A stretch of DNA of 64,000 nt from Flavipsychrobacter sp. (GTDB lineage: Bacteria; Bacteroidota; Bacteroidia; Chitinophagales; Chitinophagaceae): contig JARLGY010000064.1 of NCBI GenBank assembly GCA_031292525.1, positions 186,001 through 250,000 of the forward strand, read 5' to 3'. Within the stretch, counting starts at the first letter, position 1, and every line of letters begins with the position of its first letter. Made by a program: the position numbers and the translations under genes. The notes below the pieces were generated by a model that made no database searches, was not told the DNA's origin, and saw only the letters and a program-made list of their open reading frames with translations. Positions 1 to 64,000 of the stretch are shown one piece after another.

Positions 1-129
1 AAAGTAAGCCCCACCAGAAGCAATAGAAGCATCCAGGTTGCGGGCTGCTTACTAATAATACTGTTACTTTTTATATCATGTGGCGTACCTGTTATCATTG
101 CCTTGTCTCTATATTATAAACTGATTTAA
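1..129 (+). CDS. C-terminal end of an unidentified membrane protein (partial)
   Basis: The frame starting at base 1 is open for 42 codons and stops with TAA at 127-129, so this is the 3' end of a gene that begins outside the window. The visible tail has a basic, serine-rich stretch, then a hydrophobic segment of about 22 residues, then a short end (YYKLI). It therefore ends in a membrane helix. Nothing identifies the family. The frame has normal codon use and no internal stop. It lies 95 bp upstream of the exosortase-like gene on the same strand. Confidence 0.5.
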   Translation, partial: KVSPTRSNRSIQVAGCLLIILLLFISCGVPVIIALSLYYKLI

Positions 130-224
130 GTAGTGGTTTAAAATTACAAAGTTCCGTTCATCATTAATATTTATTCACTTTACAATGACTAAACCATTGA
201 CAATTAATAACTATTTTTGTCAAA
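130..224 (+). promoter_or_regulatory. Promoter region of the exosortase-like gene
   Basis: A perfect Bacteroidota -7 box (TATTTTTG, matching TAnnTTTG) lies at 212-219, five bases before the ATG at 225. A transcript starting at the usual distance from this box would begin at or next to the start codon, so the mRNA is predicted to be leaderless or nearly so. No well-spaced -33 TTG was found; the nearest, 197-199, leaves only 12 bp. Confidence 0.5.
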
Positions 225-749
225 ATGAGTCTAGCCTTAAATCAAATACCCAAGTCAGTAAAAACCTTTCTGTTTAGAGCCATATTGCTTTTTGCAGGGT
301 GGAAACTGCTTTATGTATTATGGCTTCAGCCCATCAACATTCCCGATAGTCAACTTACAGCGCTCATTGTTTCAGGCAGTACAAAGTTGCTATCCCTGTT
401 TTACCCGGCTGCATATTATATATATCATACCATATTTACAAGTGCGGGCAAAGGTGTACGTGTTGAAGACCATTGCAATGGCCTTGAGGTAATGGTTTTA
501 TATGCAGGTTTCATTATAGCAATGCCAACTGTTAAGAAAAATATATGGCGTAAACTCGCTTACCTGGTGGGTGGTGTCGTAGTTATCTTTTTACTCAATA
601 TTATACGTTGCGCAAGCCTCACATGGATCATATACAACCATAAAGATCTTTTTGTCATCTCCCATAAGTATGTTTTTAGCCTGTTAGTATACGGGGCAAT
701 GGCAGGCATGTGGGTCATCTATTGCAAAGACAGGCGTTATGTCGCGTAA
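225..749 (+). CDS. Exosortase/archaeosortase family protein (XrtF-like)
   Basis: A 174-residue polytopic membrane protein with the three exosortase landmarks in order: Cys84 in a CNGLE motif just before a membrane helix, Arg128 in NIIRC, and His147 in SHKYVF. These match the Cys-Arg-His catalytic triad of exosortases, which cut C-terminal sorting tails on exported proteins at the inner membrane. It is much shorter than proteobacterial EpsH enzymes and resembles the compact Bacteroidota type (XrtF and relatives). Its last 11 bases overlap the next gene, so the two are probably co-translated. No dedicated substrate is adjacent, but a small protein with a PLDGG sorting-type tail is encoded at 10773-10994. 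The family call is firm from the triad; the subfamily is an inference. Confidence 0.85.
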   Translation: MSLALNQIPKSVKTFLFRAILLFAGWKLLYVLWLQPINIPDSQLTALIVSGSTKLLSLFYPAAYYIYHTIFTSAGKGVRVEDHCNGLEVMVLYAGFIIAMPTVKKNIWRKLAYLVGGVVVIFLLNIIRCASLTWIIYNHKDLFVISHKYVFSLLVYGAMAGMWVIYCKDRRYVA

Positions 750-1119
750 AGTTCGGTTCGTTTGCGCGGTCATTATTATTATCCTTATCTCCTGGTTCGA
801 TTTTCAGTACCTGTCTCAGTTTCCACACAGCTTCCCTATATCAGAAAACATACGCCGCATCAGTCACCTGCTGTTACTTATAGCTGTTATGCTAGTTGGT
901 GGCTTCGCATGGGCAAAAAGCCCTGTTGAGTGGGTCCGCGCGCTTTGGTGGTATGCTTACCTGTTTGCTTTAGCAGTGCTTTTCTTTACAGGCTTATTGG
1001 CACACTTCATGTACATTCCATACAATGTCCTCTACGCTTTCTACAAATTCAGGATATTTTTCTGTAGTCCTTTACCGTTTTTCATTTTATACATCTTTTC
1101 AAAGCTAAAGAAGAACTAA
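739..1119 (+). CDS. Small membrane partner of the exosortase (exosortase F system-associated type)
   Basis: A 126-residue protein with about four hydrophobic segments and a C-terminal stretch ending in RIFFCSPLPF, a membrane helix and a lysine-rich tail. The ATG at 739 lies inside the end of the exosortase-like gene (11-bp overlap), which indicates coupled expression. In Bacteroidota, XrtF-type exosortases are followed by a short membrane protein of this size and shape (exosortase F system-associated family). Position, length and the FF-SPL-type C-terminus fit that family. No catalytic residues are recognisable, so it may be a structural or scaffold partner. Confidence 0.6.
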   Translation: MSRKVRFVCAVIIIILISWFDFQYLSQFPHSFPISENIRRISHLLLLIAVMLVGGFAWAKSPVEWVRALWWYAYLFALAVLFFTGLLAHFMYIPYNVLYAFYKFRIFFCSPLPFFILYIFSKLKKN

Positions 1120-1222
1120 CTCTACGCCCATTTCCTTTGTCGCATCTAAAAATCCCAAAGCCATCTCCTAAGGCTTGAAATTCTGGCACAAATAGAGCCC
1201 GGCAAACCAATACACCATCCCG

Positions 1223-3088
1223 TTATTGCAACCAGCTACTATCTATATTCAACCCCAGCTCTTTAGCCTTCATTGCATCCATCCGCGCAGAGTCAGTAAC
1301 GCTCAACAGCTTGTACAGCTTAGCCCTTGTAAAATAATAATTACCCTCTGCCGTATCTAATTGTATAGCAACGGTCATGTCGCTAATTGCAGCTCTGTAT
1401 AAGCCTGTATGCCCTTCGCAAAGCGCACAACGATAATAGGCGCCATCATTTTTAGGGTTGAATTTTATACACTGCCTGTAATCCGCCAATGCAAGATCAT
1501 AGTTCTTGGTGTTATAGTAAGTGAGTGCTCTGTTCAAATACCCTTCTTTTTCATTAGGCTCTACTGCTATAGCTCGGGATAGGTTCTCTATAGCTTTGTC
1601 GTAAATTTTCAAATACCCATAAGCAGTTCCCAACCCTTCAAATATGCCAAACGAGATACTCTTTACCGGCCTCTGATTAAATGAATCAATATCACTCGCA
1701 ATGATCAAGTTCTTCACAGTTGTTTTAGCCAACTCATCTGGTTTCATTTTAATACCTGTAGTATCATATTCACCCAGCGCGGCCTTCATCGTAAAGTCTC
1801 CAAGAGATACATAATTGAAATAATTATCGGGCTGTACCTTAATTGCATGAGACCATAACGTTACTGTATTCTGCCAAACCTTTATCTGATTGGTTGTTAG
1901 AATAATAAAGAAGATCACATAAATAGTTAGCCCCGCATATATTGCAGGTTTGGCGTCAGCAAAGCGCTTCACTGTATATTCATAGGTTTTAGCCACTATA
2001 AAGAATAAACCAACATAAGCTATATATGTAAACCTGTCCGAAATAAAAGCTATACCCGCAGGTATCACCTGCAGTAGAAAAACTATATTAAAAAAGAAGA
2101 ATAGCCACCCAAAGATCAGGTAGTCATACTCCTTTCGTTTTGCCCATAACAGGCCACCTACAGTCAAAATAACCGAAAGCGCTAACGTGATATAAGTTGC
2201 CCTTATTTTTAGCAAATAAGGGTACGTATTTGCCATTTTGTAAGGGTATATAAACTTCAACAGGTATATAAAATACGAGTATGAGCCTACAGCTATCTGA
2301 TCTAGCAAATTATACTGTACCACGTTGTGCGGCGTCAATACCTTCCCTCTATTTAAGAAATATAGATTGGCAATACCACATGCCAGTGAAAAAACGAAAA
2401 ATGGAAGCTTCTCCGCTAATACTTTTGGAGAATACCATTTGCGCTTTAAATAAAAATCAATGGAAATCATCGATAGTGGCAATGAAACCGCCTGCACTTT
2501 TGAGAAATATGCTAATAACGCAAACAACAATGTGTAAACAAACCATTTGCCCTTACCCGATGTGGCTTCAGCAAACTTTACATAATATACTAACGATAAC
2601 AGGTAAAAAAAGCCATACAAAACATCCTTTCGCTCTGTAACCCATGCCACAGACTCTACCCTCATAGGGTGGATACCAAACAGTAAAGCACCTATGAATG
2701 CACCTGTCTTGTTTACCCCAAGTTTCAGAAAAAGTACATAAACACACAATGTACACCCCAGGTGCAGCAATACGTTATCAAAATGATATATAAACGGAGC
2801 AGCTAGCGGATTGGGCGCAAAGAAGTATTTCTCAATAGCAAAAGTTACAATCGGTAGCGGATTATAATTTGCTCCTACGTCTGTAGTAAATATGTGCCAT
2901 ATCCCCTGCCAGCTCCAATGATCCTTGAATACTGCCAGCGATTGGTTTTCAAAAATATACCCTGGGTCATCCCAGTAAACAAATCCTAATGAAAAACAGG
3001 GTGCAAATGTGGCAATTGTTATAAGTAACAATAGCACAGGAAACAACCAGTTATTTTCTTTTTTCAATGTATCTAAGATCGAAGGCAT
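1223..3088 (-). CDS. TMTC-like membrane glycosyltransferase with C-terminal TPR repeats, copy 2
   Basis: A 621-residue protein. After the first membrane helix comes an acidic pair (Asp40-Asp41 in YWDDPGY), the position of the catalytic acidic residues in GT-C enzymes such as protein O-mannosyltransferases. A motif HPMRVESVAW followed by TERKDVLYG matches the corresponding loop of the eukaryotic TMTC family. About ten further membrane helices follow, then from about residue 475 three to four tetratricopeptide repeats (for example YDKAIENLSRAI). Such proteins are expected to move a lipid-linked sugar to an exported acceptor. It lies 42 bp downstream of a close paralogue on the same strand. Donor and acceptor are unknown. 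Confidence 0.75.
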   Translation of the reverse strand: MPSILDTLKKENNWLFPVLLLLITIATFAPCFSLGFVYWDDPGYIFENQSLAVFKDHWSWQGIWHIFTTDVGANYNPLPIVTFAIEKYFFAPNPLAAPFIYHFDNVLLHLGCTLCVYVLFLKLGVNKTGAFIGALLFGIHPMRVESVAWVTERKDVLYGFFYLLSLVYYVKFAEATSGKGKWFVYTLLFALLAYFSKVQAVSLPLSMISIDFYLKRKWYSPKVLAEKLPFFVFSLACGIANLYFLNRGKVLTPHNVVQYNLLDQIAVGSYSYFIYLLKFIYPYKMANTYPYLLKIRATYITLALSVILTVGGLLWAKRKEYDYLIFGWLFFFFNIVFLLQVIPAGIAFISDRFTYIAYVGLFFIVAKTYEYTVKRFADAKPAIYAGLTIYVIFFIILTTNQIKVWQNTVTLWSHAIKVQPDNYFNYVSLGDFTMKAALGEYDTTGIKMKPDELAKTTVKNLIIASDIDSFNQRPVKSISFGIFEGLGTAYGYLKIYDKAIENLSRAIAVEPNEKEGYLNRALTYYNTKNYDLALADYRQCIKFNPKNDGAYYRCALCEGHTGLYRAAISDMTVAIQLDTAEGNYYFTRAKLYKLLSVTDSARMDAMKAKELGLNIDSSWLQ

Positions 3089-3130
3089 AGAATACTAAAT
3101 ATTATAGAACGCAATTTTACGCTGGTGAAA

Positions 3131-5032
3131 TTATTCAAATAAATGTGTTGGCACCTTACCTCCTAGCTCTTTGGCATATCTTGCATCAATCCTTGCCGAA
3201 TCAACGTTGTTCATTGCCCTGTATAGTTTAGAGCGAGTAATATAATACAGCGGGTAAGCATTCTTCAATTTTATAGCACTATTTATATCAGCTAGTGCAT
3301 TACTAAATTGTTTAGTTTTTCCATAAATCGTGGCCCTTTTGTAATAATCAATGTCGTCCGCCGTATCTATCTTCACACAACTATCCAGGTCAGCTATTGC
3401 AAGATCATACTTTTTCTCATTATCGTACGTTGCAGACCTGTTAGAATATCCTTCCTTCCTGTCCGGGAATATGGCTATAAGTCTGGTAAAGTAATATACT
3501 GCATAGTCATTAAGCCCTGCCAACCCACATGCAACTCCGTGATCAAGAAAAATGTTTGCCGTCACTGCTGGTACTGTCCTTCCATTTATGGAGTCAATAT
3601 ATTCTGCAATATCAAAATTGCGCAATGAGTTTCTTATATACAATGTATCATTTTGTGGTATGTAAGGGTCCTGTTTTTTATTGAGCACCACGCCTTCATA
3701 AAAAGTTGCCAACTGAAAATAGCCAAAATAATTGTCTGGCTCCACATCCCTGTAATGGTTCCATAATGTGATCGTATTTTCCCACACTTTACATTGATAA
3801 TAGGTCTTATAACTTAAAAGAAGGCAATACAAACCTATACAAACATACACCAGCGGTTTCATTTTGTATGCTGAGGTCCTTACTTGCTCAAGCCCCCATC
3901 CTACTATAAAAAAAAGACCGGTATATGCTACATATGTAAACCGGTCTGCAAGGAAAGCCATCCCTGCAGATAGTATTTGCAACATAAACATCACATTAAA
4001 TGTAAAAAATGCCAGCCCGAATATTATTGCTCGGTTCTGCCGTTGTTTCCATGCCAGGAAAAAAATGAGCACAGGTACTGCCGCCAGGCAAAAGTATGCG
4101 GCATCAGGTAGGGTCGTTGGGTAATCATAATACACCAACATCTTATAGGGATAGATAAACTTCAAAACATAGGTCATGTATGCATACGCCCCGATAGCAA
4201 ACCTGTCCAAAAAGTTATAGCTCGCCACGGTTTGATGCGCATCTATTACTTTAAACTTGGTTAAAAAATACAAATTAATAAAACCAAATATCAATGAGAA
4301 TAGCCACCATGGCAGCTTCTCTAAAATCAATATTTTAGGCAAATACCATTTCCTGTTAAAGTAATAATCAATTGCCACCATAGATAATGGAAGACACACC
4401 GCCTGTATTTTTGAAAAAAAAGATAGTATGGCAAACAATACGGTGAGTAAGTACCATTTCTTTTTATTGTCTCGTTGCAAATAGTTCACATAGGTTACCA
4501 TAGCCAACAAATAAAAGAAACCATATAGCACATCTTTCCGCTCTGTAACCCACGCTACCGACTCTACACGCATAGGATGTATGCCAAACAATACAGCGCA
4601 GATAAACGAGCTGCTTTTTTTGAGCCCCATCTTGGTGAATAGTACAAATACACATAGCGTACAACCTATATGCAGTAAAAGATTATCAAAATGAAAAATG
4701 AAGGGAGCTGTATTAGGATCGCTTGCAAAAAAATACTTTTCAATGGCAAAGGTGAAGATCGGCAGCGGGTCATAGTTTGCTCCAACATCCGACGTAAAAA
4801 TGTGTCCTATAGCCTGCCAGCTCCATTTACTGCTAAAAACTTCTAAAGCCCTATTCTCTGTCAAATACCCTGGGTCATCCCAATGCACGAAGTATAAAGA
4901 CAGACTGGGAATGAATGCAACGAACGTGATCAGAATAATCAACAACGGAAATAACCACAAACTTCCCTTTCTAAATACACTAAATAAATATCCATTCAGT
5001 GCATACTTATTGCTGTTGGTTGCTTCCTCCAT
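3131..5032 (-). CDS. TMTC-like membrane glycosyltransferase with C-terminal TPR repeats, copy 1
   Basis: A 633-residue paralogue of the next gene, with the same order of parts: first helix, acidic pair Asp52-Asp53 in HWDDPGY, the HPMRVESVAW loop, about ten more helices, and TPR repeats from about residue 490. The first halves are much more alike than the TPR halves, so the catalytic part is conserved while the protein-binding part has diverged. It is the first gene of the pair and is transcribed away from the large surface protein at 5391. An inserted acidic region (around YIPQNDTLYI) occurs before the TPRs. A role in glycosylating exported proteins is inferred from the GT-C/TMTC resemblance. 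Confidence 0.75.
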   Translation of the reverse strand: MEEATNSNKYALNGYLFSVFRKGSLWLFPLLIILITFVAFIPSLSLYFVHWDDPGYLTENRALEVFSSKWSWQAIGHIFTSDVGANYDPLPIFTFAIEKYFFASDPNTAPFIFHFDNLLLHIGCTLCVFVLFTKMGLKKSSSFICAVLFGIHPMRVESVAWVTERKDVLYGFFYLLAMVTYVNYLQRDNKKKWYLLTVLFAILSFFSKIQAVCLPLSMVAIDYYFNRKWYLPKILILEKLPWWLFSLIFGFINLYFLTKFKVIDAHQTVASYNFLDRFAIGAYAYMTYVLKFIYPYKMLVYYDYPTTLPDAAYFCLAAVPVLIFFLAWKQRQNRAIIFGLAFFTFNVMFMLQILSAGMAFLADRFTYVAYTGLFFIVGWGLEQVRTSAYKMKPLVYVCIGLYCLLLSYKTYYQCKVWENTITLWNHYRDVEPDNYFGYFQLATFYEGVVLNKKQDPYIPQNDTLYIRNSLRNFDIAEYIDSINGRTVPAVTANIFLDHGVACGLAGLNDYAVYYFTRLIAIFPDRKEGYSNRSATYDNEKKYDLAIADLDSCVKIDTADDIDYYKRATIYGKTKQFSNALADINSAIKLKNAYPLYYITRSKLYRAMNNVDSARIDARYAKELGGKVPTHLFE

Positions 5033-5390
5033 TTGACTTCCAAATTATATCAATTGTCTGTAACCAAAAACAAATCAACACTTTAAATTCTTTTTTCGGG
5101 ATTATTACATGTTAAATACTAAACAAGTACAGAAAAATAATAATGCCCAGTACAATGATTGTGTGTTTTTTACACAATTATTATCTTAAAATAAAATTTT
5201 TAACCTTCACACTAGACACATTTATAAAACTTAAATTTCCGCAATCGATACCGACATCGATTGCACAAATAAATGCTTACAAAAAATATCCATGCTCCAT
5301 ATAAAGACATTAATTTGACAACTGAATTATAGAGTGAGTACTCACTTTGAGCACATCCCTATTATAAGCCAAAAATTAAAAACCATCTAT
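5033..5390. promoter_or_regulatory. Divergent intergenic region with an 8-bp inverted repeat
   Basis: This 358-bp AT-rich gap separates the divergent TMTC-like pair and the giant surface-protein gene. It holds a perfect inverted repeat, GCAATCGA at 5241-5248 and TCGATTGC at 5257-5264, separated by 8 bases; this is a good candidate for a dimeric regulator site. A TTAATTTG at 5310-5317 is one base from the -7 consensus for the + strand gene, but no -33 element is properly spaced. No open frame of interest was seen. Confidence 0.45.
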
Positions 5391-8300
5391 ATGAGTAGAC
5401 ATCTAAAGTTTTTTCCAGCTCTCTCTCGCGGATTAAAACTGTTCACCCTGTTACTTTTTTCATCTCTAACGATGGCACACTTTCAGTCTGCCGCACAAAC
5501 TACCTATCTCTCGGGTTTTGAAGACGGATTAGACACATGGCAGGCCAACCCTGCAGCATCTGGAACAAGCGATGCTGTAACACGAGATAATCTTCACGCC
5601 AGAACTGGCACCTATTCATTAAAATGTACAACTACAAGTACATCTCCATCTACAACAACAAATGCATATTACAGCCCACTAGAATATATTGCTGGTAGTA
5701 CCGCTAACCCATATGTGCATGTCATCTTTTGGGTATATGGTACTGTAGCTCAAAAATACAAAGCAGGTATAGGTAAGAACACCGGGGCTCCAACAACAAG
5801 TACGGTGTGGGCGGGTAGTACACAAAGTAGTAGTTTTGCTACGTCCGCTAATATTTGGACTCAGTTCAATTTTGTTTCAAGCAGTGCTTCTACAAGTACC
5901 TATTTCTATGGTTCTGTAAATAAAAGCACCACAGGCGGTGCAAGCCCTTTCTGGTTAGATGATGCTATATTTTATAGCGATAACGTTGCTACAACCGATA
6001 CTACAGAACCTGGTGCCGTAGCCACGTTAGGCACACCCGTTGCATCGGCTGATACTGCTACGCTAACCTGGACAAATGGTACCGATGCTGGAACAGGCCT
6101 GCAGGCAACTTATGTACTGCGCGCAACTAGTAATGCATATAAACCAGTCCTTCACGACCAAGGTATATATCAAGCCATCTATGGCGCAACAGGCGCTTTT
6201 GGCCCAACAACAGATTCAACCGGCTTATGGACGATTATAGATTCAGTAGCATCAGGTACGCTTACCTATAAAGACACATCAACAAAGGCAACGGGTACTT
6301 ACTATTATGCTATCATGCAGCGCGATAAAGCATACAACTACTCAAATATATTTACCACGTTGAGTACAGCTAATATAAAGTCAATTGCTTTATCTAATGG
6401 CGCTGCCGCACCTACGCTTACCGCAACAACGCCTACCCGCACTGTCGATAGTAGCTTTACAGTAACTTTTCCTACAAGTATAGCTTATACCGATTCTATT
6501 AGTTCTATAACATTGGGCGTAACCACGCTCACCCCAACTACCGACTACACTATTTCAAACAACAATACAATTACATTTACACCTACATCTGGTGGTGCAG
6601 CAGCTTTACATACTCCTGGCACTTACACCATAACTGTTTTGGCAAGAAATTACCAAAACGCCACAGTAAGTCAAACCTTAACAGTTGGTGCAGCTAGCAA
6701 ACTAGCCATTAACACCCAACCTCTTACTACTGCTAATGGTGTACCACTTACTACACAGCCTGTAGTTAAAATACAAGATCAGTTTGGCAATGCTACTACA
6801 AGTACATTATCAGTAACAGCTGCAAACGATGCATCTAGCAATGGCACTTGGACCTTATCTGGTACAACTTCAGTAACAGCGGTCAACGGCACTGCAACTT
6901 TCACAAACTTAGTTGCTAGTAGTACTGCAAATGTTACAAGCGCAGTTATCGCATTCAGCGCCAGCACATTCACAAATGTATTATCTGCTGGTTTCAATAT
7001 CCCTGCTCCATCACCAATCGTTACAACGTCGGGCACGTTAACATCATTTGGTAGTGTTGGTGCAGGCGCAATTTCTGCAGAACAAACTTACCAGGTAAGT
7101 GCAGCCAACCTCACAGGTAATCTTACTGTCACTCCACCTGCAGATTTCGAAGTATCACTTACTACAGGTTCTGGGTTCGTAGGGTCTACTTCAAACCTTT
7201 CAATTACACCTACTAGCGGTTCAGTACCGGCAACTACTATATATGTTCATTATGCACCGGCAGCAGCTACCGGCGCAAGTGGTTCACAAAATATAGCAAA
7301 CGCCAGCGCCAGCGCAACAACTCAAAACATAGTAGTGTCTGGTAATGCTACCGCAGCTCAGCCTACCGCTGTTGGCACACTTACATTTGGTACAATAAAC
7401 AATACCAGCATGGTTCTTAACTATGCACCGGCCACGTCGGGTGGTGGTACCAACCGTATCATTGTAGCTTATGCAGGCGCAGCTCCTGGTTATGTTCCTG
7501 CGGATGGTGCCGCTGTTAGCGGTACAGTAAGTGCTGTTTACACTACCGCTACTAACCAAACAGGTAATGGCCACATCGTGTTTAATGGCACCACATCTGG
7601 TAACAGTGTTGTTACTGTTACTGGGCTTACCCAAAACACACAATACTACTTCGCAGTATATGAATACAACGGTACTACTGGCACGCTCGAAAATTATTAT
7701 GCTACTCCTGCTACTGCAAATGCTACTACTACTGGTCCGGTAATAACCGATACTTTACCAACCACATCTACCAATTCTATCCTGGGTTGGTCTGGTGGTA
7801 CCGGTACTGGCAACTTTGGCACTTTTGCCCCTCCGGGAAATGGCACAACAAAGAAATTTATGATAGGTGGCACATTACTTACTGCTAGCATTTCAGTGAA
7901 TGTTCCATTAGGCTTTAAAATCTCTACAGCCGTACCTGGCACTAGCGGATTCAGCGTAGGCCCCGTATCAAAAACATATTCACAAACAGGTGGTACAATA
8001 CCTGCGGGTAGCGATACAGTGTATATACACCCCGATGGCACTATTGCATCTGGAACAGCAGGTCCGGGATATGGCCCTTATACTGCAAATATCACACTTA
8101 CAAGTACAGGTGCAACCACTGTAACTATACCTGTATCCGATACTATTCTTTCTCTTATCCCCACTGCAAGCGGTACATTAACTTTCGGTACCGCAACCAA
8201 TACAACTATACCTGTTAATTATGCAACAGCAACTGGTGTTGGTACAAATCGTATTATTGTTGCACGTGCTGGTGGTAGTGTTACATACACTCCGGTTAAT

Positions 8301-10736
8301 GGATTACCTGCTACGGGTGTTAACTCTGTCTTCTCATCAGCAACAGACCAGGGCAGCGGCAACAAAGTTGTATATGATGGCACTACAACTGGTAGCAACG
8401 TAGTTACCGTTACTGGCCTTACACCGGGCACCACTTATTACTTCAAAGTGTTCGAGTACAATGTTGGTAATCCAAATTCACAGGATTATTATATTGCAGC
8501 TCCGGCCACAGGTAATACCACTACTACCTTTAGCATTACAGATTATTATTCTGCAAGCACCGGCAACCTTGATGCTACAACCACATGGGGAACTGCCACC
8601 GACGGTACTGGTTCTAACCCGACTGATTTCGTAACTATTGGCCAGGTGTTCCATATCAGCAACAGCAATAGCGGTGCTATTAGCGGTGCATCATGGACTG
8701 TTTCTGGTACGTCATCTAAAATCGCAGTTGATAATGGTACAGATCTTACCATATCTTCTAGTCACTACATTGTCGGTACTATCGATGTTGGAGCAGGAAG
8801 AACATTAACTATCAATAATACAACAGCGCCAACTTTAGGTGTATTGAATGCAACTGCTACAGTAATATATGGTGCTTCATCAAACACTATACCTAGTAGC
8901 CAAACTACATTCCCTAATCTGGAAGTATCAAATAGCACTACCATATCTGCAAATACTACAGTAAATGGCACATTGATGATGAACGGTGGTAAATTGAATC
9001 TTAATGGACACAAACTTATCATCAATGACATTTCGGGTGCAAGTGGTAGCAGCTCTATTACGGGTTCTTCTACTTCTGGGCTTGTTATCAACAGCAACCT
9101 TTCTGGTAGCGTTTATTTCGATCAGACTTCAACAGCCACTGCAACTTTAGATACGTTAGTAGTTAATGGCAATGCTACATTGGGCAATATGCTTAATATG
9201 GCGGCCGGTACTAGTCCGGGCAATGTTACTGTAGGCACGGGTGCTACACTTACTACAGGTGGCAATCTAACCTTGCTGTCAGATATTAATGGTACTGCTC
9301 GTATTGCTGCCCTTTCTGGTACAGTAAGCGGCGCTGTAAATATTCAACGTTACATCCCTGCACAACGTGGATACCGCCTTATTGGCCATCCTTATACCGC
9401 AGGCAACGAACCTACTATTGCTACTTTAGGTAACTATTTCGATGTCACTGGCTTATCAGGTGGTAACATCGGGCCTGCCGCAACACACTGCCCTAGCACT
9501 AATCCTTCTACTTACACTTACACTCCAGGTACTTCACCTGCTTATGTGGGTATCACAAGTAGCAGTACAGCTATCCCAGCAGCACAGTCTAGCGGTTCAG
9601 TTGCAAATGGTATCCTGGCTTTTGTAAGAGGTGGTACAGGAGATGTTGGTTGTGTGAGCAACACGTCTTATACTGTTACCCCCACAACTATGGTTACAGG
9701 TGCTCCTATCAATCAAGGCAGTAAAACAGAAACCGTTTTGGCTGGTGGCTATAACATTATCTCAAATCCTTATCCTTCTCAGATACAGATAAGCAGCATC
9801 TCTAACTACAATGCTACTGGTATCAGCTTCATCACTGTTAATCCGGGTGGACAGAATCTGGGTAACAATTATGTAAACGGTACTTCATATGGTACCGCCG
9901 ACGGAACAACTATTATTCCTATAAACGGTGCAGTACTTGCCTACAATGCATCTGGTTCAGATGTTGCACTGGGCTTTACCGAAAGCACTAAAACTGCTGG
10001 TACACCAACTAGTGGCTTATTAAAAGCAACTAACATCTATCCTTCTGTCGAGTTGTCTGTTTACTATGGCAATACTTTCTGGGATAGCTGGAGCATGATG
10101 ATGCAACCAGGTACACGCAACGCTGCTGGCGATATCGGTGACGTTCCTAAAATATCAAATACACAGATGGATCTGTACTCACTTTCAAAGGACACTAAAT
10201 CTTTATACAGGGATGCTCGCGATGCAGACAGCATTACAGACGGAGAAATAGTAACGCTTGGTTTACGTTCAGTACCACAAGCTACTTACACAATACAGGT
10301 AAGCCAATACAACCTGCCATCTGATAAAACAGTTTACCTGCACGATAAATACACTAACAGCTACGTTCTTGTAGGCAACGGCGTTAACTACCCGCTTACA
10401 GTTAATAGCGATGCAAATTCTCAGGGACAAAACAGGCTGGAACTAATTTTCAATGAGAATAATAGCAATACCGGTATTGGCAATATTGCTAACCGTACTG
10501 CTGGAATCTTAATAGTTCCTAACCCTGCTACCAGTAACATAAATGTTAGCTATAGCAATGAGTTTGCAGGTTCAAAGATCATCAGGATTGTAAATGTAGT
10601 AGGCCAGGTAGTTAAGGAGATAAGCACTGCTGATCAGGCTATCACAATCCCAGTCGATAATATGGCAAATGGCATGTATTTGATAAAGACAATTGTAAAC
10701 GGCAAATCAATTACAGAACGCTTTATCAAAAATTAA
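5391..10736 (+). CDS. Giant T9SS-secreted multidomain surface protein
   Basis: 1,781 residues from the ATG at 5391. That start is preferred because a signal peptide follows at once (MSRHLKFF, hydrophobic core, cut near SAAQ); the in-frame start at 5334 would add 19 residues before it. The mature protein begins with a jelly-roll, carbohydrate-binding-like domain (about 37-215). Fibronectin-III-like and Ig-like beta domains follow, including two near-copies of one module (about 658-780 and 923-1045) that share NRIIVA and VVTVTGLT. A region resembling a beta-helix then leads to a final type A T9SS sorting domain (last ~75 residues, starting IVPNPATSNI). It is Thr/Ser/Gly/Asn-rich with very few cysteines. 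It should be exported, then carried across the outer membrane and anchored or released. An adhesin or glycan-binding role is inferred. Confidence 0.85.
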   Translation: MSRHLKFFPALSRGLKLFTLLLFSSLTMAHFQSAAQTTYLSGFEDGLDTWQANPAASGTSDAVTRDNLHARTGTYSLKCTTTSTSPSTTTNAYYSPLEYIAGSTANPYVHVIFWVYGTVAQKYKAGIGKNTGAPTTSTVWAGSTQSSSFATSANIWTQFNFVSSSASTSTYFYGSVNKSTTGGASPFWLDDAIFYSDNVATTDTTEPGAVATLGTPVASADTATLTWTNGTDAGTGLQATYVLRATSNAYKPVLHDQGIYQAIYGATGAFGPTTDSTGLWTIIDSVASGTLTYKDTSTKATGTYYYAIMQRDKAYNYSNIFTTLSTANIKSIALSNGAAAPTLTATTPTRTVDSSFTVTFPTSIAYTDSISSITLGVTTLTPTTDYTISNNNTITFTPTSGGAAALHTPGTYTITVLARNYQNATVSQTLTVGAASKLAINTQPLTTANGVPLTTQPVVKIQDQFGNATTSTLSVTAANDASSNGTWTLSGTTSVTAVNGTATFTNLVASSTANVTSAVIAFSASTFTNVLSAGFNIPAPSPIVTTSGTLTSFGSVGAGAISAEQTYQVSAANLTGNLTVTPPADFEVSLTTGSGFVGSTSNLSITPTSGSVPATTIYVHYAPAAATGASGSQNIANASASATTQNIVVSGNATAAQPTAVGTLTFGTINNTSMVLNYAPATSGGGTNRIIVAYAGAAPGYVPADGAAVSGTVSAVYTTATNQTGNGHIVFNGTTSGNSVVTVTGLTQNTQYYFAVYEYNGTTGTLENYYATPATANATTTGPVITDTLPTTSTNSILGWSGGTGTGNFGTFAPPGNGTTKKFMIGGTLLTASISVNVPLGFKISTAVPGTSGFSVGPVSKTYSQTGGTIPAGSDTVYIHPDGTIASGTAGPGYGPYTANITLTSTGATTVTIPVSDTILSLIPTASGTLTFGTATNTTIPVNYATATGVGTNRIIVARAGGSVTYTPVNGLPATGVNSVFSSATDQGSGNKVVYDGTTTGSNVVTVTGLTPGTTYYFKVFEYNVGNPNSQDYYIAAPATGNTTTTFSITDYYSASTGNLDATTTWGTATDGTGSNPTDFVTIGQVFHISNSNSGAISGASWTVSGTSSKIAVDNGTDLTISSSHYIVGTIDVGAGRTLTINNTTAPTLGVLNATATVIYGASSNTIPSSQTTFPNLEVSNSTTISANTTVNGTLMMNGGKLNLNGHKLIINDISGASGSSSITGSSTSGLVINSNLSGSVYFDQTSTATATLDTLVVNGNATLGNMLNMAAGTSPGNVTVGTGATLTTGGNLTLLSDINGTARIAALSGTVSGAVNIQRYIPAQRGYRLIGHPYTAGNEPTIATLGNYFDVTGLSGGNIGPAATHCPSTNPSTYTYTPGTSPAYVGITSSSTAIPAAQSSGSVANGILAFVRGGTGDVGCVSNTSYTVTPTTMVTGAPINQGSKTETVLAGGYNIISNPYPSQIQISSISNYNATGISFITVNPGGQNLGNNYVNGTSYGTADGTTIIPINGAVLAYNASGSDVALGFTESTKTAGTPTSGLLKATNIYPSVELSVYYGNTFWDSWSMMMQPGTRNAAGDIGDVPKISNTQMDLYSLSKDTKSLYRDARDADSITDGEIVTLGLRSVPQATYTIQVSQYNLPSDKTVYLHDKYTNSYVLVGNGVNYPLTVNSDANSQGQNRLELIFNENNSNTGIGNIANRTAGILIVPNPATSNINVSYSNEFAGSKIIRIVNVVGQVVKEISTADQAITIPVDNMANGMYLIKTIVNGKSITERFIKN

Positions 10737-10772
10737 CCTTAACCTTAATTCTAAAAACACTAAAGAAATTAT

Positions 10773-10994
10773 ATGAAAATAAGTAAGAAATTTTTACTGC
10801 TGATTGCTGTAGCAGGTATTTTCTCGCTCAAAGCAATAGCCCAGGGCACAATACCAAATGATCCTGATGAAGCCGTACCCTTGGATGGCGGCTTAAGCAT
10901 AGCAATAGTAGCAGGCGTTAGCTACGGCGCCAAGAGGCTTATGAAGAAAAAACAAGCAGCGGCTGAAGCCGCAAAAGAAACTACTGAAAAGTAG
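10773..10994 (+). CDS. Small exported protein with a PLDGG-type C-terminal sorting tail (PID-CTERM-like)
   Basis: A 73-residue protein. It has a signal peptide (residues 1-23, ending IAQ), a short acidic stretch (NDPDEAVP), the motif PLDGG, a hydrophobic stretch (LSIAIVAGVSYGA) and a basic tail (KRLMKKK), then a charged end. The order PxDGG, hydrophobic helix, basic cluster is that of the short Bacteroidota PID-CTERM proteins, thought to be exosortase-type substrates. It lies 36 bp after the giant T9SS gene and just before a strong terminator, so the two are probably co-transcribed. The mature part is very short, so it may act as a lipid-like or peptide surface component. Its link to the exosortase at 225 is inferred. 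Confidence 0.65.
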   Translation: MKISKKFLLLIAVAGIFSLKAIAQGTIPNDPDEAVPLDGGLSIAIVAGVSYGAKRLMKKKQAAAEAAKETTEK

Positions 10995-11015
10995 ATAGAT
11001 GGATAGATTAAACGG

Positions 11016-11042
11016 ATCCCGCGCTTCCGCGCGGGATTTTTT
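11016..11042 (+). terminator. Intrinsic terminator of the giant surface-protein operon
   Basis: Perfect 9-bp GC-rich stem (ATCCCGCGC / GCGCGGGAT) with a TTCC tetraloop, followed by six T. It is 21 bp after the stop of the 73-residue protein and closes the 5391-10994 transcription unit. Confidence 0.93.
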
Positions 11043-11112
11043 GGCTTTACTAAACACCATTTGTTTCTAAAGTGTTATCAGCAATATATGCCGGCACGAA
11101 ACATACAATGCA

Positions 11113-11148
11113 AAAAGCCCGCTCTCAAATTAACGAGAGTGGGCTTTT
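11113..11148 (-). terminator. Terminator of guaB
   Basis: A 14-bp stem with one G-T pair (AAAAGCCCGCTCTC / GAGAGTGGGCTTTT) and an 8-base loop. A/T tracts on both sides let it work in both directions. It lies 18 bp beyond the guaB stop codon and mainly serves that gene. Confidence 0.85.
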
Positions 11149-11166
11149 CAAATTATATTAACCTAA

Positions 11167-12636
11167 CTATCTGCTGTAATTTGGCGCTTCTTTAGTGATC
11201 ACCACATCATGTGGATGACTTTCAGCCATACTAGCCGATGTGATCCTAACAAACTGTGCTTCTTCCTGCAATGTCGCTATATCCTTCGCACCACAATAAC
11301 CCATACCTGCACGTAAACCACCTATAAACTGTTGTACTACCTCATTCAAATTTCCTTTGTAAGGTACTCTGCCCACTATACCTTCAGGTACCAGCTTCTT
11401 TATATCAGCTTCCATATCCTGGAAGTAACGATCTTTACTTCCCTCTTGCATAGCTTCTACTGACCCCATGCCACGGTAAGACTTGAATTTACGGCCTTCA
11501 TATATAATGGTCTCCCCGGGGCTTTCTTCAGTACCTGCAAAAATAGACCCTGCCATAATACAAGATGCACCTGCCGCTATAGCCTTCACCATATCACCCG
11601 TGTACCTGATACCGCCATCTGCAATTACCGGAATACCGCTTTTTTTAAGGGCCTGTGCTGCTTCTATCACAGCTGTTAGCTGTGGGGCGCCTGCACCTGT
11701 TACCACACGCGTAGTACAGATGCTACCCGGGCCAACGCCTACTTTTACTGCATCGGCGCCAGCATCAGCCAGTGCTTTTGCACCCGCACCTGTAGCAACA
11801 TTGCCTGCTATTATAGGTATACCTTTAAATGCTTTCTTTACTTGCTTTATTGCGTCTATCACGCCTTTGCTATGTCCATGGGCGCTATCAAGGGTTATCA
11901 CATCAACACCTGCGTTTTTCAATGCCTCTACCCTATCCAATATATCGGCGGTTATACCAATTGCCGCACCTGCAAGCAAACGGCCAAACTGGTCCTTGCA
12001 GGCATTGGGGTGGCTTTTCAAATGCATGATATCCCTGAAAGTGATAAGTCCAATCAGTTTGCCGGCCTTATCAACAATAGGCAGTTTTTCTATCTTGTAT
12101 TGTTCCAGTATCTTCTCGGCCTTTTTCATATCTGTGCCGTGTGGCGCAGTTACCAGGTTTTCACTGGTCATTATTTCAGATACCTTTTTGCGAGTATCTT
12201 TCTGAAAGCGCATGTCCCTGTTGGTAACAATGCCTATTAGTTTCTTATTGCTATCTATTATGGGTATGCCGCTTATCTTATTTTCACGCATTAGCTTTTG
12301 TACATCCCCCATGGTAGCATCGGGCGATAGTGTGATTGGATCTACTATTAGTCCGCTTTCAGAGCGCTTTATCTTGCGCACATGCTCAGCCTGGCGCTCA
12401 ATACTCATGTTCTTGTGCAGTATGCCTATTCCACCTTCACGTGCAAGTGCTGCAGCCAACGGAAATTCGGTTACTGTGTCCATTGCTGCCGATACCATGG
12501 GCAGGTTCAGTTGTATATCTTTTGTCAGGTTGGTAACAATGCTTACTTCGCGCGGAAGGACTTCTGAGTAAGCCGGCATAAGGAGCACATCATCAAATGT
12601 GAGGCCTTCGCCATAAAATTTGGATTTTATTGCCAT
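11167..12636 (-). CDS. guaB: Inosine-5'-monophosphate dehydrogenase
   Basis: 489 residues from the ATG at 12636; a TTG two codons upstream is possible but unlikely. It catalyses the NAD-dependent oxidation of IMP to XMP, the committed step of guanine nucleotide synthesis. The N-terminal barrel half contains [15 protein letters not shown]. Two CBS domains occupy about residues 95-205. The catalytic loop GPGSICTTR carries Cys307, followed by the flap region ([17 protein letters not shown]). Length and all motifs are standard. The -7 promoter box ends three bases upstream of the ATG, so the message is predicted to be leaderless. Confidence 0.97.
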
Positions 12637-12639
12637 GTG

Positions 12640-12647
12640 CAAAGATA
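12640..12647 (-). promoter_or_regulatory. -7 promoter box of guaB
   Basis: CAAAGATA on the + strand, that is TATCTTTG on the coding strand, a perfect TAnnTTTG. It abuts the ATG at 12636, so the transcript start should coincide with the start codon. Confidence 0.55.
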
Positions 12648-12818
12648 TAACAGCAAAGCGAAAAATGAAAAATAGCTTTTATGAATATTTCTATAGACGG
12701 TATAAAATGGTACAATTTGCTATAAAAATATCACATAAACTCTTTAAAGATGCCGTTAGGCTTGCATTTCAGCATGTGCTCAGTTTATTATATCCTATTA
12801 AATGGCGTCCATTTAGTT

Positions 12819-12826
12819 TATCTTTG
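12819..12826 (+). promoter_or_regulatory. -7 promoter box of the DUF983 gene
   Basis: TATCTTTG matches TAnnTTTG perfectly. It lies 20 bases before a GTG at 12846 and downstream of the upstream ATG at 12750, which helps to choose the start of the gene. No clear -33 TTG is present. Confidence 0.5.
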
Positions 12827-12845
12827 CAATTCTAAATCATTGATT

Positions 12846-13232
12846 GTGAACCAGGACACTTCCAAACCAGCGCTATTACCGGCATTTTTTAAAATGAAAT
12901 GCCCCAATTGCCGTCGCGGAAATGTCTTTGTAAACAAAAGTGTTTTCCCTTTGGGTAAGTGCCTGCAAATGGTTGACCATTGTTCTGTTTGCGGCCACAA
13001 AATGGTAAATGAGAGTAATAACGGTGGCGGCATCAACTATGCGCTTACTATGATGCTGTTTTTCCTCAACGTTCTTTGGTACTGGCCTATATTTGGCTTA
13101 TCCTATAAAGACAACAGCTTCATTTATTTTCTATTTACAAGCGTTGCAGTTGTACTTATATTACAGCCTTGGCTCATGCGCCTTTCCCGTATGATATACT
13201 TGTACTTGTTCATCACATTCGGGAAAGGTTAG
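12846..13232 (+). CDS. DUF983 family zinc-ribbon membrane protein
   Basis: 128 residues from the GTG at 12846. An in-frame ATG at 12750 lies upstream of the predicted promoter and would add an unlikely N-terminus; an ATG at 12894 (MKCPNC) is also possible. Two CxxC pairs (CPNC, CSVC) form a zinc-ribbon-like N-terminal domain. Two hydrophobic helices follow (around LTMMLFFLNVLWYW and FLFTSVAVVLILQPW). This is the layout of DUF983, a small cytoplasmic-membrane family of unknown function common in Bacteroidota and alphaproteobacteria. It converges on the cytochrome c gene with only two bases between the stops. Confidence 0.75.
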   Translation: MNQDTSKPALLPAFFKMKCPNCRRGNVFVNKSVFPLGKCLQMVDHCSVCGHKMVNESNNGGGINYALTMMLFFLNVLWYWPIFGLSYKDNSFIYFLFTSVAVVLILQPWLMRLSRMIYLYLFITFGKG

Positions 13233-13234
13233 TT

Positions 13235-13630
13235 CTAGTGGGGCATATCAGCCCTCAACGTCCGCACATAAACTATTATACTGGCTAGGTCGCTATCAGC
13301 TATTGCATCTTTAAACGGTGGCATAGTCCCTCTCCCATTGAGTACAGTAGTAGCAATGCCCAGGCTATCCAGTCTTGTAAGAGTAAGATTAGCAGCCTTA
13401 TTATTTTGTGCATTACCATTTACACCATGGCAAGCCATACATTTCTGTTGAAATAGATCTTTACCGCGGCTTGTATTTACCAGCCCGTTACCACCCGTCT
13501 TTATTGAATCTGCCCCCGATTCCTGTGTATAAATAGGAGTATTCGTCCCACGTTCTGTACACCCATTCATCATTAAAAAAATAGCTGCTACAGCAACCGA
13601 CGCAACAATATTATAAAACAGGTACTTCAT
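13235..13630 (-). CDS. Monohaem cytochrome c lipoprotein
   Basis: 131 residues. The N-terminal signal ends in a lipobox (MMNGC, Cys24), so the protein should be lipid-anchored in the envelope. A 40-residue Ser/Thr/Gly-rich linker leads to a class I cytochrome c domain with haem site CMACH (Cys64, Cys67, His68) and a likely axial Met103 in GTMPPF. It probably carries electrons at the membrane surface. No oxidase or dehydrogenase is encoded nearby. It converges with the DUF983 gene at a 2-bp gap without a visible terminator. Confidence 0.88.
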   Translation of the reverse strand: MKYLFYNIVASVAVAAIFLMMNGCTERGTNTPIYTQESGADSIKTGGNGLVNTSRGKDLFQQKCMACHGVNGNAQNNKAANLTLTRLDSLGIATTVLNGRGTMPPFKDAIADSDLASIIVYVRTLRADMPH

Positions 13631-13677
13631 GACCGCTATGCATTTGCACTACCATCATATCAAAACTATACCATGAG

Positions 13678-13704
13678 AATGCCCCGACCGATGGCCAGGG
13701 CATT
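13678..13704. other. Hairpin downstream of the DEAD-box helicase gene
   Basis: AATGCCC at 13678-13684 pairs with GGGCATT at 13698-13704 around a 13-base loop. It lies 32 bp beyond the helicase stop, where a terminator is expected, but no T-run follows on the minus strand. Confidence 0.35.
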
Positions 13705-13735
13705 TACTATTTTATGTTTTATAGATCACTACTAA

Positions 13736-14995
13736 CTACCACCTTTTCCCTCTGCTGCCACCGCCAGCCTGTTTGGGCCTTGATGGGCGTGGATGTACCT
13801 GTGCATCCGGTCTCAGAACCACATCCTTACCTTTCGGCAGGTTGATCTTCACAATACCTGACATTGAGCTCGGGTAAGGATGCCCTGTTACAACTGGTAT
13901 TTTGATGCGGGTCAGCTTTTCTATTTGTTTCAGCAGGTCCAGTTCTTCTTCATCGCAAAATGAGAACGCAGTACCGGTAGCCATGGCCCTGCCTGTACGA
14001 CCGATACGGTGCACATAAGTTTCCGGCACTTCCGGCAACTCATAGTTAATAATGTGCGATATAGCCTCAATATCAATACCGCGGGCCGCGATATCTGTAG
14101 CCACAAGCACTTTTATCTTGCCACTCTTAAAGTTGTTCAGTGCGCGCTGCCTTGCCGTCTGCGACTTGTTGCCATGTATAGCCTCAGCATGTATACCGTC
14201 CTTATCCAGATTGATGACCACCTTGTCGGCACCATGCTTGGTACGGGTAAACACTAGTGCACTGGTCACCTCTTTCTGCTTCAATAAAAAAGTAAGCAGG
14301 TTACGCTTGTCTTTTTTATCAACAAAGTATATACTCTGGTCTATAGTTTCTGCCGTTGATGATACAGGTGTTACCTCTACCTTTTCAGCTTTCACCAATA
14401 TAATATCTGCAAGTTTCTGTATCTCCGGTGGCATAGTAGCCGAGAAAAACAGGTTCTGACGGTGCAATGGCAGCTTCTGTACTACCTTCTTTACGTCATG
14501 TATAAAACCCATGTCCAGCATACGGTCGGCCTCATCCAGCACAAAAAGGCTGATGTGGCTCAGGTTCACAATACCTTGCTGCATCAGGTCTAAAAGACGA
14601 CCCGGAGTAGCAATCAGTATGTCAACTCCTCTTCTTATCTCAGCAACCTGGGCACCCTGTGGTACACCACCAAAAATTACCGTGTTTTTTATAGCCAGGT
14701 GCTTGCCGTAAGCCGCGAAGCTCTCTGCTATCTGTATAGCCAGTTCCCTTGTAGGGGTGAGCACCAGTGCTTTTATATTGCGATGACCCTCTTTGGGCAG
14801 TTCACTTAGCAATTGCAGCATAGGCAGTGCAAAAGCCGCAGTCTTTCCTGTGCCTGTTTGCGCGCAACCCAATAAGTCTTTCTTGTTCAGTATTATCGGT
14901 ATGGCCTGTTCCTGTATGGGTGTGGGGTTGGTGTATCCTTCGTCCTGCAGCGCTTTAAGTAGCGGCGCTGCTAAATTCAATTCATTAAATGTCAT
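13736..14995 (-). CDS. DEAD-box ATP-dependent RNA helicase (RhlE-like)
   Basis: 419 residues with the full set of DEAD-box motifs: Q motif (YTNPTPIQEQ), Walker A AQTGTGKT (45-52), PTREL, TPGR, DEAD (154-157), SAT (185-187) and the final HRIGRTGR. A short C-terminal basic, proline- and glycine-rich tail (about 40 residues, ending GSRGKRW) probably binds RNA. It unwinds short RNA duplexes in ribosome assembly or RNA decay. The short tail points to the RhlE group rather than DeaD/CsdA, which has a long C-terminal RNA-binding domain. It appears monocistronic. Confidence 0.95.
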   Translation of the reverse strand: MTFNELNLAAPLLKALQDEGYTNPTPIQEQAIPIILNKKDLLGCAQTGTGKTAAFALPMLQLLSELPKEGHRNIKALVLTPTRELAIQIAESFAAYGKHLAIKNTVIFGGVPQGAQVAEIRRGVDILIATPGRLLDLMQQGIVNLSHISLFVLDEADRMLDMGFIHDVKKVVQKLPLHRQNLFFSATMPPEIQKLADIILVKAEKVEVTPVSSTAETIDQSIYFVDKKDKRNLLTFLLKQKEVTSALVFTRTKHGADKVVINLDKDGIHAEAIHGNKSQTARQRALNNFKSGKIKVLVATDIAARGIDIEAISHIINYELPEVPETYVHRIGRTGRAMATGTAFSFCDEEELDLLKQIEKLTRIKIPVVTGHPYPSSMSGIVKINLPKGKDVVLRPDAQVHPRPSRPKQAGGGSRGKRW

Positions 14996-15363
14996 TATAC
15001 TATGCCTGTGGCAAAATCTTGATTAAGCTGCAAAAGTCGGCCATTTACGCAACTATTCAAAAATTTATTTTATATGATACTATTATCAGAAATACAAGTA
15101 CTGGGCTCTGGTCTGATATTGAGTATAGAATCTGATGGAATAGAACCTATACTCACCCACCTCTTTACAGCCACCGAACAGACAATCAAGAGATAGCATT
15201 CCCAAAGCCCGGCAGAACAGTAGCACTGTCGCCTGCACAAAGCTGCGTTGGCTGCAGCTGTCATAGCTGCCGACTGCCTTTTTCTTTGTTACTTTCTTTT
15301 GGGCATGCAAAAGAAAGTAAGACAACGAGGGAGGGATAACACCTTGTCAAAACGTTTTAACCA
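14996..15363. other. Intergenic region containing repeat copy A
   Basis: 368 bp between the helicase gene start and the acyl-CoA synthetase stop. The right half is repeat copy A (15186-15330). The left half has no recognisable feature. Minus-strand open frames across this region translate the repeat and look like no protein. Confidence 0.6.
15186..15330 (+). repeat. Intergenic repeat, copy A (145 bp)
   Basis: Matches copies B and C at 17296 and 17462 in the same orientation with only scattered differences. The core contains two hairpins: GCAGCT/AGCTGC (15254-15259 and 15265-15270) and a perfect 12-bp stem TACTTTCTTTTG / CAAAAGAAAGTA (15290-15301 and 15308-15319) with a GGCATG loop. It looks like a non-autonomous, structured dispersed element of REP or MITE type. 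It carries no gene. Confidence 0.85.
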
Positions 15364-17139
15364 CTATTCATACATCTTCTCTATAGCCACACTATACTTC
15401 TGCATGATCACCTTTCTTTTTATCTTCAAAGACGGTGTTAGTTCGCCGCTGTCAACGGTCCACTCATCAGGCAGCAGTGTTATTTTCTTCACCTGCTCGG
15501 GGTGGCTAAATAATGGGTTGTATTTATCTATCTGAGCCTGTATATGACTTACTACCTGTGGCACTTTTACAAACTCTTGGTGAGATGCCGGAAGTGTGAG
15601 CTGGGGTTGGTTATCAGCCATATACTTTCTTACCTGGGCAAAATTGGGCACTACAAGGGCACTTACAAATTTTCGTCCGTCGCCAATCACCATCATCTGC
15701 TCTATGAAAATGCTTTCCTTCATTTTATTCTCAATCACCTGCGGGGCAACATACTTCCCACCCGATGTTTTGAATATCTCCTTCTTCCTATCTGTTATCT
15801 TCAAAAAGCGGCCTTCCTCCCAGGTACCTATATCTCCAGTATGGAACCAGCCATCCTTTATTGCATCAGCGGTAGCGTCTGGCTTATTATAATAACCCAT
15901 CATTACGTTTGCGCCTTTCACCAATATTTCGCCGTCTTCAGCTAACTGCACCTGTTCATTTTGTATCAGTGGGCCCACAGTCCCTATCCTTCGGTTCTCA
16001 CTTTCATACCGGTTTACCGTTACCACGGGCGATGTTTCTGTAAGGCCATACCCTTCCATGATCACCACATTAGCGGCCGTAAATATTTTTATCAACCTTA
16101 CCTGGCAGGCTGCCGAGCCGCTTACTATTGCCTTTACGTTACCCCCAAGCGCCTCGCGCCATTTGCTGAACACCAGTATGTTAGCAATCTTCAATTGTAA
16201 ATTGTACCACCAGCCCATAGGTGTGGCGTTATCAAACCGTTTACCCAGTTCTAACGCCCAGAAGAAAAGCGCACGTTTTATACCCTTAAGCTCCAGCGCA
16301 GTACTTATGATGCGCTCATATACCTTCTCCAGCAAGCGTGGCACCATAGTAAAGACTATGGGCTGTACCTCCTTCAGGTTGGCCCCTATGGTATCCATGC
16401 TCTCGGCATACCATATGGCCACACCGGCCTGCAGGTATATATAGGTAACCATACGTTCAAAAATATGGTTCAGCGGCAGGAAACTGAGCGCCTTAGCGCC
16501 CTTATCCGCAAAGGTAAATGCAGGCATAGAGTCCTGTACGTTGCATACTATATTGTGGTGGCTCAGCATTACCCCTTTGGGGTTGCCGGTCGTACCAGAT
16601 GTGTAGATGATGGTAGCCAGTGTATCCGGCAAAATGCGAGATATTACAGACTCATCAGCATCCAGGTTCTTATCTATCAGTTCGTTCCAGTTAGCTACGC
16701 CCTCTACTTTGTCGAAAGAGAAAATATGCTGTAGCGTAGGTACTAAAGGATATGTTTCTTTGAAACGCTCGTACAGTTCTGCATTCGCCAAAAACAATAT
16801 CCGCACCCCTGCTTCATTGAGTATAAAGGCAAGTTCAGTAGGACTGATAGTGGGATATATAGGCGTCAGCACAGCCCCTGTCAATTGTACCGCAATATCC
16901 GTAATCATCCACTGCGGATTATTGGGGCTGATGATGGATATCTTTTCCTGCTTTAGCGGTTCCAGTTCCTGGTTGGTAATACCCAGCGATAGCAACCCGC
17001 CGGCCAGTTTACGTGCTGTACTATATACCTGTTCGCTGCTATAGGTCACCCATTGGCCATTTTCCTTAGCCGCAAGCATGGTGGCGCCGGGCTCTTCTGC
17101 CGCGCGGCCGGCAACGATGTCGAAAAGACGCTGAATCAT
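15364..17139 (-). CDS. AMP-forming long-chain acyl-CoA synthetase
   Basis: 591 residues from the ATG at 17139 (MIQRLFDIV); a TTG at 17172 would add 11 poorly supported residues. It activates fatty acids to acyl-CoA through an acyl-adenylate. Motifs are the P-loop TSGTTGNPKGV, LPLNHIFER, GYGLTETSP, the A5/A8 region WFHTGDIG and TDRKKEIFKTSGGKYVAP, and a C-terminal lid domain. These match the long-chain FACS/FadD15-type branch. Length is normal. The gene sits between copies of a direct intergenic repeat (A downstream, B and C upstream). It may cooperate with the acyl-CoA dehydrogenase at 54916 in fatty-acid degradation. Confidence 0.93.
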   Translation of the reverse strand: MIQRLFDIVAGRAAEEPGATMLAAKENGQWVTYSSEQVYSTARKLAGGLLSLGITNQELEPLKQEKISIISPNNPQWMITDIAVQLTGAVLTPIYPTISPTELAFILNEAGVRILFLANAELYERFKETYPLVPTLQHIFSFDKVEGVANWNELIDKNLDADESVISRILPDTLATIIYTSGTTGNPKGVMLSHHNIVCNVQDSMPAFTFADKGAKALSFLPLNHIFERMVTYIYLQAGVAIWYAESMDTIGANLKEVQPIVFTMVPRLLEKVYERIISTALELKGIKRALFFWALELGKRFDNATPMGWWYNLQLKIANILVFSKWREALGGNVKAIVSGSAACQVRLIKIFTAANVVIMEGYGLTETSPVVTVNRYESENRRIGTVGPLIQNEQVQLAEDGEILVKGANVMMGYYNKPDATADAIKDGWFHTGDIGTWEEGRFLKITDRKKEIFKTSGGKYVAPQVIENKMKESIFIEQMMVIGDGRKFVSALVVPNFAQVRKYMADNQPQLTLPASHQEFVKVPQVVSHIQAQIDKYNPLFSHPEQVKKITLLPDEWTVDSGELTPSLKIKRKVIMQKYSVAIEKMYE

Positions 17140-17295
17140 ACATAAATTTACTAAAAAGGAAGTACGTTGCAACCAGGATGTTGAAAAGAAGCTATCGCAT
17201 TCTCTATAGATAAATAGTTATCCGCGATATTGTAATTCTTCTGTTATAGTTTAAGAGGTAGCATGATGAATGTATCTCCGAAAGCCGACAGACTA

Positions 17296-17440
17296 TCAAG
17301 AGGTAGCATTCCCCAAGTCCGGCACAACAGTAGTACAACTGCCTGCACAAAGCCGCGTCAGCTGCAGCTGTCATAGCTGCCGACTGCCTTTTCTTTGCTA
17401 CTTTCTTTTGGGCATGCAAAAGAAAGTAGGACCACGTGAG
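17296..17440 (+). repeat. Intergenic repeat, copy B (145 bp)
   Basis: Same orientation and length as copy A, with the same two internal hairpins including the 12-bp TACTTTCTTTTG stem. It is followed after 21 bp by copy C, so the two form a direct tandem. Confidence 0.85.
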
Positions 17441-17461
17441 AAAGTATCCCAAGACAGGCCA

Positions 17462-17603
17462 TCAAAATGTAGCATTCCCCAAGCCCGGCACAACAGTAGT
17501 ACCACTGCCTGCGCAAAGCAGCGTCGGCTGCAGCTGTCATAGCTGCCGACTGCCTTTTTCTTTGCTTTCTTTTGGGCATCCAAAAGAAAGTAGGATCACG
17601 AGG
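17462..17603 (+). repeat. Intergenic repeat, copy C (142 bp)
   Basis: Tandem partner of copy B. It has lost a few bases before the last hairpin (CTTTGCTTTCTTTTGGGCAT instead of CTTTGCTACTTTC), so its terminal stem is shorter (CTTTCTTTTG / CAAAAGAAAG). It is otherwise close to copies A and B. Confidence 0.82.
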
Positions 17604-17657
17604 ACACGTAACTAAATAGTCAACATAAAAACACAAAAAAACCAATACCCATTTCCT

Positions 17658-17665
17658 TACTTTTG
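17658..17665 (+). promoter_or_regulatory. -7 promoter box of the ABC transporter genes
   Basis: TACTTTTG matches TAnnTTTG. It lies 27 bases before the ATG at 17693, just beyond repeat copy C. No -33 TTG is seen at the right distance. Confidence 0.45.
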
Positions 17666-17692
17666 ATACACCAATAGCAACGCTCAATTTCT

Positions 17693-18337
17693 ATGCAATT
17701 ATCCCTGCAGCAGGTAATGCCCATTCCACTGCGCGACAAACTAACCCAACGTCCTTCTGGTATATGGAGGCAAGACCTGGTGCTGCAACCGCAGGAATAT
17801 GTTTTTATACAAGCCCCATCCGGCACCGGCAAAACCACACTGATTCACATACTCTACAACCTGCGCCAAGACTATGAGGGCACAATAAAATGGGGCGCAG
17901 ACGACGTAAAGAAAGTATCCAAAGAACAGCTCTCCAGTCTGCGCACCAACAACATCAGCATCATTTTCCAGGACATGCGCCTGTTCCCCGAACTCACAGC
18001 ATGGGAAAACCTGGAGATCAAGCGCGCACTCACCAATACCATAACACCGCAAACCGTAGAAGACTGGCTGGCGCGGCTGGGCATAAAGGACAAGAAAAAC
18101 AGCCTGGCACATACCCTATCTTATGGCGAGCAACAACGGGTTTCTATAATACGTGCACTACTGCAACCCTTTAACTGGCTGCTGATGGACGAGCCCTTTA
18201 GCCATCTGGACAAAGCCAACACCCAAAAGGCCTGCGCCCTGATAAAGGAAGTAGTAACCGCCAACAATGCCGGCCTGCTCCTCGCCGATCTGGATGAGCC
18301 ACACGATTTCCCATACACCAAAACAATACAACTGTGA
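17693..18337 (+). CDS. ABC transporter ATP-binding protein (LolD/FtsE/MacB-like)
   Basis: 214 residues with Walker A APSGTGKTT, Q-loop (IIFQDMRLF), signature LSYGEQQR (Ser-Tyr in place of the usual Ser-Gly), Walker B WLLMDEPF and the D-loop SHLD. The compact size and Q-loop context fit the LolD/FtsE/MacB group, which powers mechanotransmission or lipoprotein release rather than classical transport. Its TGA overlaps the GTG of the permease (GTGA), so the two form a translationally coupled pair. The usual H-loop histidine is not obvious: the switch region reads LLLADLDEP. Confidence 0.9.
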   Translation: MQLSLQQVMPIPLRDKLTQRPSGIWRQDLVLQPQEYVFIQAPSGTGKTTLIHILYNLRQDYEGTIKWGADDVKKVSKEQLSSLRTNNISIIFQDMRLFPELTAWENLEIKRALTNTITPQTVEDWLARLGIKDKKNSLAHTLSYGEQQRVSIIRALLQPFNWLLMDEPFSHLDKANTQKACALIKEVVTANNAGLLLADLDEPHDFPYTKTIQL

Positions 18338-19527
18338 GGGAACACGTAGCACTACTCCGTAAACTATTGCTCTCCAGCAACCGTAAATCACGCCTCGGCG
18401 CAGCCCTGCTGGCGCTATGCATAGGCACTACCCTGCTGCTGCTTTCTGTAATGATATGGTGGAACTTTAATGAACTCCTCCATGGCAAGAGTGATAGCGA
18501 TAGCCTGGGTAGCACCTTCCTCACTGTAAGCAAGCGGGTTACTGATGACAACATGGGCAAGCCCGGTGCCACCATTTTTACCCCGCAGGAAATTGAAGAC
18601 ATCACCAAGGCGCCACAGGTGCAGGATGCCGGTATGCTCATCAGCAACCACTTCCCCGTATATGCATCTCTGAACGACAAGCTGGGCTTTGCTACCGAGA
18701 TGTTCCTGGAGGCGGTACCCGACAGGTTTATAGATAAAAAGCCCGATGGGTGGAACTGGCAGCCCGGCAATACTCAAGTGCCTGTCATACTCTCGGCCGA
18801 GTTTCTGAACCTTTATAATTACGGCTTCGCGCTCAGCCGTGGCCTGCCGCAGTTGTCACAATCTACGGTCAAAACCATATCGCTCGATCTTAAGATCAGT
18901 TACGGGAATAACGCCCAGCACTACGCGGCCCACGTCACCGGCTTTTCAGACCGCATCAGTTCTGTGCTGGTACCTGAGTCGTTCATTACCTACGGCAACA
19001 AAGTATATGGCGACAATGCCCCCTCTACCCCATCGCGACTGATACTGAAGGTACAGGATGCCAGCAGCAAGCAGTTTACCGACTACCTGGCCCGGCACGA
19101 CTATGTGACCAACAACGAGCAACTGCGCTGGAGCAAGGTGCGCGCCATAGTAGCCGTAGTATCGACTTCCACAGGTGTGCTGGCCATACTGCTCATGGGT
19201 ATTGGCACGCTGGTGTTCATATTGTTTATAGAGCTTACCATAAGCAAGGCCCAGCAATCGCTTACCCTGTTATTGCAACTGGGTGTTAGCCCCCGCTACC
19301 TCAGCCGGTTTATGCTGCGCCGCTTCCTGCCCATGGTACTGGCTATGGTTGGTCTGTCTATGTGTATAGCCATTGCTGCACAAGCCGCTGCCAGCTACTG
19401 GGCACAGGACCAAAACTTGCAGCTCACCCTCCTGCCCGGCTGGCCGGTATGGGCTGCTATGGGGGTAAGTGTGTTATTACTGGTGGGGTTGGTGAGAAGG
19501 AGTGTTGTGGGGGCGATTGAGGGGTAG
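18334..19527 (+). CDS. ABC transporter permease of the FtsX/MacB type
   Basis: 397 residues starting at a GTG that overlaps the stop of the ATPase gene. It has one N-terminal membrane helix (LGAALLALCIGTTLLLLSVM), a large periplasmic domain (about 50-280) and three C-terminal helices around 280-390, the classic MacB_PCD plus FtsX layout. With the preceding ATPase it should form a homodimeric envelope complex. Substrate is unknown; LolCDE-like lipoprotein export or cell-division roles are alternatives. These two genes look more GC-rich in third positions than their neighbours. No accessory membrane-fusion protein is encoded nearby. Confidence 0.82.
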   Translation: MREHVALLRKLLLSSNRKSRLGAALLALCIGTTLLLLSVMIWWNFNELLHGKSDSDSLGSTFLTVSKRVTDDNMGKPGATIFTPQEIEDITKAPQVQDAGMLISNHFPVYASLNDKLGFATEMFLEAVPDRFIDKKPDGWNWQPGNTQVPVILSAEFLNLYNYGFALSRGLPQLSQSTVKTISLDLKISYGNNAQHYAAHVTGFSDRISSVLVPESFITYGNKVYGDNAPSTPSRLILKVQDASSKQFTDYLARHDYVTNNEQLRWSKVRAIVAVVSTSTGVLAILLMGIGTLVFILFIELTISKAQQSLTLLLQLGVSPRYLSRFMLRRFLPMVLAMVGLSMCIAIAAQAAASYWAQDQNLQLTLLPGWPVWAAMGVSVLLLVGLVRRSVVGAIEG

Positions 19528-19555
19528 TGTTTAATGGCATTTGCCTCACAGAGAC

Positions 19556-19604
19556 GGCAATCTGATATTGCCTGCATGTGCGACGAAGGTGGAAACTTCG
19601 TCGC
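19556..19604. repeat. Pair of adjacent hairpins after the ABC permease gene
   Basis: Two perfect stems follow each other: GGCAAT/ATTGCC (19556-19561 and 19567-19572) and the 9-bp GCGACGAAG/CTTCGTCGC (19580-19588 and 19596-19604) with a 7-base loop. There is no T-run, so they look more like a small palindromic repeat than a terminator. They mark the left edge of the accessory stretch. Confidence 0.55.
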
Positions 19605-19654
19605 GCAGAGGTTATTATCAACGCTCAAAATATCATTGCTGTGAATTACGAACC

Positions 19655-20413
19655 TTAGAATGGCAGGTCATTATTTAGTTGCTGTGATTTGCTTCTAAAC
19701 TCAATTTTATCTTGGTTTTTTAATATCCACTCTTCACCCGAAGTTGTTAACTTAAAAACAATATATTCTTCTCCCTGCTCATCGTACTCTTTAAATTGTT
19801 CAATAAGATTTTTAATACGCAATTGCCGAAAACCTAAATTTGATGCAGCTTTTGTAAAACCAGCAATCTCCATATCGCGTTGTAATCTAAATGCAGAAAC
19901 CGTATGCTCTTCTGTTAATTGATTTTCTAAAAATATAAGCATCATAGTAATTTCATGCTGCTTTAAGCCTTCGCTTTCCTTAACTGGTGTATCAATAAAT
20001 CGTCTGACGTTAGTACGTTTTTGTAATAAACCTTTAATCTTCTCCGTGATATGATTTTCTAAATTTTCAAAGTCACTTTTTGAATTAGTTTTATATGTGA
20101 TTATTTGCCTATGCTGAATATCAAAGGGAAATTTTTGTCGCTCTTCTGTAATCATAACAACGTCTTTATCCATTGCGAAAGCATATCCCAACTCGTACCA
20201 TACATTTGGGTTATCACTGGTAAGTTCGGCAAAACATAATACTGACTTTTTTATTCCGTCCTCTATCTGTTCTATAGGAATTCGAACTGATGGGTCTTGG
20301 TCCACTCTATAAGGCATAAGACCCGCAGCTTTAATTGCAGGTTCAAAAATATCCGTATATCTTTTATCAAATTTATCCTTATCAAAGGGCTGTATTACAA
20401 AACAAGTATCCAT
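19655..20413 (-). CDS. TIR/nucleoside-deoxyribosyltransferase-like protein with C-terminal winged helix
   Basis: 252 residues. The N-terminal ~125 residues form a Rossmann-like fold: CFVIQPFD strand, a helix (DIFEPAIKAAGL), the conserved segment IPIEQIEDGIKKSVLCFAELT, then NPNVWYELGYAFA with Glu74. These are hallmarks of the TIR-like and nucleoside 2-deoxyribosyltransferase-like superfamily, in which the YELG glutamate is the likely catalytic residue for cleaving an N-glycosidic bond, often of NAD. From about residue 150 the sequence looks like a winged-helix domain (HEITMMLIFL, FRQLRIKNLIEQF, YIVFKLTTSGEEWI), a possible sensing or DNA-binding part. It is alone, next to a broken FRG gene and an Xre regulator. 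A defence role is inferred. Confidence 0.68.
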   Translation of the reverse strand: MDTCFVIQPFDKDKFDKRYTDIFEPAIKAAGLMPYRVDQDPSVRIPIEQIEDGIKKSVLCFAELTSDNPNVWYELGYAFAMDKDVVMITEERQKFPFDIQHRQIITYKTNSKSDFENLENHITEKIKGLLQKRTNVRRFIDTPVKESEGLKQHEITMMLIFLENQLTEEHTVSAFRLQRDMEIAGFTKAASNLGFRQLRIKNLIEQFKEYDEQGEEYIVFKLTTSGEEWILKNQDKIEFRSKSQQLNNDLPF

Positions 20414-20577
20414 AACTATTGTTATTTCATTTTATTATATTAAATAACTATCATCGACTTACCTCAATTATACTCATAATAATAAGATAATTCACCATGC
20501 CCGGCTTAGTCTTTTTCTGACTACGTCGAAACAGGCGCGAGAATCTTCAGATTCCCAATTACAAATACGATTACCAT

Positions 20578-20764
20578 TCAAATAGAGTATGCGTATAAAT
20601 CTTTGACAATTTTAGCTTGATATTCAATTCCAGGAAAAATTGTACTCTCATTAATGCTTAATCGCGATAGATCTTCCAAAATATCCTTCTTAGCCTTTGA
20701 CCCTATCCCCATATAACTTATTGCTATCGAATTAGAAATACTTGCATTAATTTCCGGTGACCTG
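20578..20764 (-). pseudogene. C-terminal remnant of an FRG-domain protein
   Basis: The minus-strand frame ending with TGA at 20578 encodes about 60 residues that match the end of FRG domains: KAKKDILEDLSRLSINEST then FPGIEYQAKIVKDLY, the usual K-x-x-IL-x-x-L...IN-x-S-T-FP-x-(D/E) pattern. The N-terminal two thirds of the domain are missing. Upstream, the frame runs straight into a hairpin repeat (20768-20796) that has no FRG similarity. The gene therefore appears to have been cut and its 5' part lost. FRG domains often occur in bacterial defence proteins, in keeping with the neighbouring TIR-like gene. Confidence 0.6.
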
Positions 20765-20767
20765 ATG

Positions 20768-20796
20768 TTCCAGATGTTAGCGTAGCGCATCTGGAA
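20768..20796. repeat. Hairpin repeat at the break point of the FRG gene
   Basis: Perfect 9-bp stem TTCCAGATG (20768-20776) / CATCTGGAA (20788-20796) around the loop TTAGCGTAGCG. The surrounding ~110 bp (to about 20900) has short open frames but no sensible protein. It looks like an intergenic palindromic element that replaced the 5' part of the FRG gene. Confidence 0.5.
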
Positions 20797-20911
20797 GTGC
20801 CAATATAGCTCCGTTCTGTGAACGGCATTCATTGCAATGCAGCCAAAACATAGAACCGAAGCCTTTCCTTCCCCATATAATCTCCGTAAAGGCCACCTGA
20901 CATAGACTTTT

Positions 20912-21151
20912 CTACAAACCCCTCTCCGGCAAAAAATCTTTAGGTGAGCAATCGAGTATTTTCGATATTTCGTTGATATGATTCAGATTGTACTTCGCCC
21001 TTGTCCTGCCGCTTTCTACTTCTCCTATAAAACTAACCGATACATCAAGCAAGTAAGCTAACTCCCGTTGAGAGATACCTTTCTCCTTCCTTTTCTGCCT
21101 GATGGCGTCTATTACATGCTGCTCTATTTGTGATTTTTCAGGACTATTCAT
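20912..21151 (-). CDS. Xre-family helix-turn-helix transcriptional regulator
   Basis: 79 residues with one HTH_3/Cro-CI domain (about 12-72): IRQKRKEKGISQRELAYLLD, then VSVSFIGEVESGRTRAKYNL and the stabilising last helices. There is no other domain. Its ATG at 21149-21151 lies inside a palindrome (21149-21168), and a second palindrome lies between the promoter boxes of the divergent gene at 21288. This is the layout of a small autoregulated repressor controlling a divergent transcript. Which of the nearby accessory genes it controls is not shown by sequence alone. Confidence 0.88.
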   Translation of the reverse strand: MNSPEKSQIEQHVIDAIRQKRKEKGISQRELAYLLDVSVSFIGEVESGRTRAKYNLNHINEISKILDCSPKDFLPERGL

Positions 21152-21168
21152 ACACCAATCTGTGTATG
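21149..21168. promoter_or_regulatory. Palindromic operator candidate O1
   Basis: Perfect inverted repeat CATACAC-N6-GTGTATG spanning the start codon of the Xre gene. The half-site CATAC/GTATG is shared with O2 at 21199-21214, so binding here could repress translation or transcription of the regulator itself. Confidence 0.55.
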
Positions 21169-21194
21169 TAAAGAACCAACAGAATGAAAAATAA

Positions 21195-21225
21195 TTTGCT
21201 CATACAGGTATGAGTATTATATTTG
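21195..21225 (+). promoter_or_regulatory. Consensus promoter of the 70-residue ORF
   Basis: -33 element TTTG (21195-21198), a 19-bp spacer and -7 element TATATTTG (21218-21225): a full match to the Bacteroidota consensus TTTG-N19-TAnnTTTG. Palindrome O2 sits inside the spacer. Confidence 0.7.
21199..21214. promoter_or_regulatory. Palindromic operator candidate O2
   Basis: Perfect inverted repeat CTCATAC-AG-GTATGAG lying exactly between the -33 and -7 boxes of the rightward promoter. A repressor bound here would block RNA polymerase. The half-site matches O1 near the divergent Xre gene. Confidence 0.6.
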
Positions 21226-21287
21226 TCTCATAATACACCTGTTTTATACGCCTTTTATAAACGTCATCATACTTTAAACCAACAACC

Positions 21288-21500
21288 ATGTGGCCATTCA
21301 ACAAAAGAAAAAAGGAAGAGTTCAATACCTATCCAGGTTTCGCATATCATGCCGGCCAGCTATCGGCCTACCTTGCCGAGATGCACCACTTTATCATTGC
21401 CCTTAAAGATGGCCAGGTCATCCACTACCACCCAGATGATTCGCTCACCTTTCACGACTGGCTGATTGCCAATAAGATCAGAGATATCAATAAATGTTAA
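21288..21500 (+). CDS. Small hypothetical protein (70 aa)
   Basis: Starts MWPFNKRKKEEF and has a central part (GFAYHAGQLSAYLAEMHHFIIALKDG) and a second half VIHYHPDDSLTFHDWLIANK. No signal peptide or membrane helix. It resembles no family I can name. A consensus promoter with an operator lies 63 bp upstream and the frame is uninterrupted, which supports a real gene. It could be the direct target of the divergent Xre regulator. Similar short proteins often occur as solitary genes in Bacteroidota. Confidence 0.55.
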   Translation: MWPFNKRKKEEFNTYPGFAYHAGQLSAYLAEMHHFIIALKDGQVIHYHPDDSLTFHDWLIANKIRDINKC

Positions 21501-21601
21501 ACAACCAAGCCAATCTTAAAAAGTGCCAGTTAGAGGAAACAAGAAGAAAAAAGCATCGTATTTGCACTGCAAAAAGTTTATTATCTTTTGGCCTGTATTC
21601 T

Positions 21602-22510
21602 ATGTCACACACACCAGAGAGTAACATATGCCCTAACTGCGGGTTTGCAACCACACGCAACTACTGCGCCGAGTGTGGCCAGGAAACTCACCTGCATCGC
21701 GAAACATTCTGGGGTATGGTCATGCACTTTATTGGCCACTATGTCCATTACGATTCTAAGTTCTGGCAAACCATAAACACCCTTCTATTCAGTCCCGGCA
21801 AGCTTACCATTGCTTATAGCAACAGGCAGCGCATGCGGTACATAGCTCCTATTTCCCTGTATATATTTATCAGCGCTATGTTCTTTTTAATAGTGCTGGT
21901 AAACCCGCACAAGATACTCTCGGCACATAAGGGGCTCATACACGTAAACACAACAGGCACGCACGATACCGAAACAGCTGTACGTCAGAAAACCGCGGCG
22001 GAGCTGGAAAATAAGGGGCCCCAACCATGGCACCTGTACGATCCAAAAAGAGATACCGCCAACTGGATGCATTTTTTGTATGTGCATGGCAATAAGCTGG
22101 ATGAAGAAACAGATGGCAACAGTGGCGTCTACATTTTAGAACACCTATACCACACCCTGCCTAAAATATTTTTCTTCCTTATTCCCTTGATGGCCTTGTT
22201 TCTCGAAGTACTGTTCCTAAAGAGGAAAGACGTTTATTTTACCGATCATTCTGTGTTTTCGCTACACTACCATTCTTTTGTGTTCACACTACTTACACTG
22301 CTGTATATCCCACTTGTGAAGGATATCCCCCATCTGCTGCTTATACTGCTGGCCCTGGCCTTGTTATATCTTGTAGTGGCCCAGCGCAAGGTGTATAAGA
22401 CCGGCTGGCCCAGGGCCACACTCAATGCCCTGTTCCTGGGTATAGGCTACCTGGTATTCTTATGTATAGCCCTCGTGGCCGACTTTTTTGCTATATTATA
22501 TTTTGCATAA
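21602..22510 (+). CDS. DUF3667 family membrane protein with N-terminal zinc ribbon
   Basis: 302 residues from the ATG at 21602 (MSHTPESN); the longer frame upstream to 21494 would add 36 basic residues without support. The N-terminal zinc ribbon has paired cysteines (CPNCGF, CAECGQ). The DUF3667 core follows (HRETFWGMVMHFIGHYVHYDSKFW, then FSPGKLTIAYSNRQRMRYIAPISLY). Several hydrophobic helices lie in the C-terminal half. The family is common in Bacteroidota; function is unknown. A long variable loop (about 95-175) separates the first membrane helix from the rest. A structured hairpin follows the gene at 22526-22570. Confidence 0.85.
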   Translation: MSHTPESNICPNCGFATTRNYCAECGQETHLHRETFWGMVMHFIGHYVHYDSKFWQTINTLLFSPGKLTIAYSNRQRMRYIAPISLYIFISAMFFLIVLVNPHKILSAHKGLIHVNTTGTHDTETAVRQKTAAELENKGPQPWHLYDPKRDTANWMHFLYVHGNKLDEETDGNSGVYILEHLYHTLPKIFFFLIPLMALFLEVLFLKRKDVYFTDHSVFSLHYHSFVFTLLTLLYIPLVKDIPHLLLILLALALLYLVVAQRKVYKTGWPRATLNALFLGIGYLVFLCIALVADFFAILYFA

Positions 22511-22525
22511 CCCTAGGGAACAAGG

Positions 22526-22570
22526 GCACTGCAGATACTGGTCATCTTATAGAAAGACCAGCGCCAGTGC
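22526..22570 (+). other. Two-step stem-loop after the DUF3667 gene
   Basis: Outer stem GCACTG/CAGTGC (22526-22531 and 22565-22570) encloses an inner stem CTGGTC/GACCAG (22538-22543 and 22556-22561). It lies 15 bp after the stop codon. No T-run follows, so it may be an RNA-stabilising element or weak terminator. Confidence 0.4.
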
Positions 22571-22624
22571 TACAGCTAAACAGCAAAATAAGTTATAACA
22601 CAACCAAATGCATCCTATACTTAA

Positions 22625-22644
22625 CTTCGCGCTTGCTCGCGAAG
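22625..22644. other. Hairpin before the UDG-like gene
   Basis: Perfect 7-bp stem CTTCGCG/CGCGAAG with loop CTTGCT, 28 bases upstream of the ATG at 22673. It could be part of the 5' leader of that gene or a small palindromic repeat. Confidence 0.35.
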
Positions 22645-22672
22645 GGTGCGAGCCTTTACCAAACTTATTTCT

Positions 22673-23299
22673 ATGCCCTGCAATCACAAATTCCAGGATC
22701 ATCTTGATCTTACAAAAATTGATTTTGAGCCAACAACGCTAATTGTGGGCACGTTCAACCCTGCATGGCCTGCCAGTAACACAACCGAATGGTTTTATGG
22801 AAATACAGCCAGCAACTACTTTTGGGATGTTTTGCCTCGCCTCTATGGCGAAGGATCGTTGATCAACGCAACTCAAGCTAACTGGAAGCAGTTTTGCCAC
22901 AATAAGCAGATCGCATTTACCGACCTGATTAGCTCAGTAGATGATGCCGAGCCAACTAACCAGGAACACGCTAAGATACTGGGCGGTATGTCAGACAAAG
23001 GAATAGAATACAATTTTGAAGATTTTACCTATGTCGATATACCCAGGATACTACAACGCCAGCCAACCATAAAGAACGTATATCTTACCCGCGGCGTTAG
23101 CGAGGCATTTTGGAAACACCTTTGGAACCCCGCAGTGCAATACTGCAGCCGCAACAATATTCGCGAACGGAAGCTACTGACCCCATCGGGCAATGCGCTG
23201 TATCAGCAAGGGGCATATAATATTCAGCATCCCGAAAATCAAATACCACTGCTGGAAGACTATATTTTAATGAGATGGCAGCAGGAATGGCATTTTTAG
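22673..23299 (+). CDS. Uracil-DNA-glycosylase superfamily protein
   Basis: 208 residues from the ATG at 22673; an in-frame GTG at 22646 would overlap a leader hairpin. The N-terminal motif LIVGTFNPAW (23-32), then FYGNTASNYFWDVL (41-54), matches motif 1 and the N-x-FW element of the UDG superfamily, nearest the MUG and hypoxanthine-glycosylase branches. A later TPSGNA (170-175) fits the second active-site motif. The enzyme would remove a deaminated or modified base from DNA. The middle part (SSVDDAEPTNQE, FEDFTYVDIPRIL) is not familiar from characterised members. Repair or anti-phage roles are both possible. It stands alone. Confidence 0.65.
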   Translation: MPCNHKFQDHLDLTKIDFEPTTLIVGTFNPAWPASNTTEWFYGNTASNYFWDVLPRLYGEGSLINATQANWKQFCHNKQIAFTDLISSVDDAEPTNQEHAKILGGMSDKGIEYNFEDFTYVDIPRILQRQPTIKNVYLTRGVSEAFWKHLWNPAVQYCSRNNIRERKLLTPSGNALYQQGAYNIQHPENQIPLLEDYILMRWQQEWHF

Positions 23300-23645
23300 T
23301 AATTCCATAATGCCATTCTTCCATATAAACATCTCTCGTCCTCGAAAAATTCGAGGATGCAACGGCAGGGCGTTTGTAACGCCCGTGTCCGTATAAATAT
23401 TGGGTACCCAATAAAATTATCGCCGTGTCCGGAACGTCTTCACTATAGGTTCTAAAATAAACCTAAAACCAATACACCAAAACTCTAATATCCAACTCTG
23501 GCAACCCATACAGCCAAATAAAAAAAGCATGCTGCCTCCCCAAAGGTGCCATAACATACACCACGTGTTGTACCATGTAGATCCAATTTTTTTACTAGTT
23601 CCAAAATAAAAACCTTTGTGCTTAAAAACCTGTCAAACCCTTATC
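23300..23645. other. Intergenic region with a cluster of palindromes
   Basis: 346 bp without a gene. Three perfect palindromes lie in 75 bp: TCCTCGAA/TTCGAGGA (23339-23346 and 23350-23357), GGGCGTT/AACGCCC (23368-23374 and 23378-23384) and the 16-bp TATTGGGTACCCAATA (23398-23413). The rest is AT-rich. It may contain a repeat element and the promoter of the next gene. Confidence 0.5.
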
Positions 23646-24860
23646 ATGATAGACTATACCCAACAACAGCAGCAAGCCAAAGAGCTATATACCAGTTCCG
23701 GTTACACACAAAAACAAATAGCAAACGCTGTTGGCGTCACTGAGAAAACCATCTATCGGTGGATGAAAAAAGAAGAATGGGATGGACTTAAAAAACAAAG
23801 CTTTGCAGCACCCGCTGTCATGGTCAATCATCTGTACAGCGAGGTCATCGAGTTACAAAACCACATTGCTAGTCGCGAAGAGGGAAAACGTTTTCCAACA
23901 CACCAGGAATCAGAGATCATCCGCAAGCTCATCACCTGTATCGATAAGCTGGGCATAGCCCACTCACAAGATACCAACAAACAGATATTTATGAACTTTG
24001 CCACTTACATGCTGAAGTCCGACAACGACTTCTCCAAAAAGTTGGTCGATTATGCCGAAACCTATCTCTGGCACTACAACAACTTCGGCTACAAACCTTA
24101 TGAGTTTCTCCACGGTGTCGAAGTGCCAGTCGCAGACCCTGACTTAATAAAAGATGTACAGGAAGCGTTAGGCGAAAAAGCGCCCGAAGTAGTTACCAAC
24201 ACGCCCGCGCCATCAACAGTCAAAGAAGATGAGAAAACAAACACACCCACTAACAATTGTCAACCCGCCAATAGTACATCTGTTAAACCTGCCAAACATA
24301 AAAAACTAAAGACCTGGGCAAAACTGGGAAATGAATTTCCACCATCCCTTCACGATGGCAAAATACTCTGGCAGGGCAATGGCGAAGTGCTCGATTATAA
24401 TCAACACTGTTATCGAAAAATGACAATAGATGAAGCCGAAGCCTTCCGCGATCTCGGTTTCGATGTAGAATGGGAAGAAAATAACACGCCTGAAAAACTG
24501 AGAGAATACCAAAGCTTACCAACTATCGGTTTAAAAACCGGACAGGACAACCCAACATCCCGATCCACCGAAACACCTACCCAGAAAGCATCTACCCCAC
24601 CTCAACCCTCAAATATACCCTGTCCGGTACCGGACACCATCAGACAGCTGTCCGCTAAACCATCTTCTGAAATTGAGCATGTTATCCCCGAAGAACTAAA
24701 AAATACATGGCCACACATACCCTTACTTCCCGGCGGTGTCAAATGGCTGGGCCGCGGTATGGTGTACGATGCTAAACTAAAAAGGAAACGCGAGATCCAG
24801 TTTGGCGAGCTCGATCAGCTACGCAAATTGGGCTTCGACAGGCACAAACTGCAGTACTAA
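23646..24860 (+). CDS. Terminase-small-subunit-like HTH protein with duplicated C-terminal motif
   Basis: 404 residues from the ATG at 23646. An N-terminal HTH (YTQKQIANAVGVTEKTIYRWMKKEEW, about 20-45) resembles phage terminase small subunits and DUF1804-type regulators. A helical region follows (to about 190) with ESEIIRKLITCIDKLG. Then come two Pro/Thr/Asn-rich linkers, each followed by a related ~40-residue motif: KILWQGNGEVLDY...LGFDVEW and GVKWLGRGMVYDA...LGFDRHK. No portal, large terminase, capsid or integrase gene is near, so it is not part of an intact prophage. It may be a domesticated phage protein. Confidence 0.6.
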   Translation: MIDYTQQQQQAKELYTSSGYTQKQIANAVGVTEKTIYRWMKKEEWDGLKKQSFAAPAVMVNHLYSEVIELQNHIASREEGKRFPTHQESEIIRKLITCIDKLGIAHSQDTNKQIFMNFATYMLKSDNDFSKKLVDYAETYLWHYNNFGYKPYEFLHGVEVPVADPDLIKDVQEALGEKAPEVVTNTPAPSTVKEDEKTNTPTNNCQPANSTSVKPAKHKKLKTWAKLGNEFPPSLHDGKILWQGNGEVLDYNQHCYRKMTIDEAEAFRDLGFDVEWEENNTPEKLREYQSLPTIGLKTGQDNPTSRSTETPTQKASTPPQPSNIPCPVPDTIRQLSAKPSSEIEHVIPEELKNTWPHIPLLPGGVKWLGRGMVYDAKLKRKREIQFGELDQLRKLGFDRHKLQY

Positions 24861-24905
24861 AACTGCAGTTCCGCTATAAACCCATCGTCTATCACTAAAT
24901 GTTGG

Positions 24906-26192
24906 TTATTTAAAAACACTTTCCAATGCCCAGGCCTTCAGCCTCATTTCATCATATTCTTTTTCAGGCACACTGTCGGCAGTTATAGCGCCACCGGTAT
25001 GATACGATAAGAATTGTGTAGCCGCATTATAAAACAGGCTGCGAATAACCACGTTGAAATCGAAATCGCCATCGGGTGTTATGTATCCAACAGTACCGCT
25101 ATAGAGTTCCCTGCGGCTCTTTTCATATTTATCTATCAGCTGCATCACCTTTATCTTGGGTGCACCTGTCATACTGCCCATAGGGAAAGAATACCTTAAT
25201 GCATCTGTAAACGTCATATCAGATCTCAGCGTGCTGCTTATTGTAGATATCATCTGGTGCACCTGGGGGAATGTATAGATGCCGAAGAGTTCATCTACAC
25301 GTACGCTGTTTGTTTCTGAGCAACGGGCTAGGTCGTTACGCATCAGGTCAACGATCATTATATTTTCAGCTCGTTCTTTTATATCATTGCGCAGCTGTTC
25401 TTTTAGCAGGTTGTCTTTTGCACTATCGGCATCCCTGCCTATGGTACCCTTTATAGGTTGCGTAATAAGATGGTTACCTTTTTTATAAAGGTATCTTTCG
25501 GGGCTGGCACACGTCATATGCAGATCATACAGCCTGTAATATGCAGCAAAGGGTGCAGGCGAAAGTTGGTTGAGCCGGGTAAAGATTTGCATAGGTGCTA
25601 CGTTCACCTCTGGCACAAAACCTTCTGTGCAATAGTTGATCTCGTAACAATCGCCGTTTATTATATGTTCCTGTAGCGCAGCAACGGTTTTCAGGTATTC
25701 ATCCTTACCAGTTGTGTAGGTCCACTCTACTTGCGGCATAGGTGCACTTACTTCAACTTCTGTACTCATAATAGCCTTGTAAACATCTGCCACCTGGGCA
25801 TACAAGGTCTCTATAGTAAGTGTTGTGTGATCTTTACTGATGTAGCAAACCGTTTCCGGAACAAAAAAGTGAAACTTATGGATGCCCAGCTTCCTCCTAT
25901 GTCGTGATGATAACATGGGGTGTAGGTCATTCTTATATTCATAACCAATGTTGCCAAATAGCCAGTCTTTATGCTTATCGTGCAGGGCCTGCAGTGCAGG
26001 CAAAGATGTTGCAGCGGGCGTATCATTACCGGCAACGGCCAGCAGACATTCATACCGTCCGTATTCAGACGGGTACTCATTGCTATCCAGAAAACAAAGA
26101 ATGCTGAATTGGTTGGCCCAGCCCAGCATTCTTTGTTTTATGTTTTGATATGCTCCCTGCTGAAGGGGATATACAGTTTTATTTCTTTCCAA
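24906..26192 (-). CDS. pabB: Aminodeoxychorismate synthase component I
   Basis: 428 residues of the chorismate-binding family. Motifs include CYEINYCTEG, the catalytic-site PIKGTIGRD, ENIMIVDLMRNDLAR, SFPMGSMTGAPK and the C-terminal SYHTGGAITADS. The PIKGT motif, with Lys as the nucleophile, indicates PabB rather than anthranilate synthase TrpE. It makes 4-amino-4-deoxychorismate for folate synthesis. It lies 11 bp downstream of the polyampholyte gene, on the same strand, so they are probably co-transcribed. No pabA or pabC is in the window. Confidence 0.9.
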   Translation of the reverse strand: MERNKTVYPLQQGAYQNIKQRMLGWANQFSILCFLDSNEYPSEYGRYECLLAVAGNDTPAATSLPALQALHDKHKDWLFGNIGYEYKNDLHPMLSSRHRRKLGIHKFHFFVPETVCYISKDHTTLTIETLYAQVADVYKAIMSTEVEVSAPMPQVEWTYTTGKDEYLKTVAALQEHIINGDCYEINYCTEGFVPEVNVAPMQIFTRLNQLSPAPFAAYYRLYDLHMTCASPERYLYKKGNHLITQPIKGTIGRDADSAKDNLLKEQLRNDIKERAENIMIVDLMRNDLARCSETNSVRVDELFGIYTFPQVHQMISTISSTLRSDMTFTDALRYSFPMGSMTGAPKIKVMQLIDKYEKSRRELYSGTVGYITPDGDFDFNVVIRSLFYNAATQFLSYHTGGAITADSVPEKEYDEMRLKAWALESVFK

Positions 26193-26203
26193 TATACAGG
26201 TGA

Positions 26204-26770
26204 TTAAAAATCATCGTCATCGTCATCAAATCCACTGCCTTCGCTAAAAAAGCCCAGGTCCTTAAACTCATCATCTATGTCGAAATCATCATCAGCCTTA
26301 CCTTTCTTTTTAGGTGCGCTGCCAGCTTTAGTTTTAGACTTTGGCAAATCAAACTCTTCAAACTCTTTGTCCAGGTCAAATTCATCTTCATCGCCCTTTT
26401 CAAAGTCGTCATCTTCATCATCTATGTCGTCGTCATCTTCATCGTCGTCATCGTCAGCAGATTTTTTGGCTTTAGATGATGTTGATTTTTTTGCGGCAGT
26501 TTTCTTTTTGGGCGCCTCATCCAGATCATCGTCATCAGCATCATCCTCATCATCGTCGTCAGCAGCTTTTTTACTTGCCTTTGCCGGAGCCGCTTTTTTG
26601 GCTGCAACTTTCTTTTTAGGAGTATCTTCTATATCATCATCCATGTCGTCATCATCATCTTTTGCTTTCTTCGAAGATTTTACAGCTTTGCTTGCTGCAG
26701 GCTTTACGCTTTTATCAGCGCTCTTTTTTGTAACGTCGTCTTTGTTGGTGTTTGATTTCATAGCGCTCAT
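26204..26770 (-). CDS. Polyampholyte protein of alternating Lys-rich and Asp-rich blocks
   Basis: 188 residues, almost entirely low complexity. Basic blocks (KKSADKSVK, PKKKVAAKKAAPAK, PKKKTAAKKSTSSKAKK, PKKKGKAD) alternate with acidic runs of up to eight Asp/Glu. A less repetitive end follows (DEFKDLGFFSEGSGF then a poly-Asp tail). There is no signal peptide or membrane helix, so it is cytoplasmic and probably disordered. Histone H1-like Lys/Ala/Pro repeats suggest nucleic-acid binding, with the acidic blocks as chaperone-like modulators; this is inference. The antisense frame is poly-Ser and is not a gene. It is upstream of pabB in one unit. Confidence 0.75.
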   Translation of the reverse strand: MSAMKSNTNKDDVTKKSADKSVKPAASKAVKSSKKAKDDDDDMDDDIEDTPKKKVAAKKAAPAKASKKAADDDDEDDADDDDLDEAPKKKTAAKKSTSSKAKKSADDDDDEDDDDIDDEDDDFEKGDEDEFDLDKEFEEFDLPKSKTKAGSAPKKKGKADDDFDIDDEFKDLGFFSEGSGFDDDDDDF

Positions 26771-26848
26771 CCCGTTAATGGCGTAAATTTTTAATTGTTT
26801 TGGGAAATTCCCAAATTTTTTTTGAGTAACAAAAACATAATTTTTTTT

Positions 26849-28114
26849 CTAAGGAATTACAAGCAGCTGATCGCGCCCTGTACCGTTGGATACATAACTG
26901 ATCTTGGTCTCCAGATATTGCTCCAGGAAACGGCAATAATCTTTAAACACATGCGGCAATTCATCGTAGTTTACACAAGAACCTATTGGCTTATCCCAGC
27001 CATCAAATTCCTGGTAAACAGGTGTTATATCTTCGGTACACAAATCAAATGGGAGTTCCTTGGTTTCCTTTCCGTCTATGAGGTATGCAGTAGCCGCTTT
27101 GATGGGATTAAACTCATCCAGCACATCTGCCTTGGTAACTATAAGCTTGGTTACCCCGCTCAGCATTACTGTGTAGCGGAGCGCAACAAGGTCTATCCAG
27201 CCACAACGCCTTGGGCGGCCTGTAGTAGCGCCAAATTCGCTGCCTGCTTTGCGCAGTTCCTCACCGGTTTCATCCAGCAGTTCTGTAGGGAACGGACCAC
27301 CACCAACACGGGTGCAATATGCCTTGGTTATGCCATACACATCGCCAATGCGCGATGGGGCAACACCCAAACCACTGCACACACCTGCGGCTATGGTATT
27401 TGAAGAAGTAACGAACGGATAGGTACCAAAATCGATATCCAGCATACTACCCTGTGCGCCTTCAGCCAATACTTCTTTACCATCCTTTAGGTGCATGTCC
27501 AGCCAGTACTCGCCGTTCACAATCTGCAGGGTGCGTATATATTCTACTGATTCGAAGAAAGCATCTTCCCACTGCTTCCAGTCCACCTGGTGCTCATATT
27601 GGCGCAGCATCTCCAGGTGTTTCTGGGTCAGTTTATCGTACTTCTGTTTAAAGTTCTTACTCAGTATGTCGCCTACACGCAAGCCGTTTCTACCGGTCTT
27701 GTCCATGTAAGCGGGGCCGATACCCTTAAGGGTGCTACCTATCTTGTCCTGGCCTTTAGCCGCTTCTGATGCAGCATCAAGAGCCCTATGGGTGGGTAGT
27801 ATCAAGTGTGCCTTGCTGGATACATAAAGCCTTTGCAGCATATCGGGCTGCAGGGGCAATACCTTATCAATTTCCTTTTGCAGGGTTACAGGGTCTATTA
27901 CCACTCCGTTGCCTATGAGGTTGAGGCAATGCGTATGAAACACGCCAGATGGTATAGTATGCAACACCACCTTAGTGCCGTTTACATACAGCGTATGGCC
28001 AGCATTTGGCCCACCTTGGAAACGGGCAATGATATCATACTTTGAGGCTAAAAAGTCAACAATCTTGCCTTTCCCTTCATCGCCCCATTGCAGACCTAAC
28101 AAAACATCGATCAT
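26849..28114 (-). CDS. purA: Adenylosuccinate synthetase
   Basis: 421 residues. The N-terminal GLQWGDEGKGKIVD loop binds GTP and Mg; further motifs are GGPNAGHTLY, GTLKGIGPAYMDK-type (here STLKGIGPAYMDKTGR), QGSMLDIDFGTYPFVTSSN and the C-terminal STGTGRD-like VSNGTGRDQ. It converts IMP and aspartate to adenylosuccinate with GTP, the first step toward AMP. Together with guaB at 11167, both branches from IMP are in this window, but far apart. A -7 box lies 19 bp upstream of the start. Confidence 0.97.
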   Translation of the reverse strand: MIDVLLGLQWGDEGKGKIVDFLASKYDIIARFQGGPNAGHTLYVNGTKVVLHTIPSGVFHTHCLNLIGNGVVIDPVTLQKEIDKVLPLQPDMLQRLYVSSKAHLILPTHRALDAASEAAKGQDKIGSTLKGIGPAYMDKTGRNGLRVGDILSKNFKQKYDKLTQKHLEMLRQYEHQVDWKQWEDAFFESVEYIRTLQIVNGEYWLDMHLKDGKEVLAEGAQGSMLDIDFGTYPFVTSSNTIAAGVCSGLGVAPSRIGDVYGITKAYCTRVGGGPFPTELLDETGEELRKAGSEFGATTGRPRRCGWIDLVALRYTVMLSGVTKLIVTKADVLDEFNPIKAATAYLIDGKETKELPFDLCTEDITPVYQEFDGWDKPIGSCVNYDELPHVFKDYCRFLEQYLETKISYVSNGTGRDQLLVIP

Positions 28115-28132
28115 GAAAATCTATTTATTGGT

Positions 28133-28140
28133 CAAAATTA
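28133..28140 (-). promoter_or_regulatory. -7 promoter box of purA
   Basis: CAAAATTA on the + strand (TAATTTTG on the coding strand) matches TAnnTTTG, 18 bases before the ATG at 28114. Confidence 0.45.
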
Positions 28141-28240
28141 ATAACCGTAAACCGTTTTAACTACATGTATTTTATCGGCCAATGCATATATGTTTTCAAA
28201 ACATCTAATTTTAGCATATGCAGGGGCCGCAAACATGCGG

Positions 28241-29176
28241 CTATCCTATATTTTTATCTGTTCCTTTCGATTGCATGGTACTCATTAATTGTTGCAAAGT
28301 ACGTTGGAAATTGTCAGCCGACCCATCAAGAAATATGGTATTTCCCTTACCTGTTTCAGCAAAATGCTTGATGGCATCTGTCCACATTGAGAATAAAATG
28401 AACGATGCATCTAGGTTGGCATTTTCAACCTCCTTTGCAGCCTGGGCAATACCTTTTGCCACTTCTTCCCGGAACAGCGCCACCCCCTGGCCACGCATCT
28501 GTGCGGCCTGCTTCTCAGCTTCGGCAGTTATCTTTATGGCATTACCTTCCGCTTCTGCACCCTTTGTCTTGGTGATCAGCAAAGCTTGTCCTTCATTTTC
28601 AGCAGCAGCTTTCAGGTTATTAGAAGCCACCACCTTGGCCATAGAAGTGGTAATAACTTCATCAAAAGTAATGTCGTTCATCTGCAGATCAAGCAGGTGG
28701 TAGCCCCACCCTCCCAATTGTGCATCCAGTTGTTCTTTTACATGCAGTATTATTTCGGTGCGCAACTGCAGTATTTCAGATTGCTTCTTGGTGGCAACAA
28801 AAGCGCGGACAGCGCCTTCTATAGAGCGTATGAGCGCTTGCATAAAGCTGCGGTCATCTACAAACTTAAAAGCTACATTCTCTATGGTTTCAGAATCTGT
28901 ATTCATTACAGCATATAATAGCATAGCCGAGAAATACACATTTGCCTGATCTTGCGTGATAGCCTGAAATTTCAGCTCCATAGAAAGATTCTGGTAAGAT
29001 ATACGACGGTATATCTGTTCAATGAAGGGTATCCTGAAATTAAGCCCGGGGCGCATGATGCGCTTGAACTTTCCAAAAACAGTGATCACGGCTACTGTAC
29101 CTTGCTGTACTGTTACTACCCACATAACAAGCATAATAACAACAACAAGCAGTATAAAAAGCAGTACGTATTCCAT
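28241..29176 (-). CDS. SPFH/Band 7 (stomatin-like) membrane protein
   Basis: 311 residues from the ATG at 29176 (MEYVLLF); in-frame starts upstream are rejected because the membrane anchor starts here. One N-terminal helix is followed by the SPFH core (QQGTVAVITVFGKFKRIMRPGLNFRIPF) to about residue 190. Then comes a long alanine/glutamate-rich coiled coil (ENEGQALLITKTKGAEAEGNAIKI). Such proteins form large rings in the membrane and organise proteases or lipid domains. No NfeD-type protease partner lies beside it. It is divergent from the IPExxxVDY gene with 68 bp between starts. Confidence 0.87.
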   Translation of the reverse strand: MEYVLLFILLVVVIMLVMWVVTVQQGTVAVITVFGKFKRIMRPGLNFRIPFIEQIYRRISYQNLSMELKFQAITQDQANVYFSAMLLYAVMNTDSETIENVAFKFVDDRSFMQALIRSIEGAVRAFVATKKQSEILQLRTEIILHVKEQLDAQLGGWGYHLLDLQMNDITFDEVITTSMAKVVASNNLKAAAENEGQALLITKTKGAEAEGNAIKITAEAEKQAAQMRGQGVALFREEVAKGIAQAAKEVENANLDASFILFSMWTDAIKHFAETGKGNTIFLDGSADNFQRTLQQLMSTMQSKGTDKNIG

Positions 29177-29244
29177 AGTGGTCTGGATTTGTTTGGAAAT
29201 ATACAAATATGCCCGAACTTTGAAATAATTATATCTCAGCAAGC

Positions 29245-29694
29245 ATGGCGGCAGCAGCTAAATTGGTACTTGACATAGGGGCTATGCAGGAAGATTTTTT
29301 TGCTGACAGCTCACTTATAGGCATAGCCAGTGCATTGCCCATATACCGTTTCTGCTGGTTGCTCAACAGTTGTTTTAATATCAATTTTACCCGCGAACCC
29401 GAACTGGATGTAAAACTGCCGGGTAAAAAAGATACACCAGACCATTATTTTCCTGTATACCAATATACGTTGCCAACAGGTACACATACACATATGCTGT
29501 ACAGCCTTAAAAACAACGACAAAAAATTATTGCCGGAAGTAAAGCAATTGGATTACCTGTGGATGATACAAAGCTCCACCCCTGAAAAAGATGCTGCAGA
29601 TTTTATTAAATACCTGCGCACTATACCAGATGTGCAACTGGCACAAATATTACTGCCCATCCAGCTCAAAAATCTGAATAACTTATTAATCTAA
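29245..29694 (+). CDS. IPExxxVDY family protein
   Basis: 149 residues. The family motif occurs as LPEVKQLDY near residues 92-100, preceded by the usual LIGIASALPIYRFCWLLN and a PVYQYTL strand, and followed by LWMIQ and a helical end. The family is restricted to Bacteroidota and has no known function; no signal peptide is present, so it acts in the cytoplasm. It starts 68 bp from the divergent SPFH gene. The substitution of Leu for Ile and Val in the name-giving motif is modest. Confidence 0.82.
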   Translation: MAAAAKLVLDIGAMQEDFFADSSLIGIASALPIYRFCWLLNSCFNINFTREPELDVKLPGKKDTPDHYFPVYQYTLPTGTHTHMLYSLKNNDKKLLPEVKQLDYLWMIQSSTPEKDAADFIKYLRTIPDVQLAQILLPIQLKNLNNLLI

Positions 29695-29760
29695 TACCTA
29701 GGTTAAGCAGCCGGGGTTGGCTTTATTTTAGCCAAAAAAACGCTAATTCTTATTTTAGCC

Positions 29761-29789
29761 TTGTTCATACGTGTATTTTGCTATTTTTG
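29761..29789 (+). promoter_or_regulatory. Promoter of the DUF2723 gene
   Basis: TTG at 29761-29763, an 18-bp spacer and TATTTTTG at 29782-29789, near-ideal Bacteroidota -33 and -7 elements. The ATG follows 21 bases after the -7 box. Confidence 0.6.
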
Positions 29790-29810
29790 CTGCCTGTCTA
29801 AATTTTTATC

Positions 29811-32800
29811 ATGAATTATCGCAAAGTCAACAACCTGGTAGGTTGGATAACCGGCGCTATAGCCTATGTCGTCTTCCTGAAAACCATGGAACCAACCGCC
29901 AGCTTCTGGGATTGTGGTGAATTCCTGTCTTGTGCCTATAAGCTTGAAGTAGGCCACTCACCTGGAGCCCCTTTCTTTATGATGGTGCAACGCCTGTTTG
30001 GCTTGCTGGCTGGTGGCAACCTTGGTAACGCAGCATGGTTCATCAACTCAGAATCTGCACTTACCAGTGGTCTTACTATATTATTCCTGTTCTGGACCAT
30101 CACCCATTTTGCAAAAAAACTTTTAGTAGGCGACAATAGCATAGAGCCCGATACACGACAAACCATACTGATAATGGGTGCCGGACTTGTAGGTGGCTTG
30201 GCTTATACGTTTTCAGACACTTTCTGGTTCTCTGCTGTTGAAGCAGAAGTTTATGCAACATCGTCTTTCTTTACTGCCATTACATTCTGGGCTATACTTA
30301 AGTGGGAGAACGTTGCCAACACTAAATATGCAGACCGTTGGCTGATACTGATATCTTATCTTATAGGTATCTCAGTTTGCGTACACTTGCTCAACTTACT
30401 TACTATACCTGCGGTGGCCATGGTATATTATTACAAACGCTACGAGAATAATATAACTACAATCGGCACTATTACTGCATTCCTTATTGGCTGTGTATTC
30501 CTTGGCTTGGTGCAATTTGGCATCATACAATATGTACCTATCCTAGCATCTAAATTGGATGTGGCATTTGTAAATAATATGGGTCTGCCTCTGGACTCAG
30601 GCGCTATCACGTTTATCGTGTTGTTGTGTGGCGCGCTGGTATGGCTGTTGTTCTTTGCCCGCCGCCGCAGCTATTACTTGTTACATACAGGTGTACTTTG
30701 TGTCCTGTTTGTCATTATTGGCTATTCCAGCTATATAGTTCCTATTATACGTTCTCGTGCCGATGTACCTATTGACATGACCAATCCGGATAACGTAATC
30801 AGCTTCGTATCGTATGTAGATCGTGAACAGTTTGGCCAACAGCCACTATTCATGGGGCCTGACTTTACCAGCCAGCCAACGGCTATTAATGACAAAGGAC
30901 CTATTTACTCCCTGTCTAACAAGGATGGCAAATCGCACTATGATATTGTAGGTAAGAAATTGGAACCTGAATATGCTGCGGACCAAATGCGTTTCTTCCC
31001 TCGTATCTGGGATAATAACGACCAGATGCACATCAATTTTTACAAAAACTACTTAGGACTTACTAATGGCGAAACGCCAACATCGGCAGATAACCTGAAG
31101 TACTTCATGGGTTACCAGATGAACTGGATGTGGTGGCGCTACTTTATGTGGAACTTTGCCGGACGTGAAAATGACGTAGAAGGCCAGGGAGATCCTAAAA
31201 ATGGTAACTGGGTATCGGGTATCAAGTTCCTGGATCAGCCGCGCGTAGGCGATATGGATAAGATGCCTGACGGCTTTGTAAACAACGGAGCACGTAATGA
31301 GCTCTACTTCCTGCCACTGATATTGGGACTGTGCGGCATGGTTTACCAGTTCAACCGTAAATCTAAGGACGGCATAGTAGTACTTGTGTTATTCTTCCTT
31401 ACCGGTGCAGCTATTGGCATATTCCTGAACATGCCACCTGTGCAACCGCGTGAGCGAGACTACGCCTATGCCGGTTGTACTTATGCATTTGCCATGTGGA
31501 TAGGCCTTGGTGTGCTACTCTTAGAGCAATACGTGGGCCGGGCAATAAAAGGCAATGCCGGCGCTATTGCAACTACAGCCATATGCTTGCTGCTTGTGCC
31601 TACGCTTATGGCAAAAGTGGAATGGAATGACCATGACAGGTCTAACAAAACACTTGCAAGAGCTGTGGCTTATAACACTTTGCAATCGTGCGCGCCAAAC
31701 GCAGTGCTGTTCACGGCTGGTGATAACCAGACCTACCCGCTATGGTACCTGCAGGAAGTGGAAGGTATAAGAAAAGATGTACGCCTCATTAATACCAGCT
31801 TGCTGGGTATAGACTGGTACGTGGACCAGCTGACCTACCGTATAAATGATGCTGACGCTGTACCTATGGTATGGAGTAAGGACGCGTATGTAGGTGACCA
31901 TAGCAACTACATTCGCTATTACAACAGTCCGCAGATACCACAAGACAAATACATCAACCTTGCTGAGATATGCAAATTCATGTCGAGCAGTGACAATGCA
32001 AACAAACTACAAACACAAGGTGGGGATTTTGATAATTACATCCCTACCAAGAAGTTCTTCCTGCCAACACTGAGCAAAGCAGACCTGGTAAAGAATGGCC
32101 TTGCAAAAGCAGAAGATACTGCGCTGTTGAATACTGACATGAAGTTTGTATATCCTAAGGATATAGCATACAAAGGCGATATAGCCATACTGAACATACT
32201 TGCGGCCAATGCAAGCCAGGGCTGGAAACGTCCTATTTACTTTGATGCAGGCCTGCCTACCGACAACTATGCCGGTGTAGCTGACTACCTGAGGCTTGAA
32301 GGTTTGGTGTACCGTGTGATGCCGTATAAGAGTGAGGATTCAGCATTCAAGAACCAGCAATTGCTGGGTTCTGTTGACCTGGACAAAACATCGAAACTGT
32401 TCCTGAATACTTATATATGGGGTGGTGCAGATAAGACCGATGTTTACTTTGATGAACCTAACCGCAGGGAGTTTATGATATACCGTATGGATGCTGCATT
32501 TACAGCCAATGTGCTGAGCGCAAAGGGTAAAACCCAGGATGCAATAGCCATACTAGACAAGGTATATAGCGGGATTACAGAGCACTCCTGCTACTACGAC
32601 TATACTGGCTACCTGCTGGCTAACGCCTACTACCGCGCAGGCGACGTAAAAATGGGCGGCCTGATGACCCGTAAAATACTGAAGAACACTGAGGATAATG
32701 TAAACTACATACAAACACTGAGTGAAGATGTCAGACCATCTCTGAGTGGTGAAGTGGACAATGACTGGCGTATGCTGCGCGCACTGGGCGGCATGGCCAT

Positions 32801-32903
32801 GGTAGAGAAAGATACTACTACAGGCAGTTACCTGGAAAAACATATGAAAGATATGTACCCCAAAATAAAAGGCATGATCAGCGCAGGTGGTGGTGAGCAG
32901 TAA
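29811..32903 (+). CDS. DUF2723 (glycosyltransferase family 117-like) membrane protein
   Basis: 1,030 residues. The N-terminus carries the DUF2723 signature: KTMEPTASFWDCGEFL with the acidic pair of GT-C enzymes, LEVGHSPGAPFF and about ten membrane helices, then the loop QPRERDYAYAGC near residue 545. After about residue 590 there is a large soluble part that includes FTAGDNQTYPLWYLQEV and ends in helical TPR-like repeats. These proteins are classified as GT117, likely lipid-linked sugar transferases on the periplasmic side. The length is typical. It has its own promoter and terminator, so it is monocistronic. Confidence 0.9.
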   Translation: MNYRKVNNLVGWITGAIAYVVFLKTMEPTASFWDCGEFLSCAYKLEVGHSPGAPFFMMVQRLFGLLAGGNLGNAAWFINSESALTSGLTILFLFWTITHFAKKLLVGDNSIEPDTRQTILIMGAGLVGGLAYTFSDTFWFSAVEAEVYATSSFFTAITFWAILKWENVANTKYADRWLILISYLIGISVCVHLLNLLTIPAVAMVYYYKRYENNITTIGTITAFLIGCVFLGLVQFGIIQYVPILASKLDVAFVNNMGLPLDSGAITFIVLLCGALVWLLFFARRRSYYLLHTGVLCVLFVIIGYSSYIVPIIRSRADVPIDMTNPDNVISFVSYVDREQFGQQPLFMGPDFTSQPTAINDKGPIYSLSNKDGKSHYDIVGKKLEPEYAADQMRFFPRIWDNNDQMHINFYKNYLGLTNGETPTSADNLKYFMGYQMNWMWWRYFMWNFAGRENDVEGQGDPKNGNWVSGIKFLDQPRVGDMDKMPDGFVNNGARNELYFLPLILGLCGMVYQFNRKSKDGIVVLVLFFLTGAAIGIFLNMPPVQPRERDYAYAGCTYAFAMWIGLGVLLLEQYVGRAIKGNAGAIATTAICLLLVPTLMAKVEWNDHDRSNKTLARAVAYNTLQSCAPNAVLFTAGDNQTYPLWYLQEVEGIRKDVRLINTSLLGIDWYVDQLTYRINDADAVPMVWSKDAYVGDHSNYIRYYNSPQIPQDKYINLAEICKFMSSSDNANKLQTQGGDFDNYIPTKKFFLPTLSKADLVKNGLAKAEDTALLNTDMKFVYPKDIAYKGDIAILNILAANASQGWKRPIYFDAGLPTDNYAGVADYLRLEGLVYRVMPYKSEDSAFKNQQLLGSVDLDKTSKLFLNTYIWGGADKTDVYFDEPNRREFMIYRMDAAFTANVLSAKGKTQDAIAILDKVYSGITEHSCYYDYTGYLLANAYYRAGDVKMGGLMTRKILKNTEDNVNYIQTLSEDVRPSLSGEVDNDWRMLRALGGMAMVEKDTTTGSYLEKHMKDMYPKIKGMISAGGGEQ

Positions 32904-32927
32904 TGACTAACACATGTATATAAAAGG

Positions 32928-32959
32928 AAAAGGAACGGAAGCAATTTCGTTCCTTTTTT
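32928..32959 (+). terminator. Intrinsic terminator of the DUF2723 gene
   Basis: 10-bp stem AAAAGGAACG / CGTTCCTTTT around a 10-base loop, with a six-T run, 24 bp after the stop codon. Confidence 0.9.
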
Positions 32960-33074
32960 ATGTTGCTTATCGTTGTTTAAAATATTTTTTCATAATTAGC
33001 TGGTCAATACACATAAATTGAAAATTTTATGTATTTTTCGGTTACTATCTATAAATACCCTATAAATACCTGCT

Positions 33075-36000
33075 ATGAAAAAGACCTATCCTTGTCTGAT
33101 CGTGCTGCTGAGCACTATTTTCCTTTCTTACAATTGTTATGCACAATATGGTACGGTGGTGCGGGTGGCGGGCTATTATGATATGATAAGTGGTGCCTTG
33201 GGTGGGTTTGGAGGTGATGGCCACCTGGCTACAGATACATCGGTACGGTTTTCATCTCCGGGTGGTATAAGTCTTGATTCAGCAGGAGACATTTTTATTT
33301 TTGATGCATCAAATACGCGCATACGTAAAGTGGATCATGCCACAGGTATCATTACTACCATTGCAGGCAATGGAATTAACGGTTTTTTAGGCGACGGTGG
33401 ACCTGGGCCGCTTGCAGAAATAGATTCAACCTACCCAACTCAAATTTGTGCTGATCCTGCAGGAAATTGTTACTTCCCGGACTTAATACAACATAGAATA
33501 AGAAAAATTGACCATATAAATGGCAAAATCACAACCGTGGCAGGCAACGGAATAGATACGTTTACTGGAGATGGAGGCCTTGCAATAAATGCAGGAATGG
33601 CACCTGAAGTTGTGTATGCAGATGCAGATGGGAATCTTTACATTTCAGCTAATGAACGAATAAGAAAAGTCGACGTATCAACAGGTATGATTCATACCAT
33701 TGCAGGCACTGGAAATTATGGCCCAGAATATGATCGACCTGCACTATCATCTGTAGTAACTGGCGCATACGATATTAAAGGCGACAAGAACGGAAATATT
33801 TATTTTTCCGAACTTTATTCTATCAAAAAAATAGATACGTCAGGCATGTTAACTACTATAGCTGGAAATCTTAGTTCCCACTTATTTGCTGGAGATGGCG
33901 GGCTGGCACCAGCTGCTATATTAAACCTTGCAAGAGGAATAGGCGTAGATAGTGCAGACAACGTTTACTTTAGTGATGCAGATTGTATCAGAAAAATAAA
34001 TGCCAGCACAGGTATAATAAACAAAGTAGCTGGTGCCTGGTTTCCATTTTTTAATGGCTTTACATCCAATGCCGATAGTATAACAATGAATAATACATAT
34101 ATATGGGTAACTCCAGCAGGCAACATTTATTATGTAGATGATCAGTTGTGGACAGTATCTGAAATAATAGCACCTGGTAGTGCTATCAATAAACTATCTG
34201 TAAAAGACACACTAACATCAGCAATTTGTAGCTTGCCAGCTACTATTAGTTTTGGCTTAACGGGTACACTTACTGGTGCTCCTGCCGCCAGTGATTCGTT
34301 GTCTATTTCGGTAGATTATGGAGAATTTGCAACAAATTCTACTAGGAATTATACCATACCCTATTCAACGTCTAATGGATTCGGAAATATCGACAGTCTA
34401 ATAGGTAGCTATACATATCATATTCCAGGGGTATATAGCCCGGAAATAACATTATGCACCATTGGCGGCTATACGGATGTAACACACGCTGCACCAATAA
34501 CGGTAGGGAAAAACTGCAATATGACTGGCATTGATCCCTTTGTGACATCCTCTACTGATACTTTTATTTCTTGTGTATCTCCAGCAACTGTTTATTTTAC
34601 TATAAAAGGTTATATAGTAGATACCCCGTCGATAAATGACTCTATGTATATAGTATACCAATATGACGAAAATGATACTTCTCACGATATGCACATCATT
34701 GCATACAACAATGTTGCTGGGGTATATTATTTTTCTGACACCATATCGCATGTGTATCAGGCTGGATATTATAAACCACAGGTCCATACAGTAACATCTT
34801 CAGGTAAATACACTTTCCCAGGCTACATCACACCATTTTTTATATCAAATTGTACTAATGGAATTTCTTTAGGCGGCATATTCTACATGGATGAGAATCT
34901 TGACTGTATCCATCAACCGAATGAGGTTGTATTAGGTTACTGGCCATATGCACTGATCAATAATACAATTGGAGACACAACTTATGGATGGTGCGACGAC
35001 AGCGGACGTTATTCAATCGCCCTTATTGACGGCGACAATTATACCCTTATTGCAAACCCGGATGGTTATTTTAATGTAAATGGTATGGGGGATTCGCTGC
35101 ATGCTTTTTGCCCTGCGAGTGGTACGTTCACCGTTACTGCCTTGGCCGGCAATAGTTATACGCAGGATTTTGCATTTTCATGCAGTCCACCAGCATTTGT
35201 GGATATGTCAGTGAATGGATGGGGTTGGGGCTATGTGCCCGGAGACACCGGGATAATTGGCATATGGTCAGGCAGCCCTACTGGCTATATCTGCGATTCA
35301 CTGTATGCCACAATTACACTTACGCTAGATCCTTTACTTACCTACTTAGGGATGTGGGATGGGCCTGCGCCAACATATATATCGGGAGATACCCTTTCGT
35401 GGACATTTGCCACCGTTAATGACCTGTTTGATTTTGACGCGCATGTAAAAATATTCACCGCTACTACTGCTGCATTTGCCACACCAGTATGCAATACGTT
35501 ATATGTTACATCATCTCAATTAATAGACCCCGATACGATCAATAATGGTTACAGCTGGTGCGAACCGGTAAAAAGCTCATGGGACCCTAATGAAAAACAA
35601 GTTTCACCACAAGGCGGAGGAACCCCAGGTTATATTCCTATGAAAACACCGTTAAGCTACCTCATTCATTTTCAAAATACCGGCACAGCTCCTGCACGCA
35701 ATATTGCTGTTCGCGATACTATAAGCCCGTACCTGGATATTTCAACGCTTCAGATCATTAGCTCAAGCGCACCTGTAGCAGCGTACCAGGACACAGGCAA
35801 TGTAATCCGGTTCCAATTCAACAACATAAATCTGCCCGATAGTACTGACAACCTGAGGGGAAGTACAGGTTATATTGCCTATAATATTGGCCCTAAAGCA
35901 GGACTTGTACCGGGAACGAAGATCACCAACGATGCGGGTATCTATTTTGACTATAACCCTGCGGTTGTTACCAACACAACAGTAAATACTTACGAGGACC

Positions 36001-36710
36001 TTGGGGCAATAACAGGCCCGGCACTCCTATGCGTTGGTACGGGCGTTGAGCTATCAGACACGACTTTCGGAGGAGGCGTGTGGAGCACCAATAATGGCAA
36101 TGCTACAATTTCCCAAACCGGTTTTATTTTTGGTATCAATGCAGGGTATGTTACAGTATCTTATACTGTTCCGGGTATTGGCGTTGCAACAAAGATCATC
36201 AATGTGCAGCCAATGCCATCGGCCGGCACTATAGCAGGGCCAGCTAACGTATGTATCGACTCAACGATAACGCTGGTTGACACAGTGCAAAATGGCACCT
36301 GGACAAGCAGCAATGGTAATGCAGTAGTAAATAACGGCAAAGTATATGGTAACAAAGCCGGACTGGATACTATTACCTACCAAGTGAGTAACTTATGTGC
36401 TACCAGGAGCATATCAAAAGTTATTAACGTGGGCGATCCAGCATTGTGCAGCTCAGGCGTTTTAACTATTAATGCTAACCATGGGCTGGAAATATTCCCT
36501 AATCCTGCATCAACTGAGATCACCATAAAGACGAACGGACGGATATACAATAGCTTCAGCATTACAAACAGTGTAGGGCAAATATTGCGTGAACAAGCCT
36601 TGCTATCAGCATTGACGACAGTTAATGTTGCTGACCTGGCACCAGGTATTTATTTCTTTGTGTTTAAAAGTGCGGATGGAAAAGAGGTGAAGAAGTTTGT
36701 AAAATTGTAG
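33075..36710 (+). CDS. T9SS-secreted NHL-repeat protein
   Basis: 1,211 residues. The signal peptide ends near NCYAQ. Five or so NHL repeats form a beta-propeller (about 25-370), each with variants of RIRKVD and TTIAGNG. Ig/PKD-like domains lie at about 380-590. An SdrD-B-like segment starts at about 595 (GGIFYMDENLDC), and a DUF11/DUF7619-like domain at about 840-980 includes PLSYLIHFQNTGTAPA and ITNDAGIYFDYNPAV. Two short gel-forming-type domains and a type A T9SS sorting domain follow (IFPNPAST ... KKFVKL). It is exported, crosses the outer membrane by T9SS, and is displayed or released. Binding to glycans or proteins is likely; the ligand is unknown. Confidence 0.88.
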   Translation: MKKTYPCLIVLLSTIFLSYNCYAQYGTVVRVAGYYDMISGALGGFGGDGHLATDTSVRFSSPGGISLDSAGDIFIFDASNTRIRKVDHATGIITTIAGNGINGFLGDGGPGPLAEIDSTYPTQICADPAGNCYFPDLIQHRIRKIDHINGKITTVAGNGIDTFTGDGGLAINAGMAPEVVYADADGNLYISANERIRKVDVSTGMIHTIAGTGNYGPEYDRPALSSVVTGAYDIKGDKNGNIYFSELYSIKKIDTSGMLTTIAGNLSSHLFAGDGGLAPAAILNLARGIGVDSADNVYFSDADCIRKINASTGIINKVAGAWFPFFNGFTSNADSITMNNTYIWVTPAGNIYYVDDQLWTVSEIIAPGSAINKLSVKDTLTSAICSLPATISFGLTGTLTGAPAASDSLSISVDYGEFATNSTRNYTIPYSTSNGFGNIDSLIGSYTYHIPGVYSPEITLCTIGGYTDVTHAAPITVGKNCNMTGIDPFVTSSTDTFISCVSPATVYFTIKGYIVDTPSINDSMYIVYQYDENDTSHDMHIIAYNNVAGVYYFSDTISHVYQAGYYKPQVHTVTSSGKYTFPGYITPFFISNCTNGISLGGIFYMDENLDCIHQPNEVVLGYWPYALINNTIGDTTYGWCDDSGRYSIALIDGDNYTLIANPDGYFNVNGMGDSLHAFCPASGTFTVTALAGNSYTQDFAFSCSPPAFVDMSVNGWGWGYVPGDTGIIGIWSGSPTGYICDSLYATITLTLDPLLTYLGMWDGPAPTYISGDTLSWTFATVNDLFDFDAHVKIFTATTAAFATPVCNTLYVTSSQLIDPDTINNGYSWCEPVKSSWDPNEKQVSPQGGGTPGYIPMKTPLSYLIHFQNTGTAPARNIAVRDTISPYLDISTLQIISSSAPVAAYQDTGNVIRFQFNNINLPDSTDNLRGSTGYIAYNIGPKAGLVPGTKITNDAGIYFDYNPAVVTNTTVNTYEDLGAITGPALLCVGTGVELSDTTFGGGVWSTNNGNATISQTGFIFGINAGYVTVSYTVPGIGVATKIINVQPMPSAGTIAGPANVCIDSTITLVDTVQNGTWTSSNGNAVVNNGKVYGNKAGLDTITYQVSNLCATRSISKVINVGDPALCSSGVLTINANHGLEIFPNPASTEITIKTNGRIYNSFSITNSVGQILREQALLSALTTVNVADLAPGIYFFVFKSADGKEVKKFVKL

Positions 36711-36722
36711 TTAGATAGCGCA

Positions 36723-37361
36723 TTACTTCCATTGCAGCACCTTGTCTTCTGCTATTACGTAAATATGCTTGTGGTCTTCAGCCTTTACAAGGTGGCTGCC
36801 TGTAAACTGGCCGAATGAGGGTAATATTAACCGGTTGGCATCGTGGCAGTAACAACAGAGTTTAAAAGACTGATTGCCTTTGCCGCTGATGCGTACGGCC
36901 GGATGTACATGACCATGTATTATAAAACCTTCAGCGTCCTCTACCTGATCGTGTACAATTTGAAACGGGGCTATGTTGTAATTCGGCTCGTGAAAGGTCA
37001 CGTTCCATTCAGCATATTGTCCTACCGGCAGTATATCGTGGTTACCAGCCACTAAATCTATGTGCAAGGAACTATGTGCGCTACGCCAGTGTGCAAACAT
37101 ATCGACCTCTTTATTTTGCTTACTGTGGAACATATCGCCCGCTATAATGAGCCGATCTGCCCAGTAAGCAGATATTAATTGCGCCAGCCGTGCCTCATCG
37201 CCAGCCTGTGCATTTACCGGTATGGCAATGCCATGCTTCCTGAAATGCCCCCCTTTGCCCCAGTGCAGATCTGATAATATAAGCGTTTTCTGTGCAGGCC
37301 ACCACAATGCCCGCTCCGGCAACAAGAATACCTGTTCCCCCTGCAATACGATCTCTAACAT
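36723..37361 (-). CDS. pdeM: Ligase-associated DNA-damage-response phosphoesterase
   Basis: 212 residues from the ATG at 37361; a TTG four codons upstream is less likely. All metallophosphoesterase motifs are present: SDLHWGK (Asp31, His33), GDMFHSK (Asp76), GNHD (106-109) and GHVHP (150-154). SDLHWGKGGHFRKHGIAIP is the PdeM signature, an endonuclease-like phosphodiesterase usually encoded next to an ATP-dependent DNA ligase and DEXH helicase. Those partners are not beside it here. The -7 box lies nine bases upstream of the ATG. The end is 12 bp from the convergent T9SS gene. Confidence 0.88.
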   Translation of the reverse strand: MLEIVLQGEQVFLLPERALWWPAQKTLILSDLHWGKGGHFRKHGIAIPVNAQAGDEARLAQLISAYWADRLIIAGDMFHSKQNKEVDMFAHWRSAHSSLHIDLVAGNHDILPVGQYAEWNVTFHEPNYNIAPFQIVHDQVEDAEGFIIHGHVHPAVRISGKGNQSFKLCCYCHDANRLILPSFGQFTGSHLVKAEDHKHIYVIAEDKVLQWK

Positions 37362-37370
37362 AATCCAGCG

Positions 37371-37378
37371 CAAAATTA
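37371..37378 (-). promoter_or_regulatory. -7 promoter box of pdeM
   Basis: CAAAATTA on the + strand (TAATTTTG on the coding strand), a perfect TAnnTTTG, nine bases before the ATG at 37361; the predicted leader is only a few bases. Confidence 0.5.
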
Positions 37379-37406
37379 CGGATCTTACAACAACTACCTC
37401 ACTCGC

Positions 37407-38219
37407 TTATTGCAATACAAAAAGCACGGGCAACATAAAGTAAACTTTTACGGCACGCCCATTTTGCTTGCCAGGCTTCCATTTAGGCATACTCTTTATC
37501 ACCCGCAAAGCCTCTTCATCACAACCTCCACCTATTCCACGTATTATCTCTGCGCCACTGATACTGCCATCCTCATTTACTATGAACCTTATTACCACCT
37601 TTCCAGCTGTACCTGCTTCTCGGGCAGCTTCGGGGTAACGCATATTTGCAGCTAGGTAGCTATTAATATCACCTGAAAATTCGGGCATTTGCTCTACATA
37701 TTTAAATGGTTTACCATCACCACTCCCTAAACCATTACCAGTGCCAACGTCTGTAGCTAGTCCATTCCTATTACCAGTGGCGCTGCCTGCAGGCACATCT
37801 GCACCTGTACCTGAAGTTGCTGCGGGTTGCGCGCTTACCTGGGTAACGGGGGCAAGTAATTTAGGATCGGGAGTATTATTGGTGACTATGACAGGTTGTG
37901 TAAAAACATCTGTATGTATTTTTGGAGCCGCAGGAGCACTGGCACGGTGCTGTGCAGCTGCCAGCGGTTTAGGCGATTCTTCGAAAGTATGAAACACTAA
38001 TGGACCATCTGCTGGATGATAAGGTTCTGATATCTTTGCTTTTTGTTTTACAGGCAGCATCAGCCCACCTAATACAATTGCTGTTACCAGGAAAGCATAC
38101 AAGGCACCATTGCGGGCACGATGCGGATAGTTTACACGCAACTCGTAACCCCCATAAGCCTTGTTACGACCGTTAAAAAGGACATCTAAATAACCAGGAA
38201 GAATTGATTGGATTTCCAT
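37407..38219 (-). CDS. TonB-family energy transducer, orphan paralogue
   Basis: 270 residues. The N-terminus (DVLFNGRNKAYGGYELRVNYP) matches the start of the tonB gene at 61960, then one membrane helix, a long Pro/Ala/Thr linker, and a C-terminal TonB domain (YPEAAREAGTAGKVVIRF, then GGGCDEEALRVIKSMPKWKPG). The C-terminal domain is nearly the same as in the 61960 protein; the linker is less proline-rich and shorter. It should transfer energy from ExbB-ExbD to outer-membrane receptors. It lies apart from any exbB; an orphan ExbD is encoded at 40553, on the other side of a T9SS gene. Confidence 0.88.
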   Translation of the reverse strand: MEIQSILPGYLDVLFNGRNKAYGGYELRVNYPHRARNGALYAFLVTAIVLGGLMLPVKQKAKISEPYHPADGPLVFHTFEESPKPLAAAQHRASAPAAPKIHTDVFTQPVIVTNNTPDPKLLAPVTQVSAQPAATSGTGADVPAGSATGNRNGLATDVGTGNGLGSGDGKPFKYVEQMPEFSGDINSYLAANMRYPEAAREAGTAGKVVIRFIVNEDGSISGAEIIRGIGGGCDEEALRVIKSMPKWKPGKQNGRAVKVYFMLPVLFVLQ

Positions 38220-38395
38220 AAGATATGTTTTCTATAAAGAATCCACTGCCTTGAAATTCCACATATTATTTAGCATTATTTTTCCCAAAAAATAGAATTG
38301 CATGTCCCAAACACCCACACAAAGCCGGCATTCACCTATCTTTACTAACCTTTTTGCCTCATTTGTCGTCTTGTTTATTGCAGGCAATTAGTTTT

Positions 38396-38400
38396 GGAGG
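38396..38400 (+). promoter_or_regulatory. Unusual Shine-Dalgarno sequence GGAGG
   Basis: GGAGG lies four bases before the ATG at 38405. Other genes in the window lack such a sequence, as usual in Bacteroidota. It also supports 38405 over the ATG at 38354 as the start of the gene. Confidence 0.5.
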
Positions 38401-38404
38401 TTTT

Positions 38405-40504
38405 ATGCGTTTGAAGGGATCATTTTTATTGCTTTTAATATTTTTTACGCTGACCATACATGCGTTGGGACAGTGTGTGGCTGTTATTACCCCATCGAGC
38501 GCAGTACCTTGCAGCGGAACTTCTGATACTTTGTCTGCCAGCTATGCAGCAGGTAATAATTATCAATGGTTGTACTCTGCCACACCTTCCGGCACCTATG
38601 CAACTATATCTGGTGTCACTTCCCAAACTTATATTACTACGCTTACAGGTTACTATAAAGTGAATATCAAAAACGGCACTACCTGTAATGTTACCTCAAA
38701 TTACTATAGTCTTTCTTTTGACCAGTTACCAACTCCTGTAATCAGCCTCTCTGGTAGCGATAGTATTTGCCCCGGGCAAACCGTTGTGATATCTGCAAAC
38801 TCAGGTAATCAGATCACTTACCAATGGGTAAGGGATGGTGTTAATCTGGCGGGACTTACAGGTACTTCTATGTTAGCCGGTTCGGGCGGCAATTATTGGG
38901 TTAGAGAGGCAGATGTTAACGGCTGTTCGGCATCATCTGCCAGTATTGGCATAGTTCAACGCCTGGCTCCTACTCCACTGCTTACACCTACCGGCCCTGT
39001 TGTTGTATGCGATAGCCTCTCTGCCCTCCTTTCTACCGCCCCTAATTCAAATGCTATATATAACTGGTATAAGTTTGCAGGTGGTAGTTATAACCCAATA
39101 GCAGGCGCTACGAGTAATACTTATACTGCAACAGCATCGGGTATTTATGAGGTCACAGCCGTATACAATAACGGTTGCAGTGAGACTTCAGCACCGCTTC
39201 CGGTTACGTTTTCTATGACTCCCGCCAAACCAGTTGTGACAACCAATAGCCCTGTATGTCTGAGTTATAACCTGAATTGCATTGTTACCAACGCTGTTGC
39301 AGGCTATACTTACTCATGGACTGGCGCAAGTGGATTTGCTGCTGCTACACAGAATATATCAACCCCAATGGGTTCACCTATTGATTCTGGCCTATACATA
39401 GTAAAGGTGTCAAACAATGGATGTTTAAATGCAGATACCGTTCATGTAGTAGTTAGCTGTTTGGATTCTGTTTGGCCGGGCGATGTGAATGCAGACCATG
39501 TTGTTGACAATAACGATGCTCTTGACCTGGCGCTTGGTTTCAACTATACCAGCTATGCACGCACCTCAATTTCAAATGTATTTGCAGGTCAATTCTGTGC
39601 TGACTGGTCTGGAGAAATACTGCCGGGTGTGAATATGAAACATGGCGATTGTAATGGCAGCGGTGGCATAGACAGTAATGATCTGGCTGCCATATACGCC
39701 AACTACGGCGATATGCATTCCAAAATGCCTGTCGCTCCACTAGCGAAAACTACCGGACTGCCAGACCTTTATTTCGATCTAACCAACTACCCCAACTTTT
39801 ATCCTGGAGAGACTGTATCTGTGCCTATTAACCTTGGGAACCTGAATAACAAGGTGTACAATATAATGGGTATAGCCGCAAATATAAAAATATCAGGATT
39901 AGTACTCAGCACTCCACCAACCATTACCTACCCATCTAGCTGGCTGGGTGTGCAAAGCAATACCCTGCGCTTTGCCAAATTAACTACCAGCGGTAACACA
40001 ACTGTAAATAATATAGGTTGGGCATATGCTCGTACCGATCATAACAATATTACTGGTGAAGGCACCATTGCCAATCTTAATTTCGTAGTACCGCAAGGGA
40101 TAGGCTACAATTCATGGGCATTTCTGTATTTTGACAATGTTACCATTATTGATAATGATGGCAATGCCCTGACGGGTTATAACGTTATTAACGATACTAC
40201 TGTTGCTAACCCCACAAGTATCAGCAATGCTACGCAAAATACTACTGGCATATTTGCAGTGGTAGCACCTAACCCTTCGCCAACAGGTGGCCAATGTTAC
40301 TTACAAACAAACCTTTCATTAGCGGCTACCATTTCAATTTCTATAACTGATGTTACCGGAAGGGCGGTTTGGGAACAGACGCTGGAGGGGCAGGGCAAAC
40401 AAAATACGCCTTTGCCTTCAAGCCTTAATCCGGGGATATATTTTATACAGGTGCAGCGCAGCAACGATAACTACATACAGACTTTAAAATGGCTTAAGAA
40501 TTAA
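38405..40504 (+). CDS. T9SS-secreted protein with Ig-like, dockerin-like and cohesin-like modules
   Basis: 699 residues from the ATG at 38405, directly before a signal peptide (MRLKGSFLLLL ... HALGQ); a start at 38354 would precede it by 17 residues. Three to four Ig/PKD-like domains lie at about 25-340. Two calcium-loop-like motifs follow at about 358 (GDVNADHVVDNNDALDLA) and 413 (GDCNGSGGIDSNDLAAIY), a dockerin-type pattern with a spacer of about 35 residues. Then comes a cohesin-like beta domain (about 455-610) and a type A T9SS tail (APNPSPTGG ... ALKWLKN-like, here TLKWLKN). It is secreted across the outer membrane. Dockerin and cohesin in one chain suggest head-to-tail surface assembly, an inference. 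Confidence 0.82.
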   Translation: MRLKGSFLLLLIFFTLTIHALGQCVAVITPSSAVPCSGTSDTLSASYAAGNNYQWLYSATPSGTYATISGVTSQTYITTLTGYYKVNIKNGTTCNVTSNYYSLSFDQLPTPVISLSGSDSICPGQTVVISANSGNQITYQWVRDGVNLAGLTGTSMLAGSGGNYWVREADVNGCSASSASIGIVQRLAPTPLLTPTGPVVVCDSLSALLSTAPNSNAIYNWYKFAGGSYNPIAGATSNTYTATASGIYEVTAVYNNGCSETSAPLPVTFSMTPAKPVVTTNSPVCLSYNLNCIVTNAVAGYTYSWTGASGFAAATQNISTPMGSPIDSGLYIVKVSNNGCLNADTVHVVVSCLDSVWPGDVNADHVVDNNDALDLALGFNYTSYARTSISNVFAGQFCADWSGEILPGVNMKHGDCNGSGGIDSNDLAAIYANYGDMHSKMPVAPLAKTTGLPDLYFDLTNYPNFYPGETVSVPINLGNLNNKVYNIMGIAANIKISGLVLSTPPTITYPSSWLGVQSNTLRFAKLTTSGNTTVNNIGWAYARTDHNNITGEGTIANLNFVVPQGIGYNSWAFLYFDNVTIIDNDGNALTGYNVINDTTVANPTSISNATQNTTGIFAVVAPNPSPTGGQCYLQTNLSLAATISISITDVTGRAVWEQTLEGQGKQNTPLPSSLNPGIYFIQVQRSNDNYIQTLKWLKN

Positions 40505-40526
40505 GTAACCCCTAATACCATCACAT

Positions 40527-40551
40527 ACAGGCAATCTATAAGATTGCCTGT
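40527..40551. terminator. Bidirectional terminator between convergent genes
   Basis: Perfect 11-bp stem ACAGGCAATCT / AGATTGCCTGT with an ATA loop; TCTATTTTA follows on the + strand. It serves the T9SS gene and lies at the very end of the orphan exbD. Confidence 0.75.
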
Positions 40552-40552
40552 T

Positions 40553-41074
40553 CTATTTTAAGGTACTAAGCCACTGTTGCTCGTAAGTTGTTAAATCGCA
40601 CATAGCATAATAAGGAACTGCATTAATTGTCATTTCATCTAGCAGTGCTACTACATCATCGTACCTACATGTTTGAGTTGGCTTTAGGAGCACATTCAGT
40701 TTATGCGCTTCAACACTAAATGCAGGTGGTAACCGGTAGGCATCCATTTTCTTCGTAATGATCACATTGCGCAATCCCTGTACTCCTACTCTTTTTAAAT
40801 TATGTGTATTGTCTGGCAGGCCCTCATAGTAGTAATACAAATGATGGTCTGCTGCTATAATAGTAAGCGTGCTTTCTGCTACATATGCAGTAGGCCGGTT
40901 TGTTTTTTCGGTAGAGGGCATGTTTAGCTCTATAGATCTTGCCTTTGCCATAGTGGTAGTGAACATGAAGAAGGTAATGAGCAGGAAGCCCAGATCGACC
41001 ATGGGTGTCAGATCGATACGCGGTACGGCGGTTTTTCTTTTTCCATTTTTTGAGGCAACTTGTATGTCGGCCAT
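40553..41074 (-). CDS. ExbD/TolR-family protein, orphan paralogue
   Basis: 173 residues from the ATG at 41074 (MADIQVAS). It has one N-terminal membrane helix containing the ExbD signature RIDLTPMVDLGFLL with the proton-carrying Asp27, followed by ITFFMFTTTMAK, identical to the second ExbD at 61328. The periplasmic domain is shorter and its end (DEMTINAVPYYAMCDL) again resembles that protein. ExbD works with ExbB to use the proton gradient; no exbB lies nearby, so it must borrow the channel from 59648 or act elsewhere. Confidence 0.88.
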   Translation of the reverse strand: MADIQVASKNGKRKTAVPRIDLTPMVDLGFLLITFFMFTTTMAKARSIELNMPSTEKTNRPTAYVAESTLTIIAADHHLYYYYEGLPDNTHNLKRVGVQGLRNVIITKKMDAYRLPPAFSVEAHKLNVLLKPTQTCRYDDVVALLDEMTINAVPYYAMCDLTTYEQQWLSTLK

Positions 41075-41124
41075 AACAATAGTGTTTGTTATAGAGATAC
41101 ACAAACAGCATTATTCCACATTAT

Positions 41125-42261
41125 TTATCGCCTTAAAATAATACGAAAAGTAGTACCCTTGCCAGGCTCTGAATGCTTAACGAATAGCGAGCCATGATGA
41201 TATTTCTCAATAATACGCCGTGATAATGAAAGGCCGAGTCCCCACCCCCTCTTCTTGGTAGTGAACCCTGGATTGAATATTTTCTTTACCTGGTGGCGCG
41301 GTATTCCTTTACCGTTATCCTGTATATCTACCCAAACCTGTTGTGGCGTATTGGTAACTGTTATATCAATAGTACCCTTCCCTGCCATAGCATCCAAGGC
41401 ATTGCGGATGAGGTTCTCTATCACCCAATCGAACAGCGGGCCACTCATATATACAGGCACATCGCTTTCTGGACTGTGCAGTGTTATTTTCACTTTGTGA
41501 GGTGCCCTCTTTTGCATGTAATTTACCATGCTGTCCAACCGAGGTATAATATTCTCCTCTTCAAGTTGTGGTGCGCTACCCACTTTGCTGAAGCGATCTG
41601 CAACAAGCTTTAACCGGTCCAGGTCTTTACCCATTTCCAGAACGGCTTCATCATTCACTTCATGCTCCTTTAGTAGTTCCAGCCAGGCCTCAATGCTACT
41701 GAGCGGGGTACCAAGTTGGTGGGCTGTTTCTTTTGAAAGTCCTACCCATACCTGGTTTTGTATAGACCTGTGTGCAGAACTGATGGCTATAAGCAATACA
41801 AACAGGAATAGCAATATAATAGCCAATTGTACATAGGGAAAATAACGCAGTTGAGTAAGCAGGTAGCTCTCGCCGTAATACACATAACTCTTACCGTTGC
41901 CGAAGTCAGAAATAATAGGGGCGTGGGCGGCTCTGTACATTGCCAGCTTTTCTTGCACCAGCCGGGTAGGATTGCCAGAGTGTGTAGTATCTATATTGAT
42001 GAAGTTGAGTATAACTCCGTTCTCATTTGTAATGATAAGAGGGATAGTAGTATTTTGTGTTACCACGGTACTAGCAAAAGCTATTTCCTGACCATTTACA
42101 GACTTGTCTATGGTCTTAATACCATCGACAAGCTGAAGGACTTTTTTCTTCTCTTCGATAGCTAATTTTTGGGCAAGCTGGCTGGTATAGAACAGCGAGG
42201 CACCTACTATAAAAAGAGCTATTATTACGAGATATGTTTTCCAGTTAAGATATTGACCCAT
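41125..42261 (-). CDS. Membrane-bound sensor histidine kinase
   Basis: 378 residues. Two membrane helices (about 10-30 and 142-160) frame a 110-residue extracytoplasmic sensor domain. The phosphoacceptor is His171 in KETAHQLGTPLSS. The ATPase domain shows the N box (ENLIRNALDA), G1 (DIQDNGKGI), the F/G2 region (GFTTKKRGWGLGLSLS) and ends in FRIILRR. The HQLGTPLSS acceptor motif is common in Bacteroidota kinases. No response regulator gene is adjacent. It lies 50 bp upstream of the orphan exbD on the same strand, so they may be co-transcribed. Confidence 0.92.
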   Translation of the reverse strand: MGQYLNWKTYLVIIALFIVGASLFYTSQLAQKLAIEEKKKVLQLVDGIKTIDKSVNGQEIAFASTVVTQNTTIPLIITNENGVILNFINIDTTHSGNPTRLVQEKLAMYRAAHAPIISDFGNGKSYVYYGESYLLTQLRYFPYVQLAIILLFLFVLLIAISSAHRSIQNQVWVGLSKETAHQLGTPLSSIEAWLELLKEHEVNDEAVLEMGKDLDRLKLVADRFSKVGSAPQLEEENIIPRLDSMVNYMQKRAPHKVKITLHSPESDVPVYMSGPLFDWVIENLIRNALDAMAGKGTIDITVTNTPQQVWVDIQDNGKGIPRHQVKKIFNPGFTTKKRGWGLGLSLSRRIIEKYHHGSLFVKHSEPGKGTTFRIILRR

Positions 42262-42321
42262 GCTACTTTAAAATAAACGAAGACAATGGTAAAAATATTG
42301 TGAATTTGTAGTAATAACTAT

Positions 42322-42329
42322 TATTTTTG
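42322..42329 (+). promoter_or_regulatory. -7 promoter box of the 72-residue membrane protein and GT2 gene
   Basis: TATTTTTG matches TAnnTTTG; a TTG at 42298-42300 is 21 bp upstream. The ATG follows at 42352. Confidence 0.5.
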
Positions 42330-42351
42330 CTTTCGGAAATTTTATCCTTGC

Positions 42352-42570
42352 ATGGACACACAAACAAACAACCACGAGCATATCATAGATAACCAAGGCG
42401 ATATTGAGCTGAGCAAGCCCACAAAATCACGCTTTTTGTTCCTGCTGGGCTTTTTCGGCTTCTTCATTTTTGCTTGGTCTGGCTGTTATAACCTATACGA
42501 ACATCGCTTTCAGAAGAACGATGACGTGAAAGTACCTGACAATACTCTTTACGACCCTAAGTACAAATAG
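42352..42570 (+). CDS. Small single-helix membrane protein
   Basis: 72 residues: a polar N-terminus (about 30), one hydrophobic helix (FLFLLGFFGFFIFAWSGCY) and a polar C-terminus (LYEHRFQKNDDVK). No family recognised. It has its own promoter and is followed after 18 bp by a glycosyltransferase, so the two are probably co-transcribed. The conserved-looking tail (VPDNTLYDPKYK) is on the opposite side from the N-terminus. Confidence 0.55.
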   Translation: MDTQTNNHEHIIDNQGDIELSKPTKSRFLFLLGFFGFFIFAWSGCYNLYEHRFQKNDDVKVPDNTLYDPKYK

Positions 42571-42588
42571 TAGTACGCAACCCTAGCA

Positions 42589-43635
42589 ATGATCGTATGC
42601 CAGCATGATACTGCCGTTGTTATACTTAGCTATAATGGCACGAAATGGCATGAGCTTTTCCTACCCAAAATAGTGGAACAGGCAGCTACTGGCTATGATG
42701 TTATTGTGGTAGATAATGCATCTACAGACGATACTTACGACTATGTTGCCACCAACTTTCCTACGGTAAAACTATTGCGTATTGGCCTAAACATGGGCTT
42801 TGCCAATGGTTATTACCAGGCCCTTAAAGACATACAAGCTAAGTATTATATATTGCTTAGTGCTGACTTTGAGGTAACCGAGCAATGGTTTCCTCCACTC
42901 CATCAAGCCATGGAGTTGCACCCTGATATGGCAGCATGTCAGCCCAAGATACGCTACTGGCGCGAACGTGAACTGTTTGAGTACGCGGGAGCAGGTGGTG
43001 CTTTTATGGATAAGCTGGGATACTTGTTTTGCCGGGGCCGTATTTTCTTTGATATAGAAAAAGACAAACAACAATACGAAGACAATATAGAGGTGTTCTG
43101 GGCATCGGGCGGGTGCCTGGTAGTGCGCGCCGACCTATATCACATGGTGGGGGGGCTTGATCCTGAATTTTACGCCCATATGGAAGAAGTGGATCTATGC
43201 TGGCGACTGAAGAATGCCGGCTACCGTATTGGCTATATTGGCAAAAGCGTGGTTTATCATGTCGGGGGCAGTGTTATCAGTTATGGTAGCCCCCAAAAGC
43301 TCTACTACAATTTTCGCAACAACCTGATCTTAATTATAAAGAACGAGCAGAAACGCCGCCTGGTATGGCTGTTTCCCTTCCGCCTGTTACTAGATGGCGT
43401 AGCCGGTATGCGTCTGTTATTCACAGGACATTTTAAAGAAACATACACCATCTTTAAGGCCCACATGCATGTTTACCGCACATTACCTATATGGCTGCGC
43501 CGCCGCAAAGACAACCACAAGTTTATCACCCGTCGTAATCTTGAAGGAATATATCCACGTAGTATAGTGTGGGATTATTTTGTGCTGGGCAAGAAGAAAT
43601 TTACACAACTGAAGTGGCAACCTAAGAAGCTATAA
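42589..43635 (+). CDS. Glycosyltransferase family 2
   Basis: 348 residues. The GT-A start VVILSYNGTKWHE, then VDNASTDDTYDYV, a DxD-like region (LLSADFEVTEQW), and the acceptor part with ASGGCLVVRADL and HMEEVDLCWRLKNAGYRI. The C-terminal third is hydrophobic and basic (YYNFRNNLILIIKNEQKRR), typical of rhamnosyl/galactofuranosyl-type GT2 members that build envelope polysaccharide. It follows the small membrane protein after 18 bp. It is not part of a larger polysaccharide cluster here. Confidence 0.92.
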   Translation: MIVCQHDTAVVILSYNGTKWHELFLPKIVEQAATGYDVIVVDNASTDDTYDYVATNFPTVKLLRIGLNMGFANGYYQALKDIQAKYYILLSADFEVTEQWFPPLHQAMELHPDMAACQPKIRYWRERELFEYAGAGGAFMDKLGYLFCRGRIFFDIEKDKQQYEDNIEVFWASGGCLVVRADLYHMVGGLDPEFYAHMEEVDLCWRLKNAGYRIGYIGKSVVYHVGGSVISYGSPQKLYYNFRNNLILIIKNEQKRRLVWLFPFRLLLDGVAGMRLLFTGHFKETYTIFKAHMHVYRTLPIWLRRRKDNHKFITRRNLEGIYPRSIVWDYFVLGKKKFTQLKWQPKKL

Positions 43636-43703
43636 ATGCATTGTGTTTCTGGCATCCTTTATATTCACAGAGACAAGGCTGACTGAAATATTACGATGGC
43701 AAA

Positions 43704-44570
43704 CTACTTATTTTGCAAAATATAATCTGGGACAGTTGCGACCAGCACACCTAAAATTATAGGTTGGGGTGATGTGATGGTTGTTGAATAGGTATTATTG
43801 TTATCAGATGCCGTTACTTTAATATTTTCACCATCTACAACCACAAGCGCATAACATATCTCGTGCAGGCTGCCATCAGGGCCAAATATTGAATTCCAGT
43901 CAATGGGAGAAAGAAAACTGTTATCTACGTTATAGTATGCCTTCTTCAATATACATTGCATATACCATGGGGAATATTGCTGAAGCTGCCAAGCAGGTGC
44001 ATCGGACGGGGAATAAGGATAAGACACAAATTTGAGCACATGAGTAAAGCTAGCCTGTACGATCATGTGCATCATTATTGGTGGAGCTTTACTGTTATTT
44101 CCATTTTCAATAAATGTTGTATCTATCATAAACTGCATAGGGGGACTACTGCTTAAACCTGCCTGCAAATCGTCAAGGGTTTTGTTCCAGGCGAATGTAC
44201 CTTTGGCATCCTGAAAATTTTCTATAGCCTTCTCGAGATCACAACTTGGCGTTAGGGTATCTGTTGCTAAAGCATCATAGATCAGCCAATTGTAGTTTCC
44301 TGAAAGGGAGTTAAGTTGAACGGGATTGTAATAGATATCATCTTCGTCCATAATTACTGCATTAAAGATATTCCAGAGCCATATAGAGCTGCTGCCCAAC
44401 GTGGCGGTACCCTGGTATAACAGAAACTGACTATCGGGCACATGCAACTGCCTGGCCAGGGTTGCGTGCCAGCACTCAACAGCGCTTTGTTCCAGATTAC
44501 TAAGCTGTGCCTGCACCTCCTGCACTAAGCACAGCATAACCAGTAGACTAAGCAGACTCTTTTTAAGCAT
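43704..44570 (-). CDS. Secreted protein, paralogue of the next gene (unknown function)
   Basis: 288 residues with a signal peptide (residues 1-21, ending VQAQ). It shares with the 44694 product the N-terminal part (PDSQFLLYQGTAT ... WLWNIFNAV), a central GTFAWNKTLDDLQAGLSS, the PWYMQ segment, SIFGPDGSLHEICYALVVVDGENIKVT and a QPIILG end. It is about 100 residues shorter in the middle. I do not recognise a family. It lies 120 bp downstream of the paralogue in the same direction. Confidence 0.65.
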   Translation of the reverse strand: MLKKSLLSLLVMLCLVQEVQAQLSNLEQSAVECWHATLARQLHVPDSQFLLYQGTATLGSSSIWLWNIFNAVIMDEDDIYYNPVQLNSLSGNYNWLIYDALATDTLTPSCDLEKAIENFQDAKGTFAWNKTLDDLQAGLSSSPPMQFMIDTTFIENGNNSKAPPIMMHMIVQASFTHVLKFVSYPYSPSDAPAWQLQQYSPWYMQCILKKAYYNVDNSFLSPIDWNSIFGPDGSLHEICYALVVVDGENIKVTASDNNNTYSTTITSPQPIILGVLVATVPDYILQNK

Positions 44571-44647
44571 TTGGCAGAGGTTAAATAATATTCTTTTTTA
44601 TGCTAAAAAGAAACCAAAAAGCCATAGAGAAGAAATGATAAAAATAT

Positions 44648-44679
44648 AGTGGAGGCTGCCTCAAAAGACAGCCTCCACT
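44648..44679 (-). terminator. Terminator of the 44694-45857 gene
   Basis: Perfect 11-bp stem AGTGGAGGCTG / CAGCCTCCACT with a 10-base loop; on the minus strand ATATTTTTA follows. It lies between the two paralogues, so the second is probably transcribed separately. Confidence 0.85.
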
Positions 44680-44693
44680 ACAAAATAAGGAAT

Positions 44694-45857
44694 TTAAAAA
44701 ATGCTTGACATTGGGGATTGTAGAATGCCCAATGTTTGCGGATTACCTGGCGCAATGGTAGTGGTGCTGGTAAACTGCCCATTGTCGTTGAACGTAACAA
44801 CAGTAGTAGAGCCGCCACCACCTGATGCACTGAAGAACGGCCAGAAGCCAACCTTTGCAGCCGCTGTGATTTGTGTTTGCTCAGAGCTGCTGTAGCTAGC
44901 AGTAGAAGTAATGGTAATATCTATACCATCGGCAACTACTATTGCTGTAGCCATTCTTTGCAAGAAACCACCCGGGCCAAAAGCTGAGTTCCATGTGGTT
45001 GCACTTTGGTTATTCCACACCGTATTATCATTAGGGTGGGTATAAGCAGTGGCCAATGCTGCGCTATAGTACCATGGATTATAATTTGCCAATACAGGAT
45101 TGTTAGGATCGGCTTGTGCATATGGGCCTGCAGCAAATGTGGTTACCTTTTTAAAGTTGGCCTTAATGTTTAAACCAGCAGATGTTGCTTTCTGGCTCAA
45201 GCTATCGTAGCTGCCGCCACCACCAAAAGAGAACAGATCAAAGAACACTGATGTACCACCATTGGCCCAGGTATGAGACAGATCGCTGCTTTGCGTTAAG
45301 CTGTCCATAGAAAAGTTTTTAGTGGCACCACCTGCCAAAGCACCTTGCAAGGCATCAATAGTCTGATTCCATGCATAGCTGCCTGCAGCTGCTGCAAACA
45401 TGTTCTGGGCAGTGTTTATCGGGTTGATGAACGCTTTTGTAAGCGCTGTAACACAACCTGATTTTGATGGGGCAAACATCATTGACCATTGAGTAAACAG
45501 GTCTGATATGCCCTTAGAGTCCCAGGTTTTAGGCTGGTGTGTTTGAAAGTACGTTTGCCATTGGGCATAATAATCTCCCATGCAGGTTTGGAAGTTAGTA
45601 TCGCTTGTAGCAACAAGAGCAACGAGGATATTGTTATAATCAGGCGCAAAGTTATTAGCCTGGGTAGGGTCGTAATAATTATTCACTGCTGTGGGCGGAA
45701 CAGCATTGAAGATGTTCCACATTTGCTGTGAAGTAGTGACCATAGAATTTGGTCCCTGGTATAGCTGGAAAGCCTGATTACTTAGTCCCAGACCTGTCAC
45801 CATTGCGTTGTACCATTGTGCAGTTAGCGTCTGCATAGCATCATTACTTGCTGGCAT
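44694..45857 (-). CDS. Paralogue of the secreted 43704 protein, without a signal peptide (unknown function)
   Basis: 387 residues. It begins MPASNDAMQT without a signal peptide, unlike its paralogue. The shared segments are YQGPNSMVTTSQQMWNIFNAV, YAWNQTIDALQGALAGG, NYNPWYYSAALATAY and FGPGGFLQRMATAIVVADGIDITIT. It has an additional Gly/Ser-rich region and a beta-strand-like end (TTVVTFNDNGQFTSTTTIAPGN). No known family is recognised. The missing signal with retained core suggests a different location or non-classical release. Upstream 440 bp contain no gene. Confidence 0.65.
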   Translation of the reverse strand: MPASNDAMQTLTAQWYNAMVTGLGLSNQAFQLYQGPNSMVTTSQQMWNIFNAVPPTAVNNYYDPTQANNFAPDYNNILVALVATSDTNFQTCMGDYYAQWQTYFQTHQPKTWDSKGISDLFTQWSMMFAPSKSGCVTALTKAFINPINTAQNMFAAAAGSYAWNQTIDALQGALAGGATKNFSMDSLTQSSDLSHTWANGGTSVFFDLFSFGGGGSYDSLSQKATSAGLNIKANFKKVTTFAAGPYAQADPNNPVLANYNPWYYSAALATAYTHPNDNTVWNNQSATTWNSAFGPGGFLQRMATAIVVADGIDITITSTASYSSSEQTQITAAAKVGFWPFFSASGGGGSTTVVTFNDNGQFTSTTTIAPGNPQTLGILQSPMSSIF

Positions 45858-46299
45858 TTTTTTGTTTTTTAGAAGGTTGAAAATGGTGTTTGATTTCTTG
45901 TGTGTTTGTCATTGTGAAGCGCTTCATAATGACAGTACAAAGTAAATTTTAATAATAATCAAATTCAACCGTAAAAATACCTGTTTTAAAAAACAGGCAT
46001 TTTTACCTGTTCATTATTTTGTGTTTTATAAAATAATGATGAGTGTGGAGTGCCTGAACTGAAAAAGATGAAAAGGCTATAGAATAGTGATGCTCTATAA
46101 TACTTTGGGAACCAGGTATTGAATTTATACAGCATACCAACAGATGCCTGTTGGTATGAGAAGAAGCCGCAAGTGAATATTACCGTTGTAGCACTATGCA
46201 GGTTTGTTTATGAGATAGAAGTACTTGTATAGCAGATACTCTATTCTGCTAATTATCCTCTTATAAGCGTTTTGAATAATAGTTCTGTAAATCTAAATT
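45858..46299. other. 442-bp intergenic region with a T-rich hairpin
   Basis: AT-rich DNA between the 44694-45857 gene start and the PAS kinase stop. A hairpin at 45974-46005 (CCTGTTTT-AA-AAAACAGG extended by AAAAAT/ATTTTT with one mismatch) has T-runs on both sides and could act as a terminator for the kinase gene. No other feature was seen. Confidence 0.5.
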
Positions 46300-48042
46300 T
46301 TAATCATTGTCAATGATGGTGTTATTTACCACTTCTCTTATCACACTATCCAGTTGTAAAGTAGAGTTCTTTATACCTTCCAGAATTTCCTTGTTGTTTA
46401 TATCTTCACTGCCATTAGTATTTAGCAATTCTACCAATCCAAGAATAGTTGCCACCGGCCCACGTACTTTATGTGATTGTATCCAGGCTATGTTTTTAAG
46501 TTTTTCATTTTGCTCCTGTATCATCAAGAGATGCTCTACCCTATCAGTAATATTTCTTGAAAAGCAACTTGCGCCTGCAATATTATTGTTTACGTCAAAA
46601 ATGGGATTAAAGCTGATCTCTTCATAGATAGTTTTGCCTTCAACTTCGTCTTCTTCTATTACCCTGTACGTTTCGCCACTTAATACTCTTTTAAAATAGT
46701 TGTTCCACTTCTTTAATCGTTCCTGATCAAAATCGTACTCATTGAGTTCTTCATACCTTTTGTTGCCTGTAAGTAAGGCAACTCTTGCATAGTATGCATC
46801 ATTCGCGGACAAAAGGTTCATATGGGTATCAAAAGACCAAATGATATCTTTAGTATTATTGATGACAGCACTTAGCTTTTTTTCTTTGTTGGCGATCTTC
46901 TCATTTAGATTTATTTCGTCTGATATATCTTTAAAATAAACTGCTACACCTGTATCAGTAGGATAAAAATAAACCGACAATATTTTGCCTGTTGTAGGTG
47001 ATATCCTTTCTGAATGGACCACCTCCCTGTCATTCATAGCCTTTATATAATCTTGGTAATATGGTGAAGCTGCAACTTTGGGGAAACTGGCCCAAAAGTT
47101 CTTACCTAATACCTCTTCTCTACTAACATGTAACATTGCTTCAAAATGCCTATTCACATAGGTTACGTTCCATTCTTTATCAATAGAAATGAAACAATCA
47201 GTTATGCTCTCAAAAACATTTTCTATTTCCAGTATCTTCTTTTTCAATGCGAGTTCTGTCTGTCGCAAATTGGTAAAATCGATAGTGATACCATGGTAAG
47301 ATATTGGTTCACCTTTTTCATTTTTTCTTACATGGGCATGTGTATGAACGTATTTAAGAGCGCCATTTTTATGGAATATTCGATACTCCATATCCGAATG
47401 ACCTTCGTTATAATTCTGCCTTATTTTCTCTTCAAGTTCAGCCCTATCATCAGGATGTACGTGTTCTAAATGCCTTCCGTTACCTGCTGTCATTTCTTCG
47501 GGGGTATATCCAAATACATCAATGCTGGCATCATTGATGTATGTTAGCTTACCATCAGATATCCTGCGTGACCATACCACTTCTTTCATGGAAGAGAGTA
47601 TATCATCAAGTTGTTTTTTTTGATCCCTGACGATATCATTTAGAGCCTGGTTTTCTTTTTCAATTAATACCCTCTGATTAATGTCGTAAGCAAGTGATAG
47701 CCTAGCTCTCTTGTCTTTAAAAAAGGTAGCACTTGAGAAAATATGCACGTAAAATACAGTTCCATCTTTTTTCTTATGCAACCACTCACCTGCGTCAGCA
47801 TAACCCTGATCTTCAATTTCAGTGATCTTCTTTTTATAAAGTTCACCATCTTCATCAGGTCTAAGGTCCAGCACATTTTTAGAAAGGAATTCTTTCTCAC
47901 TATATCCATATTTGATAGTTGCAACCCTATTAACTGCAAGAATTTCTAAGCTTGTACTATCATAAATAATCATTGGCACAGGCAGATCATCAAAAAAATG
48001 CTTATAGTCTTCTGTTTGAATGTTTTCCTCTCTCGATACCAT
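46300..48042 (-). CDS. Multi-PAS protein with HisKA segment but no ATPase domain
   Basis: 580 residues, soluble. Four PAS domains at about 12-125, 140-260, 270-385 and 395-505. Several carry PAC-like ends (EKGEPISYHGITIDFTNL). A coiled coil follows, and a HisKA-like helix pair with His524 in WIQSHKVRGPVATILG. The protein ends 56 residues later (REVVNNTIIDND), so the HATPase_c catalytic domain is absent. It cannot phosphorylate itself; it may accept phosphate from another kinase or act as a dimeric sensor. The stop is clean and no ATPase remnant lies downstream. A -7 box lies 44 bp upstream. Confidence 0.85.
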   Translation of the reverse strand: MVSREENIQTEDYKHFFDDLPVPMIIYDSTSLEILAVNRVATIKYGYSEKEFLSKNVLDLRPDEDGELYKKKITEIEDQGYADAGEWLHKKKDGTVFYVHIFSSATFFKDKRARLSLAYDINQRVLIEKENQALNDIVRDQKKQLDDILSSMKEVVWSRRISDGKLTYINDASIDVFGYTPEEMTAGNGRHLEHVHPDDRAELEEKIRQNYNEGHSDMEYRIFHKNGALKYVHTHAHVRKNEKGEPISYHGITIDFTNLRQTELALKKKILEIENVFESITDCFISIDKEWNVTYVNRHFEAMLHVSREEVLGKNFWASFPKVAASPYYQDYIKAMNDREVVHSERISPTTGKILSVYFYPTDTGVAVYFKDISDEINLNEKIANKEKKLSAVINNTKDIIWSFDTHMNLLSANDAYYARVALLTGNKRYEELNEYDFDQERLKKWNNYFKRVLSGETYRVIEEDEVEGKTIYEEISFNPIFDVNNNIAGASCFSRNITDRVEHLLMIQEQNEKLKNIAWIQSHKVRGPVATILGLVELLNTNGSEDINNKEILEGIKNSTLQLDSVIREVVNNTIIDND

Positions 48043-48397
48043 TGTATGAAGTCTCTCCTTTATTATAAAAAACCGTATTCCTGCTGCAAATTTAAGTCAA
48101 AGATCATAAACCATATTTTTTGATATTTATATGGAAAATAAATATTTTATTAAAATTAAATATTGAAAATATCATAGTTTACGTTAGAGATAATTACTAT
48201 TAAGTAACTACCAAGAACAGTATCCTAAAATATGTGGCAAATAAAAATGGCATAATTTGCCATTTCTTTCTAAATAGCCTAAGAGAATAAATGATATTAA
48301 CAGGACTCAATACAAAGGCATCTGTTCAATATATTATATCGTTGACTTGTTCTCTCGTCAGGAATTCCTGATTGGTGTAGAGGAATGGTAGGATCTA
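48043..48397. promoter_or_regulatory. Intergenic region with the -7 box of the PAS protein
   Basis: CAAATTTA at 48087-48094 (TAAATTTG on the coding strand) is a perfect TAnnTTTG for the minus-strand PAS gene. The remaining 300 bp is AT-rich with no recognisable feature. Confidence 0.45.
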
Positions 48398-49186
48398 CTA
48401 CTCATTTATTTTTTTATAGCTAGCTATCAATCCTTTAATAAGTGATGAGCTGAACCCCTGGTGCTCCATTTCGTTGAGACCGGCAATGGTACAACCCCTG
48501 GGTGTGGTCACTCTATCTATTTCCTGCTCTGGGTGTAGCCCGTTCTCTAACAATAATGCGGCAGCACCTTTTACTGTTTGCGCAGCTATAAGCTTAGCGG
48601 TCTCTGCGCTAAAACCAATTTCAATACCGCCTTGTATATTGGCCCTAATATAACGCAAGGCAAATGCAGTACCACAGGCGCCTAAGACAGTCGCGGCATC
48701 CATCAGCTTTTCATCGATAATAGCTACTTTGCCTAAAACCGAGAAAAGTTGCCGGACCCATTCCAGGTCATTTATGTCAGACCCAGAATAACTAATGCAA
48801 GTCATGCTTTGCTGAATGGCAATTGCGGTATTGGGCATGGCCCTAAATAGTTTTGCTTTGGGGGGCAGGACACTTTGCAGCTCCTCTATACTTACACCTG
48901 TAACGGCTGAAACAAGTATTTTATTGGGTGTCAGTTCGTTACTTATCTGCTTCATAACTTCTATGGCCTGGAAGGGTTTTACTGCTAGGATAACGATGTC
49001 GGCATCTTTTGCTGCAAGGGCATTATCAGTAGTAATGTAAATACCCTGCTGCTGATATGATGACAAGTATGTGAGATTGCGACGTGTCATTATTATATTG
49101 GCAGCTGAGCAGAATTTGCTTTTCAGCAACCCGTCAACTATGGAAAGGCCCAGGTTACCACAACCCAGTATGGCAATTTTTTTCAT
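48398..49186 (-). CDS. proC: Pyrroline-5-carboxylate reductase
   Basis: 262 residues from the ATG at 49186; a TTG three codons upstream is unlikely. The N-terminal Rossmann motif IAILGCGNLGLSIVDGLL binds NAD(P)H; VILAVKPFQ, RAMPNTAIAI and the C-terminal family signature TPRGCTIAGLNEME are all present. It makes proline from pyrroline-5-carboxylate in the last step of proline synthesis. Length is normal. It appears to be a single gene. Confidence 0.95.
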   Translation of the reverse strand: MKKIAILGCGNLGLSIVDGLLKSKFCSAANIIMTRRNLTYLSSYQQQGIYITTDNALAAKDADIVILAVKPFQAIEVMKQISNELTPNKILVSAVTGVSIEELQSVLPPKAKLFRAMPNTAIAIQQSMTCISYSGSDINDLEWVRQLFSVLGKVAIIDEKLMDAATVLGACGTAFALRYIRANIQGGIEIGFSAETAKLIAAQTVKGAAALLLENGLHPEQEIDRVTTPRGCTIAGLNEMEHQGFSSSLIKGLIASYKKINE

Positions 49187-49524
49187 TGTATTCAATTTAG
49201 CGTTATTGTGGACAGAATAGGTCTTCTTCTAGGAAGATGAAATGATCTAAGATAATGCTTGGGTAAATGACTGATAGGTGCTAAAATGGAATGCGCCTAC
49301 CAGCACCTGGGAGATGGTGCCGGGCATGAAAGACCCAACGACATAATATTTAAATAAATGATCACCGTTAGTAAAGATAATAAAAGCAAATAGAATAATA
49401 ATAAAGTGTAGTGCAATTTGCTTAGGCAAGAAAACCACTCCAAATTTCATCGCTATCCTTTGAAAACATAACTACCCCCTTGAAAGAAGGGGTAGTCATA
49501 AAGACATACAGAGTTAACGATCTT
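49187..49524. other. Intergenic region between proC and the di-haem gene
   Basis: 338 bp. A minus-strand open frame of 67 codons (49247-49450) has a hydrophobic centre but no clear start signal, no match and lies beyond the operon terminator, so it is doubtful. The terminator hairpin is at 49471-49496. Confidence 0.4.
49471..49496 (-). terminator. Terminator of the imelysin/di-haem operon
   Basis: Perfect 8-bp stem ACTACCCC / GGGGTAGT (extended by TT/AA past one bulge), 28 bp beyond the stop at 49525; ATGTTTTC follows on the minus strand. Confidence 0.7.
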
Positions 49525-50913
49525 TTACAAGGACTGGAGAAAGGCTATTACAGCATCGCGGTCAGACTTGGGAAGCTGGGTGAAAGCGTTTTTGGTGTTG
49601 TGCGCTTCGCCATCGTGCCAGAGTATGGCCTCCTCAAGAGTACGAGCACGGCCATCGTGCAGGTAATACGGCGTGCCATTTGTCTTTTCTAGTAAGCCCA
49701 TGCCCCAAAGAGGAGTGGTTCGCCATTCGTTGCCATTAGCCTGATAGTCGGGCCGGTTATCAGCCAGCGCTACGCCGAGGTCGTGCACCAGCAGATCGGT
49801 ATAAGGGTGTATGCGCTGGTGGCTGAGGGTGGGCAACGTTTCGTTTACCCCAGTGTACATGGTAGGCTGGTGGCAACTTGTACAGTTGAGCTGAGTAAAC
49901 AATTTTTCGCCTTGCATTACTTGTGCGTCTGTAACGTTGCGACGGGCAGGCACAGCCAGAGTGCGTACATAAAAAGTAACGGCATTGAGTATGCTATCAG
50001 GGATATCAGTACCTGTGGTATCTGGTACTACACTCCATTGCGACTGACCGTGCACACTTTTCTGAGGTTGTACATAGCTGGTTATGCCCATATCTTGCTG
50101 AAAGGCAGTAGCTACCTGCACTTGCAAGCTGCTGGTATTTGCTTTAAGGCCAAAACGGCCCAACTCAGTTTGGTGGGTGTAAGGATTATATACATAGTTT
50201 GCATGACCTTTTACCGCCCCACCCGCTGCTGCATTGGCTGATTGGAAAGCCAATATAGTAGCCTCAGGTACATTCTCTAACAACCCCATGCCTACTACCG
50301 CAGGAGCCATGCGTGGAGATATCATGTAACCGGTAGGTAACGGTATATAGGGACTGGTAAGTACATATGTCGGAGTACGCAGGCTGGCAATAGAACCATC
50401 GGGATAGGTGAAGTAGTTTTCGATATAAGTGATATTGACCTGAGCTTCAGGCTGTACACCAAAGAGCGCTATATTTTGCAACTGACCACCAAAACCAGGC
50501 GCGGGGTTGGGGCCACCAAAAGGATCTTTACCCGCAATACTGATGCGCAACAGAAGTGAAGAACTTGAGGTACCGAAGGTTGGTATACCTATACCATCGT
50601 TATGATGGCAATTGGTGCATGATGTATTATTGAAGATAGGGCCAAGGCCACCGAAGTAAGGTGCAGGGGCGGCAACAAATGCCTGAGAGAATATTTTATC
50701 ACCCAAATCGTGTATGTGCTGATTCCATGCGCTGAGGCCGGGTATGGGGCTGCTGAAAGATGCGGAACTAATGTCGAAAACGGTAGCTGCACCCCCAAGT
50801 AGCCGGGGATCAAAATTTGCATCGTCACCGGGTATAACGGTGTTGGCTTTGCGACATTTAACAGCGCCGGATATAATAACCAGCATGCATATTATAACAG
50901 ATAATTTCTTCAT
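49525..50913 (-). CDS. Di-haem oxidoreductase (DUF1111 type) lipoprotein
   Basis: 462 residues from the ATG at 50913 (MKKLSVIICM); an upstream start at 50934 would add seven residues. Lipobox SGAVKC (Cys20) anchors it to the membrane. Two haem sites: CTNCH (99-103) and CTSCH (344-348). Family motifs include RMAPAVVGMGLLE and TPLWGMGLLEK. These are the features of the di-haem thiol-oxidoreductase-like (DUF1111) family, commonly next to imelysin genes. It is the last gene of the operon, 126 bp after the imelysin gene, from which it is separated by two stem-loops. Confidence 0.88.
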   Translation of the reverse strand: MKKLSVIICMLVIISGAVKCRKANTVIPGDDANFDPRLLGGAATVFDISSASFSSPIPGLSAWNQHIHDLGDKIFSQAFVAAPAPYFGGLGPIFNNTSCTNCHHNDGIGIPTFGTSSSSLLLRISIAGKDPFGGPNPAPGFGGQLQNIALFGVQPEAQVNITYIENYFTYPDGSIASLRTPTYVLTSPYIPLPTGYMISPRMAPAVVGMGLLENVPEATILAFQSANAAAGGAVKGHANYVYNPYTHQTELGRFGLKANTSSLQVQVATAFQQDMGITSYVQPQKSVHGQSQWSVVPDTTGTDIPDSILNAVTFYVRTLAVPARRNVTDAQVMQGEKLFTQLNCTSCHQPTMYTGVNETLPTLSHQRIHPYTDLLVHDLGVALADNRPDYQANGNEWRTTPLWGMGLLEKTNGTPYYLHDGRARTLEEAILWHDGEAHNTKNAFTQLPKSDRDAVIAFLQSL

Positions 50914-50933
50914 TACTATTTCTTTTATCATCA

Positions 50934-51008
50934 CCCATCAAGTATTCTACTCGTTTGATGGGCAACTTTTATTTCAAAGTTCATCCGGCTTAAAAGCCGG
51001 ATGAACTT
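50934..51008 (-). promoter_or_regulatory. Double stem-loop leader before the di-haem gene
   Basis: Perfect 15-bp stem AAGTTCATCCGGCTT / AAGCCGGATGAACTT (50977-50991 and 50994-51008) with a two-base loop, then CCCATCAA/TTGATGGG (50934-50941 and 50955-50962). Both lie between the imelysin stop and the di-haem start. They could act as an attenuator or mRNA-processing element and set the ratio of the two proteins. Confidence 0.5.
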
Positions 51009-51039
51009 CCTTCAACTCTTTATTCTGGAGCAAATACTC

Positions 51040-52110
51040 TTAGTCCTTCACATATGTTTGTATGTGCACCTTCAACGGACCATCGAGCGTAGCCTGCAGG
51101 GTATTTAAAGCAGTCATTGCAGACAGCAGTTGCGTACGTTGCAGGAATATGGCGGTTTCGAAAGTTATATTCACGTTATTGAGTGCATTGATAGCGGTTG
51201 TGAATTGCTGTTTTATGGTATTATCAAGAGAGATATTATTTGCTGATACCAGGTTGCTGATACTTGCGCCTTGTACACCATTGTAGGTGCCGAGGTAAGC
51301 ATCTTGTGCGCCTATAATATTATTCTTAAAATCGGCCATAGAATTATGGGAGAAAGGAGACTCTGTCTGAAAAGAATCGCGAGTGGAATAAGGATCGTAG
51401 AGCTTTCCACCCGTGGCCTGCTGTCCTACTTCATTACATATATCACTCATAGCACCAACAATAGCCAGAAAAGCATCCTGGTGGCTGGTATAGCGTGTGG
51501 CGCCTGCACCTGCCAGCAACACTTGCTTCTGGAAATTACCACCGGTTGCAGACCAGCTGTAATTAAGACTATCTATATTATTAAGTATATCCTGCGATAG
51601 GGCCACCATATACTGTTTTTGCTGTGCAGTAATGGAATCAACCGTAGCATTGCCACTTTGACCCCAGAGTATGAACTCAAGCGGATGGTAACCGCGAAGG
51701 GACGATATAAGATTTTGTACAACATTTACATCCAGGTTAGGACTATTAGCTATCAAGGAATCCAGCTCGTGATAGTCAACAGGCCACGTATCGGTATTAG
51801 GGTCATAGTTAAAATCTTCAACCGGGCCAAACAGAAATCCTTCGCAGGTTTCCCAGGCAGTACGGGTATCGCGCCAGGCCTGCTGCGCCGCAGCCAGATT
51901 AGCACTAGTAGGCGATGCATTGAGCACCAACACCGCATTGTTGAGGGCGGTAGCTTTTACCTGTAGGTTTGCATATTCAGGCAATGCGAGCTTCTGCACA
52001 AAATCGGTAAGCACTTGTGTTTCTGTAACTGCGGTAGAAGGATTGCTGCTGCTTTTTTTGCAACTGCATGCAAATATGCCAATTACGGAAATCAGTATTA
52101 TTTTTTTCAT
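51040..52110 (-). CDS. Imelysin-family lipoprotein
   Basis: 356 residues. Lipobox FACSC with Cys17 likely lipidated. The family motif GYHPLEFILWG (140-150) corresponds to the GxHxxE metal-binding site of imelysins (peptidase M75), with His142 and Glu145. The rest is helical, with the duplicated four-helix-bundle look of the family. Imelysins belong to iron-regulated envelope systems (EfeO-like). The ATG overlaps the Rieske stop (ATGA), so the two are coupled. It is followed by the di-haem oxidoreductase. Confidence 0.92.
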   Translation of the reverse strand: MKKIILISVIGIFACSCKKSSSNPSTAVTETQVLTDFVQKLALPEYANLQVKATALNNAVLVLNASPTSANLAAAQQAWRDTRTAWETCEGFLFGPVEDFNYDPNTDTWPVDYHELDSLIANSPNLDVNVVQNLISSLRGYHPLEFILWGQSGNATVDSITAQQKQYMVALSQDILNNIDSLNYSWSATGGNFQKQVLLAGAGATRYTSHQDAFLAIVGAMSDICNEVGQQATGGKLYDPYSTRDSFQTESPFSHNSMADFKNNIIGAQDAYLGTYNGVQGASISNLVSANNISLDNTIKQQFTTAINALNNVNITFETAIFLQRTQLLSAMTALNTLQATLDGPLKVHIQTYVKD

Positions 52111-52544
52111 GATAATTGTTTGAGTTGAATAAGTATTTGATCGTTTTTAATGGTGGTGTTTAGTTTAATCATGTTTTTTTCTGCAGGGCCTTTGGTTACA
52201 TGACCTTCACGATCAAAAGCGCTACCATGGAGTGTACAGTAGTAGCCGTTTCCCGTTTTTGTAAGTGGATTGCTGGCATGGGTACACATGAGTATCAACG
52301 TTTCATAAGTACCGTCTTTATTTTTTTGAACGGCCAGGTCGTAATCATAATTGCGCAGGCGTATTAATTTATAGTCGCTGGCAGCAAACTCGGTGAGTGG
52401 TATAGCCACCACGTTATTGTTGGCGGCCGTTTTTATAACGCCCAGCGGGGTTTTGCAAGCTTCTAAAACAGCACTCATTAAAAACCCGGAGCCGAGCGCC
52501 ATGCACACACCGCAAGAACCTTTTATAAAATCTTTCCTGTTCAT
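52107..52544 (-). CDS. Rieske [2Fe-2S] protein
   Basis: 145 residues. The Rieske cluster ligands are in CTH (Cys87, His89) and CTLH (Cys103, His106), inside LMCTHASNPL and YYCTLHGSAFD. The N-terminus (MNRKDFIKGSCGVCMALGSG) resembles a Tat-type or lipoprotein signal; VLEAC places a possible lipidated Cys at 30. No cytochrome b gene is near, so it is not part of a bc complex. It should pass electrons between the porin-side substrate and the di-haem protein. Its ATG overlaps the porin stop by one base. Confidence 0.9.
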   Translation of the reverse strand: MNRKDFIKGSCGVCMALGSGFLMSAVLEACKTPLGVIKTAANNNVVAIPLTEFAASDYKLIRLRNYDYDLAVQKNKDGTYETLILMCTHASNPLTKTGNGYYCTLHGSAFDREGHVTKGPAEKNMIKLNTTIKNDQILIQLKQLS

Positions 52545-53821
52545 TAAAATGAGTATCCAATACCTATGTTAAGAAATGTGTTGTTCTGGTTGTACGGTAC
52601 TGCGTTTGGATTGGGGTTTACCAACAATTCAGGATTTTGCGGACCTGTGTGCAGCAAGCGGACATCTGCCTTTATCACTACATTGGGTATAGGAAAGTAG
52701 CCCAGGCCGGCAATGATGTGCGTTTGCTTCTCTGTGCCATCGTACACTGCGTTAGATGGTATTTGTGCGTTCATATCCAGCATCTCGTAACGAGCGAAGA
52801 TGTTAAGTTGCTTTTTTTGCCACTTTTCTGTTTTGGAAGATTGCAGCAGGTTGTATCCTAACTCTGCATAAGCGCCATACATCTGGCTGCTTACGTTGTT
52901 GGCATAAGCCCTGTTGACAGTTGATGCATCGGGCAGGGAAACATTGCAACCTAAAGCTTTAAACGAAATACCCTTGTGGTAATACTGGATATCCCCCTCT
53001 ACCAGGTACATTGGCGTCCCAAATACGCCAGACTCCAGCTGCAGACTATCGGCAGCGCGTGGGCCAAGTGTGGTGGTACCGCCCATGTAGCCAGATACCT
53101 GAAATTTCCAATTACCGGCAAAATACTGAACAGCTGCAGTAACGGCGAGGTTGTTGGCCCCGGCAAACTGTCCCTCTTCCCTGCCTGCCTGGAAACCAGT
53201 ACCATGCTCGAAGCTTGCATTATTCACTCCATTAACTACAGCCACACTATAAGTAAGCGGCAAGGTTGAAGTTTGCCCGTAGAAACCAACACCTATCTCG
53301 CGCCAGGTGCTAGGGATTATCAGCTGCTCTACCAATGGGCGCTCTACACCGTTGAAATTGATGGGAAGATGGTTCTCATTAGTAATACCTATACGTGGCA
53401 GGAACAAACCTGCTACTATGTACTGCCTGGGGTTAAGGCTGAATTTAAGATATGCCTGCTCCATGCCTACCTCGCCAATGCTTCCACCCGCTGCTACCTT
53501 GGCATCTTCCACTTCAAGCTCGGAAAAGAAAGCAATACGGCCAGTGAACTGGTGCCCCACAAACAGAACAGCACGCTTCAAGTCAACTATTGCCGTTTTC
53601 TGATTAAAGTCGCGTTGGTAGTACAACTCACCATAACCGGAAATAACAGTATGGGGCTTAGCGGCACCATATGCGCTCATGGAGTCTTCACCCGTACCAG
53701 CCACCAATTGCTGCGCAGGTGTTTTTGCATTTTGCTCGCTATTGTCCCACTTGGCTTGGGCAAAACTATGCGTTATAAAAAGTGTACTTAATAAGAGAGT
53801 GCCAGATATAAATCGAATCAT
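52544..53821 (-). CDS. Outer-membrane porin-like beta-barrel protein
   Basis: 425 residues with a signal peptide (MIRFISGTLLLSTLFITHSFAQ). The mature part consists of alternating amphipathic strands and ends in GIGYSF, with Phe as the last residue, as usual for barrels. Segments such as GYGELYYQRDF, PRIGITNENHLP and NIFARYEMLDMNA are typical of phosphate-selective porin-like (OprP/DcaP type) barrels. It is the first gene of the operon and should allow the substrate of the system into the periplasm. The region upstream (335 bp) has only an imperfect -7 box (CAAAGGAA). Confidence 0.82.
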   Translation of the reverse strand: MIRFISGTLLLSTLFITHSFAQAKWDNSEQNAKTPAQQLVAGTGEDSMSAYGAAKPHTVISGYGELYYQRDFNQKTAIVDLKRAVLFVGHQFTGRIAFFSELEVEDAKVAAGGSIGEVGMEQAYLKFSLNPRQYIVAGLFLPRIGITNENHLPINFNGVERPLVEQLIIPSTWREIGVGFYGQTSTLPLTYSVAVVNGVNNASFEHGTGFQAGREEGQFAGANNLAVTAAVQYFAGNWKFQVSGYMGGTTTLGPRAADSLQLESGVFGTPMYLVEGDIQYYHKGISFKALGCNVSLPDASTVNRAYANNVSSQMYGAYAELGYNLLQSSKTEKWQKKQLNIFARYEMLDMNAQIPSNAVYDGTEKQTHIIAGLGYFPIPNVVIKADVRLLHTGPQNPELLVNPNPNAVPYNQNNTFLNIGIGYSF

Positions 53822-54156
53822 TGCTGTGCGTGTGTATTATTGAGGTGCAAAGGAAAGACGCAATGACAAGAAGGGCTTTTATAATTGGGAAAAACATTGT
53901 CTTAAAAGGGAAAGATGACTTAAGGTATGACAATAAAATAAATACCGGCATTTAACTTGCTCTTTTCCATTTCTTCTTCGTTGTAAAAGTATTTAAATAG
54001 GTTTCTATTCGCAGATTTACGCTTAGAAGAAAAGAAAAATAACTGCGCCATCTGGTAGTATTTATTTCATCAACGTCACTAAAATGAAAAATCGTTATTT
54101 TTACATTGAAAAATAAAATCTCTTAAAAAGCGTTTAAAGTTATCAAAAACCTATCC
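53822..54156. promoter_or_regulatory. Divergent promoter region of the porin operon and the 54157 lipoprotein
   Basis: 335 bp of AT-rich DNA. A near -7 box for the minus strand is at 53849-53856 (CAAAGGAA, one mismatch). ATTGTC / GACAAT arms (around 53900 and 53929) are the only inverted repeat seen. No clear iron-box could be defined by eye. Confidence 0.35.
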
Positions 54157-54846
54157 ATGCGTACATCTATACTTATTGCAGGCTTCTTTGCCCTTGCTTT
54201 TATTAACACGTCCTGCAAGAAAAGCAGCAGCACAGCTACAAAGCAAACCATGCCGGATGTTATTTATACATCTTACAGTAAGATGGCTCCAGGCAATTAC
54301 TGGATATATAATCTATACAAACTGGACAGTAACTACCAGGTAACCTCTGTGCAAACAGGTACCGATAGTATTTACGTAGATAAAGACACTGTGATTCGTG
54401 GAAATACTTTTCACAAATACTGGCAGCCTAAGACACTTGGCGGTACAGACTATTTCTTCACTTACCTGCGCGACTCGCTGCAATATATCGTTGACGATAA
54501 ATCGAATATCTATTTTGCTGCCCAGGACTTTAAGAATGTGTTTGATACTATATACCAGACCGACCCTAACCATAATATAAGTATGGTGGACACACCGGCG
54601 GTAATACAAGTGCGGATGACCGGCAAGGATAGCACGGAAACAACACCAGCGGGAAAATTTGTAACATCTACGCTGGAATGGGATTATGACCTGAACCAAT
54701 ATTTCTGGAAATTCGGGCCATCCATACGCAGATGCAGTACCCGATACTCGGCTGGAGTAGGTATGGTTTCGCAGGTGCCACCTGCCACTTATTCTTACTA
54801 TGCTACTTATTCACAGCGGAAGCTGCTGCGTTACCATGTGCAATAG
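54157..54846 (+). CDS. Lipoprotein of unknown function
   Basis: 229 residues. Signal peptide with lipobox NTSC (Cys20) followed by KKSSS, typical of surface-exposed or periplasmic Bacteroidota lipoproteins. The mature part is mainly beta-strand (APGNYWIYNLYKLDS, DSIYVDKDTVIRGNTFHKYW, EWDYDLNQYFWKFG). No family recognised. It has its own terminator and is divergent from the porin operon. Confidence 0.75.
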   Translation: MRTSILIAGFFALAFINTSCKKSSSTATKQTMPDVIYTSYSKMAPGNYWIYNLYKLDSNYQVTSVQTGTDSIYVDKDTVIRGNTFHKYWQPKTLGGTDYFFTYLRDSLQYIVDDKSNIYFAAQDFKNVFDTIYQTDPNHNISMVDTPAVIQVRMTGKDSTETTPAGKFVTSTLEWDYDLNQYFWKFGPSIRRCSTRYSAGVGMVSQVPPATYSYYATYSQRKLLRYHVQ

Positions 54847-54870
54847 ATTGAAGACAACTTAAAAATAAAC

Positions 54871-54903
54871 GCCCCGCAGCTGATAGCATGCGGGGCATTT
54901 TAT
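54871..54903. terminator. Bidirectional terminator
   Basis: 8-bp stem GCCCCGCA / TGCGGGGC with a 10-base loop, followed by ATTTTAT on the + strand and GTTTATTTTT on the minus strand. It serves the convergent lipoprotein and acyl-CoA dehydrogenase genes. Confidence 0.88.
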
Positions 54904-54915
54904 GTAAAAATAGTT

Positions 54916-56055
54916 TTACTTCAATATTTCGCGGGAGATGACCACTTTCTGTATTTCAGAAGTGCCTTCGCCTATAGTGCAAAGCTTGCTATCACGATAA
55001 AATTTTTCAACAGGGAAGTCTTTGGTGTAGCCGTAGCCACCAAATATCTGCACAGCATCTGTGGCTACGCGAACACTCACTTCTGATGCATAGTACTTAG
55101 CCATGGCCGATTCTTTGGTCATTTTTTGGCCGCGGTTCTTCAAGTCGGCAGCCTGGTAGATGAGCATTTCTGCTGCTTCTATCTGGGTAGCCATGTCGGC
55201 CAGCTTAAAGCTGATAGCCTGGAAGTTAGATATTGGCTGATCGAACTGGTAGCGTTCTTTTGAATACTTTAGTGACGCTTCGTAAGCACCTTTGGCGATG
55301 CCTAATGCTAATGAAGCAATGGAGATACGACCACCATCGAGCACCTTCATGGCCTGTGCGAAACCGCTGCCAACATCGCCCATACGCTGAGCATCGGAGA
55401 TGCGGCAATTATCAAACACCAGCTCTGCTGTTTCCGAAGCACGCATCCCTAGTTTATTTTCCTTCTTACCCGCTGTAAAACCTGGGGTACCTTTCTCTAT
55501 TATAAAAGCAGTAACATTTCGCTTGGCGCGTGGCTCACCCGTACGGGCAAGTACTACAGCCACATCGCCGCTAATGCCATGTGTTATCCAGTTCTTGGTA
55601 CCGTTTAATACCCAATGATCACCATCTTTAGTGGCAGTGCAGCGCATATTGCCGCTGTCGCTGCCAGTGTTGGCTTCGGTAAGTCCCCATGCGCCGATCC
55701 ACTCAGCGGTGGCGAGCTTAGGCAGGTATTTTTGCTTCTGTTCTTCGTTACCAAAGTAAAGTATATGCCCGGTACACAACGAGTTGTGTGCAGCTACGGA
55801 AAGACCTATGGAGCCACAGACCTTTGCTATTTCGCTTACAACAGTAATATATTCGAAATAACCGAGACCAGAGCCACCATATTGTGTAGGTACAAGTACA
55901 CCCATGAGACCCAGCTCACCCAGTTTCTTAAACACTTCTACAGGGAATTTTTGAGACTCGTCCCATTCCATCATATCCGGCCGAATATGTTTATTAGCAA
56001 AATCGCGCACCATATCCGCTATCTGTAACTGGGTGTCGGTGTATTTAAAATCCAT
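54916..56055 (-). CDS. Acyl-CoA dehydrogenase
   Basis: 379 residues, the standard length. The N-terminal helical domain is followed by LCTGHILYFGNEEQKQKYLP, WGLTEANTGSDSG (FAD- and substrate-binding), KNWITHG, and the C-terminal FAD-binding domain. Catalytic base region and final signature are QIFGGYGYTKDFPVEKFYRDSK, with Glu in the usual place, and EGTSEIQ. It oxidises acyl-CoA to enoyl-CoA with electrons going to ETF. The short- to medium-chain type is most likely. It is monocistronic and 60 bp from the HHH protein gene. Confidence 0.95.
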   Translation of the reverse strand: MDFKYTDTQLQIADMVRDFANKHIRPDMMEWDESQKFPVEVFKKLGELGLMGVLVPTQYGGSGLGYFEYITVVSEIAKVCGSIGLSVAAHNSLCTGHILYFGNEEQKQKYLPKLATAEWIGAWGLTEANTGSDSGNMRCTATKDGDHWVLNGTKNWITHGISGDVAVVLARTGEPRAKRNVTAFIIEKGTPGFTAGKKENKLGMRASETAELVFDNCRISDAQRMGDVGSGFAQAMKVLDGGRISIASLALGIAKGAYEASLKYSKERYQFDQPISNFQAISFKLADMATQIEAAEMLIYQAADLKNRGQKMTKESAMAKYYASEVSVRVATDAVQIFGGYGYTKDFPVEKFYRDSKLCTIGEGTSEIQKVVISREILK

Positions 56056-56127
56056 ATACTATATATACTTGAGGACGCAATTTTACGACAAATTTTCCTT
56101 ATTATAGAAATCAAGATGATGTCCGGA

Positions 56128-56574
56128 TTACTTTAATAATATATGCGGCTTTAGCAGAGCAGCATTTGTTGCAGACATCCGGCATAACTTCCTTAACTCT
56201 TCAAAATTAGTGAAATGCTGGTTGCTGCGGTATTCCAGTATCTTGTGCGCAGTTACCGGGCCTATGCCTTTTAAGCGCACCAATGTGGCTGAGTCGGCGG
56301 TATTAATATCTATTTGTGCTGGCATGGGCGTGATACCATCATCATTGTTATCCACGTAGCCGGGTTGCGTAGTTGCTGTATCTGTATGTGTTTGCTGAAA
56401 TTGCTGCCAGTTTTGTTGAAGGCGGGTTTGCTGTACTTCGTCTATATGCGGATGTATAAAAAAGTGCATAGTAGCCCTTACTAGTAACAATATCATCAAA
56501 AGGCTGGTAAGCGCAACCACCCCGTATTTCTCGTTGCGGTTGAAGGTGGTGAAGGAGCGAAGGGGTTTGCGCAT
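56128..56574 (-). CDS. Helix-hairpin-helix (ComEA-like) protein
   Basis: 148 residues. One N-terminal membrane helix (VVALTSLLMILLLVRATM), a Gln/Thr-rich spacer, then a C-terminal DNA-binding helix-hairpin-helix pair with INTADSATLVRLKGIGPVTAHKILEYR and FTNFEELRKLCRMSATNAALLKPHI. Similar membrane-anchored HhH proteins bind DNA on the outer side of the inner membrane in competence (ComEA). No other competence genes are beside it, so the role is inferred from the layout. Confidence 0.82.
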   Translation of the reverse strand: MRKPLRSFTTFNRNEKYGVVALTSLLMILLLVRATMHFFIHPHIDEVQQTRLQQNWQQFQQTHTDTATTQPGYVDNNDDGITPMPAQIDINTADSATLVRLKGIGPVTAHKILEYRSNQHFTNFEELRKLCRMSATNAALLKPHILLK

Positions 56575-56589
56575 GGGACAAAAAAAGAA

Positions 56590-57045
56590 TTATTGGTCTG
56601 ATAGCTTTTCAATATCATCCAGGTCCTTGTATCGGCCAGCTGCTTTTTTAGCATCAATAAGCCCATTCAAATGTATAAACCTGATATTTATGCCGTCCTC
56701 ATTAAAAAATTGTGCTTTTTGGAAAACATCCTCAAATTCTAACCCCTTCAATTTTGCCATAATGTCGATACTAACAGGGGAACGGCCAAAAGTAAAAACG
56801 TCAACAACATCACCAAGAAATCGTTCTTCGGTCATATCAAAAATAGAAAGACCAAACTCAGAAAAAGCTTTTACCAATTTTAAGTAATTATCTTTTGTCT
56901 TGTTTACCCAAATATCCATATCACCGGTGGGTCTTCTATATCCATGCAAGGCGACTGCCAAACCACCTACAAGTATGTACTCAACTTGCTGGTTATTCAG
57001 CGCATTAATGAAATCCCTGAAGTCATCATTAAAAAGATCCCCCAT
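56590..57045 (-). CDS. Nucleotidyltransferase-like protein (MNT/DUF6036 type)
   Basis: 151 residues. The N-terminal ILVGGLAVALHGYRRPTGDMDIWV carries the GG...D-x-D pattern of the polymerase-beta-type nucleotidyltransferase fold. The remaining part (VDVFTFGRSPVSIDIM) fits the small MNT/DUF6036-like family. Its ATG overlaps the stop of a short gene (TGATG), making a tightly coupled pair typical of toxin-antitoxin-like modules. Activity and partner relationship are inferred. Confidence 0.75.
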   Translation of the reverse strand: MGDLFNDDFRDFINALNNQQVEYILVGGLAVALHGYRRPTGDMDIWVNKTKDNYLKLVKAFSEFGLSIFDMTEERFLGDVVDVFTFGRSPVSIDIMAKLKGLEFEDVFQKAQFFNEDGINIRFIHLNGLIDAKKAAGRYKDLDDIEKLSDQ

Positions 57046-57251
57046 CAGTTTTTATGTTTCCGGGATGAGAATACGGTTTTATCCATTTTGGGTGGATTAT
57101 CTATGGGGAAACCATATGCCTGTGATGTGAGAAAATATACCTGGCGCAAACGTTCTGCAAGTGGCGTTTCCTTATCAAAAATATTTTGCGCGTCTGCTTC
57201 CTCGAAGGTCATCATTTTGAATGCTGTCCTATCTAACTTATAATCTGACAT
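57045..57251 (-). CDS. Small partner of the nucleotidyltransferase
   Basis: 68 residues from the ATG at 57251 (MSDYKLDRTAFKMM); a further upstream start at 57278 is less likely. The sequence is FEEADAQN followed by ERLRQVYFLTSQAYGFP and PPKMDKTVFSSRKHKN. The pattern FLTSQAYGFP and DKTVFSxRK recurs in small Bacteroidota proteins next to nucleotidyltransferases. No signal or membrane segment. Overlap with the next gene suggests an antitoxin-like or substrate-like partner. Function unknown. Confidence 0.7.
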   Translation of the reverse strand: MSDYKLDRTAFKMMTFEEADAQNIFDKETPLAERLRQVYFLTSQAYGFPIDNPPKMDKTVFSSRKHKN

Positions 57252-57291
57252 AATTCGGTTTGATGTAAATATACGCAAGTAATGAAAACTA

Positions 57292-57339
57292 CGTGGTACG
57301 ACATACCACGCATAGCTAGGGCGGGGATAAACCCCGCCC
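57292..57339. repeat. Two hairpins between asnS and the nucleotidyltransferase pair
   Basis: CGTGGTA/TACCACG (57292-57298 and 57304-57310) and the GC-rich GGGCGGGG/CCCCGCCC (57319-57326 and 57332-57339), perfect stems. They may act as a terminator for asnS or belong to a dispersed GC-rich palindromic repeat. Confidence 0.55.
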
Positions 57340-57365
57340 CTACTGGTACTGTATATTGTTTATAA

Positions 57366-58799
57366 TTAAAATTCTGCGTTCTTGGGGGTACGCGGGAAAG
57401 GTATTACGTCGCGGATATTGGTCATGCCGGTTACGAACTGCACTATACGCTCGAAACCCAAGCCAAAGCCTGCATGTGGTACCGCGCCAAAACGGCGGGT
57501 ATCGAGGTACCAATACATTTCCTCCACCGGTATGTGCATCTGCTCCATACGGGTAACGAGATTGTCCAGGCGCTCTTCCCTCTGGCTTCCCCCAACTATT
57601 TCGCCTATACCCGGTGCAAGTATATCCATCGCCGCAACTGTCTTACCATCGTCGTTCTGGCGCATGTAGAATGCCTTTATGTCTTTAGGATAATCTGTAA
57701 CGATAACCGGTTTCTTAAAGTGCTTTTCTACAAGGTAACGCTCGTGTTCGCTCTGCATGTCTATGCCCCACGATACATCGTACTTGAATTTCTTTTTCTT
57801 GTACGCAGGCGAATCCAATAATATCTGGATAGCCTCTGTATAGGTAATACGCTCAAACTTATTATCGAGTACAAACTGCAATTTTTCAAGCAGGCCCATT
57901 TCGCTGCGTTCGGCCTGTGGTTTCTGTTTTTCTTCTTCTTCCAGCCTTTGCGCCAGGAATTCAAGATCTTCCCGGTTGTTGGCTACAGCATAGTCAATGA
58001 TGTAGCGGATAAAATCCTCGGCCAGATCCATATTGGCAGTGAGGTCGTTAAATGCAACTTCGGGTTCTATCATCCAGAACTCAGCCAGGTGACGGGCAGT
58101 GTTAGAGTTTTCGGCACGGAAAGTAGGCCCGAAGGTATATACCTCACTGAACGCCATAGCCCCCAGTTCGGCTTCCAGCTGGCCACTAACCGTAAGGTTT
58201 GTGCTGCGGCCAAAAAAATCTTCTTTATAATCCACATCACCACTTTCGGTGCGTGGAGGATTATCAAAAGGTAAGGTGGTGACACGGAATGTCTCCCCTG
58301 CCCCTTCAGCATCAGATGCTGTAATGACCGGAGTATGCAGGTAAACGAATCCGCGATCGTTAAAAAACTTGTGTATCGCAAAAGACAAAGCATGGCGCAC
58401 ACGGAACACCGCACTAAATGTATTGGTGCGGAAGCGTAAGTGTGCAATTTCACGCAGATACTCCAGGCTAGGTTTATTCTTTAGCTGTAACGGGAATTTC
58501 TCTGGGTCGCAAGTACCTATCACTTCTACCTTATCCGCCTTTACTTCTACCGCCTGGCCCTTACCCATAGAGGCTACCACGGTACCTTCTATATTCATAG
58601 ACGCACCGGCAGTAATATTCTTCAGCAAAGACTCATCAACACTGTCAAGAGTGACAACTATTTGTAAATTACCCAGGCAAGAACCATCGTTAAGGGCTAT
58701 GAACTGGTTGTTACGAAAAGAGCGCACCCAACCTTTTACATTTACTGCGTACCCGGTTTCAGGATTTTGCAGTATATCTTTTATACGTGTACGTTTCAT
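57366..58799 (-). CDS. asnS: Asparaginyl-tRNA synthetase
   Basis: 477 residues. The N-terminal OB-fold ([21 protein letters not shown]) binds the anticodon; class II motif 2 is [25 protein letters not shown] and motif 3 is [16 protein letters not shown]. The ENSNTARHL sequence is typical of AsnRS. It charges tRNA-Asn. It lies three bases downstream of ppa, so the two form one transcription unit. Confidence 0.97.
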
Positions 58800-58802
58800 G
58801 TA

Positions 58803-59357
58803 TTATATTTCTTTTGCCGCTGTTTTAGCCATCAGTGCCTGGTAATCGTTTATGCTGTGCATTAATATCTTCTTAGCCAATCTTGCGCCCTGGAAATCCT
58901 CGATCTTCACCACTTTATTTTCCAATCTTTTGTATTCTTCAAAAAAATGGCGCATCTCATCTATAAAATAAGATGAAAGTTCGCTGATATCATTTACGTG
59001 AGCTACGCTCATATCATTATTACATACTGCTATGAGCTTATCATCTGCTTCACCCTGGTCAAGCATGCGCATTACACCTATTATTTTGGCCTCAACCAGG
59101 CAAAGAGGCTCCATTTCTATCTGAGAAAGCACCAATATATCCAGTGGATCATTATCATCGCAGTAAGTGCGGGGCACAAAACCGTAGTTGGCAGGATAAT
59201 AAACGGAGGAATACAGTACGCGATCCAGCTTCAGCATACCACTTTCTTTGTCCAATTCGTACTTGGCACGTGAGTTCTTTGGGATTTCAATAACTGCGGT
59301 AACTACATCAGGCACGTTATTGCCATAGCTTACAGAGTGCCAGGGGTTAAAATTCAT
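58803..59357 (-). CDS. ppa: Inorganic pyrophosphatase
   Basis: 184 residues of the family I soluble pyrophosphatase. Motifs include [45 protein letters not shown] with the DDNDPLD metal-binding acidic cluster, and [20 protein letters not shown]. It hydrolyses PPi released by tRNA synthetases and polymerases; here it is in one unit with asnS. It has a perfect -7 box 18 bases upstream. Confidence 0.96.
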
Positions 59358-59647
59358 GTTCTTTACTTTTGGTGCAAAGGTAAATGTTAAAACTGCCCGT
59401 ACATAACTAATAACAGGAAAAAAGGAATTAATTTTCGACCTTATACCAGTAATAAGGCTGCAATAAAACGTCTTGTAGTACGTTGTAGCATGGAAAAAGT
59501 AGCATAAAATTAAGTTCAGGATATTTTTTTTATCCGAAATGGTTTTTTTGATACGTACCCATATCTTTGCAACCTTATGTTTTGGTGTAAACCAGTATTA
59601 TCAGTTAACTAACAAATTAAAAAAACAAAAAACAAAAAAACAGAATT
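59358..59647. promoter_or_regulatory. Divergent promoters of ppa-asnS and the exbB cluster
   Basis: 290 bp. Minus-strand -7 box at 59375-59382 (CAAAGGTA, that is TACCTTTG), 18 bases before the ppa ATG. Plus-strand -7 box at 59562-59569 (TATCTTTG); the predicted leader of exbB is about 70 bases and A-rich. Nothing else was seen. Confidence 0.55.
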
Positions 59648-60493
59648 ATGGCAGATGTAAAAACAGCCGCAGCAAGACCATCCGCTCCACAGGCTCATGC
59701 AGGTAAACCAAAGAATTCAAACAACTTCATGACCAACTTGCTTGTTGTTGTTGCTTGTGTGATTGTTGGGTTTATTGTTTGGAAATTTGTATTGGGAAGC
59801 ACCAGCAATTTCGCAGATGGTGAATTAAGGTTAAAAGCTAAGAATGCAATGGGAACCATGTTCCAGGGTGGATTTGTAGTACCTATACTTTTGGCAACAC
59901 TATTAACATTGGTTTCTTTTATTGCTGAGCGTTTTATTACAGTATTTAAAGCAAAAGGTAAAGTTGACGGCGGCGAGTTTGTACGTAAAGTACAGTACCA
60001 CCTGGCTAACAAAAATGTAGATGCTGCTATTGCAGAATGCGACAAACAAGCAGGTTCTGTAGGTAACGTAATGCGCCAGGGCCTTGTTAAGTATCGTGAA
60101 ATGACTACTAACAACGAACTGAGTACAGACCAAAAATTAATGAACATACAGAAAGAAGTAGAAGAAGCAACAGCGCTTGAACTGCCTATGCTTGAAAAGA
60201 ATCTTGTGTTCCTTTCTACTATCGCATCTTGCGCTACCCTATTGGGTCTGTTTGGTACGGTAATGGGTATGATACGTGCGTTCTCTGCAATGAACCAGGC
60301 AGGTGCACCAGATGCAGCTTCACTGGCAGGTGGTATCTCTGAAGCGTTGATCAACACAGCGTTAGGTATCAGTACATCATTCCTGGCTATCGTATTTTAT
60401 AACTTCTTTACAACTATCATCGATGGTATCACCTTCGGTATAGACGAAAGTGGTTTCACGCTTACACAGAGCTTTGCTGCTAACTATAAGTAA
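59648..60493 (+). CDS. exbB: MotA/TolQ/ExbB proton channel protein
   Basis: 281 residues. After a Gly/Pro/Ala-rich N-terminus there are three membrane helices (about 26-46, 78-94, 178-205 with 220-245). The family core is LVFLSTIASCATLLGLFGTVMGMIRAFSAM and GGISEALINTALGISTSFLAIVFYNFF. The large cytoplasmic loop follows the second helix. With ExbD it forms the proton-driven motor for TonB or for gliding/T9SS-type machines. It opens a four-gene cluster (exbB, exbD, exbD, tonB). Confidence 0.95.
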   Translation: MADVKTAAARPSAPQAHAGKPKNSNNFMTNLLVVVACVIVGFIVWKFVLGSTSNFADGELRLKAKNAMGTMFQGGFVVPILLATLLTLVSFIAERFITVFKAKGKVDGGEFVRKVQYHLANKNVDAAIAECDKQAGSVGNVMRQGLVKYREMTTNNELSTDQKLMNIQKEVEEATALELPMLEKNLVFLSTIASCATLLGLFGTVMGMIRAFSAMNQAGAPDAASLAGGISEALINTALGISTSFLAIVFYNFFTTIIDGITFGIDESGFTLTQSFAANYK

Positions 60494-60582
60494 TAATTAT
60501 CCGGCCGGATGAAAAGGTGAAAAAGATTTGTGGAAAATTGACGGTTTTACATCTTATTAGTAACAGTAGAAAATAATATTTA

Positions 60583-61248
60583 ATGGCTCACGCAAGCTTA
60601 CCACGCAAAAGTACCAACGTTGACATGACAGCCATGTGCGATGTTGCGTTCCTGCTGCTGACATTCTTTATGTTGGCGACAAAATTCAAACCAGACGAAC
60701 CGGTTGAGGTAAGGACACCTTCATCCATACAGGAAATTCCATTACCTGATGTAGATGTAATGCTGCTTACCATTGACCAGAAAGGAAGGGTATTCTTTGC
60801 TATTGACAATAAGAATATGCGCAAGTCCCTTATTGAAAATATAGACGAATACAAAAAACTGGGTCTAACAGACGCTGAGAAGAACTCTTTCGCAATAGGT
60901 TCATCTGTTGGTGTACCATTCAGCCAGTTGAAATCTTACCTGGACGCACCGCCAGACGAGGCTGCCAAATATAGCGCCAATGCAACGGGTATACCTGTAG
61001 ATACGTCTGTAGATAATCCCAATAATGAACTGGCTGCATGGATAAGAAGTGCGAGGAATACCAATCCTAAACTTCGTATCTGCATAAAGGCTGACGGCGA
61101 TGCTTCTTATCCATCTGTACAGAAAGTGATCAAAACACTGGAAGGCTGGAAGATATTCAAGTTCAACCTGATCACCAGTCTGAAAGCGGTACCTGTAGGT
61201 TCTGCAGCCTATATACAAGCACAGGCGGCGGCAGAGAAAAAACAATAA
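60583..61248 (+). CDS. exbD: ExbD/TolR-family protein, first copy
   Basis: 221 residues. Short N-terminus, then the membrane helix with the ExbD proton site Asp20 in DMTAMCDVAFLLLTFFM. The periplasmic part includes VRTPSSIQEIPLPDVDVMLLTIDQKG and ends with AAAEKKQ. It is larger than E. coli ExbD. It is followed by a second ExbD of a different subtype, so the motor may contain a heterodimer. Second gene of the cluster. Confidence 0.93.
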   Translation: MAHASLPRKSTNVDMTAMCDVAFLLLTFFMLATKFKPDEPVEVRTPSSIQEIPLPDVDVMLLTIDQKGRVFFAIDNKNMRKSLIENIDEYKKLGLTDAEKNSFAIGSSVGVPFSQLKSYLDAPPDEAAKYSANATGIPVDTSVDNPNNELAAWIRSARNTNPKLRICIKADGDASYPSVQKVIKTLEGWKIFKFNLITSLKAVPVGSAAYIQAQAAAEKKQ

Positions 61249-61327
61249 TTTTAAACACCTGCTTTGCCTTCATTCAAATACAGGCAAAGTTGTTGTAACA
61301 TATTAGTAACTAAAAAAGCTTTTTACC

Positions 61328-61921
61328 ATGGCAGAAATGGATACCTCGAGTGGCGGGGGGCATAAGAAAGGCCCCGGCGTCAAAAAGGGGAAAAAATTAT
61401 CTACAAGAATTGACCTTACTCCAATGGTGGATCTTGGGTTCCTGCTTATCACCTTCTTCATGTTTACCACAACAATGGCTAAACCGAAGACCATGGAGAT
61501 AAACATGCCTTACAAAGATCCGAATCTGAAAGTAGAGGATCAGAGCAAGGTAAAGGAAAGTACTGCCCTAACCATATTGCTGAGCAAAAACCATCGCGTT
61601 TATTACTACGAAGGTATTGGTAGCGATCCTAATACCCCTCCTAAGCTTGAGGCAACAACCTTCAGGGAAAAAGGCGGGATAAGGGACGAGATCATAGCGA
61701 AAGAAGCAAAGGTTGACGCTATGAAACGTGCCGGGCAGCTTGGACCTAAAGACCAGACTACCATCCTGATAAAACCAGACACAACCAGTACTTATGATGA
61801 CCTGGTGAATATACTGGATGAAATGAGCATCAATGCCGTAAAAACTTACGCTATTGTTGACATATCTGGCCAGGACCAGGAATTTATACACCTGACAGAA
61901 CAGGCCAATGGCGGTAAGTAA
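61328..61921 (+). CDS. exbD: ExbD/TolR-family protein, second copy
   Basis: 197 residues. A basic N-terminus (KKGPGVKKGKKLSTR) precedes the helix with Asp35 in RIDLTPMVDLGFLLITFFMF. The end (DDLVNILDEMSINAVKTYAIVDI) matches the orphan ExbD at 40553, which is its paralogue. Third gene of the cluster, 79 bp after the first exbD. Confidence 0.93.
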   Translation: MAEMDTSSGGGHKKGPGVKKGKKLSTRIDLTPMVDLGFLLITFFMFTTTMAKPKTMEINMPYKDPNLKVEDQSKVKESTALTILLSKNHRVYYYEGIGSDPNTPPKLEATTFREKGGIRDEIIAKEAKVDAMKRAGQLGPKDQTTILIKPDTTSTYDDLVNILDEMSINAVKTYAIVDISGQDQEFIHLTEQANGGK

Positions 61922-61959
61922 TCCGCACCAGCCTTTATTCAGAATTTAAAACATTTAAA

Positions 61960-62769
61960 ATGGATATTAATAAAATTTTAAACAGTGACTACCTCGACAT
62001 CCTGTTCGAGGGCCGTAACAAACAGTACGGTGGGTACGATCTGCGCAAAAAATATCCGAACCGCATGCGTAATGCCGCGCTTACCACAATAGGTATCGTT
62101 GCTTTGATCATTGTGGTGCCGCTGATAGTGAGCGCTATTAAACCTAAGGAGTCATCAAAACCGCCTGTAGTAATGACACAGGTAACATTAGCAGAACCAC
62201 CACCGGTGGACCCAAAGAAGCCACCACCACCACCGCCACCTTCTGAGCCACCACCACCCGTAAAACCAACGGTGAAATTTACCCCACCGGTGATAGAAAA
62301 GGATAAGGAAGTGAAGGAGGATGAAAAACCACCAGAGCAGACTGAAATGAAGGATGCTGCTGCAGGTATTAAAACCGAACAAGGTGATGTAAATGGTATT
62401 GACCCGGGTATTGTGGACAAGCCTGGTACAGGAACCGGTGTTGTTGCAGCCCCACCACCACCGCAGATATTCACTTACGTGGAGCAAATGCCGGTACCTT
62501 CTGTTGACCTGAACTCTTACCTGAGTAAGAACCTTAAATATCCTGAACAGGCCCGCTCTAATAATATAGAAGGCAGGGTTGTATTGAAGTTCGTGGTAAA
62601 TGAGGATGGTACAGTATCTGGTATAACTGTAGTACGTGGTATAGGTAACGGTTGCGATGAAGAAGCAAAACGTGTACTTGCTGCAATGCCAGCCTGGAAA
62701 CCAGGTAAACAAAATGGCCGTGCAGTGAAGGTTTACTTCACGTTGCCTATTGTTTTCAAACTTGAGTAA
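61960..62769 (+). CDS. tonB: TonB-family energy transducer
   Basis: 269 residues. The N-terminus (DYLDILFEGRNKQYGGYDLRKKYPNR) precedes one membrane helix. Then a proline-rich spacer (VDPKKPPPPPPPSEPPPP) spans the periplasm and the C-terminal TonB domain contains YPEQARSNNIEGRVVLKFVV and GNGCDEEAKRVLAAMPAWKPG. It transfers energy to TonB-dependent receptors. Its N- and C-termini closely match the orphan TonB at 37407. It ends the cluster before a terminator. Confidence 0.94.
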   Translation: MDINKILNSDYLDILFEGRNKQYGGYDLRKKYPNRMRNAALTTIGIVALIIVVPLIVSAIKPKESSKPPVVMTQVTLAEPPPVDPKKPPPPPPPSEPPPPVKPTVKFTPPVIEKDKEVKEDEKPPEQTEMKDAAAGIKTEQGDVNGIDPGIVDKPGTGTGVVAAPPPPQIFTYVEQMPVPSVDLNSYLSKNLKYPEQARSNNIEGRVVLKFVVNEDGTVSGITVVRGIGNGCDEEAKRVLAAMPAWKPGKQNGRAVKVYFTLPIVFKLE

Positions 62770-62791
62770 TTCAATTTACTTTATAATATCT

Positions 62792-62820
62792 AAGGCTATC
62801 CATTATGGGTAGCCTTTTTT
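62792..62820 (+). terminator. Terminator of the exbB-tonB cluster
   Basis: 10-bp stem AAGGCTATCC / GGGTAGCCTT with one G-T pair and a short loop, followed by a T-run, 22 bp after the tonB stop. Confidence 0.9.
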
Positions 62821-62870
62821 ATAAACATAACTTTAAGCAACAGGTATATACAACGTACAGTATAACCTAT

Positions 62871-62878
62871 TACTTTTG
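62871..62878 (+). promoter_or_regulatory. -7 promoter box of the OmpH-like gene
   Basis: TACTTTTG matches TAnnTTTG, 41 bases before the ATG at 62920. Confidence 0.5.
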
Positions 62879-62919
62879 CCGGTGTTTACATAAGGATACT
62901 TTAACTTAAATCAACTTAA

Positions 62920-63534
62920 ATGAAAAATGTTTCTATAGTGCTCAGTACGCTGTCATTAATTGGCGTATTAATATTGTTTGGTCTGTATATGAACCAAAAT
63001 AAGAGCGGAGGCAGCAAAGCCAATACATCATCTGTGGGTGGTGCAAATCTGAAAATAGCATTTGTAAACATAGACAGCCTGGAAGCACATTCTGATGTAC
63101 TGAAAGCAAAAAACGAGGAGTTCAAAAAGAAACAAGAAGAGATGAACACCGAACTGCAACGCTCTTACCAGCAGATGCAGAACGAACAAATGGAACTGCA
63201 AAAAAAGGCTCAGGCTAATGCTCTTACCCAGGCAGAAGGTGAGGCAGCCCAAAAACACCTTGCCCAAATGCAACAAAGCCTGGAAAGCCGCAAAGAAGCA
63301 CTTACTGACCAGTTGATGAAGGAACAAGAAGATTTCAGCAAGGATATAAAACACCGCCTGGATCTATTCCTGGAAAACTATAATAAAGACAAGCATTACG
63401 ATTACATTATGTCTTATACAGATGCGGGATCGGGCCGTACTATATTATATGCAGCTAAACAGTTTGATATAACTGACGATGTAATAAAAGGAATGAACAG
63501 TATACCAGTGAATACTGCCGACCAGAAAAAATAA
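62920..63534 (+). CDS. OmpH/Skp-family protein
   Basis: 204 residues. An N-terminal hydrophobic helix (SIVLSTLSLIGVLILFGLY) serves as signal or anchor; a Ser/Gly linker follows; then the OmpH start IAFVNIDSLEAHSDVLK. A long coiled coil (about 65-145) rich in Glu, Gln, Lys forms the tentacles. The C-terminal part (HYDYIMSYTDAGSGRTILYAAKQFDITDDVI) is standard for the family. Skp-like proteins chaperone outer-membrane proteins in the periplasm. The anchored form is common in Bacteroidota. The next gene starts 23 bp downstream. Confidence 0.9.
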   Translation: MKNVSIVLSTLSLIGVLILFGLYMNQNKSGGSKANTSSVGGANLKIAFVNIDSLEAHSDVLKAKNEEFKKKQEEMNTELQRSYQQMQNEQMELQKKAQANALTQAEGEAAQKHLAQMQQSLESRKEALTDQLMKEQEDFSKDIKHRLDLFLENYNKDKHYDYIMSYTDAGSGRTILYAAKQFDITDDVIKGMNSIPVNTADQKK

Positions 63535-63557
63535 CTAATACCAAACACGCCCCTGAC

Positions 63558-64000
63558 TTGGAAAACAAAACCGCTTTTCATCGTTCGCTTACCCTACTGG
63601 ATGGGGCGCTATTGGTAATAGGCTCCATGATAGGATCAGGGATCTTTATTGTAAGCGCCGATATAGCCCGCAATGTGGGCAGCGCTGGTTGGCTGATAGT
63701 GGTATGGCTCTTATCGGGCTTTATAACACTAGCAGCCGCACTTAGCTATGGAGAGTTGAGCGGTATGTTTCCGCAAGCGGGAGGCCAGTATGTGTACCTA
63801 AGAGAAGCATTTGGCAAACGTTTTGGATTCTTATATGGCTGGTCCTTCTTTGCTGTAATACAAACAGGAACTATTGCTGCTGTAGGCGTGGCATTTGCCA
63901 AATTTGCCTCATACCTTATACCCACCTTGGGTGAAGATAATATACTGATTGGTGCAGGCAGCTTTCATATCTCTGCAGCACAAATGTTGTCTATAGGTAT
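63558..64000 (+). CDS. APC-family amino acid permease (partial, start only)
   Basis: The frame is open from 63558 to the end of the window, about 147 codons. No ATG fits; the TTG at 63558 (then ENKTAFHRSLT) is the best start. Features are SLTLLDGALLVIGSMIGSGIFIV, with the glycine-rich GSMIGSGIF of the APC superfamily, and several helices (VVWLLSGFITLAAALSYGEL, QAGGQYVYLREAFGKRFGF). It carries amino acids in with protons or by exchange. The remaining ~300 residues lie outside. Confidence 0.85.
   Translation, partial: MENKTAFHRSLTLLDGALLVIGSMIGSGIFIVSADIARNVGSAGWLIVVWLLSGFITLAAALSYGELSGMFPQAGGQYVYLREAFGKRFGFLYGWSFFAVIQTGTIAAVGVAFAKFASYLIPTLGEDNILIGAGSFHISAAQMLSIG

Follow-up and report, generated by a model that had tools for sequence, protein, structure and literature searches.

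A conserved porin, Rieske, imelysin, and di-haem lipoprotein operon in Bacteroidota with an indirect link to iron

Gene layout and predicted products

In the window (i.e., the whole 64,000-nucleotide stretch of Flavipsychrobacter sp. DNA that was analyzed), four minus-strand genes encode a porin (POR), a Rieske [2Fe-2S] lipoprotein, an imelysin (M75) lipoprotein, and a lipoprotein of the di-haem oxidoreductase (DHOR; DUF1111) type (Table 1). The ORF coordinates bore out the overlaps of 1 and 4 bp that the sequence-only reading of this DNA had noted among the first three genes. The fourth gene is loosely joined in the window, where 126 bp holding the 15-bp hairpin separate the imelysin stop codon from the DHOR ATG; the median match-to-match gap between imelysin and DHOR was 28 bp in 58 relatives (from the best 80 of 543 loci). 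The DHOR ORF is open from a GTG at 50934 (49525 to 50934; 469 aa), and the ATG at 50913 is the likelier start as judged from the encoded N terminus (462 aa with a lipoprotein-like signal). A scan for sigma-70 promoters returned fewer sites than were found in shuffled sequence.

Table 1. Features of the operon and its surroundings (positions within the window).
Feature	Position	Strand	Basis or remark
Porin gene (POR)	52544..53821	minus	ORF of 425 aa; structure prediction, fold match
Rieske [2Fe-2S] lipoprotein gene	52107..52544	minus	ORF of 145 aa; PF00355
Imelysin (M75) lipoprotein gene, canonical order, GYHPLE	51040..52110	minus	ORF of 356 aa; PF09375
DHOR (di-haem oxidoreductase, DUF1111) lipoprotein gene	49525..50913	minus	PF06537; two CxxCH
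Imelysin-DHOR intergenic inverted repeat, 15 bp, perfect, without T run	50977..51008	minus	z -5.3; single copy in window
Terminator-like hairpin 3' of DHOR gene	49467..49500	minus	z -3.5
Tandem operator-like repeat TTTCCC-N15-TTTCCC, half-sites TCTTTCCCTTTT + TTTTTCCCAATT, 21 bp apart	53887..53913	minus	possible AraC-type site

Profile searches returned no Pfam or NCBIfam match for the window porin, and no relative by sequence was found in the PDB. Its AlphaFold model (pLDDT, 74; pTM, 0.75) matches 16-stranded porins, the best being OprP (2o4v; Z, 25.5; rmsd, 3.2; 306 residues), as expected of the outer-membrane barrel that had been read from the sequence. The modeled 16-stranded fold would thus be common to the phosphate-selective porins OprP and OprO, from which the window porin differs in its identity of 13 to 14%, in lacking a Pfam Porin_O_P match, and in its loop motif (NxxH...[ED]RP). 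A distant porin homologue (L135) reached 19.0 bits against PF07396 (Porin_O_P), below the cut-off of 20.9. Porin-cytochrome electron conduits such as Mtr and Cyc2 have a haem or cluster fused to or inserted in the barrel; here, the porin and the redox proteins are encoded by separate genes.

The Rieske gene matches PF00355 at 38.9 bits (cut-off, 20.3), and its product has a Tat-like N terminus (RKDFIK) with a lipobox. The ligands C87, H89, C103, and H106, in CxH and CxxH boxes, were invariant in 26 sequences. Its best PDB sequence matches are Rieske proteins of the b6f and bc1 types, with which it shares the Rieske fold family, the HGS motif, and a Tat-type export signal. Rieske proteins of cytochrome bc1/b6f are defined by disulphide cysteines beside both ligand boxes, but the window protein lacks this pair and further differs from them in its lipoprotein anchor, its porin partner, and the lack of a cytochrome b. 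Disulphide cysteines were found in none of the 77 Rieske proteins of the first arrangement (i.e., that of the window), and the pair is retained in 2 of 8 readable Rieske proteins of the second arrangement described below. The claim of a Rieske protein without cytochrome b held for the operon ORFs and also for the whole genome of the window (rated 98.8% complete), in which PF00033 matches nothing.

The imelysin matches PF09375 at 180.7 bits (cut-off, 23.5), colinear over profile positions 1 to 287 and not circularly permuted. The lipoprotein carries the GYHPLE motif (GxHxxE type), as had been claimed, and the pattern RG[FYW]HP[ILVM]E occurred in the imelysins of 55 of 63 relatives. According to PMC3143127, tested imelysins showed no specific ferric ion or haem binding by thermofluor.

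DHOR matches PF06537 at 339.9 bits (cut-off, 22). Its two CxxCH haem sites, also part of the earlier description, were confirmed in the lipoprotein, and two CxxCH were likewise present in 26 of 26 and in 58 of 58 sequences compared. No sequence relative was found in the PDB; the predicted fold matches di-haem peroxidases and MauG (Z, ~15 over 219 to 255 residues), with MauG and the MauG-like copper protein 6e1c at Z values of 14.4 to 15.2. DHOR would therefore share its predicted fold and two c-type haem sites with the di-haem peroxidase/MauG superfamily, but it differs in identity (~17 to 22%), in having its own Pfam family, and in its lipoprotein anchor. Against PF03150 (CCP_MauG) it reached 14.3 bits, under the family cut-off of 25.6. 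Met386 was rejected as a fixed haem ligand, because Leu takes its place in the window protein as well as in 7 of 56 readable relatives.

Conservation and arrangements of the genes

The complete order porin-Rieske-imelysin-DHOR was found in 58 of 80 loci. These were the best 80 of 543, chosen by the porin, so that close relatives are favored and a porin is always present. The order extended over many genera, and the flanking genes were not conserved around the operon among the loci compared. Three of the 80 (L082, L093, and L103) have porin and imelysin genes with no Rieske gene between them. Family loci were the best 30 of 59 matches. Four of the loci examined from other families have porin-imelysin-DHOR with no adjacent Rieske gene. 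No DHOR gene was detectable in three porin-Rieske genomes rated 99 to 100% complete.

Co-location was counted over 395 Bacteroidota genomes for 63 DHOR places, after the pieces of any split gene had been merged, 58 of the Rieske rows listed (the listing reached down to about E 1e-11), and 41 of the imelysin rows listed. DHOR and Rieske genes lay together at 34 of the 63 DHOR places, with DHOR immediately before Rieske at 29 (the second arrangement), while at 26 places an imelysin was present and no Rieske was listed within 6 kb; six of these 26 were examined as loci (L148 ends at a contig end). The co-location at 34 places favors the earlier proposal that the Rieske protein passes electrons to the di-haem protein, but the 26 imelysin-only places and the three genomes without DHOR weaken it. 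Given that these three genomes are near complete, transfer from Rieske to DHOR is not obligatory, and the di-haem step can be dispensed with.

Twelve second-arrangement loci were examined (11 from the 29 places; L146 from the family draw), and 11 of them contained a distant porin homologue. The Rieske genes of L143, L144, and L147 were placed by the genome profile search and have no separate ORF in the locus ORF list. Three of the 12 loci lie next to a split FeoB accompanied by a DtxR/FeoA-type repressor, and two further loci have a DtxR/FeoA-type regulator nearby. Of the four arrangements examined, three place DHOR next to the porin. A possible chimeric origin of the first arrangement was considered; the porin and DHOR trees, both unrooted, each separate the two arrangements by a branch.

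Neighbors were also counted for the 42 Rieske rows of at least 70 bits in the 395 genomes. Because 30 of the 31 matches of at least 90 bits adjoin DHOR and the remaining one adjoins POR, the Rieske subfamily looks dedicated to POR/DHOR loci; only 3 of the 11 matches at 70 to 90 bits were likewise placed. The Rieske protein in place of the usual partners had been singled out as seemingly new. The open-licence PMC literature searched yielded no description of a Rieske gene beside an imelysin or of a porin-Rieske or Rieske-DHOR iron operon, but the pairing recurs and is no one-off.

Upstream repeats and iron-related genes

Many porin promoters contain direct repeats of TTTTTCCCGATT, 20 to 22 bp apart. 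AraC-type regulators use direct half-sites ~21 bp apart, and the porin-upstream repeat is possibly an AraC-type operator. Direct repeats at this spacing were present in 28 of 81 porin upstreams (the second half-site being scored at a low threshold), and the operator was found in 190 of 324 held-out porin-upstream tests versus 145 of 6,288 control tests. In 7 of the best 80 of 543 loci (Pfam-checked in one), an AraC gene precedes the porin by 0.15 to 1.7 kb, and none adjoins the operon in the window. Fur control was rejected: the best Fur box match of the porin upstreams (19-bp consensus) was no better than that of 786 control upstreams.

The window repeat was the sole exact TTTCCCN14-16TTTCCC match in the 4.44-Mb genome (reversed control, 3). 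Across ten genomes, this loose form was hardly enriched (61 matches versus 43 for the reversed control). Among 20 regions around loose sites, the first ten of which were picked mostly for the GATT form, three sites precede TonB receptors, one a ferritin gene, and one a protein whose DUF4198 match falls below the cut-off; two are tandem arrays, and the remaining 13 are intragenic or lack an evident iron target. For the strict GATT tandem form, 147 genomes gave 22 matches versus 0 for the reversed control, 5 of the 22 in two arrays of one genome. Eight of the 17 nonarray sites precede TonB receptors (Pfam), and one each precedes a periplasmic binding protein, a PepSY-like protein (no Pfam match), and a secreted protein (only a Por_Secre_tail match), leaving 6 with no clear target. 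The strict operator was absent from the window's genome, and none of its 22 places in the 147 genomes was a porin promoter. In one genome (G007), tandem sites precede the porin and also a TonB receptor, and another (G060) had a tandem site at the porin and a loose site before a ferritin gene; three genomes (G018, G001, and G101) have loose or strict sites elsewhere, at TonB receptors, yet their porin site is weak or absent. Taken with the gene orders above, the comparisons show that the predicted porin, exported Rieske, imelysin, and di-haem lipoproteins form a conserved unit, which in many relatives stands behind this putative operator.

FeoB was present in all 14 genomes tested that carry the first arrangement (in the window's genome, on another contig than the operon), and an FTR1-type permease was found in none of the 14, the window's genome included. 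FTR1/EfeU is the usual partner of oxidative iron uptake; the two counts therefore favor uptake of Fe(II) rather than a route of the EfeUOB kind. The Feo system thus co-occurs with the first arrangement and adjoins the second in part, but unlike these operons Feo comprises neither a porin nor a Rieske or haem protein.

Possible roles in iron acquisition

The sequence-only reading envisaged an envelope chain that could oxidize and take up a metal. An envelope metal system, more likely one for iron, is consistent with the conserved order, the FeoB and iron-repressor neighbors in some loci, the resemblance of the promoter repeat to one that precedes TonB receptors in relatives, and published RNA-seq; oxidation of the metal was left unsupported by the FeoB and FTR1/EfeU counts. 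In the RNA-seq of a marine member of Bacteroidota, the ten transcripts most lowered by deletion of an iron-homeostasis regulator include those of a Rieske gene, of a cytochrome c gene whose locus tag follows directly, and of an imelysin-like gene (PMC9478572). Published imelysin-DUF1111 loci (ICMP, IrpA, and LruB type) are iron-regulated and, like the window, have a GxHxxE M75 imelysin beside a DUF1111-type haem protein (PMC3143127, PMC7567364). The window operon differs from them in its extra porin and Rieske lipoprotein, a pair that can lack DHOR, and many of its relatives differ in the putative AraC-type direct-repeat operator. The iron link is thus supported but indirect, and that the operon serves iron acquisition in the outer envelope and is induced by iron starvation is a serious possibility that falls somewhat short of probable.

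In such an operon, low iron would cause an AraC-type regulator to switch on the genes, and the porin would admit iron without a siderophore. The Rieske protein, as the core partner of the porin, would take up electrons singly, either from the respiratory chain or from some soluble carrier, and, directly or via the di-haem protein, reduce Fe(III) to Fe(II); we infer both this path and its direction. The imelysin would keep the iron and then pass it on, and FeoB would carry Fe(II) across the inner membrane. More specifically, the porin and Rieske protein may form a dedicated redox-coupled iron gate, with ferric iron reduced on entry, at the periplasmic mouth, by electrons that the Rieske protein delivers and imelysin and DHOR as add-ons in varied orders, a model that we hold tentatively and consider doubtful as it stands.

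The predicted DHOR fold would also suit peroxide defence, with DHOR working as a di-haem peroxidase of the bacterial cytochrome c peroxidase kind that takes its electrons from the Rieske protein, and with imelysin and porin handling stress-released iron. In Leptospira, H2O2 does induce an imelysin operon that includes a cytochrome c-like gene, but iron limitation induces the imelysins as well (PMC7567364). Given further that the operator-like repeat precedes TonB receptors and none of the targets examined is a peroxide gene, that part of the second arrangement has FeoB/DtxR neighbors, and that porin-Rieske persists without DHOR, we consider this role unlikely. An EfeUOB-like oxidative uptake, in which DHOR and peroxide would oxidize Fe(II), imelysin bind Fe(III), a ferric permease import it, and Rieske remove the electrons, is less likely still. 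Like the window operon, the ferrous iron transporter EfeUOB combines an imelysin domain with a haem protein for iron uptake in the periplasm (the EfeO/EfeB logic; PMC3143127), and the window imelysin does match NF041757 (EfeO), but weakly (34.1 bits, far below the 270-bit cut-off); DHOR replaces EfeB, and EfeU/FTR1 is missing from the 14 genomes.

The presence of MauG and 6e1c among the fold matches and of DHOR beside the porin in most arrangements would fit a MauG/MbnH-like maturation, by which DHOR oxidizes porin or imelysin residues into a metal site with Rieske as its electron partner; the subthreshold PF03150 score and the existence of porin-Rieske without DHOR make this very improbable. 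Least credible is a spare respiratory (complex III) Rieske protein in an iron-regulated operon by chance. Its best PDB matches are of that type, and the iron-regulated Bizionia Rieske gene and neighboring cytochrome c gene were interpreted as complex III/electron-chain parts (PMC9478572), but the genome has no PF00033 cytochrome b, the disulphide pair is lacking, and the strong subfamily matches all adjoin DHOR or POR.

The porin-Rieske family offers an alternative reading of the Bizionia argentinensis RNA-seq, whose genes BZARG_RS03000-03005 may be candidate members. If the redox-coupled gate is real, this Rieske protein would be assigned to metal acquisition, not to respiration or dioxygenation. 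Imelysin and DUF1111 proteins have long been tied to iron with a mechanism lacking, and the porin-Rieske core, found in two gene orders across the phylum, with FeoB and iron-repressor neighbors at some loci and an operator-like repeat, provides a concrete, testable setting in which to ask which iron species enters, in which direction the electrons move, and what a Rieske protein does without cytochrome b.

Operon Genes and Their Products

The open reading frames and domain matches agreed with the sequence-only reading, which had described four minus-strand genes with overlaps of 1 and 4 bp among the porin, Rieske, and imelysin genes. The host genome (4.44 Mb; 98.8% complete) yielded a single profile match each for imelysin and the di-haem oxidoreductase (DHOR; DUF1111), three for Rieske, and none for cytochrome b (PF00033). 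The imelysin-DHOR gap had a median in 58 relatives far below that in the window, where the gap holds a perfect 15-bp inverted repeat without a T run, possibly an mRNA processing or attenuation element. The divergent lipoprotein-like gene adjoining the operon had no match in Pfam or NCBIfam.

Features of the window and of related loci
Feature	Location	Strand	Length	Remark
Operon	window 49525-53821	-		four genes
Porin		-	425 aa	first gene
Rieske lipoprotein		-	145 aa	second gene
Imelysin lipoprotein		-	356 aa	third gene
DHOR lipoprotein		-	462 aa	fourth gene; counted from ATG 50913
Inverted repeat	window 50977-51008			between imelysin and DHOR genes
Loose operator-like repeat TTTCCCTTTTAAGACAATGTTTTTCCC	window 53887-53913			upstream of porin
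Lipoprotein-like gene	window 54157-54846	+	229 aa	divergent
Rearranged operon	L034:5307-10509			Flavipsychrobacter MAG
Tandem arrays	L192:5210-5341; L193:5192-5365			genome G007
Loose tandem repeat	L240:5081-5107			genome G141

The porin had no Pfam match; its predicted model (pLDDT 74; pTM 0.75) matched OprP (Z 25.5) and many other 16-stranded porins. The Rieske protein begins with a Tat-like signal (MNRKDFIK) followed by a lipobox, and 76 of 77 relatives from the same arrangement have a Tat-like start pattern (RR in 57, RK in 18). Whereas bc1 Rieske proteins carry disulphide cysteines, these were absent from all 77 first-arrangement (porin-Rieske-imelysin-DHOR) proteins. A CxxC lies within the signal, upstream of the lipobox cysteine, and is kept in 70 of the 77; cleavage of the signal would leave it without an evident function. 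The imelysin profile found the solved imelysins 3n8u and 4ecg. Two CxxCH motifs and a lipobox cysteine were present in all 26 aligned DHOR sequences.

Conservation of Gene Order and a Second Arrangement

The sequence-only reading had proposed searching other Bacteroidota for the four-gene order. Of 543 porin relatives, the best 80 were compared, and the order was complete and on a single strand at 58 of these loci. Porin-Rieske stood alone at 7 loci with at least 3.5 kb of further contig and at 3 more with 1.6 to 3.0 kb beyond; the remaining 12 comprised contig-end cuts, a rearranged locus (L034), loci without Rieske (L082, L093, and L103), and a DHOR remnant (L094). At L034, porin-imelysin-DHOR is followed by Rieske, which has moved yet is still nearby. 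No flanking gene was common to more than 11 of the 80 loci; the commonest was an AraC regulator, which at 7 loci preceded the porin by 0.15 to 1.7 kb in the same orientation. From 59 Rieske matches within the family, the best 30 were taken, giving 29 loci besides that of the window. A porin homologue adjoined Rieske at all 29, and imelysin lay within 1.5 kb at 23; the other six were one second arrangement (DHOR then Rieske, usually with a porin homologue), one contig-end cut, and four without imelysin in the available stretch.

Three genomes rated 99 to 100% complete (G035, G069, and G078) had porin-Rieske and no DHOR match at an E value of 1e-6 (nor, for G035, any imelysin match), so, judging by gene content, the function of the Rieske protein cannot depend strictly on the di-haem protein.

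Across 395 Bacteroidota genomes, there were 63 DHOR places, 29 of which had Rieske 3 to 210 bp downstream on the same strand without imelysin. Five (the window among them) had Rieske upstream plus imelysin, 26 had imelysin alone, and 3 had neither. The Rieske profile matched 254 of the 395 genomes at any strength. At 90 bits or more there were 31 matches, 30 of them adjoining DHOR and the last (G035) adjoining porin; at 70 to 90 bits, 3 of 11 adjoined DHOR. Searched by window-type profile or BLAST, porin homologues were present at 11 of 12 fetched DHOR-Rieske loci and four fetched porin-imelysin-DHOR loci, and none was seen at two imelysin-DHOR loci (L136 and L148). In an 18-porin alignment, all 14 Rieske-linked porins carried the loop motif NxxH...[ED]RP; the full motif was absent from the 4 remaining porins, with just NxxH in one of them.

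Split FeoB directly precedes DHOR at 3 of the 12 second-arrangement loci, and upstream of it is a FeoA-domain repressor of the DtxR type; two further loci have such a repressor nearby. Others sit amid heavy-metal genes. At three DHOR-Rieske-porin loci (L138, L140, and L142), these neighbours are P-type ATPases and a cation efflux protein, so these loci may serve a metal other than iron.

Promoter Repeat and Possible Regulon

Of the 81 porin upstream regions, 27 contained the 9-mer TTTCCCGAT on one strand or the other, versus 17 of 786 other upstream regions of the same loci. For a matrix grown from this 9-mer, the top-scoring site lay on the coding strand in 70 of the 81; a second direct half-site, 20 to 22 bp away, was present in 28 at a low threshold. 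Matrices trained on random halves recovered 190 of 324 held-out cases versus 145 of 6,288 control cases, figures inflated by the relatedness of the loci. The repeat upstream of the window porin was the sole match of the loose pattern (TTTCCCN14-16TTTCCC) in its genome, versus three for the reversed control. The strict (GATT) tandem pattern matched 22 times in 15 of 147 family genomes, versus 0 for the reversed control, with no match in the host genome and none of the 22 at a porin promoter. Eight of the 17 strict sites outside arrays precede TonB receptors, one of these receptors having a PepSY membrane protein downstream; one further site precedes a periplasmic binding protein.

Genome G007 has tandem sites at the porin (scores 11.9 and 8.9; spacing, 22 bp) and at a TonB receptor, and G060 has a strong pair at the porin (scores 15.1 and 12.2) as well as a ferritin gene preceded by a loose pair. 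For G018, G001, and G101, the porin showed either a weak site or none. Given these mixed results, it is plausible only that the porin and TonB receptor or iron genes share one regulon. G007 also has two tandem arrays of 21-bp units resembling the operator half-site and spacing, one of them situated between genes for a ribosomal protein and a peptidase. In G141, a loose tandem repeat of the operator type lies immediately past the feoB end, on the strand opposite to that gene, where two convergent genes meet at their 3' ends.

Proposed Iron Acquisition and Rival Functions

Published work bears on function. Among the ten transcripts most reduced by deletion of the iron regulator MliR are those of the Rieske gene BZARG_RS03005, the cytochrome c gene RS03000, and a gene for an imelysin-like protein (PMC9478572). 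An imelysin lipoprotein is tabulated among Fur and iron-restriction responses (PMC5609570), and two Tenacibaculum imelysin genes are listed as possible iron genes (PMC5561996). A rival explanation is peroxide defence: an imelysin operon that also contains a cytochrome c-like gene is described as H2O2 induced, its imelysins being induced by iron limitation too (PMC7567364). The predicted DHOR model (pLDDT 88) matched di-haem peroxidases, MauG, and a hydrazine synthase chain (Z, about 15), and MauG-like maturation is another rival. Oxidative uptake is a third; in the 14 genomes with the first arrangement, FTR1 was found in none and FeoB in all.

Iron acquisition is the best-supported role for the operon. 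Rieske electrons would reduce iron close to the porin, and the imelysin would serve as iron carrier, although in the published structural study of imelysins thermofluor detected no specific binding of ferric ion or haem (PMC3143127). FeoB would then be the importer.
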